DNA from: Burkholderiaceae bacterium
GTDB lineage: Bacteria > Pseudomonadota > Gammaproteobacteria > Burkholderiales > Burkholderiaceae
Direction: 5' to 3'
Assembly (NCBI GenBank): GCA_028871175.1
Contig: JAGWNU010000021.1
Coordinates: forward strand, 1-33,857
DNA: 33,857 bases
Part shown: positions 1 through 33,857 of the stretch, one piece after another
How the letters are laid out: each line of letters opens with the position of its first letter
How positions within the stretch are numbered: position 1 is the first letter of the stretch
Position numbers and translations under genes: made by a program
The notes under the pieces: generated by a model
The model's input: only the letters and a program-made list of their open reading frames with translations
The model's database searches: none
What the model was told of the DNA's origin: nothing

Positions 1-117
1 GTGATCGACTTCTTGAAGCTGGTCATCAACAAGGAAGGTCAATTCCACATTGACCTGGAAGACGACATCGTCAAAGCGTGCTTGATGTGTCGTGATGGCC
101 AACTGCTGCGCGCCTGA
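1..117 (+). CDS. pntAA: NAD(P) transhydrogenase subunit alpha part 1, C-terminal fragment
   Basis: Only the last 38 codons and the TGA stop are inside the window; the gene begins upstream. The visible tail has the pattern Asp-Asp-Ile-Val followed by Cys-Arg-Asp-Gly, which resembles the C-terminal end of the soluble NAD(H)-binding alpha-1 subunit of split (three-gene) proton-translocating transhydrogenases. The assignment is supported mainly by context: pntAB and pntB lie just downstream on the same strand. The alpha-1 subunit binds NAD(H) and passes hydride to NADP+ bound by PntB, coupled to proton flow through the membrane. The unusual point is that panD, not pntAB, comes next. The GTG at position 1 is an internal codon, not a start. 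Confidence 0.75.
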
Positions 118-149
118 TTGGCGCAGCCGGCCCTGTAAGGAGTACTGAT

Positions 150-515
150 ATGCAACGCGTCATGCTGCGTGCCAAGCTGCACCGCGCCACCGTGACTGAA
201 GCCGACCTGAACTACGAAGGTTCTTGCGGCATCGATGAAGACTTGCTCGACGCTGCCGACATGAAAGAGTTCGAGTACATCGAGCTCTACAACATCAACA
301 ACGGCGAGCGCTTTTCGACCTACGTCATCAAGGCGCCAAGGGGGTCGGGTGTGATTTCCCTCAATGGTGCGGCCGCTCGCCGCGCCCACGTGGGTGATCT
401 GCTGATCATCTGCACCTATGCGCCCATGACCGATGCCGAAGCCTCCAGCTACAAGCCCAAGGTGGTGTTGCTGGATGAGCGCAATGCGATCAAAGAAGTC
501 CGCAAGTTCGATTAA
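150..515 (+). CDS. panD: Aspartate 1-decarboxylase proenzyme
   Basis: PanD is a pyruvoyl enzyme that converts L-aspartate to beta-alanine, the beta-alanine source for pantothenate and coenzyme A. The 121-residue length is normal for the family. The self-cleavage site Gly24-Ser25 is visible (Tyr-Glu-Gly-Ser-Cys-Gly-Ile-Asp); Ser25 becomes the pyruvoyl group. The N-terminal beta-chain with Lys9 and His11, and the Asn-Gly-Ala-Ala-Ala-Arg segment near residues 72-77, are also typical. The start is set by a strong Shine-Dalgarno AAGGAG at 137-142, seven bases before the ATG. The gene begins 32 bases after the pntAA stop and ends 25 bases before pntAB, so it sits inside the transhydrogenase operon and is probably co-transcribed with it. 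That placement is odd, since panD usually lies with panB or panC or alone. Confidence 0.96.
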
Positions 516-540
516 TTCCCATTCATCAGGAGACAACGCG

Positions 541-849
541 ATGGAAGCCATTTCCCACGTCGTCATCAACCTGACCATTTTCGTGCTGGCCATTTATGTG
601 GGCTATCACGTGGTCTGGACGGTGACCCCTGCTCTGCACACCCCGCTGATGGCGGTGACCAATGCCGTGTCGGCCATCGTGATCGTGGGCGCCATGCTGG
701 CGGCCGCGCTGACGGTGACACCGCTGGGCAAGATCATGGGCCTGCTGGCCGTGGCCTTGGCCGCAGTCAACGTGTTCGGTGGCTTTTTGGTCACCCGGCG
801 CATGCTGGAGATGTTCAAGAAGAAGGACAAGAAGGCGGGGGCCAAGTAA
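541..849 (+). CDS. pntAB: NAD(P) transhydrogenase subunit alpha part 2
   Basis: A 102-residue membrane protein corresponding to the alpha-2 subunit of three-gene transhydrogenases. It has about three hydrophobic helices (roughly residues 7-25, 37-55 and 63-82) and a lysine-rich C-terminal tail (Phe-Lys-Lys-Lys-Asp-Lys-Lys), as expected for the part anchoring the complex in the inner membrane beside PntB. The ATG at 541 is preceded by AGGAGA at 528-533, which fixes this start over a longer upstream reading. The TAA stop directly abuts the pntB ATG, so the two subunits are probably translationally linked. The complex makes NADPH from NADH using the proton gradient. Confidence 0.93.
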   Translation: MEAISHVVINLTIFVLAIYVGYHVVWTVTPALHTPLMAVTNAVSAIVIVGAMLAAALTVTPLGKIMGLLAVALAAVNVFGGFLVTRRMLEMFKKKDKKAGAK

Positions 850-2292
850 ATGAGCTTGAATCTGATTGCGCTGTTGTACCTGGTGGCGTCGGTGTGCTTC
901 ATCCAGGCCTTGAAGGGCCTGAGTCACCCTACTACCTCGATTCGCGGCAACGTCTTCGGCATGGTCGGCATGACCATCGCTGTGCTGACCACCGTGGGCT
1001 TGATTCAGGGGCAGGCTGAGCACCTGCATGTCCCGTTTGGGCAAGGCCTGGCTTATGTGCTGGGCGCCTTGGTGGTGGGCGGCAGCGCCGGTGCCATCAT
1101 GGCCAAGCGGGTCGAGATGACCAAGATGCCTGAGCTGGTCGCCTTCATGCACAGCATGATTGGCCTGGCAGCCGTGTTCATTGCGATTGCCGTGGTGGCC
1201 GAGCCATGGGCCTTGCTGCAAGAGGTGGCCAAGGACCAACCGATTCCGGTCGGTAACCGCCTGGAAGTGGCGCTGGGCGCTGCGATTGGTGCCATCACCT
1301 TCTCGGGTTCGGTGATCGCGTTCGGTAAGCTGAGTGGCAAGTACAAGTTCCGCCTGTTCCAGGGTGCGCCCGTGACGTTTGCCGGTCAGCACATGCTGAA
1401 CCTGGTGATGGGGCTGGCTGCCATCGGCTTGATCGGGGCCTTCATGGCCACCCAGAGCCTGGAGGTGTTCCTGGCATTGTGTGCCTTGAGCTTTGTGCTG
1501 GGTGTGCTGATCATCATCCCCATTGGCGGAGCCGACATGCCGGTGGTGGTGTCCATGCTCAACAGCTACTCGGGCTGGGCGGCTGCGGGCATTGGCTTCT
1601 CGCTGAACAACTCGATGCTGATCATCGCGGGTTCGCTGGTGGGCAGCTCGGGCGCGATCCTGAGCTACATCATGTGCAAGGCCATGAACCGCTCGTTCTT
1701 CAACGTGATCCTGGGCGGTTTTGGGGGCGACGCAGGCGCAGCTGCCGTTGGCGGTGCGCAACAGCAACGCTCGGTCAAGAGCGGTTCGGCTGACGATGCG
1801 GCCTTCATCCTGATGAACGCCGAATCGGTCATCATCGTGCCGGGCTATGGCCTGGCCGTGGCCCGTGCGCAGCACGCGGTCAAGGAGTTGGCGCACAAGC
1901 TTACCGAAAAGGGCGTGAACGTGAAGTACGCGATTCACCCGGTGGCGGGCCGCATGCCAGGGCACATGAACGTGTTGCTGGCTGAGGCTGAAGTGCCGTA
2001 CGACCAGGTGTTTGAGATGGAAGACATCAACGCCGAGTTCGGTCAGGCTGATGTGGCCATCATCCTGGGTGCCAACGACGTGGTGAACCCCGCCGCGCAC
2101 GTGAAGGGCAGCCCGATCTACGGCATGCCGATCCTGGAGGCCTACAAGGCCAAGACCGTGATCGTGAACAAGCGTTCCATGGCCTCGGGTTACGCTGGCC
2201 TCGACAACGAGTTGTTCTACATGGACAAGACGATGATGGTGTTTGGCGACGCCAAGAAGGTGGTCGAGGATATGGTGAAATCCGTCGAGTAA
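850..2292 (+). CDS. pntB: NAD(P) transhydrogenase subunit beta
   Basis: At 480 residues this has the expected length of PntB. About the first 280 residues are a series of hydrophobic helices forming the proton-conducting membrane domain. The C-terminal third is a soluble NADP(H)-binding domain with a Gly-Tyr-Gly-Leu-Ala-Val-Ala segment, a His-Pro-Val-Ala-Gly-Arg-Met-Pro-Gly-His-Met stretch and the Gly-Ala-Asn-Asp-Val-Val-Asn-Pro motif, all characteristic of the NADP site. It starts on the base after the pntAB stop. Codon choice differs by eye from the phc genes: about one third of leucines in the first 125 codons use TTG, which is almost absent in phcS. A GC-rich hairpin follows the stop. Confidence 0.96.
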   Translation: MSLNLIALLYLVASVCFIQALKGLSHPTTSIRGNVFGMVGMTIAVLTTVGLIQGQAEHLHVPFGQGLAYVLGALVVGGSAGAIMAKRVEMTKMPELVAFMHSMIGLAAVFIAIAVVAEPWALLQEVAKDQPIPVGNRLEVALGAAIGAITFSGSVIAFGKLSGKYKFRLFQGAPVTFAGQHMLNLVMGLAAIGLIGAFMATQSLEVFLALCALSFVLGVLIIIPIGGADMPVVVSMLNSYSGWAAAGIGFSLNNSMLIIAGSLVGSSGAILSYIMCKAMNRSFFNVILGGFGGDAGAAAVGGAQQQRSVKSGSADDAAFILMNAESVIIVPGYGLAVARAQHAVKELAHKLTEKGVNVKYAIHPVAGRMPGHMNVLLAEAEVPYDQVFEMEDINAEFGQADVAIILGANDVVNPAAHVKGSPIYGMPILEAYKAKTVIVNKRSMASGYAGLDNELFYMDKTMMVFGDAKKVVEDMVKSVE

Positions 2293-2301
2293 TGGCGCGC
2301 G

Positions 2302-2326
2302 CTGACGGCCGCCAGCCGGCCGTCAG
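2302..2326 (+). terminator. GC-rich hairpin after pntB
   Basis: A perfect ten-base inverted repeat (CTGACGGCCG and its complement) with a five-base loop begins ten bases after the pntB stop. It is a plausible transcription end for the pnt-panD operon. There is no T-run after it, so it is not a canonical intrinsic terminator and could instead protect the 3' end or act with Rho. Confidence 0.45.
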
Positions 2327-2442
2327 AACCGCCTTGTTCCGCTTGCCCCCGGGGGCGGCAGGCAGTAACGTAGTGCCAACAGGACGCGCATGCCACCTCG
2401 GCCGACGCGACCGCTCCGCCCTCTCCCGATTCCTCCCGACGT

Positions 2443-3480
2443 ATGCAACAGGACAGCGCCCTGCCGGTCTATTTCCACCCCACGCTGACGGTGGTGGTCG
2501 ACGACAGCCAATCGTTCGTGGAAAGCCTCGGGTTCCAGATGGACCCGTCGCGCGCGCTATTGGCCTTCAATGACCCGGAAGAGGCGCTGGGGTGGCTGCG
2601 CCAGTGGCATTCTCTGCGCATGCCGGGCTTTCTGCCGGTACGCGTCACGCATGATGATCTGACCTTCTCAACCGAGCGCCGCACCATCCAACTCGACGTC
2701 GACCGCGTCTACCGTCAGATTCACGAGGTCAACCGCTTCCTTCAGCCCTCGGTCATCGTGGTGGATTACTCCATGCCACGCATGAATGGGCTGGAGTTCT
2801 GCGCCAAGCTCAAAGATCTGCCGTGCATGACGATCCTGCTCACTGGCATGGCCGACGAGAACATCGCCGTGCAGGGTTTCAACGATGGGCTGATCGACCG
2901 CTACATCAGGAAAGATCATCCGGCCATGGCCGAGCGGCTGAATGCGGAAATCGAAACGCTGCAGGTCCGCTATTTCAGCAATCTGTCGAGCACACTGCGC
3001 GACCTGCTGTCGCGACACTCCTTCAGCTTCCTGTCGGACCCGGCGGTCACGAAGCTCGTGCGAGAGCTCTCTTCCCGCTACCGCTTTATCGAGTATTACC
3101 TCTACCCGCACCCTGCCGGCGTGCTCCTGCTCACGGCCGACGGGCGCGCCACGCTCATGGTCATCGAGACCAACGCGAGCATGCTCACGCACCTGGAGAA
3201 CGCCGAGGCCTACAACGCGCCGGAAACGCTGCTCAAGGGGCTGCGCGACAAACAGATCGTGCCGTTCTTCTGGCCGGGCGACGGCATGTACACACCGGCG
3301 TGCGTCGAGTGGGAGCAATATTGCCTGCCCGCCGAAGTCTGTCAGGGACGCGAGCCCTACTACTACGCGCTGTTCGACATGCCGAGCCACCTGCTGCCTG
3401 CACAGATCTACAGCTACACCCAATTCCTCGCCAACTACAAGCAGGATCCGGACTCGCTCACCGGCCGCAAGTTGCGCTGA
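2443..3480 (+). CDS. Response regulator with interrupted receiver domain and unassigned output domain
   Basis: A 345-residue soluble protein. The receiver fold is recognisable: acidic pair Asp20-Asp21, phosphoacceptor Asp108 in Val-Val-Asp-Tyr-Ser-Met-Pro-Arg-Met-Asn-Gly, switch Thr134, and Lys157. The distance between the acidic pair and Asp108 is about 87 residues instead of about 40, so some 45 extra residues are inserted near residues 52-98. The C-terminal half (about 165-345) is no DNA-binding, GGDEF, HD or kinase domain that I recognise; it contains an aromatic Glu-Tyr-Tyr-Leu-Tyr-Pro stretch followed by a beta-rich segment. Overall size and layout recall the Legionella regulator LqsR, but that is inference. 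It lies upstream of phcB on the same strand, separated by 638 bases. No strong ribosome site precedes the ATG, so the start is less certain than the rest. Confidence 0.85.
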   Translation: MQQDSALPVYFHPTLTVVVDDSQSFVESLGFQMDPSRALLAFNDPEEALGWLRQWHSLRMPGFLPVRVTHDDLTFSTERRTIQLDVDRVYRQIHEVNRFLQPSVIVVDYSMPRMNGLEFCAKLKDLPCMTILLTGMADENIAVQGFNDGLIDRYIRKDHPAMAERLNAEIETLQVRYFSNLSSTLRDLLSRHSFSFLSDPAVTKLVRELSSRYRFIEYYLYPHPAGVLLLTADGRATLMVIETNASMLTHLENAEAYNAPETLLKGLRDKQIVPFFWPGDGMYTPACVEWEQYCLPAEVCQGREPYYYALFDMPSHLLPAQIYSYTQFLANYKQDPDSLTGRKLR

Positions 3481-3522
3481 AGAGGTGCGTTGTGCGCCGA
3501 CCTTATGTACCGGGTTTCCACG

Positions 3523-3551
3523 TTGTGCGGGCTATCCTGGGCAAGTACAAT
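3523..3551 (+). promoter_or_regulatory. Candidate sigma70 promoter upstream of phcB
   Basis: TTGTGC at 3523-3528 and TACAAT at 3546-3551 are separated by exactly 17 bases, a close match to the housekeeping sigma factor consensus. It lies 43 bases after the receiver gene and points toward phcB. No start site can be proven from sequence alone. Confidence 0.5.
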
Positions 3552-4026
3552 CGTTTGGGCCATCCGGTATCCGTGACGTCAGAGCATGAACCGGCTGGAT
3601 TGCCATGATGCATGCGCAGCTCGGCTGCGGCAGCATGGAAAACGAGGGCGCCGGCGATATACGGATATGGCACCCCGGATGGATTACTGTGCGGGATACT
3701 CCTTGAGAGGCGATTTGGGATGCAACAGCTGGCCGCGCGTCGCCAAGGTAACGCGCGTTGCGGATGTCAGGGGAGTGCATCGCTCCAGTCAGTTTGCGAT
3801 GGCACGATTCCCGTTGCCACGCTGTTGATTGGCCCGTAGCAGGGATGCGGCGATATCGCCCTTGCGATGGCGGGTCAACTTCCCCGATCTCCTTGAAGCG
3901 TGCTTGGGTGAGAGACGCCCTGGGCTGGCGTCCTTGACGGTCAGCCAGCGGACGGCTCCAAGCAGGCTTCCACGACTGATGCGGCGGCATGCCCGGCGGT
4001 CTTTGCGGGGCGTTGCCGTGTCCGGA

Positions 4027-4055
4027 AATCGCGATGCGGTTCCGGATGCGCGATT
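4027..4055 (+). repeat. Inverted repeat in the phcB leader
   Basis: The arms AATCGCG (4027-4033) and CGCGATT (4049-4055) are perfectly complementary around a 15-base loop, ending about 63 bases before the phcB GTG. TCCGGA also occurs twice here, at 4021-4026 and 4041-4046. It could fold in RNA or be a protein-binding site. Confidence 0.35.
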
Positions 4056-4118
4056 GTCGGAATGGGCGTCCCGCTTGGCGTAGACGTTTCCCCCTGAAGT
4101 CTCCGGCAAATTCGCACC

Positions 4119-5531
4119 GTGTACTCACCCAACCAAATCGATCCGGCGGTCAGCTTCCGCAACTCCCAGGGTCAGCAGGTCCGCGGCACCATCATCACGC
4201 TGCAGCGGCGTGCGCTGGTGATGGAGATCTACAACCCGTATTCGATCGTGCAGGTGAGCGAGGTCCTGTCCGAGCTCGCGATCAAGATGGGAACACGGCA
4301 GGCCTACCTCGGCAAGGCGGTGGTGATCAGCCTGGTGAACACCGGCCTGACAGCCGTCGTGTCACTCACGCTGATCGATGAATGGCGCGAGTTGTCGGAG
4401 GTGGCGGACACCCCGGCATCGGTCGGTGAAGAAGCGCGAACGTTCGTGCAGGAATGGCAGGAGCGTTTCCGCATCCACCGCGACTACCAGATCGTCGTCA
4501 ATGAGATGCGTGCGTTCCTGGCCGAAGTGTCGCGCTGGGTAGAACAGGTGGATCTGTCGAAGACATTGCCGCGCGAAGACAACAAGCTGCGCATGGATGT
4601 CTTCCAGGAGCTGGCCGAGCCCATCATGCTTAAGCTCAAGGGCTACATGGACGGGCTGGAATCGGAAGCGGGCAAGGTCGAGGCGGAGCTTGCACCCGCG
4701 CACCGCACGTTCGCGCAAGCCGCCCTGCATCCGCTGCTGCTGCGCGCGCCGTTCATCTATCGCACGTACACCAAGCCACTGGGCTACGCGGGCGATTATG
4801 AGATGGTCAACCAGATCCTCTCCGACCCACGCGAAGGCCCGAATACCTACTTCCAGATCGTCAACGCCGCCTTCCTGCGCACCGACGTCGCCGAGGCGCA
4901 CCGCAACCGGATCGACATTCTCGTGCAGTATCTGAGCGACCTTGCCGCGCAAGCCAAGGCTGCCGGGCGCACGTTCAGGGTACTCAATGTGGGCTGCGGC
5001 CCGGCGGTAGAGATCCAGCGCTTTATCCAGGAACATCCGGAGCCCGCGTTGCTATCGTTCGAACTGGTGGACTTCAGCGAGGAAACACTCGACTACACCC
5101 GCGAACAGATGCGCCGCGCGATGGACCGCGCACGCAAGACCGTGACCGTCGATTTCGTCCACGAATCGGTGCATCAATTGCTCAAGCGCCGTATCACCCC
5201 CGACAGCCCGCAGGCCGGCGATTGCGATGCGGTGTATTGCGCGGGGCTGTTTGACTACCTCTCCAACAAGGTCTGCCAGCGCCTGCTGGCCTACTTTGCT
5301 TCGCGCACGCGCCAGGGCGGGGCCATTCTGGCAACCAATGTTCACAGCAACAACCCCATGCGCTTCGTGATGGAACACGTGCTCGAATGGTATCTGGTCT
5401 ACCGTGACGAACCGCTGATGGCCGAACTGCTCCCGGAAGACTCGCGCGATGCGCGGATCTATACGGACGTGACGGGTGTCAATGTCTTCGCTCAGGCCAA
5501 GGTGGCGCGGTCCACCGCAACCGCCGCCTGA
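4119..5531 (+). CDS. phcB: PhcB, SAM-dependent methyltransferase making the 3-hydroxy fatty acid methyl ester signal
   Basis: A 470-residue protein with a class I SAM-binding core in its C-terminal half: motif I Leu-Asn-Val-Gly-Cys-Gly-Pro-Ala near residues 289-296, followed by an acidic residue after the second strand (Asp318). In Ralstonia and Cupriavidus, PhcB methylates a 3-hydroxy fatty acid to produce the diffusible quorum signal (methyl 3-hydroxypalmitate or 3-hydroxymyristate). The signal type cannot be read from sequence. About the first 90 residues form a separate beta-rich domain ending in Leu-Ile-Asp-Glu-Trp, somewhat PilZ-like but without the RxxxR c-di-GMP motif. A helical middle region holds the segment Pro-Leu-Gly-Tyr-Ala-Gly-Asp-Tyr-Glu near 220-228. 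The start is a GTG with a weak ribosome site, which may limit translation. phcS begins 20 bases downstream, and the four-gene order identifies the locus. Confidence 0.92.
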   Translation: MYSPNQIDPAVSFRNSQGQQVRGTIITLQRRALVMEIYNPYSIVQVSEVLSELAIKMGTRQAYLGKAVVISLVNTGLTAVVSLTLIDEWRELSEVADTPASVGEEARTFVQEWQERFRIHRDYQIVVNEMRAFLAEVSRWVEQVDLSKTLPREDNKLRMDVFQELAEPIMLKLKGYMDGLESEAGKVEAELAPAHRTFAQAALHPLLLRAPFIYRTYTKPLGYAGDYEMVNQILSDPREGPNTYFQIVNAAFLRTDVAEAHRNRIDILVQYLSDLAAQAKAAGRTFRVLNVGCGPAVEIQRFIQEHPEPALLSFELVDFSEETLDYTREQMRRAMDRARKTVTVDFVHESVHQLLKRRITPDSPQAGDCDAVYCAGLFDYLSNKVCQRLLAYFASRTRQGGAILATNVHSNNPMRFVMEHVLEWYLVYRDEPLMAELLPEDSRDARIYTDVTGVNVFAQAKVARSTATAA

Positions 5532-5551
5532 TCGGCCGCCCGGGAACACGC

Positions 5552-6880
5552 ATGGAGCCCATCATTCACCGCGGATACCAGGCCGAGCTTTCGCAGTTCC
5601 GGCTGGCCTTCAGCCGCATGGCCGCCGTCACCGGCATCGTGCTGGTGCTGGCGGGCGTCGGTCTTGACTACGGCATGTATCCGGACAAGCTGTGGCTGTT
5701 CGGTTCGCTGCGCGTGATCACCTCGCTGATCATGCTGGTCGCGCTGTTCGTGCTGTACACGCGGTGGGGCGAAGAACATGTGCAGAGCCTGACGTTCTTC
5801 TGGCTGATCTGCCCGCAGATCATGATTTCCTGGATGATCTACGACACGGAGGGCGCCAGCTCGCCGTATTACTCGGGGCTGAACCTGGCGATCTACGCGG
5901 TGGGCATGGTCATGCCGATCGGCTTTCTGCAAGCCGTGCTGTTCGGTACGTGCACGTACATCTTCTGGGTCATCGCGTGCACGCTGCATCCTGGCGGTAT
6001 CCAGTCGCGCGAGATCTTCATCGTCCACTCGCTGTTCATTCTGTTCTCGATTGCCACCAGCGCGCTGTACACGTACTTCAACGAGCGGGGACGCTTCCAG
6101 CTCTTCCGTCTGAAGGAAGAGGTCGCGCAGAAGAACGAGCAGTTGGCGCAGACCAATCAGAACCTCACCGACATCAAGGGCCAGCTTCTGCAGCAGGAGA
6201 AGATGGCCGCCATCGGCACGCTGTCCGCTGGATTGCTGCACGAGATCAACAACCCGGTCAATTTCTGCCTGATGGCGATTTCCGTGGCGCAGGAAGAGCC
6301 TGCCGCCAAGGCCAGCCCGATGCTGCTCGAATGCCTGGCCGATGCCAAGGAAGGCATGCAGCGCGTACAGCACATCGTGTCTGACCTGAAGACCTTCGCC
6401 TACCGCAGCCCCGAGAAGGGCGAGGCCGATGCGCCGTTCCTGGCTGAGAAGGCCATCGATTCCGCCATCCGCCTGACCAGCCACGAACTGCGCGGCGTGA
6501 CGGTCGAACGCAAGTTGCCGCCCGACACGCTCGTACGGGGCGACGAGGCGGCCATCATCGGCGTGCTGATCAATCTGCTGTCGAATGCGGCGCTGGCCAT
6601 GCACAAAGTGCAGCGTGCGAACCCCCGTATCGAGATCGCCGCAGACTGGATCGACCATCGGCTGCATGTCGTCGTGACGGACAATGGACCGGGCATCCCC
6701 GAGAAGAATCTCACACGCGTATTCGAGCCGTTCTTCACCACGCGCGAAGTCGGCAAGGGATTGGGGCTGGGCCTGTCGATCAGCTACAGCGTGATCCAGC
6801 GCCATGGCGGCACGCTCGCCGTCACGAGCCAGGAAGGCGAATGGGCGCGCTTCACGTTCGACCTGCCGCGCGCGGAGTAA
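5552..6880 (+). CDS. phcS: PhcS, membrane sensor histidine kinase
   Basis: A 442-residue kinase. The N-terminal part (about 20-175) has roughly five to six hydrophobic helices and no large periplasmic domain, fitting perception of a lipid-like ester in the membrane. A short coiled coil (about 183-215) leads to the H-box His-Glu-Ile-Asn-Asn-Pro with phosphoacceptor His230, the position I recall as the phosphorylation site of R. solanacearum PhcS. The ATPase domain has the N-box around Asn345, Asp-Asn-Gly-Pro-Gly-Ile at 377-382, Phe-Phe-Thr-Thr near 394-397, and a glycine-rich lid Gly-Lys-Gly-Leu-Gly-Leu-Gly at 401-407. It follows phcB by 20 bases and precedes phcR by 7, so it is co-transcribed. 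The kinase looks complete. Confidence 0.94.
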   Translation: MEPIIHRGYQAELSQFRLAFSRMAAVTGIVLVLAGVGLDYGMYPDKLWLFGSLRVITSLIMLVALFVLYTRWGEEHVQSLTFFWLICPQIMISWMIYDTEGASSPYYSGLNLAIYAVGMVMPIGFLQAVLFGTCTYIFWVIACTLHPGGIQSREIFIVHSLFILFSIATSALYTYFNERGRFQLFRLKEEVAQKNEQLAQTNQNLTDIKGQLLQQEKMAAIGTLSAGLLHEINNPVNFCLMAISVAQEEPAAKASPMLLECLADAKEGMQRVQHIVSDLKTFAYRSPEKGEADAPFLAEKAIDSAIRLTSHELRGVTVERKLPPDTLVRGDEAAIIGVLINLLSNAALAMHKVQRANPRIEIAADWIDHRLHVVVTDNGPGIPEKNLTRVFEPFFTTREVGKGLGLGLSISYSVIQRHGGTLAVTSQEGEWARFTFDLPRAE

Positions 6881-6887
6881 GCGGGAT

Positions 6888-7997
6888 ATGGACACCAAGC
6901 CGGACACCGTCACCATCCTCTACGTCGACGATGAGGCGCAAGCCTGCAAGTGGTTCGCCCGTACGTTTGGCGCCGGGTATGAGGTACTGACGGCCAACAG
7001 CGTCGCGCAGGCGCAGGCCGTCCTGCGCGACGCACATGAGCGCATCAGCGTCGTGCTGACCGACTTCCGCATGCCGGGCGGCAACGGCACCGAACTGCTG
7101 CGCTTCATCGACGCGCAGTACGGCGACATCGCAACCATTCTCGTGACCGCCTATGCCGACAAGGACCTGCTGATCCAGGCCGTCAACACCGGGCGCGTGT
7201 TCAAGATTCTGGAGAAGCCCTACCAGCCGGACGATGTACGCCGCTCGTTGCAGGAGGCGCTGGCGCTGCGCCAGGACCGCCTGCTGCGCACGCAGCGGCT
7301 CATGGCGATCGACGAGACGCTGGCCTTTCTTGCCCACGAGCTGAACACGCCGTTGGCAGCCATCTCGAACTTCGCGCGCGGCATCCGCATGCGCGTGGAT
7401 CAGGCTGAGCCGACGCCGGAAGCGCTGCCGGAAATCGGCCGTGCCGCCGACCGCGTGCAGGACAACGCGCGGTATTGCCTATCGGTCATCGCCACGTTCC
7501 TGAACTCCGTGCGCAATACCTACGGCAAGCCCGGCACAGCGGCGACGCCCAACAGCGCGGGCGGCCTCATCCGCTCGCTGCTCGATACCTATCCATTCAC
7601 GAACGCGCAGCGCGAGTGGGTGTCGTACCGCGTGGAAGACGATTTTCCGATCCAGACGTTGCCCAACTGCGTGATGCTCGTACTGTCGTCCCTGACCAGC
7701 AACGCGTTGCGCGCGCTGCGCGATACGAGCGCGCCGCGGCTCGAGATCATCGCGGCACACACGACTGAAGCGGCGGGCGGCGGCCGCCACATGATCTGTA
7801 TTCAGGACAACGGCCCCGGCATCGCCCCGGACGTCCTTGCGCGGCTGACCATCGACCCCGTGACCACGCGCGCCGAAGAAGGCGGCAACGGCATGGGCAT
7901 GATTTTTTGTACGCGGATCATGCAATCGTTCGGGGGAGCGATTGCGATTGACTCCGCACCTAGCGCAGGCACGCGCGTGACTTTGACGTTCCCATGA
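6888..7997 (+). CDS. phcR: PhcR, receiver and histidine-kinase-like hybrid regulator
   Basis: A 369-residue soluble protein. The receiver covers about residues 7-125, with acidic Asp14-Asp15, phosphoacceptor Asp59 (Leu-Thr-Asp-Phe-Arg-Met-Pro), Thr88 and Lys110-Pro111. A kinase-like half follows: H-box His150-Glu-Leu-Asn-Thr-Pro, N-box Asn272, Asp-Asn-Gly-Pro-Gly-Ile at 307-312 and a Gly-Gly-Asn-Gly-Met-Gly lid at 332-337. There is no DNA-binding domain. In the Phc pathway PhcS signals through PhcR toward control of PhcA activity. I chose the ATG at 6888, seven bases after phcS, because a longer reading from 6804 would overlap the end of phcS and adds residues of no domain. Whether the kinase half is catalytically active cannot be told, but its key residues are present. 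Confidence 0.92.
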   Translation: MDTKPDTVTILYVDDEAQACKWFARTFGAGYEVLTANSVAQAQAVLRDAHERISVVLTDFRMPGGNGTELLRFIDAQYGDIATILVTAYADKDLLIQAVNTGRVFKILEKPYQPDDVRRSLQEALALRQDRLLRTQRLMAIDETLAFLAHELNTPLAAISNFARGIRMRVDQAEPTPEALPEIGRAADRVQDNARYCLSVIATFLNSVRNTYGKPGTAATPNSAGGLIRSLLDTYPFTNAQREWVSYRVEDDFPIQTLPNCVMLVLSSLTSNALRALRDTSAPRLEIIAAHTTEAAGGGRHMICIQDNGPGIAPDVLARLTIDPVTTRAEEGGNGMGMIFCTRIMQSFGGAIAIDSAPSAGTRVTLTFP

Positions 7998-8073
7998 CAA
8001 CCGCTACAAGACGCATCGCACGAACCCGACAAACCACGCCGCACCCGATCTGCACCTTTGCCGCATTTGCCAT

Positions 8074-8079
8074 GAGGAG
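8074..8079 (+). promoter_or_regulatory. Strong ribosome-binding site of phcQ
   Basis: GAGGAG lies six bases before the phcQ ATG at 8086. An out-of-frame ATG at 8082 sits between them. This is the strongest ribosome site in the phc operon and decides the phcQ start; the other three genes have weak sites. Confidence 0.7.
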
Positions 8080-8085
8080 TGATGG

Positions 8086-9093
8086 ATGACCAATTCCGGG
8101 GGCAATGAGCCCAAGATCCTGTACGTGGACGACGAGACACTGGCGCTGACTTATTTCGGCCGTGCCATCGGTTCACTGGCGCCGGTCGTCACCGCCACCT
8201 CGGTCGAAGAAGGCAAACGCATGCTCGACCAGCACGCTGCCACGCTGGGTGTGCTCGTGTCGGACCAGCGCATGCCCGGCGAACTCGGTAACGAGCTGCT
8301 GCGCTATGCCCGCGAGCGCTACCCGCACCTGGTGCGCATCCTGACCACGGCTTACTCGGAAATCGAAGACACGGTGGAAGCGGTCAACCAGGGGCAGATC
8401 CACCGCTACATCAAGAAGCCGTGGGACATCACCGCGCTGCGCGTGGAGCTGAAGCAGGCGCTTGAATTCTCCGACCTGCGCCGTGAGCGCGACGCCCTGC
8501 TGCGCGAGAAGATGACCGTGCGACAGAGCCAGACGCTCACGCATCGGATCGGCGCGCTGCAGACGCTGTACCTCGCGGTATCCGGCCTGTCTTCGTTCAG
8601 CGCCGTCAACGACTACCTGCGCGCGGCGGCGGCGGTCGGGCTGCACGCCGTGGCGCAGCCGGACTGGGCGATGAAGGATTACACCGAGCTCGTCGGCGAG
8701 GAAAGCCTGCGCACCGGTGAATTCAGCCACGCGGTGCGACAGGCGTACGAGGATGTGTCGTCGCGCTTCGACGCGTGGCCGGTCGCGCAGGCGCTGGACG
8801 CGCTGGCCGAAGTCCTGAACGGCAAGGTGTCGCCGGCCGGTGGCGATGCGGCGGCGGTCATCGACCTCCCCACGCTGACGGAATTCCTTGAAACCGCATC
8901 GACGCACAAGGTGTCAGAAGCGCATGCCAAGTGGTTCGCCTTCCTGTTGTGGCTGGACGGCAAGGGCTGGTCGCTCACGGCCGAGCGCGACGGCGCGACC
9001 CTCAGACTGCGCCTCCTCGACAACCAGACACAGCTCACGCCGGATCAGTTGGTCGCGTGGATGGACCACTTTCAGGATCAGCAGGTCGCCTGA
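8086..9093 (+). CDS. phcQ: PhcQ, response regulator with non-DNA-binding C-terminal half
   Basis: A 335-residue protein with a complete receiver at about 10-125: Asp15-Asp16, phosphoacceptor Asp60 (Val-Ser-Asp-Gln-Arg-Met-Pro), Thr87-Thr88 and Lys111-Pro112-Trp. A helical linker (about 128-150) follows. The remaining 180 residues have a degenerate histidine-kinase-like feel (dimerisation helices, then a small beta-rich part) but no recognisable catalytic H, N or G boxes. PhcQ is the fourth gene of the phc signalling operon and is reported to act with PhcR in controlling phc-regulated genes in R. solanacearum. It lies 88 bases after phcR, the largest gap in the operon. A hairpin after the stop probably ends the transcript. 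Confidence 0.9.
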   Translation: MTNSGGNEPKILYVDDETLALTYFGRAIGSLAPVVTATSVEEGKRMLDQHAATLGVLVSDQRMPGELGNELLRYARERYPHLVRILTTAYSEIEDTVEAVNQGQIHRYIKKPWDITALRVELKQALEFSDLRRERDALLREKMTVRQSQTLTHRIGALQTLYLAVSGLSSFSAVNDYLRAAAAVGLHAVAQPDWAMKDYTELVGEESLRTGEFSHAVRQAYEDVSSRFDAWPVAQALDALAEVLNGKVSPAGGDAAAVIDLPTLTEFLETASTHKVSEAHAKWFAFLLWLDGKGWSLTAERDGATLRLRLLDNQTQLTPDQLVAWMDHFQDQQVA

Positions 9094-9118
9094 GCAGCGC
9101 CTGCCACAGTGAGGACCA

Positions 9119-9150
9119 CGCCGGGGCTCAAGCCTCGGCGTTGTCGTTTG
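9119..9150 (+). terminator. Terminator-like hairpin after phcQ
   Basis: A ten-base stem with one G-U pair (9119-9140) and a minimal two-base loop is followed by a T-rich stretch. It lies 25 bases after the phcQ stop and overlaps the end of the convergent rlmL-like gene, so it would end the phc operon. Confidence 0.5.
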
Positions 9151-10519
9151 ATGCGTCGCGTGCGGGGCGGTCGCGCATGCCGCCCTTGACCATCTCGAAG
9201 CGGAACAGCCGGCATTCGATGTTGCCGTTATAGAGCGGGGTACGCTGCGACTCCTTCAGTCGCATACGGCGCGGCATGGAAAGATCGCCGGTAAAGACGA
9301 AGGCGTTCCAGCCTGCGAATTCGCGCTTGAGCGTGCCGGCAAAGGCTTGCGCGAACTCGTTGGCAGCCGCCTCCTCCTGCGGGTCGACGGGCGGCGGCGG
9401 TTCAGGCTGGCGCTGCTCGCGCATCGGGCGACGGTCGCCGTCGCGCGGTGCGCCCATGGCACGGCTGGCGCGCTCGAAAACGGTACCGTCTTCTTCGCCC
9501 TCCGGCCGACGGCGACGCGAGCCTTGCGCACCGCGCACGGCGATACGCTCGCCATACGGTGGATTCATCAGCAAGACCCCCGGCACGTCGAACGGCGGCT
9601 TGCCGACACGCGCATCGACCTGCTTGAGCATCGGCTCGCCGGGCAACCCGGCGCGCTTCCAGTTGGCTGCGGCGTACGCCAGCATGTCGGTGGAGATATC
9701 GGCGCCCGCCACCAGCGGCGGTGAGCGGCGCATCGCCGCACTGGCCGCATCAGCGGCCGCATCGCGCAGGCGCTTGAAGCATTTGGCGTCGTGGCCCAGC
9801 ATCCATTCGCACGCAAAGGCGCGCTGACCGCCCGGCGCAATGCCCAACGCACGTTGCGCGGCCTCGACGAGGAAGGTGCCGCTGCCGCACATCGGATCAT
9901 AGAACGGCACACCGTGCGCACCGGTCCAGCCAGTCAGGCGCAGGATGCCGGCGGCGAGATTCTCCTTCAGCGGTGCCTCGCCCTTCTCCTGGCGCCAGCC
10001 ACGCTTGAACAGCGGCTCACCCGTCGTGTCGAGGTAGATCGTGCAGTCGGTCTCGGTCAGGTACGCGTAGATGCGCACGTCCGGCGAGACGGTGTCGACG
10101 CTGGGGCGGGCACCCGTGCGCTGGCGGAACCGATCGCAGATGCCGTCCTTCACGCGCAGGCCGACGAACTTCAGGCTCTGCAGCGGCGATTTGTGCGCGG
10201 TCACGTCCACGCGGATCATCTCGTCGGGCGTGAAGTAATCTTCCCAGCGCTGTGCGGCGGCCAGCGCGTAGATGTCCTCTTCCGAGCGATAGCCACGCGA
10301 GCCCAGGCGCATCAGCACCCGGCTGGCAATCCGGCTATGCAGATTGACGGCATACGCGGCGCCCTGCGTGCCGAAGAAATGCACACCGCCCGGCACGGTG
10401 CGCCCGACGTCGAACGCGGCCAGTTCATCCACCTCGGGGCGGATGGCGATTTCGGCCAGTTCATCGGCCAGCGCCTGTTCCAGCCCACGAGGGCATGGCG
10501 CGAAGTAAGCAGTCGGCAT
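9128..10519 (-). CDS. rlmL: THUMP-domain class I RNA methyltransferase (RlmL N-terminal type)
   Basis: A 463-residue protein: a THUMP RNA-binding domain (about residues 45-165), then a Rossmann methyltransferase core with motif I Asp-Pro-Met-Cys-Gly-Ser-Gly-Thr-Phe at 208-216 and the catalytic Asn-Pro-Pro-Tyr at 319-322. This is the layout of enzymes methylating guanine N2 in 23S rRNA (RlmL N-terminal half, also annotated as putative N6-adenine DNA methylases). The RlmK half of the E. coli fusion is absent, as is usual for the shorter form. After Asn-Pro-Pro-Tyr there is an unusual charged, proline-rich insert of about 65 residues (roughly 328-392). The gene is 14 bases downstream of hemJ and probably co-transcribed. 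The exact RNA target is inferred. Confidence 0.85.
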   Translation of the reverse strand: MPTAYFAPCPRGLEQALADELAEIAIRPEVDELAAFDVGRTVPGGVHFFGTQGAAYAVNLHSRIASRVLMRLGSRGYRSEEDIYALAAAQRWEDYFTPDEMIRVDVTAHKSPLQSLKFVGLRVKDGICDRFRQRTGARPSVDTVSPDVRIYAYLTETDCTIYLDTTGEPLFKRGWRQEKGEAPLKENLAAGILRLTGWTGAHGVPFYDPMCGSGTFLVEAAQRALGIAPGGQRAFACEWMLGHDAKCFKRLRDAAADAASAAMRRSPPLVAGADISTDMLAYAAANWKRAGLPGEPMLKQVDARVGKPPFDVPGVLLMNPPYGERIAVRGAQGSRRRRPEGEEDGTVFERASRAMGAPRDGDRRPMREQRQPEPPPPVDPQEEAAANEFAQAFAGTLKREFAGWNAFVFTGDLSMPRRMRLKESQRTPLYNGNIECRLFRFEMVKGGMRDRPARDASNDNAEA

Positions 10520-10533
10520 TGAAAAGCGAAAAA

Positions 10534-10956
10534 TCAGAACGGCTTCACGACCACCAGGATCGTGATCGCCAGCAACAAGAGGACCGGCACTTCATTGAAC
10601 CAGCGGTAGAAGGTGTGCGAGCGCTTGTTGGCGCCCGCCTCGAACTTGCGCAGCAGTACGCCGCAGCCATGGTGGTAGCCGATCGTCACCAATACCAGCG
10701 CAAGCTTGGCGTGCATCCAGCCGTTGGGTGGATACATGCCGATGCGATAACCAAGGAACAGCCACAAGCCCAGCAGGATGGCGACAATCGCCAGCATGGT
10801 GGTGAAGCGGAACAGCTTGCGCGCCATGATGAGCAGACGCGTGATCGCTGCGCGCTCGGTTTCCATGGCAAGGTTGACAAAGATGCGCGGAAGGTAGAAC
10901 AGGCCCGCAAACCACGAGGCGATGAAGACGATGTGAAAGGCTTTGATCCAGAGCAT
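10534..10956 (-). CDS. hemJ: Protoporphyrinogen IX oxidase HemJ (CopD family membrane protein)
   Basis: A 140-residue membrane protein with four predicted hydrophobic helices. The N-terminal Trp-Ile-Lys-Ala-Phe-His (His8) and the segment Trp-Phe-Ala-Gly-Leu-Phe-Tyr-Leu-Pro-Arg (about 15-24) are hallmarks of HemJ, which oxidises protoporphyrinogen IX to protoporphyrin IX in heme synthesis in many Gram-negative bacteria. Conserved histidines and a Lys-Leu-Ala segment in the third helix fit a heme-binding protein. It sits between proA and the RNA methyltransferase gene on the same strand. The broader CopD/UPF0093 label is the safe minimum. Confidence 0.85.
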   Translation of the reverse strand: MLWIKAFHIVFIASWFAGLFYLPRIFVNLAMETERAAITRLLIMARKLFRFTTMLAIVAILLGLWLFLGYRIGMYPPNGWMHAKLALVLVTIGYHHGCGVLLRKFEAGANKRSHTFYRWFNEVPVLLLLAITILVVVKPF

Positions 10957-10993
10957 GCGAGTGTCCCTTGAAGCCGTGAAGCGGAGTCGATGA

Positions 10994-11024
10994 AAACTTT
11001 GCGCGCCGCTCTTGGCGGCGCGCT
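10994..11024 (-). terminator. Terminator-like hairpin after proA
   Basis: GCGCGCCGC and its perfect complement flank a five-base loop (11001-11023). On the minus strand this is followed by AAAGTTTTC. It lies just after the proA stop and may end the leuS-to-proA transcript or reduce read-through into hemJ. Confidence 0.5.
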
Positions 11025-11031
11025 GGAAGCG

Positions 11032-12312
11032 TCAGGTGCGGATCTCACCGTGGCCGAAGACGATGTACTTCAGCGAGGTCAGCCCCTCCAGCCCGACGGG
11101 CCCGCGCGCGTGGAGCTTGTCGTTGGAGATGCCGATTTCGGCCCCCAGGCCGTATTCGAAGCCATCAGCAAAGCGCGTGGATGCGTTGATCATCACGCTG
11201 GCCGAATCCACCTCGCGCAAGAAGCGCATGCCGGTCGAATAGTTCTCGGTGATGATGGAATCGGTGTGTGCCGAGCCGTAGGTATTGATGTGCTCGATGG
11301 CGGCGTCCAGGCCGTCGACGGTACGGATCGACAGGATCGGCGCGAGGTATTCGGTGTGCCAGTCGGCCTCGACGGCGTCCTTCAGATTGCCGAAACCGGC
11401 AGCTTCCAGCGTGGCACGCGTGGCCGGGCACACGCGCAGTTCCACGCCCTTGTCCTGGTAGATCTTTGCCAGCGGCGGCAGCGCGCGTGCAGCCACGTCG
11501 CGCGACACAAGCAGCGTTTCCATCGTGTTGCACGGCGCGTAGCGCTGCGTCTTGGCGTTGTCGCACACGCGCACGGCCTTCTCGATGTCGGCATCGACGT
11601 CGATGTAGACGTGGCAGATGCCATCCAGGTGCTTGATCATCGGCACACGGGCTTCTTCGATCAGGCGCGCGATCAGGCTCTTGCCGCCTCGGGGCACGAT
11701 GACGTCGACGTACTCCGTCATGGTGATGAGCTTGCCGACCGCGGCGCGGTCCGTGGTGGCCACCACCTGCACGGCGTTGGCCGGCAAGCCGGCATCGGCC
11801 AGACCTTCCTCGATGAGCGCGGCCAGCGCGCCGTTCGATTCGATCGCCTCGGAGCCGCCGCGCAGGATGGTCGCATTGCCCGACTTGATGCACAGCGCCG
11901 CAGCATCCACCGTCACGTTCGGACGCGACTCGTAGATGATGCCGATCACGCCAAGCGGCACGCGCATCTGGCCGACCTGGATGCCGGTTGGGCGGAACTT
12001 CATGTTGCTGATCTCGCCGATCGGATCGGGCAGCGCGGCAATCTGCTCCAGGCCCGCAGCCATGGTGTCGATGGCGCGGTCGGTCAGCGTAAGGCGATCG
12101 ACGAAGGCGGCGTCCTGCCCGTTGGTGCGGGCGCGTTCGACATCGCGGGCGTTGATTTCCTTGAGCTGGGCGGCATCGCGGCGGATGGCCGCGGCGATGT
12201 GCAGCAACGCGCGGTTCTTCTGCGCGGTGCCGGCACGAGCCATACCGCGCGAGGCGGCACGCGCCTGACGGCCGACCAGGGCCATGTATTCGTTCACGTC
12301 GAGCTGCTTCAT
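11032..12312 (-). CDS. proA: Gamma-glutamyl phosphate reductase
   Basis: ProA reduces gamma-glutamyl phosphate to glutamate semialdehyde with NADPH, the second step of proline synthesis. The 426-residue length is normal. The aldehyde-dehydrogenase-type catalytic cysteine is Cys261 in [11 protein letters not shown]. The segment Tyr-Glu-Ser-Arg-Pro-Asn-Val-Thr near 128-135 and the Arg-Gly-Gly-Ser-Glu-Ala motif near 151-156 are also typical. The gene lies 75 bases downstream of holA on the same strand, and a stem-loop follows its stop. Its usual partner proB is not in this window. Nothing about it looks damaged. Confidence 0.97.
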
Positions 12313-12387
12313 GATGATCGCGGCCGGCCGATGCGCCGGCGATTCAATGTGAGGACAATCCGAGGCCTTACGGCCAAATGGGTGCGG

Positions 12388-13464
12388 TTACACCGGAACC
12401 GGTAGGCTGCCTGGACGCGCCACGCGCATGGCCAGTTGCAGCAGGCCGTCCCATGGTTCGGCCGGCAACGAGGGTTCGCGCAACCCCTTGACCTGCCGGT
12501 CCAGCTTGGCCGCCATGGTCAGCGCGTCTTCCAGCTCACGCTGCGACAGCCGCTGCGCCGCCTGCGGCACCAGCCGCTCGCGCGGGCCCCAGACCCGCAG
12601 TTCGCGCAGCATGGAGGCTACCGGCTTGCCCTGGGCGACGCCTGCGGCGATTTTCGATAATACGCGAATTTCTTCGGTCAACGTCCAGAGCACCAGGACC
12701 GTGGCCTCGCCCTCGCCACGCAGTCCCTCGAGCATGCGCACCAAGCGCGGCACGTCACCGGCCAGCATCGCCTCGGACAGCTTGAACACGTCGTAGCGCG
12801 CAACATTCATCACGGCATCGTGCACGTCATCGAACGTCAGCACGCCGGGGGGATGCAGCAGGCCCAGCTTCTGGATCTCCTGATGCGCCGCCAGCAGGTT
12901 GCCCTCGACGCGGTCGGCGATGAACTGCAATGCCCGGCGGCCGGGCTCGCCGGGTTCCACGCGTTGCTGCTGGCGTGCAAGGCGTTCGCCGATCCAGCCG
13001 GGCAGCTTCGTGCGATCGACCGTATCGACCTTGATCGACACGCCCGCCCCTTCCAGCGCCGCGAACCATGCCGACTTGGCGGTCGCAAAATCCAGCCTCG
13101 GGAGTGTGATGAGTGTGATGGTATCGGTGGCAGGGCCGGACGGCGTGCCTGCAGCCAATGCGCGCAATGCCTCGCCGCCATCCTTGCCGGGCTTGCCGGA
13201 CGGAATGCGCAGCTCGACGATCTTGCGGTCGCCGAACAATGACATCGACTGCTGCGCCTCGGTCACACGCGACCATGAGAAGCCGCGCTCGACGCTCATC
13301 ACCTCACGTTCGGAGAAGCCCTGCCCGCGCGCGGCCTGGCGCAGCGCATCGACGGCTTCCAACACAAGCAGGTGCTCGTCGCCGTGCACCACATAGAGCG
13401 GCGCCAGACCCTTGGTGCCAGCCTGCTTGAGGTGCCCTTCGAGCGCGTCGAGCCGCAGTTGCAT
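12388..13464 (-). CDS. holA: DNA polymerase III subunit delta
   Basis: A 358-residue protein matching HolA, the clamp-loader subunit that opens the beta sliding clamp. Typical features are the N-terminal Leu-Tyr-Val-Val-His-Gly-Asp-Glu region (a degenerate AAA+ nucleotide site, about 22-30), the Phe-Ser-Trp segment, Ile-Ala-Asp-Arg-Val-Glu-Gly-Asn-Leu-Leu-Ala in the middle, and Tyr-Asp-Val-Phe-Lys-Leu near the start of the C-terminal collar domain. I chose the ATG at 13464; upstream in-frame sequence overlaps the end of lptE and has no family likeness. lptE ends 14 bases upstream, and lptE-holA downstream of leuS is a familiar arrangement in proteobacteria. Confidence 0.94.
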   Translation of the reverse strand: MQLRLDALEGHLKQAGTKGLAPLYVVHGDEHLLVLEAVDALRQAARGQGFSEREVMSVERGFSWSRVTEAQQSMSLFGDRKIVELRIPSGKPGKDGGEALRALAAGTPSGPATDTITLITLPRLDFATAKSAWFAALEGAGVSIKVDTVDRTKLPGWIGERLARQQQRVEPGEPGRRALQFIADRVEGNLLAAHQEIQKLGLLHPPGVLTFDDVHDAVMNVARYDVFKLSEAMLAGDVPRLVRMLEGLRGEGEATVLVLWTLTEEIRVLSKIAAGVAQGKPVASMLRELRVWGPRERLVPQAAQRLSQRELEDALTMAAKLDRQVKGLREPSLPAEPWDGLLQLAMRVARPGSLPVPV

Positions 13465-13478
13465 GACCAGGCGGCCGA

Positions 13479-13997
13479 TTATGACGGCAGCTTCACGGCC
13501 GCGAGACGCCGCACGAGCTGGTTGATCGTATCGCCCTGCATGTCGCGGTAGAGCGCCGCTTCTTCGTAGTCCTTGGCAAGCACCTGCGTCTCGTTGTACG
13601 AGAGATCGCGGAACTGCGTGATTTCCGATGGCGGGATCAGCAAGTTGTCGTGCGCATCGCGCAGCTGGAAGCGGAAGCGGTACGTGATGCGGTATTCGCG
13701 CACCACACCTTGCGGCGTGAGTGACGAGATGGTCTTCACGCGGTCTTCGGCCAGCACGTCGAGGAAGGCATCGGCGTCTTTCTTGTCCGACACGATGACG
13801 GTGTCGGAGCCATTGTCGATCAGCCGGCGCAACTGCGCGCGCATCTGCGAGTTCTGCGGCAGGTTGATGTACAGGCGCTTGAAAGCAAAGTCGGTGTTGC
13901 CGCGCAGGTGGAAGCCGCAAGCGGACAGCACCGGCAGAACGACAGCCAGGGCGAGGACGGAGCGGCCAAAGCGGCGGCGGGACTGCGACATAACCAT
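13479..13997 (-). CDS. lptE: LPS-assembly lipoprotein LptE
   Basis: A 172-residue lipoprotein. An N-terminal signal (Arg-Arg-Arg then a hydrophobic helix) ends in the lipobox Leu-Ser-Ala-Cys with Cys27, followed by Gly-Phe-His-Leu-Arg-Gly, the standard mature start of LptE. LptE plugs the LptD beta-barrel in the outer membrane and helps place lipopolysaccharide on the cell surface. The first ATG is supported by an AAGGAA ribosome site just upstream. The gene lies between leuS (23 bases upstream) and holA (14 bases downstream), the usual neighbours. No truncation is seen. Confidence 0.95.
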   Translation of the reverse strand: MVMSQSRRRFGRSVLALAVVLPVLSACGFHLRGNTDFAFKRLYINLPQNSQMRAQLRRLIDNGSDTVIVSDKKDADAFLDVLAEDRVKTISSLTPQGVVREYRITYRFRFQLRDAHDNLLIPPSEITQFRDLSYNETQVLAKDYEEAALYRDMQGDTINQLVRRLAAVKLPS

Positions 13998-14020
13998 GCG
14001 TTCCTTGAGTGGGATGGCCG

Positions 14021-16831
<2,811 letters not shown>

Positions 16832-17623
16832 TTACAAGCCGAGCACGTCGTTCATGTCGTACAGGCCCTTCTTGCCGGCCACGAACACGGCCGCGCGTAC
16901 CGCACCCTCCGCATACGACTGGCGTGTGTTAGAGCGATGCGTGATCTCGATGCGCTCGCCGTCGCCCGCAAACAGCACGGTGTGGTCGCCCACGATGTCC
17001 CCACCCCGAATCGTGGCAAAGCCGATGGTGCCGTGCTCACGCGGGCCGGTCTCGCCCTCGCGGGCGTAGACGGCGCGATCCGCCAGCTTGGTGCCTTGCG
17101 CCTCGGCGACGATCTCGCCCATCTTCAGCGCGGTGCCCGACGGGGCGTCGATCTTGTGCTTGTGATGGGCCTCGATGATTTCCACGTCGTAACCCTGAGC
17201 GAGGATCTTGGCAGCCACTTCGATCAGCTTGAACGTCGCGTTCACACCCACGCTCATGTTGGGCGCCCACACCACGCCGATCGACTCCCCATAGGTCTTG
17301 AAGCTCGCTTTCTGCTCAGCCGTGAAGCCGGTCGTGCCAATCACCACGGCGGTGCCCAGATCACGCGCGATGTTCAGGTGATGGATCGTGGCGTCCGGAC
17401 GTGTGAAGTCGATCAGCACATCTGCCTGCGACAAGCCTGCGCGCACGTCATCGGTAACGATCACGCCCGTCGTCTTGCCAAGCTTGACGCCAGCGTCCTG
17501 GCCCACGGCGTCGCTGCCCGGGCGATCCAATGCGGCACCCAGCGTCACGCCGGGCGTACGCAGAACGGTGTCGATCAGCATCTGGCCCATGCGGCCCGAA
17601 GCGCCTGCAATCGCGATTTTCAT
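16832..17623 (-). CDS. dapB: 4-hydroxy-tetrahydrodipicolinate reductase
   Basis: DapB performs the NAD(P)H-dependent reduction in the lysine and diaminopimelate pathway. The 263-residue length is normal. The N-terminal nucleotide motif Gly-Ala-Ser-Gly-Arg-Met-Gly (7-13), the Gly-Thr-Thr-Gly-Phe stretch at 96-100, and the active-site Glu-Ala-His-His-Lys-His-Lys with Asp-Ala-Pro-Ser-Gly-Thr-Ala (about 151-165) are all intact. It lies 100 bases downstream of bamE on the same strand, with a hairpin between them. leuS begins 177 bases further on. The fur / bamE-dapB-leuS neighbourhood fits a Ralstonia-type chromosome. Confidence 0.98.
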
Positions 17624-17664
17624 AGCAGTCGATACAAGAAGGAAAACGGTCTATAGAACGCACA

Positions 17665-17687
17665 AGCGGCGGAACCCGTCCGCCGCT
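17665..17687 (-). terminator. Hairpin after bamE
   Basis: AGCGGCGGA and its perfect complement flank a five-base loop between bamE and dapB. On the minus strand only a weak T-rich tail follows, so it may be a partial terminator or an RNA-processing signal. Confidence 0.4.
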
Positions 17688-17723
17688 CGTTCGAAGATGT
17701 CGTGCCGGTATGGCCACCCGCCG

Positions 17724-18380
17724 TCAGGGCGATTTGGAGGCCGGCGGCGGAACGCTGGTGTCGGTGGCGCCACCACCGGTGTGGCGGTCAGGCAGCGTGA
17801 CATCCATGGCATTTTTGGAGCCGGTGGTCGACTGCACGCGCTCCCCAACCTCAGCGGACGGGATCGACGGTGCGCGCGACGCCGGCGCTGCGCCAGCCGC
17901 CGCGGCGGCCGCAGCGGCATCTTTCTTGGGACGCTTGATGCCGTCGATCTCGGCAATCAGTTCAGTTTCGGAAGGCAGGTCATCCGCGCCAACCCACTTG
18001 GACAGGTGATCGCCATCGAACCAGAGGGTCAACTTGCGCTCCTGCACCACGTTCGTGTTGCCGCGCTTGAACGAGAAGATGTAGTCCCAGCGGTTGGCGT
18101 GGAACATGTCCGTCAGGAGCGGCGTGCCGAGCACGAAACGCACCTGGTCGCGCGTCATGCCTTCCTTGAGCTGAGCCGCCTGTTCGCGCGAAACGAAGTT
18201 GCCCTGCACGATGTCGATGCGATACGGCGTGATGGCATTGGCGATCTTGCGCGTGGTGCTGTCGTAAGTACCGCACCCGGCAAGCAACGCCGACGCGGCG
18301 AGCATCGCACCAACCACAAGGCCGCCACGGCGGGCGACATTGGCGAAACAGACAGAACTGCGCGCGAAGGAAAAAGTCAT
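17724..18380 (-). CDS. bamE: Outer-membrane assembly lipoprotein BamE (OmlA)
   Basis: A 218-residue lipoprotein. The signal sequence ends in Leu-Leu-Ala-Gly-Cys with lipidated Cys36. The SmpA/OmlA domain follows, with Gly-Asn-Phe-Val-Ser-Arg-Glu-Gln, the Lys-Glu-Gly-Met-Thr-Arg-Asp-Gln-Val segment and Val-Leu-Gly-Thr-Pro-Leu-Leu (about 59-90). BamE belongs to the complex that folds beta-barrel proteins into the outer membrane. The C-terminal 65 or so residues are a low-complexity Ala/Pro/Ser/Thr tail that starts with a run of eight alanines and is absent from the short E. coli form. The gene diverges from fur, 153 bases away, an arrangement I recall as common for fur-omlA. Confidence 0.93.
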   Translation of the reverse strand: MTFSFARSSVCFANVARRGGLVVGAMLAASALLAGCGTYDSTTRKIANAITPYRIDIVQGNFVSREQAAQLKEGMTRDQVRFVLGTPLLTDMFHANRWDYIFSFKRGNTNVVQERKLTLWFDGDHLSKWVGADDLPSETELIAEIDGIKRPKKDAAAAAAAAGAAPASRAPSIPSAEVGERVQSTTGSKNAMDVTLPDRHTGGGATDTSVPPPASKSP

Positions 18381-18494
18381 GAGCGATCGGCTTTCAAACG
18401 GCCCGGGGCGTGCCCGGTACGGGAGGAATCGGCGGCGGACTGGGCACGCCCTGCAAGCCCGTCGATAGGACTTTTGCCGCCAAAACCCTTATGA

Positions 18495-18508
18495 TTCGGA
18501 TATCCGAA
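18495..18508. promoter_or_regulatory. Fourteen-base palindrome in the bamE-fur intergenic region
   Basis: TTCGGATATCCGAA is a perfect palindrome 25 bases before the fur ATG, overlapping where the fur promoter should lie (TATGAT at 18490-18495, TACTCT at 18514-18519). It is not a good Fur-box match, so the binding protein is unknown. Confidence 0.4.
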
Positions 18509-18533
18509 CATTGTACTCTAGGGAGCCAGGCGC

Positions 18534-18965
18534 ATGCCGAGTCCTGCAGACCTCAAGAACATCGGTCTGAAAGCCACGGTGCCGCGGTTGAAGATCCTCG
18601 AGATCTTCCAGACCAGCGAAGAGCGCCACATGAGCGCGGAAGACGTGTATCGCGTCCTGCTCGCCGAACACATGGACATTGGCCTGGCCACGGTCTATCG
18701 CGTGTTGACTCAATTTGAGCAGGCCGGGCTGCTGTCGCGCAACAACTTCGAATCCGGCAAGGCCATCTATGAACTCAACGAGGGCAAGCACCATGATCAC
18801 CTGGTGTGCCTCGATTGCGGCCGTGTAGAAGAATTTTTCGATGCGGAAATCGAGCAGCGTCAGCAGAGCATTGCGCGTGCGCGCGGCTTTGCGCTGCAAG
18901 AGCATGCGCTGTCGCTGTACGGCAACTGCACGAAAGAGCTCTGCCCGCATCGCCCAAAACGCTGA
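18534..18965 (+). CDS. fur: Ferric uptake regulator Fur
   Basis: A 143-residue iron-responsive repressor. The winged helix covers about 10-80 ([11 protein letters not shown]; Ala-Thr-Val-Tyr-Arg-Val-Leu). Metal-binding residues are visible: His33, Glu81, the His87-His88-Asp89-His90 cluster, structural Cys92 and Cys95, and a second pair Cys132 and Cys137 near the end. With Fe(II) bound, Fur represses iron-uptake genes. It faces away from bamE and is followed after 17 bases by a strong bidirectional terminator shared with phcA. The gene appears complete. Confidence 0.98.
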
Positions 18966-18982
18966 ACTGCCGTGATTCCATG

Positions 18983-19013
18983 AAAAACGGCCGCATCATG
19001 TGCGGCCGTTTTT
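18983..19013. terminator. Bidirectional terminator between fur and phcA
   Basis: A perfect 13-base inverted repeat (AAAAACGGCCGCA and its complement) with a five-base loop gives a GC stem flanked by A and T runs on both sides. It would terminate fur on the plus strand and phcA on the minus strand. Confidence 0.9.
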
Positions 19014-19038
19014 CATTGGCGCGGGGCGGAGGCGGATG

Positions 19039-20082
19039 TCAGGCTGACAGCCGCGTCTCATCCTCCTTTTGTTCGTCGCCGTTACCGCGCTTGCCGGCCT
19101 TGTCCGGCGCCGCGTCGGGCAGCGAGGCATGTGCAGGCGTGCCGGCAGCCTGGCCGGTGTATTCGGCCACGACCTGCTTGAACAGGTTGCGTGCCCACAC
19201 CAGCATCGGATGCGTGTTGCGGCTACGGTGCCACAGCATGTTCAGGCCCAGCACGGTCTCAAGTTCCGCCGGCAGCGGGAACGCATTGAGGTCGTACATC
19301 TTGCACACCAGATCCTTCATCAGCGAGTTGACCGTGAAGATCATGTCGGTCTGGGTCGCCACTTCGGCCTGCGTGCGCCAGCCGTGCACGGTCATGGTCG
19401 AGTTGCGCTTGAGACCCCGCTGCTGCAGGGCATAGTCGAGCGGAATCAGCGAGGGCGCCACACGGCTGCCCGGGCTGCCCTGCGCGACGAAAATGTGCTC
19501 GCATTCCAGGTACTGTTCGAGCGTGCAGCGGTCGGTGAGGGTCGGATGCCCCTTGCGCGCGCAGACCCACAGGTTGAAGGAGGTCACGACCTCCTCCATG
19601 ATCTCGGCATGGCGCGTGGGAAACGGCGAGAACGCCAGGTCCAGCTCGTTGGCGCGCATGGCGGCGACGTCAGCTTCCCATGAGGAAGATTCCGTCAGGC
19701 GAACCTGCAAACCGGGCGCAAGGCGCTTCACACGAAGGAGGAACCGGTCGAAGAGTGCATCGCCGAGCGTGCCGGCAAAGCTCACGTTGAAGGTGCCGGC
19801 CGCTTCCGCCGGATCAAACGACGCAATGTCGCCCTCGTTGATGGCCGCCCAGAGATCGAGCATTTCACGCACCTTGGGGCCGAGCTCGAGCGCCTTGGGG
19901 GTCGGCGTCAGGCCATGCGGAACGCGGATGAAGAGCGGATCATCGAAGATCTCGCGCAAGCGCCCCAGCGAATGGGAGACCGCCGGCGCGGTCATATGCA
20001 TCTTTTCCGCCACGTACGTGGCGTTCCGCTTGCTGAGCAGCTCGACAAATATCACCAACAGTTTGGTATCGACGTTGACCAT
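19039..20082 (-). CDS. phcA: PhcA, LysR-type master regulator of the Phc quorum system
   Basis: A 347-residue LysR-type regulator. The N-terminal helix-turn-helix (about 1-60) contains Tyr-Val-Ala-Glu-Lys-Met-His-Met-Thr-Ala-Pro-Ala-Val-Ser-His-Ser-Leu, and a LysR substrate domain follows. The C-terminal 45 residues are a charged, disordered tail. In R. solanacearum PhcA switches the cell between growth and virulence programs, and its active amount is set by the PhcB-made signal through PhcS/PhcR/PhcQ. Position next to gapA and tkt, size near the 348 residues I recall for PhcA, and a phcBSRQ operon in the same window support the name over a generic LysR call. I chose the ATG at 20082 because the Met-Val-Asn-Val-Asp-Thr-Lys start fits the domain; upstream codons lie in the promoter region. 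Confidence 0.92.
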   Translation of the reverse strand: MVNVDTKLLVIFVELLSKRNATYVAEKMHMTAPAVSHSLGRLREIFDDPLFIRVPHGLTPTPKALELGPKVREMLDLWAAINEGDIASFDPAEAAGTFNVSFAGTLGDALFDRFLLRVKRLAPGLQVRLTESSSWEADVAAMRANELDLAFSPFPTRHAEIMEEVVTSFNLWVCARKGHPTLTDRCTLEQYLECEHIFVAQGSPGSRVAPSLIPLDYALQQRGLKRNSTMTVHGWRTQAEVATQTDMIFTVNSLMKDLVCKMYDLNAFPLPAELETVLGLNMLWHRSRNTHPMLVWARNLFKQVVAEYTGQAAGTPAHASLPDAAPDKAGKRGNGDEQKEDETRLSA

Positions 20083-20190
20083 GGGACGCCTTGGCTCAGA
20101 CACGTAGGAAAACTGCGAGGCGACCATTGCCCGCGGCAATGGGCCGGACGCGGCAAAAAAGCTTGCCACGTCAGAATGTAGTATTTGTTC

Positions 20191-20218
20191 AGTGTACGGA
20201 TTGGAACTCGAATTTCAA
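20191..20218 (-). promoter_or_regulatory. Candidate sigma70 promoter of phcA
   Basis: On the minus strand TTGAAA (20213-20218) and TACACT (20191-20196) are separated by 16 bases, about 108 bases before the phcA ATG. The surrounding 100 bases are clearly more AT-rich than the genes. Confidence 0.45.
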
Positions 20219-20252
20219 AGCAAATTTCCGTAGCAGGACACCGAATTTACCT

Positions 20253-20262
20253 GTTTGCAAAC
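20253..20262. promoter_or_regulatory. Palindrome upstream of the phcA promoter
   Basis: GTTTGCAAAC is a perfect ten-base palindrome about 35 bases upstream of the candidate phcA -35 hexamer. It could be a regulator site, but short palindromes also occur by chance. Confidence 0.3.
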
Positions 20263-20304
20263 GTTTTCTCTCGCCCGCAGACCGCAAAGCCACAACGCCC
20301 GCCC

Positions 20305-20330
20305 AAAGAAAAACGCGCCCGAAGGCGCGC
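20305..20330 (-). terminator. Intrinsic terminator of gapA
   Basis: On the minus strand CGCGCC, a UUCG tetraloop and GGCGCG form a very stable hairpin followed by TTTTTCTTT, 24 bases after the gapA stop. It separates gapA from phcA transcription. Confidence 0.85.
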
Positions 20331-20353
20331 TTTCCTGTCCTGTGACGACGCGA

Positions 20354-23454
<3,101 letters not shown>

Positions 23455-23487
23455 GCAAACCTGCGGACGGAAGGCGGGAAAACCGTG

Positions 23488-23496
23488 ATTTTACCA
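23488..23496 (-). promoter_or_regulatory. Candidate extended -10 promoter of tkt
   Basis: On the minus strand this reads TGGTAAAAT, an extended -10 (TGnTAAAAT), 34 bases before the tkt ATG. No good -35 hexamer is seen, which extended -10 promoters can tolerate. Confidence 0.45.
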
Positions 23497-23567
23497 GACG
23501 GACATGACCCAACCGGGGTGATCGCGGTCAGTAAAACGTGTTGCGACTTCCCCCTCCCCTGCCCGGC

Positions 23568-24149
23568 CTACCACTCCGCGATAGAACCATCGGCATGACG
23601 CCACACCGGGTTGCGCCAGTCGGGTGCTTCCTTGCTGCGTTCGATCACCAGCGCCTCGTCAATGTCGACACCCAGGCCCGGCAGGCGCGGCGGGCGGATA
23701 TACCCGCCTTCCAGGGCGAAATCGGCCTTGTTGCGCACGAAATCGAGCAGTTCGGCGCCCTTGTTGTAGTGGATGCCCATGCTCTGTTCCTGCAACGTGG
23801 CGTTCCAGCTGACGAAATCGACGTGCAGGCACGCTGCCAGCGCGATCGGGCCCAGCGGGCAATGCGGCGCCAACGCCACATCATAAGCCTCGGCCATGGC
23901 GGCGATCTTCACGCATTCGGTAATGCCGCCGGCGTGAGACAGGTCCGGCTGCAGGATCGACACCCCGCCCGCCTCGAGCACGCGCTTGAAGTCGAAGCGC
24001 GAGAACATGCGCTCGCCGGCGGCGATGGGCAGATGGGTGTGGGCGGCCAGGCGGGCATAGGTTTCGGCCTGCTCGGCCAGCACGGGCTCTTCGATAAAGA
24101 GCGGGCGATACGGCTCCAGCGCCTTGATGAGCACCTTGGCCATCGGCGC
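23568..24149 (-). pseudogene. dgoD: Galactonate dehydratase-like gene, 5' half missing
   Basis: The remaining 193 codons match the C-terminal half of D-galactonate dehydratase (enolase superfamily), about 382 residues when intact. Matching landmarks include Leu-Phe-Ile-Glu-Glu-Pro-Val-Leu, [10 protein letters not shown], [10 protein letters not shown], Ala-Pro-His-Cys-Pro-Leu-Gly-Pro and the C-terminal Ser-Ile-Ala-Glu-Trp. Likeness stops just before Ala-Pro-Met-Ala-Lys-Val-Leu at about 24149; beyond it the frame runs antisense to a regulator gene. The N-terminal capping domain and part of the metal-binding barrel are gone, so the product should be inactive. No frameshift or stop lies within the remnant, so the break is probably recent. 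Confidence 0.88.
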
Positions 24150-24949
24150 AGCTCGAAGAGCATCTGGGCAAAAAGCTCTTTGCACGCCGTAACAACCAGC
24201 TCTCGTTGACTGACGCCGGCGACAACTACCTCCCACGCGTGCGCGACGCGCTGCGTGCCCTCGAACAAGCCACCGACCTGCTGATGGACACCGCCGACGC
24301 GCCGCTGCGCGTGGCCGTGCCGCCAACCTTCGGCGCCAAATGGCTCGTGCCCCGGCTATACCGGTTCTTCAACCAGCATCCGCACGTGCGCGTCGAGGTC
24401 TCCACCGCCGACGTGCAAGACCACGGCCAGTTCGATCTGTGCATCGATGACCGGCAAGTCAACGCGCCCAACCTGCGCGTCGAGTGGTTCACCTCCACCG
24501 ATTTCTTCCCGGTGTGCAATGCCACGCTGCAGGCCGCCATCCGCATACCGCAGGACCTTGCCACGCAGACGCTGCTGCACGAGCGCGGCGGGCGCCATCT
24601 CGCGCACCATCCGACGTGGCGGCAATGGCTGGACGAGGTGGGAGTGCGGCAGATCGATGCCACGCGCGGGCCGGCGTTTTCCGAAGCCCTGATGGCGCTG
24701 CAAGCGGCCATTGACGGCCAGGGCGTGGCGCTCGGCCAGGGCATCCTCGTCGAATACGACATCGCCGCCGGACGTCTCATGCGCCCGCTGGCGACCGAGG
24801 CCTCGCTACGCCTGTCGTACTACCTGATCCATCCGCACCAGGCAGCAGAGCACCCGGGCTTTGCATTGTTCCGTCAATGGCTCGTCGATGAAGTGGCGCG
24901 TAGCGGCGGCCGCGCACGCAACCAGACCCCGGCAAGCGAGGTGTTTTGA
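24149..24949 (+). pseudogene. LysR-type (GcvA-like) regulator, N-terminus missing
   Basis: The open frame from about 24149 gives [11 protein letters not shown], the second half of a LysR winged helix, then Leu-Thr-Asp-Ala-Gly-Asp-Asn-Tyr and a full GcvA-like effector domain ([12 protein letters not shown]). About 38 N-terminal residues with the first helices are missing, so DNA binding should be lost. The frame before 24149 is antisense dgoD sequence with no fitting start. A TTG at 24206 could start only a protein lacking nearly the whole DNA-binding domain. The intact regulator probably diverged from dgoD and controlled it; that is inference from the arrangement. Confidence 0.85.
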
Positions 24950-24956
24950 TTTCTTT

Positions 24957-24986
24957 TTGATTGTGGCGTGGCGGGCGCTCTACACT
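24957..24986 (+). promoter_or_regulatory. Candidate promoter of the VOC gene
   Basis: TTGATT (24957-24962) and TACACT (24981-24986) are separated by 18 bases in an AT-rich patch, 41 bases before the VOC-protein ATG. It likely drives that gene and possibly rsmE. Confidence 0.5.
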
Positions 24987-25026
24987 ATTCGTCCCTGGCT
25001 GCATTGCGCCGAAGAAGGAGCCCGCC

Positions 25027-25449
25027 ATGAGCTTCCCCCGCCCCGCCAACACCCCGTGGCTCGTCCCGTACCTGACCGTGCGCGACGCATCGGCCGCCAT
25101 CGGCTTCTATCGCAACGCGTTCGGCTTCGCGGTTCAGGACGAGGTGGACGACCACGGCCGCCCGATCCACGTCGAGATGACGTATCAGAGCGAACTGATG
25201 CTGATGTTCGCGCCGGAGGGAGCATTCGGCTCCACCGCCAAGGCGCCGGCCGGCGCGGGTTTCGAATGCCCGCAGAGTTTCCACCTGTATTGCGAAGACG
25301 TGGACGCCGTGTACCAGCGCGCGCTGGACCAGGGCGCTGCATCGATCATGGCACCGCACGACGCCTTCTGGGGCGAGCGCTATGCCGCCGTGCGCGACCC
25401 CGATGGCTATCGCTGGGGCCTCGCCTGCCGCCGCGCAGCCACGACCTGA
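25027..25449 (+). CDS. VOC-superfamily (glyoxalase/bleomycin-resistance fold) protein
   Basis: A 140-residue protein with two beta-alpha-beta-beta-beta modules of the vicinal oxygen chelate fold. Typical segments are Pro-Tyr-Leu-Thr-Val-Arg-Asp-Ala with Phe-Tyr-Arg-Asn-Ala-Phe-Gly-Phe, the middle His-Leu-Tyr-Cys-Glu-Asp-Val-Asp, and Arg-Asp-Pro-Asp-Gly-Tyr-Arg-Trp near the end. It resembles the PhnB/YdfO-like branch, for which substrates are mostly unknown; no specific reaction can be assigned. The ATG at 25027 has a GAAGGAG ribosome site. rsmE follows after 27 bases, so the two may be co-transcribed. Confidence 0.88.
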   Translation: MSFPRPANTPWLVPYLTVRDASAAIGFYRNAFGFAVQDEVDDHGRPIHVEMTYQSELMLMFAPEGAFGSTAKAPAGAGFECPQSFHLYCEDVDAVYQRALDQGAASIMAPHDAFWGERYAAVRDPDGYRWGLACRRAATT

Positions 25450-25476
25450 CACGATTCACCCACGAGGATTGCTTGC

Positions 25477-26226
25477 ATGGGGCTCCCCCGCTTTTTCGTC
25501 GAACCACCGCTGGCGCCGCACACCACCGTCACGCTGCCCGAGGCCGTCACGCGGCACATCCACGTGCTGCGGCTGGCCGTTGGCGACGACGTTTGCCTGT
25601 TCGACGGCTCGGGCAAGGAGTTCCGCGCCCGGCTCGATGCCATCAAGAAGCGCGACGCCACCGCCAGCCTTACGGATGCCACACAGCCCGACACCGAGGC
25701 ACGCTACGCCATCACGCTCGCGCAGGGCATCGCCGGTGGCGACAAGATGGACTGGCTGATCGAGAAAGCCGTCGAACTGGGCGTGCAGGCCATCGCCCCG
25801 CTGCAGACCGAGCGCGGCGTGGTTCGCCTCTCGGGCGAGCGTGCCGCCAAGCGCGTGCAGCACTGGCAGGCACTGGTGCAGGCCGCCTGCGAGCAAAGCG
25901 GCCGCGCCCGCGTGCCGGTGGTCGCGCCGGTCGCCACGCTGCGTGAGTGGCTTGGCGCCAGCAAGTCGACGGACGTGCCGCGCGTGCTGCTGTCACCGCG
26001 CGGCACGCAATCGCTCACCGAATGGGCAGTGCAGTCGCGCACGCGCATTGAGGGCAGCGGCATCGTCCTGCTGATTGGCCCAGAAGGCGGGCTCTCGCCG
26101 GACGAAGAAGCGCTTGCCGAGGCGGCCGGTTTCTTACCGCTGACACTCGGGCGACGTATTCTCAGAACGGAATCGGCGGCGCTGGTGGCGGTGTCCGCGC
26201 TGCATGCCGTGCTTGGCGAGTTCTAA
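25477..26226 (+). CDS. rsmE: 16S rRNA (uracil1498-N3)-methyltransferase
   Basis: A 249-residue SPOUT-class methyltransferase. The N-terminal PUA-like domain (about 1-75) includes His-Ile-His-Val-Leu-Arg. The SPOUT core has Lys-Met-Asp-Trp-Leu-Ile-Glu-Lys-Ala-Val-Glu-Leu-Gly-Val, Leu-Ile-Gly-Pro-Glu-Gly-Gly-Leu-Ser and the knot segment Leu-Gly-Arg-Arg-Ile-Leu-Arg-Thr-Glu-Ser-Ala, which binds SAM. RsmE methylates U1498 of 16S rRNA near the decoding centre. GAGGA lies before the ATG, and the gene follows the VOC gene closely on the same strand. The family match is clear and complete. Confidence 0.96.
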   Translation: MGLPRFFVEPPLAPHTTVTLPEAVTRHIHVLRLAVGDDVCLFDGSGKEFRARLDAIKKRDATASLTDATQPDTEARYAITLAQGIAGGDKMDWLIEKAVELGVQAIAPLQTERGVVRLSGERAAKRVQHWQALVQAACEQSGRARVPVVAPVATLREWLGASKSTDVPRVLLSPRGTQSLTEWAVQSRTRIEGSGIVLLIGPEGGLSPDEEALAEAAGFLPLTLGRRILRTESAALVAVSALHAVLGEF

Positions 26227-26309
26227 GTTCTGACGACGAAACACTGACCGTTTGATCCCCCCGGCGGGCCTTTCCCCCATTACCCGCCATCGACCAAAGG
26301 AGCTTCATC

Positions 26310-26906
26310 ATGGGTCTACTCGATTCGATTCTCGGCGGCGGCAATGACGCCGGCGGCGCGCAATCGTCCTTGCTGGGCAACAAGAAGGTGCTGCTGGCCG
26401 TAGGCGTGCTGGCCTACCTGGCGATGAAGCACAAGTCGCAGGGCGCGGGCGATGCAGCCGCGCCGCAAGGGCAGGAAGAACAAGGCGGCGGCCTGTTCGG
26501 TTCGCTAGGTGGTTTGCTGGGTGCGGCAGGCGGTGCTGGCACGCTGGGCAGCCTGCTTGGCGGCGCTGGCGGTGGCCTTGGCGGTCTGCTCGGCGGTTTG
26601 CTGGGCGGCGGCGGCAATGCAGATCAGGCGGCAATCGGGGGCCTGGGGCCGCTGCAGCAGATCCTGGAGCAAGCCGGCCTGGGCGAACAGGTCAAATCGT
26701 GGATCGGCAATGGCCAGAATCTGCCGGTATCGGGCGAGCAGATTACCCAGGCGCTGAGCGGCACGGGTGCGCTGGAGGAGGTATCCAAACTGGCCGCCCA
26801 CTTCGGCATCAACGAAGGCGACCTTGCCAACCAGCTGGCCGAAGGCCTGCCCGAAGCGGTGAACCACCTCACACCGCAGGAAGCACTCCCGGCCGGACAC
26901 GCATAA
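26310..26906 (+). CDS. YidB family (DUF937) protein
   Basis: A 198-residue protein starting Met-Gly-Leu-Leu-Asp-Ser-Ile-Leu. A short helix around 24-40 is followed by a glycine/leucine-rich repeat region (about 58-104) with recurring Gly-Gly-Leu-Leu-Gly, then a C-terminal domain with Trp-Ile-Gly-Asn-Gly-Gln-Asn and Ile-Thr-Gln-Ala-Leu typical of YidB/DUF937 proteins. Function is unknown. The AAGGAG site before the ATG fixes the start. A strong terminator follows directly. The repeat region could be prone to length variation, which may matter when comparing strains. Confidence 0.88.
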   Translation: MGLLDSILGGGNDAGGAQSSLLGNKKVLLAVGVLAYLAMKHKSQGAGDAAAPQGQEEQGGGLFGSLGGLLGAAGGAGTLGSLLGGAGGGLGGLLGGLLGGGGNADQAAIGGLGPLQQILEQAGLGEQVKSWIGNGQNLPVSGEQITQALSGTGALEEVSKLAAHFGINEGDLANQLAEGLPEAVNHLTPQEALPAGHA

Positions 26907-26907
26907 T

Positions 26908-26934
26908 AAAAAAGCCCGCACGTGCGGGCTTTTT
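26908..26934. terminator. Bidirectional terminator between yidB-like and barstar-like genes
   Basis: A perfect 18-base palindrome (AGCCCGCAC and its complement, 26913-26930) flanked by A and T runs directly follows the yidB-like stop. It can end that gene on the plus strand and the convergent barstar-domain gene on the minus strand. Confidence 0.9.
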
Positions 26935-26965
26935 CTTATCAATTCCGGTCAATCAACCGGCAACT

Positions 26966-27574
26966 TCACGCGAACGAATAGAAGACGCGGAACTGCACCT
27001 TACGCTCTGCCCAGAACTCGGCAGCATCGCGGAACACATCCAGTAGCACCTCGCGCGCCTCCTTGTCGAACTTCGGCTGGCACGGAAGTCCTTCGAGCAC
27101 GATCACGAATCCTGGCTGCGGGCCAGCCTTGTAGATCATGTCGGTCAGGCAATCGGCCAGCGCGTCAAAGTTCTTGCCGAAATGCTTTGGGAACAGGAAT
27201 TCGCGAGCGATCACGTCGAGCACTTCGCTCTTCGTCGTCGCAGCAGCACAGTTGGCGTAGAGGAAATGCTGCCCGAGGCTGGCCGCAGACTCGGCCAGGT
27301 CCGCCACACGGAATGCACGGATCGACTGCACGATATTGGGGCGCACCGTCTTGAACAAGTTCATGGCGTCCTCACGAGCCCCGTCGTCCGTCTTGGTAGT
27401 GTCCTGCGTCATGATCTTCTGCGGCGGGATGGCCGCGCCCCCGACGCGCGCGCCCCGGGCCTGCATCCCGACCACGCCGTCGTACAGATTCTGCGCCTTG
27501 TGCCACGCTTCGCGGGCCACGCGCTCATCGCGTGCGGTGAGCGAGTCGTCCAGCCCAAACATGTTGGTCGTCAT
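26966..27574 (-). CDS. Barstar-domain ribonuclease inhibitor with N-terminal extension
   Basis: A 202-residue protein whose last 110 or so residues form a barstar-like domain: Phe-Leu-Phe-Pro-Lys-His-Phe-Gly-Lys-Asn-Phe-Asp-Ala-Leu-Ala-Asp-Cys-Leu-Thr-Asp-Met is the recognisable core, with Phe-Val-Ile-Val-Leu-Glu-Gly-Leu downstream. Barstar proteins bind and block microbial guanyl ribonucleases. Some 90 N-terminal residues have no family I recognise; typical barstar is only about 90 residues. Its ATG overlaps the TGA of the upstream ribonuclease gene by ATGA, so the inhibitor is probably translated by coupling to the enzyme. There is no signal peptide, consistent with protection in the cytoplasm. 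Confidence 0.88.
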   Translation of the reverse strand: MTTNMFGLDDSLTARDERVAREAWHKAQNLYDGVVGMQARGARVGGAAIPPQKIMTQDTTKTDDGAREDAMNLFKTVRPNIVQSIRAFRVADLAESAASLGQHFLYANCAAATTKSEVLDVIAREFLFPKHFGKNFDALADCLTDMIYKAGPQPGFVIVLEGLPCQPKFDKEAREVLLDVFRDAAEFWAERKVQFRVFYSFA

Positions 27575-28002
27575 CGCTGTATCCGTTGAAAACTGTTGTA
27601 GTGATCTTCCGTGTAATAGCAGTCGTTTGCCGCCTGCTGATCGCCGCCGCAAATAATGCGCTTGGCCCCGCGATTACGCGCTCCGCGCGTCCTGACGGTG
27701 TACTCGTGGTAGTAACCGCGCCGCTGCATCGGCAAAAGTCGTTCATAGTTGCCGAACGTGATGCCATCTTTCGCATACGGGAACGGCCCGCCCTGCTCAA
27801 TCAATGCCAGCGTATGCTGCGCCTCTTTGGGCAAGTCGGCGGCGCGAATGGTTCCCGCCGCGACGGCCATGCCGTCAGTGTTCCGCGCGATGGCTTGGGC
27901 AGGCAAGCCGGCTCCCGCCAACGCCAGCGTCATTGCCAGGGCGCCGCGCGCCATCGCCTGAGATACGGAGCGACCGACCCATGCTCCAAATCGCTTTGTC
28001 AT
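27571..28002 (-). CDS. Secreted RNase Sa/N1-type guanyl ribonuclease
   Basis: A 143-residue protein with an N-terminal hydrophobic signal (about 17-38, ending Ala-Gln-Ala) and a C-terminal ribonuclease domain. Gly-Pro-Phe-Pro-Tyr, Tyr-Tyr-His-Glu-Tyr-Thr-Val, Lys-Arg-Ile-Ile-Cys-Gly-Gly and Asp-His-Tyr-Asn-Ser-Phe closely follow Streptomyces RNase Sa. The catalytic residues are in place: Glu100, Arg115 and His134. Cys118 and Cys128 could form a disulfide after export. Such enzymes cut RNA after guanosine. I chose the ATG at 28002; a TTG at 28014 in the same frame is possible but has no better ribosome site. The next gene encodes a barstar-type inhibitor overlapping by ATGA, so the two form an enzyme/inhibitor module. 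Confidence 0.9.
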   Translation of the reverse strand: MTKRFGAWVGRSVSQAMARGALAMTLALAGAGLPAQAIARNTDGMAVAAGTIRAADLPKEAQHTLALIEQGGPFPYAKDGITFGNYERLLPMQRRGYYHEYTVRTRGARNRGAKRIICGGDQQAANDCYYTEDHYNSFQRIQR

Positions 28003-28424
28003 CAGCAAGCCCAAACGGGAGAATCGCGCAGACCGGACAGGTCGACGCAGGTCACAAGCGCAGGTGGGCGCCCCAGAATGTCAGGACGACCGGTTTGCAG
28101 CTGAAAGCGAAGCGGCTCGATACCAAAGGGCGTGCGGGGAAATGACAAGTCGGGCGGCTGCCGATGGCGACTTGGGGAATCCTTCCGCCTGCACTCATTG
28201 CGCATCAGAAAGAGGGAATCAAACCATGCGTGCGTACGAAAAACCACTTTCTTGCTACTCGCCCGGCCTCGAATCCACCTCATGTGCTCAGAAGCACCCC
28301 TTCAGCCCGTAAGGGTACGCTCATCAATGGCAACAATCAACCGGCGGCACAAGTCTGAAGGGTTTTTTGATAGCACACCTGATTAAATTCAAATGTAAGC
28401 GCACACACACTTAAGAGTAAAAAT
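28003..28424. other. Gene-free stretch between the ribonuclease gene and maeB
   Basis: About 420 bases with no gene I can support. Small open frames exist but lack ribosome sites and family likeness. The right part (about 28340-28430) is markedly AT-rich and contains a plus-strand inverted repeat ending in six T. A weak minus-strand promoter for the ribonuclease (TTGATT, 17 bases, TACCCT around 28313-28341) is possible. Confidence 0.5.
28298..28368 (+). terminator. Orphan terminator-like inverted repeat on the plus strand
   Basis: CCCTTCAG (28298-28305) pairs perfectly with CTGAAGGG (28355-28362), followed immediately by TTTTTT. The 49-base loop contains a smaller hairpin (CCCGTAAGGG). There is no plus-strand gene upstream to terminate, because the yidB-like gene already has its own terminator. 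It may mark the end of a small RNA. Confidence 0.4.
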
Positions 28425-28454
28425 AAAGGGGCGCAGCATCGTGCGCCCCTTTTT
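28425..28454 (-). terminator. Intrinsic terminator of maeB
   Basis: GGGGCGCA and its complement flank a six-base loop 13 bases after the maeB stop. On the minus strand the stem is followed by TTTATTTTTA, a good U-tract. Confidence 0.8.
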
Positions 28455-28466
28455 CAAGCGTTGTGA

Positions 28467-30812
28467 TCAGCGTTGCGCTTGCGCAGCTGCATCCACCACG
28501 GTGAGCGCCGTCATGTTGAGGATACGTCGCACGGTGGCGGACGGCGTCAGGATATGCACCGGCTTTTTGGCGCCCAGCAAGATTGGACCGATGGCGATGT
28601 TGTTGCCCGCCGCCGTCTTCAGCAGGTTGTAGGCGATGTTGGCCGCATCAATGTTGGGCATGACCAGCAGATTGGCTTCGCCTTCCAGCGTCGAGTCCGG
28701 CACCAGGGAGTCGCGCAACTTCGCATCCAGCGCCGCATCGCCGTGCATCTCGCCGTCCACTTCCAGTTGCGGAGCACGTTGGCGCAGGATCGCCAGCGTT
28801 TCCCGCATTTTGACGGCAGAAGGCGCTTCCGAAGAGCCGAAGTTCGAATGCGACACAAGCGCGACCTTCGGCTTGATGCCGAAGCGGCACAGTTCTTCGG
28901 CGGCCATGATGGTGATTTCAGCCAACTCCTCGGCGGTCGGATCGGTGTTGACGTGCGTGTCGGCCAGGAAAATCTGACGACCGGGCAGCACCAGCCCATT
29001 CATGGCGGCGTACACGCGATTCGTGCCGCCGATGACCTGATCGATGTAACGCAGATGCGCTGCCGTATTGCTGACGGTGCCGCAGATCATGCCGTCCGCA
29101 TCGCCCTTATGGATCATCACGGCGCCGATCAGCGTGGAACGGCGGCGCATTTCCAGCTTGGCGTACTGGGGCGTCACGCCCTTGCGGGCCATCAGCTTGT
29201 AGTACGTCTCCCAATATTGACGGAAACGCTCGTCGTGTTCGGGGTTCACCACGGTGAAATCCACGCCCTCGCGCAGGCGCAGGCCGAAGCGCTCGATGCG
29301 ATGGGCGATCACGCTCGGGCGACCGACCAGGATCGGGCTGGCGAGTTTTTCATCGACCACGATCTGGACGGCGCGCAGCACACGCTCTTCTTCGCCTTCC
29401 GCGAAGACGATGCGCTTGTGCTCCATCGGCACCTTGCGGGCCGCCGAGAAGATCGGCTTCATCAGCGTGCCCGAGTGATAGACGAACTGCTGCAGGTGCT
29501 GGCGGTAGGCGTCCATGTCTTCGATCGGACGCTGCGCCACCCCCGAGAGCATGGCCGCCTGCGCCACGGCCGGCGCGATCTTGACGATCAGGCGCGGGTC
29601 GAACGGCTTCGGGATCAGGTATTCAGGGCCGAAGGAGACATCCTGGATGCCATAGGCCGTGGCGACGATGTCGCTCTGCTCCTGGCGAGCCAGCTCGGCA
29701 ACGGCGTGCACGGCGGCGACTTCCATCTCACGCGTGATGGTCGTCGCGCCGACGTCGAGCGCGCCCCGGAAGATGAACGGGAAGCACAGGACATTATTGA
29801 CCTGGTTCGGATAGTCTGTACGGCCGGTGCCCATGATGACGTCCGGACGCACTTCCTTGGCCAGTTCCGGCAGGATTTCGGGATTCGGGTTGGCCAGCGC
29901 GAAGATGATCGGCTTGTCGGCCATGCGCTTGACCATGTCCTGCTTCAGCACGCCGGCAGCGGACAGGCCCAGGAAAATATCTGCGGCGTCGATGACTTCG
30001 GCCAGCGTCCGCTTATCGGTCTTCTGCGCGAACACGGCCTTGTCCGGATCCATCAGTTCCGCGCGGCCCTCGTAGACCACGCCCGCCAGGTCCGTCACCC
30101 AGATGTTCTCGCGCGGCAGGCCAAGGTCGACCAGCAGGTCAAGACACGCCAACGCCGCAGCGCCGGCGCCGGACGCCACCAGCTTGACCTTCTTGATGTC
30201 CTTGCCGACCACCTTGAGTGCGTTGGTGATGCCGGCGCCCACCACGATGGCGGTGCCGTGCTGGTCGTCATGGAAGACCGGAATCTTCATGCGCTTGCGC
30301 AGTTCGCGCTCGACGAAGAAGCATTCCGGAGCCTTGATGTCTTCCAGGTTGATGCCGCCGAAGGTCGGCTCCAGCGAGGCGATGATGTCAACCAGCTTCT
30401 GCGGGTCTTTTTCGTTGATCTCGATGTCAAACACATCGATACCGGCAAACTTCTTGAAGAGACCTGCCTTGCCTTCCATCACTGGCTTCGACGCTTCCGG
30501 GCCGATATCGCCCAGACCGAGCACAGCGGTGCCGTTGGTCACCACGGCGACCAGGTTGCCGCGGGCGGTGTAGCGGAAGGAATTGGACACGTCGGCGACG
30601 ATCTCTTCGCACGCCGCGGCCACGCCGGGCGAGTATGCCAAGGCCAGATCGCGCTGGTTCGACAGCGGCTTGGTCGGCGTTACCGAAATCTTGCCCGGGG
30701 TCGGAAACTCGTGATACTCCAGCGCGGCTTTACGCAGGGCGGCGCGCTGCTGCGCCTTGAGTTCTTCGTCCGTGCGGGCGGGCTGTTGAGGCTGGGTATC
30801 CACCGTGGTCAT
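28467..30812 (-). CDS. maeB: NADP-dependent malic enzyme with phosphotransacetylase-like domain
   Basis: A 781-residue two-domain protein. The first 430 or so residues are malic enzyme: Ala-Tyr-Ser-Pro-Gly-Val-Ala near 60, [11 protein letters not shown], and His-Asp-Asp-Gln-His-Gly-Thr-Ala followed by the nucleotide fold Gly-Ala-Gly-Ala-Ala-Ala-Leu. It decarboxylates malate to pyruvate, making NADPH. Residues about 445-781 are a phosphotransacetylase-like domain that in MaeB serves regulation and assembly rather than catalysis. The start at 30812 (Met-Thr-Thr-Val-Asp) gives a short Gln/Pro-rich lead before the conserved domain; codons upstream lie in the leader. It diverges from thiL. Confidence 0.97.
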
Positions 30813-30921
30813 GAGGTGTCTCTCTATCGGGTGGTCGGCGCGCGCCGACCGTCGCATCTAGCGGGCCACCGGGAAACCACATGAGGGTCACGGTACGACG
30901 GTCCGCCTCCTTGGGCCCGTC

Positions 30922-30950
30922 ATTTTATATAGTGAAAACTGATCTCACAA
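30922..30950 (-). promoter_or_regulatory. Candidate sigma70 promoter of maeB
   Basis: On the minus strand TTGTGA (30945-30950) and TAAAAT (30922-30927) are 17 bases apart, about 110 bases before the maeB ATG, in an AT-rich patch between the divergent maeB and thiL genes. Confidence 0.5.
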
Positions 30951-30984
30951 CGGGAATTTGGGTGGGACTGCTATGCGCATTCGC

Positions 30985-30990
30985 TACAAT
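30985..30990 (+). promoter_or_regulatory. Candidate -10 element of thiL
   Basis: TACAAT on the plus strand lies about 108 bases before the preferred thiL ATG. No convincing -35 hexamer is present at 16 to 18 bases, so this is a tentative call. Confidence 0.35.
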
Positions 30991-31097
30991 ATTTCACCGT
31001 CCTGTCACGGCACCATCGGGCTTGCCCCACTCTTTCCATCCTCGTTGCCGTGTCTACGCCTGCCGAACCCGCCAATTCCGCTGATCAGCCTGCTGAA

Positions 31098-32057
31098 ATG
31101 TCAGAATTTGAGCTGATCCGCCGCTATTTCACCAAACCGGCACGCCGCGCCACGCTGGGGGTCGGCGACGACTGCGCGCTGCTCGGACTCCGTCCCGGCT
31201 ACGAATTGGCCATCTCCACCGACATGCTGGTCGCCGGTCGCCACTTCTTTCCGGATGCGGAGCCGCGCGCACTTGGCCACAAGGCCCTGGCGGTCAACCT
31301 GTCGGATCTGGCGGCCATGGGCGCCGAACCGCGCGCGTTTACGTTGGCCGTAGCGCTGCCGGAGGCCAATCCGGCGTGGCTCAAGCCGTTCTCGGAAGGC
31401 ATGTTGGCACTGGCCGACGCATTCCATTGCGAGTTGATCGGCGGCGACACCACACGTGGGCCGTTGACACTCAGCCTGACCGTGTTCGGGGACGTCCCCG
31501 CCGCTGCGGCGCTACGCCGCGACGCCGCCCGCCCTGGCGATGATCTGTGGGTCTCCGGGACGGTCGGCGACGCACGCCTTGCCCTCGGCGCCCTTCGCGG
31601 CGAATGGGCACTGACGCCCGAAGCGCTCGCGCAGGTCCAGCCACGCATGGATACGCCCACCCCGCGCGTCGCCCTCGGCTTGGCATTGCGCGGTATCGCC
31701 CGGGCGGCGCTCGACATTTCCGATGGCTTGCTGGGCGATCTGGGACACATCCTCACGCAATCGCACGTCGGAGCGACCGTCGAAGTCGAACGCGTGCCGC
31801 GCTCGCCGACGCTGGCTGCGCAACCGCTGGACCACCAGTTGCAATGCGCGCTGGCCGGCGGCGACGATTACGAACTCTGCTTTACCGCTCCGGCCGGCGC
31901 GCGCGAGGCCGTGCTCGCGGCTGGCCAGCGGGCCGGCGTGGCGGTGACGCGCATCGGCCACATCGATGCCGTGCCGGGCCTGCGCCTGGTGGACGCGCAG
32001 GGCGCACCCATCACGTTCACGCACGGCAGCTTCGATCATTTTTCTTCCTCGCCATGA
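31098..32057 (+). CDS. thiL: Thiamine-monophosphate kinase
   Basis: ThiL phosphorylates thiamine monophosphate to the coenzyme thiamine diphosphate. Family motifs are all present: Gly-Val-Gly-Asp-Asp-Cys-Ala near the start, Ser-Thr-Asp-Met-Leu-Val-Ala-Gly-Arg-His-Phe, Gly-Gly-Asp-Thr-Thr-Arg-Gly, Asp-Ile-Ser-Asp-Gly-Leu and Ala-Gly-Gly-Asp-Asp-Tyr-Glu-Leu. I prefer the ATG at 31098 (Met-Ser-Glu-Phe-Glu-Leu-Ile), the usual ThiL N-terminus; a GTG at 31050 would add 16 Ala/Pro-rich residues, and neither start has a strong ribosome site. The stop overlaps the pgpA start (ATGA), so the genes are translationally coupled. Tkt in this window is a user of the product. Confidence 0.95.
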   Translation: MSEFELIRRYFTKPARRATLGVGDDCALLGLRPGYELAISTDMLVAGRHFFPDAEPRALGHKALAVNLSDLAAMGAEPRAFTLAVALPEANPAWLKPFSEGMLALADAFHCELIGGDTTRGPLTLSLTVFGDVPAAAALRRDAARPGDDLWVSGTVGDARLALGALRGEWALTPEALAQVQPRMDTPTPRVALGLALRGIARAALDISDGLLGDLGHILTQSHVGATVEVERVPRSPTLAAQPLDHQLQCALAGGDDYELCFTAPAGAREAVLAAGQRAGVAVTRIGHIDAVPGLRLVDAQGAPITFTHGSFDHFSSSP

Positions 32058-32632
32058 TGTCTTCCGCACCGTTCCCGCCGTCGACCCCACCGAGCCAGCC
32101 CGAGACCGTGACCCTCGATGCCGGGCAGACCGCGCAGGTGCGCCGTCCGACGGCACGCTTCATGTTCGGCCACCCGGCACGCATTCTGGCCCTGGGCTTC
32201 GGTTCAGGGCTTTCACCGCTGATGCCTGGTACGGTGGGAACCCTGTATGCCTGGCTGGTCTACGTGGTGTTCGCGCGCTGGATCAGCGGGCCAGCGTGGC
32301 TGATGATCGCAGCGGTCGGCTTCGTGATCGGCATCTGGGCGTGCGCCCGCACGGCGCGCGACCTTGGCGTCGCCGACCACGGCGCCATGGTGTGGGATGA
32401 GATGGTCGCGTTCTGGCTGGTGCTGGCGTTCGTCACGCCGACCACGCTCGGCGGCCAGTTTGCCGCGTTCCTGTGGTTCCGGTTTTTCGACATGGTCAAG
32501 CCCGCCCCGATTCGCTATTACGACCGCACGCTCAAAGGCTTCGGCGTACGCGGGGGTTACGGCGTGATGGTCGACGATATCCTGGCTGCGTTCTACACGC
32601 TGCTCGTTTTTGCGCTGTGGCGCTCGATTTGA
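32054..32632 (+). CDS. pgpA: Phosphatidylglycerophosphatase A
   Basis: A 192-residue membrane enzyme removing phosphate from phosphatidylglycerol phosphate to give phosphatidylglycerol. Conserved stretches are Gly-Ser-Gly-Leu-Ser-Pro-Leu-Met-Pro-Gly-Thr-Val-Gly-Thr, Val-Trp-Asp-Glu-Met-Val-Ala-Phe-Trp and Phe-Phe-Asp-Met-Val-Lys-Pro. About the first 35 residues are a Pro/Thr-rich lead not seen in the E. coli protein. Two adjacent ATGs (32054 and 32057) are possible starts; the first overlaps the thiL stop. The thiL-pgpA pair is widely conserved. pncC starts 25 bases later. Confidence 0.94.
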   Translation: MMSSAPFPPSTPPSQPETVTLDAGQTAQVRRPTARFMFGHPARILALGFGSGLSPLMPGTVGTLYAWLVYVVFARWISGPAWLMIAAVGFVIGIWACARTARDLGVADHGAMVWDEMVAFWLVLAFVTPTTLGGQFAAFLWFRFFDMVKPAPIRYYDRTLKGFGVRGGYGVMVDDILAAFYTLLVFALWRSI

Positions 32633-32657
32633 CGTCAGAAGGTTCGAAGGTATTGCA

Positions 32658-33158
32658 ATGGCTGAATCCCGCGCGCTGGCCCAATTGGCCGAACTCGTTG
32701 CCGACACGCTTCACAAGCGCAGCCTGATGATGGCGGCCGCCGAATCCTGCACGGGCGGGCTGGTGTCCGCCGCCATCACCGACGTGCCGGGCTCCTCTGC
32801 GTGGTTCGAGCGCGGGTTCGTCGTGTATTCCAACGAAGCAAAATCCCAGATGCTGGGGGTACCAGCCGCGCTGATCCGCGAGCACGGCGCGGTGAGCGAA
32901 CCCGTGGCACACGCGATGGCAGAAGGCGCGGTGCTCAACAGCCGCGCGCAGGTAGCGCTGGCGATCACCGGTGTGGCAGGGCCGACCGGCGGCACACCTG
33001 ACAAGCCGGTCGGCATGGTGTGTTTCGGGTGGAGCAACCGCCTGCAGACGCAGGTGGAGACACGCCAGTTCAAAGGCGACCGCAAGCAGGTCCGCCTGCA
33101 GGCCGCCGAGCATGCACTGCGCGGCTTGCTCGACTTCCTCGCGACCGCCGAATCCTAG
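32658..33158 (+). CDS. pncC: Nicotinamide-nucleotide amidase (CinA C-terminal domain family)
   Basis: A 166-residue stand-alone CinA C-terminal domain. The active-site region Ala-Ala-Glu-Ser-Cys-Thr-Gly-Gly (about 29-36) and the downstream Gly-Val-Ala-Gly-Pro-Thr-Gly-Gly are intact. PncC deamidates nicotinamide mononucleotide to nicotinate mononucleotide, recycling NAD. The ATG at 32658 is preceded by GAAGG at a good distance; a longer reading would overlap the end of pgpA. The thiL-pgpA-pncC run on one strand with short gaps suggests an operon. pyrF lies convergently downstream. Confidence 0.95.
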   Translation: MAESRALAQLAELVADTLHKRSLMMAAAESCTGGLVSAAITDVPGSSAWFERGFVVYSNEAKSQMLGVPAALIREHGAVSEPVAHAMAEGAVLNSRAQVALAITGVAGPTGGTPDKPVGMVCFGWSNRLQTQVETRQFKGDRKQVRLQAAEHALRGLLDFLATAES

Positions 33159-33379
33159 GCGGCGCGCTCGCTGGGGTGGTCCGGCTGGCGACGCTCCTCG
33201 TGCTCGTGCTCCGGCTGGTGCTCATGATCGTGCTCGTGTCGGCGATCGCGATCGTGATCACGGCGCGTCGTCTCGTGCTCGTGGGTGTCGTCGCGTTCCT
33301 TCTCGAGCTTGCGGTTCGGATCCTGGCCAGTCGCCTCGCGCCGGATGCTGGCGGCGGGATGGTGCAGATGCGGGGTCAT
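33155..33379 (-). CDS. Small His/Asp/Arg-rich hypothetical protein
   Basis: A possible 74-residue gene between the convergent pncC and pyrF, overlapping the pncC stop by four bases. The product is low complexity: His, Glu, Asp and Arg dominate from about residue 27 on, with repeated His-Glu-His and His-Asp-His units that could bind metal ions. A GAGGA site lies four bases before the ATG, a point in favour of translation. No family is recognised. The biased composition could also be a side effect of repetitive CTCGTG-like sequence on the plus strand, so I keep this tentative. Confidence 0.4.
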   Translation of the reverse strand: MTPHLHHPAASIRREATGQDPNRKLEKERDDTHEHETTRRDHDRDRRHEHDHEHQPEHEHEERRQPDHPSERAA

Positions 33380-33416
33380 GGCGTCCTCGCTGTGACGGCG
33401 ACCGGACCAGCGCGGC

Positions 33417-33857
33417 TCAGTCGCGGAACAGGTTGATCTGGTCGCGCGTGGCTTGGGCAACACGGCGAGCGGCATCGGCGAAATCGCTGTCAGTGCTGGC
33501 GTAGAGAATGGCCCGCGACGAGTTGATCATCATGCCGGTGCCATCCGCGGTACGGCCCGCGCGCACGGTCGCCTCGATGTCGCCACCCTGGGCGCCGATA
33601 CCGGGAATCAGCAGCGGCATGTCGCCGACGATCTCGCGTACCTTGGCAATTTCCTGCGGGAAGGTCGCGCCCACCACCAAGCCCATCTGGCCGCTGGTGT
33701 TCCACACGTCGCGCGCACGCTCAGCCACCACCTGATAGACGGGGCGACCGCCGGTTTCGAGGAATTGCACATCGCTGCCACCCGCGTTGGACGTGCGGCA
33801 GAGCACGATCACGCCCTTGTCGGCGTGCGCGAGGTACGGCTGCATCGAATCGAACCC
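33417..33857 (-). CDS. pyrF: Orotidine 5'-phosphate decarboxylase, C-terminal part
   Basis: The C-terminal 146 residues of PyrF; the 5' part lies beyond the right edge. It decarboxylates OMP to UMP, the last step of pyrimidine nucleotide synthesis. The segments Val-Leu-Cys-Arg-Thr-Ser-Asn, Gly-Leu-Val-Val-Gly-Ala-Thr and [12 protein letters not shown] match the longer PyrF type 2 family found in many betaproteobacteria. The reading frame is open to the window edge; the ATG at 33845 is internal. Confidence 0.93.

Follow-up and report, generated by a model that had tools for sequence, protein, structure and literature searches.

The gene at positions 2443 to 3480 of the window (the whole stretch of 33,857 nucleotides that was analysed) is, by full-length sequence homology, phcX, an ortholog of LqsR, and the kinase of the adjacent Phc cluster whose core groups with the LqsS kinases in profile and tree comparisons is PhcR, not PhcS. 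Membership of PhcX in the LqsR family, an intact predicted phosphorylation site in its receiver and a recurrent linkage to phc genes are established by sequence comparison. We propose, with about even confidence, that PhcX works as a soluble phospho-switch and that its D108 is phosphorylated by a kinase of the LqsS family, which in Ralstonia would most likely be the kinase domain of PhcR. The gene, its kinship with LqsR and the link between the Phc and Lqs systems are already known and were published in 2023 in mBio (PMC10653808). Added here is sequence evidence that names a specific pair, the PhcR kinase and PhcX; new are three changes of phc linkage on the family tree, the retention of phcX without LqsA and LqsS, the kinship between PhcR and LqsS and the co-retention of the PhcR kinase with phcX. 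The features are as follows, in window coordinates except for the last line, which refers to contig C62 of the window's genome.

850-2292, + strand: pntB-like gene upstream of phcX
2443..3480, + strand: phcX, LqsR-family response regulator, 345 aa, ATG start (open reading frame; phmmer and family profile; name and function according to the accessible text of PMC10653808)
2482..2604, + strand: first part of the predicted receiver, about residues 14-54, with the acidic pair D20/D21 (alignment)
2605..2742, + strand: predicted insertion in the receiver, about residues 55-100, ending in R98-F99, 43 residues more than in PhcQ (alignment)
2743..2976, + strand: second part of the predicted receiver, about residues 101-178, with D108, T134 and K157 (Pfam, alignment)
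2974..3477, + strand: LqsR-type output domain, E217 invariant and Y219 in 56/57 members (profile A5)
4119..5531, + strand: phcB, signal methyltransferase (name according to the published operon order)
5552..6880, + strand: phcS, sensor kinase with a kinase core outside the LqsS group (LqsS profile, tree, G2-box motif)
6804..7997, + strand: phcR, receiver plus C-terminal kinase core grouping with LqsS; candidate donor for PhcX (LqsS profile, tree)
8086..9093, + strand: phcQ, receiver and a C-terminal region without a Pfam match
L166:3734-5119, + strand: orphan LqsS-type membrane kinase on contig C62 (LqsS profile)

The genes follow one another in the order pntB-like, phcX, phcB, phcS, phcR and phcQ, all on the + strand of the window, and phcX thus lies beside phcB on the same strand, as the original prediction had it. 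The phcX reading frame is intact over 345 codons. Its relatives in a collection of named genomes were 11 Ralstonia-type loci with 92-96% identity (two of R. pickettii and one of R. soli) and, as a twelfth related locus, that of Cupriavidus sp. BIS7 with 65% identity; by these identities the window is from a Ralstonia, probably one outside the plant-pathogen complex. The tRNA and Rfam scans gave no match, and a promoter and terminator scan gave no signal clearly above chance.

Several other features of the locus were observed. The flank with panD, pntAB and pntB (window 150-2292) is merely 72-84% identical to the 11 other Ralstonia loci, while phcX, which begins 150 bp downstream of it, is 93-96% identical to them; given this abrupt boundary, the upstream flank has perhaps been replaced. 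The C-terminal region of PhcQ without a Pfam match (window 8086-9093) comprises about 200 residues. In 4 of the 11 Ralstonia loci compared (L036, L038, L039 and L075), PhcB and PhcS diverge strongly over window 4824-6166, with identities of 58-60% for the second half of PhcB and 45-51% for the sensor half of PhcS, whereas the PhcS kinase core remains at 92-96% and PhcR, PhcQ and PhcX are likewise conserved. It looks as if a signal/sensor cassette had been swapped, with the border of the cassette inside phcS, and two PhcB/PhcS types have been reported for R. solanacearum (PMC8578825).

The layout of PhcX was said to recall LqsR, and this likeness extends over nearly the whole protein: residues 3-329 matched the LqsR structure (PDB 6SY9) in phmmer at E 8.7e-49, and a profile of 26 family members matched the same entry at 5.6e-128 over positions 1-335 of 339. 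Another 39 PDB matches of the family profile at E ≤0.001 begin in the receiver and mostly stop there. PhcX and LqsR thus share full-length homology, the split receiver and the output domain. The neighbours differ, those of the present gene being phcBSRQ: lqsA and lqsS do not occur in the window, and neither LqsA above the cut-off nor a full-length LqsS was found in the 90%-complete genome. Therefore, the claim made here is one of the LqsR protein family, not of membership in an Lqs system. PhcX also resembles PhcR and PhcQ in being a receiver protein without a recognised DNA-binding domain, but both of these lack the insertion and differ from PhcX in the first receiver helix and the C-terminal parts.

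In the accessible text of PMC10653808, phcX (RSc2734) is described as an LqsR ortholog directly upstream of phcBSRQ in the Ralstonia solanacearum species complex. Its deletion altered about 16% of genes, PhcX and PhcA acted in opposite directions on 81.4% of the genes they share, phcX was transcribed independently of phcBSRQ (RT-PCR) and phc expression was unaltered in the phcX mutant. The survey of the same paper included 660 Ralstonia genomes, and the link to phc was regarded as gradual in Ralstonia evolution. Elsewhere in the literature, PhcX or RSc2734 appears in a 2026 review that cites this paper (PMC13052101) and in a 2019 selection scan. The present copy is like RSc2734 in its family and in its place directly upstream of phcBSRQ, with a gap of about 600 bp; it differs in that it is probably from outside the species complex, its closest named rows being other Ralstonia, R. 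pickettii included. The suggestion of a regulator type common to the Phc and Lqs circuits is therefore right about LqsR but not about the regulator having been overlooked, since the gene received its name, and was studied by deletion, in 2023. Similarly, the description of the gene as an extra Phc component is supported by its conserved adjacency to phcB, but a role within the cascade is not, given the independent transcription, the unchanged phc expression and the regulon that mostly runs opposite to that of PhcA (PMC10653808).

The only Pfam match in PhcX is Response_reg at residues 94-158, which is the second half of the receiver. The receiver had been described as split by a 45-residue insertion between the acidic pair and Asp108; the insertion was found, at a length of 43 residues counted against PhcQ, as the spacing between D21 and D108 is 86 residues in PhcX vs 43 in PhcQ. 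This spacing is 82-87 in 37/37 phc- or lqs-linked rows of the alignment and 75-92 in the other 20. The residues D20, D21, D108, T134 and K157 are identical in 57/57 aligned LqsR-family members, and P13, R98, F99, M111, G116, G135, F146, N147 and E217 are also invariant in all 57 rows. Given that it is closed by the invariant R98-F99, the inserted segment counts as a conserved receiver element. In its first receiver helix, PhcX resembles LqsR and differs from PhcR and PhcQ.

No Pfam family was found for PhcX after about residue 178, which agrees with the original statement that the C-terminal 180 residues match no known output domain. The output-domain profile A5 matched 6SY9 in the PDB at 1e-50, with the next match at E 1.2; the output domain is thus that of LqsR, and an unrelated family was not matched convincingly. 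Among 26 LqsR-family members searched against Pfam at E up to 10, no family occurred in more than 2/26, and GGDEF families were absent from the matches. A PleD/GGDEF-like fold is stated for the output domain in the accessible text of PMC10653808. A model computed with AlphaFold from a 12-sequence alignment was poor (mean pLDDT 44.6). PhcX is the only protein of the window's genome that the output-domain profile matched. By these searches the domain is, as far as known, confined to the LqsR family, and it probably acts by binding another protein or a nucleotide.

The gene was found in 16/16 genomes of the genus at 92-100% identity (in G013 from residue 83 only, at the start of a contig), and the reading frame is therefore not a chance one. 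In all of these Ralstonia, phcB adjoins phcX on the same strand (the window and 15/15 further loci, with the contig of G013 starting inside phcX). A survey of 299 genomes of the bacterial family gave an LqsR-family match (E 1e-20) in 109 and phcB (E 1e-60) in 66. In the genus g3, taken as Cupriavidus from its one named match at 65% (39 genomes with both genes), phcX and phcB lie 10.1-27.0 kb apart in 33/33 genomes with both on one contig, phcB always being upstream of phcX on the opposite strand; in the other 6/39, the two genes are on different contigs. Conservation beside phcB across Ralstonia and Cupriavidus, which had been put forward as a check, thus takes the form of adjacency in the former and of proximity within 10-27 kb in the latter. 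In the g3 loci that were read, phcX lies between pntB and an rlmK-like gene with no phc gene between, and in Ralstonia the pntB-to-rlmK-like gap of this layout is filled by the phc operon. Other layouts are phcB-S-R-Q-X in tandem in G019, where phcX follows phcQ by 4 bp and a second copy lies beside lqsA and lqsS, and a phcX divergent from phcB in three f37 genomes. Near phcB, no LqsR-family gene was found in the g21 (n=9) and g25 (n=1) genomes that have phcB (10/10, the nearest being 86 kb away in G212) or in the f49 genomes that have it (3/3). Hydrogenophaga is listed as a third phc-linked genus in PMC10653808. It should be noted that in the g3 genomes G265 and G295 (L214 and L215) the phcB match is divided into two partial ones that overlap, and that several genomes of 2.0-2.4 Mb carry 3-5 LqsR-family genes (5 matches in G797; 3 each in G338, G753 and G818).

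The LqsR-family tree was built from 57 of 98 distinct sequences (omitted were fragments and near-copies, along with several paralogs that are short or very distant) and rooted on short paralogs. On this tree the phc label requires three changes, each forced by starred branches, with gains and losses being indistinguishable in the count. A single clade of all phc-linked rows was rejected (p 3e-6), also without the G019 copy (p 2e-47); thus, either the genes of f37 and of Ralstonia/Cupriavidus were captured separately, or some lineages reverted to lqs. We considered the phc-linked copy of G019 as a separate third capture, which is not required because one clade of G019, Ralstonia and Cupriavidus was not rejected (p 0.18). 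Five of the 16 Ralstonia genomes have LqsA above the cut-off, and the same 5 have a full-length LqsS, with lqsS beside lqsA on a contig other than that of phcX and with no lqsR adjoining. In the remaining 11/16, which include the 90%-complete genome of the window, neither LqsA above the cut-off nor full-length LqsS was found, although all have phcX. Thus, phcX outlives its presumed ancestral kinase, and another kinase must feed PhcX, if PhcX is phosphorylated.

For the search for such a kinase, LqsS was defined as the kinases beside LqsR-family genes, and a core profile was built from 13 of them. The profile had 31 matches in the window's genome. The best was the orphan kinase on contig C62 (216.7 bits) and the second was PhcR (122.1 bits, phosphoacceptor region included); PhcS reached 80.9 bits in the ATPase region only, and the remaining kinases had ≤80.1 bits. 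A kinase tree was then based on 76 cores, comprising 12 PhcR (one of them the G212 paralog at L074), 22 LqsS, 8 LqsS2, 12 PhcS and 22 other kinases; the last are kinases of the window's genome found via the LqsS profile, so that the outsiders represent the kinases matched by that profile. The duplicate loci L175-L177, the 852-aa kinase of L074, one weak match of L110, cores of <200 aa and L180, L185, L187, L196 and L201 were omitted. The PhcR, LqsS and LqsS2 rows form one 42-row clade (support 100/99) with PhcS and the 22 others outside, and placing PhcR and PhcS in one clade gave p 0.015. By the tree tests PhcR may stand beside or inside LqsS, as LqsS and LqsS2 join with a support of 89/88 and a grouping of PhcR with LqsS2 alone was not rejected (p 0.089).

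Two motifs follow the same division. The G2-box GxGxGxxFC occurs in 16/22 LqsS, 8/8 LqsS2 and 10/12 PhcR, and the YPF motif in 18/22, 4/8 and 6/12, respectively; both are absent from PhcS (0/12) and the other kinases (0/22). Homology between the sensor parts of PhcS and LqsS is not claimed, given an hhalign probability of 0.8%. Among 67 LqsR-family genes in chosen loci of at least 7 kb, a kinase of the LqsS/PhcR type (at least 95 bits, a threshold fixed after the PhcR scores of 98-127 were known) lies within 5 kb of 36/46 phc-unlinked and 15/21 phc-linked genes; the 6 linked genes without one are g3 loci, in which phcR is farther away.

The PhcR kinase also tends to accompany phcX. It was matched with at least 190 bits in 28/28 phcX-linked clusters (in L214 the match begins past the H-box). 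Of 13 phcX-unlinked clusters, 6 have kept it (3 of g21 and 3 of f49) and 4 of g21 have a remnant; no PhcR kinase was found in 2 further g21 clusters and no PhcR at all in the g25 cluster. These truncated forms are seen in L118, L120 and L206-L209 (g21), where PhcR is cut down to the receiver and, in some cases, a remnant of the kinase, and L119 (g25) is the cluster without PhcR. On the PhcB tree, which included 37/41 clusters (L032 and L040 as near-copies and L214 and L215 with phcB split in two were omitted), the clusters of g21 and g25 fall together with those of g3, which suggests that they were transferred away from phcX. The loss of the PhcR kinase amounts to only two events on this tree, and an independent-pairs test of phcX linkage against the PhcR kinase had no power, with 3 pairs where a p of 0.05 would take at least six informative ones.

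A glycine at H+15 is present in 19/22 LqsS rows and in no LqsS2 row. PhcR has it in 27/27 readable linked clusters and in 0/6 unlinked ones, a mark that was spotted post hoc on the first set (8/8 linked clusters of the tree set, followed by 19/19 readable of 20 further clusters) and that is repeated mostly among near kin. In G212, the PhcR of the phc cluster has a kinase remnant only, and the gene of a full-length PhcR-like protein, 50% identical and also with the glycine, lies at a distance of 252 bp from one of the LqsR family; at this place (L074:7866-12852), 86 kb from the phc cluster, these two genes stand together with an LqsS-like kinase of 852 aa. The three f49 genomes retain the PhcR kinase without a linked phcX. 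They have distant LqsR-family genes elsewhere, 2/4 of them beside an LqsS-like kinase, and are therefore weaker counter-examples than they seem. In g21, whether the LqsR-family gene is of the long or the short kind did not track with retention of the PhcR kinase and was dropped as a predictor.

General two-component biology has transmitters of the LqsS type donating phosphate to receivers of the LqsR type. In the proposed mechanism, the PhcB signal would act on PhcS, PhcS on the PhcR receiver, and the PhcR kinase, under the control of its own receiver, on D108 of PhcX; this PhcR-PhcX branch would run beside the path from PhcS through PhcQ to PhcA. The accessible texts of PMC11960443 and PMC8578825 present the PhcR receiver as thought to be fed by PhcS, and in the former PhcS/PhcK are said to need a cognate regulator not yet identified. 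As deletion of phcR changed quorum-sensing phenotypes little (PMC8578825) and the effect of phcX deletion is large, PhcR is not the sole input of PhcX, if phosphorylation matters for all of these effects. The orphan kinase on C62 would be a second candidate donor, and its input, or a dephosphorylation of PhcX by PhcR, could reconcile the mild with the strong phenotype. The contrast between these phenotypes counts against a simple chain. Counting against PhcR as the donor, the C62 kinase is the more LqsS-like of the two by profile score, and phcX is transcribed independently of phcBSRQ (PMC10653808); the small number of kinase losses counts against the argument from co-retention. A broader version, in which PhcR is a receiver-controlled LqsS-type kinase with PhcX as its substrate and phc clusters acquired the module on more than one occasion, we hold somewhat more tentatively.

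The C62 kinase also leads to a different reading, to which we assign perhaps one chance in four: it would be an LqsS2 kinase that feeds PhcX, its own short LqsR-family partner being missing in Ralstonia, and the phc linkage would be incidental to phosphorylation. Besides being the best LqsS-profile match of the genome, this kinase has 49-52% full-length identity to seven LqsS2-group kinases that lie beside short LqsR paralogs in related genomes. Its counterpart in another Ralstonia is 62% identical, the 9.5-kb loci that surround the two Ralstonia copies showed no receiver gene, and a short LqsR-family partner was not found in the window's genome, in which PhcX is the only match for the LqsR-type output domain, as would fit such a donor. 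However, this reading leaves the recurrent phc linkage unexplained, and the C62 kinase has ATEM at H+13..16 vs [AV]RG[ILM] in linked PhcR and in several of the LqsS kinases partnered with the PhcX clade. The C62 kinase is possibly Shk (RSp0220), described in PMC12993560; 7 segments are published for Shk, a crude hydropathy count of the C62 kinase found 4, and a plasmid search for this comparison returned, among the matches listed, 11 records from Burkholderia, Paraburkholderia and Cupriavidus only.

Direct phosphorylation of PhcX by PhcS, as originally supposed, would fit the adjacency of the genes and the model in the accessible text of PMC11960443, in which PhcS feeds several soluble receivers and a further, not yet identified one for phcA. 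We regard it as unlikely, since PhcS falls outside the LqsS group by profile, tree and G2-box, its sensor part has no detectable homology to that of LqsS, and the LqsR-like first receiver helix of PhcX sets it apart from PhcR and PhcQ; as judged from these comparisons, PhcS looks less likely than PhcR as the donor. Still less probable is a chance position beside phc, with PhcX as an LqsR relic that continues to serve Lqs or functions without phosphorylation. The lqsA-lqsS pairs without an adjoining lqsR in 5/16 Ralstonia and the transcription of phcX apart from phc (PMC10653808) would agree with a relic, but the gene is kept in the 11/16 genomes without LqsA and LqsS, its phospho-residues are invariant (57/57), the phc linkage involves three tree changes and several layouts, and the deletion phenotype is large (PMC10653808).

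In the accessible text of PMC10653808, no connection is drawn between the PhcR kinase and LqsS, and the pairing of PhcR with PhcX was not found in print by the searches of the open literature, subscription papers such as the LqsR structure paper being outside this scope. The one other paper listed there as naming both PhcR and LqsS was a Legionella host-model review. If the broader version, with PhcR as a receiver-controlled kinase for PhcX, is true, the Phc and Lqs circuits would share one kinase-regulator module that consists of an LqsS-type transmitter, placed under a receiver in PhcR, and an LqsR-type output, PhcX would supply the output that PhcR has been missing, and the PhcR kinase would decay once phcR and phcX are separated. 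Such a module would also account for the recruitment of the same kind of regulator by two different signal systems.
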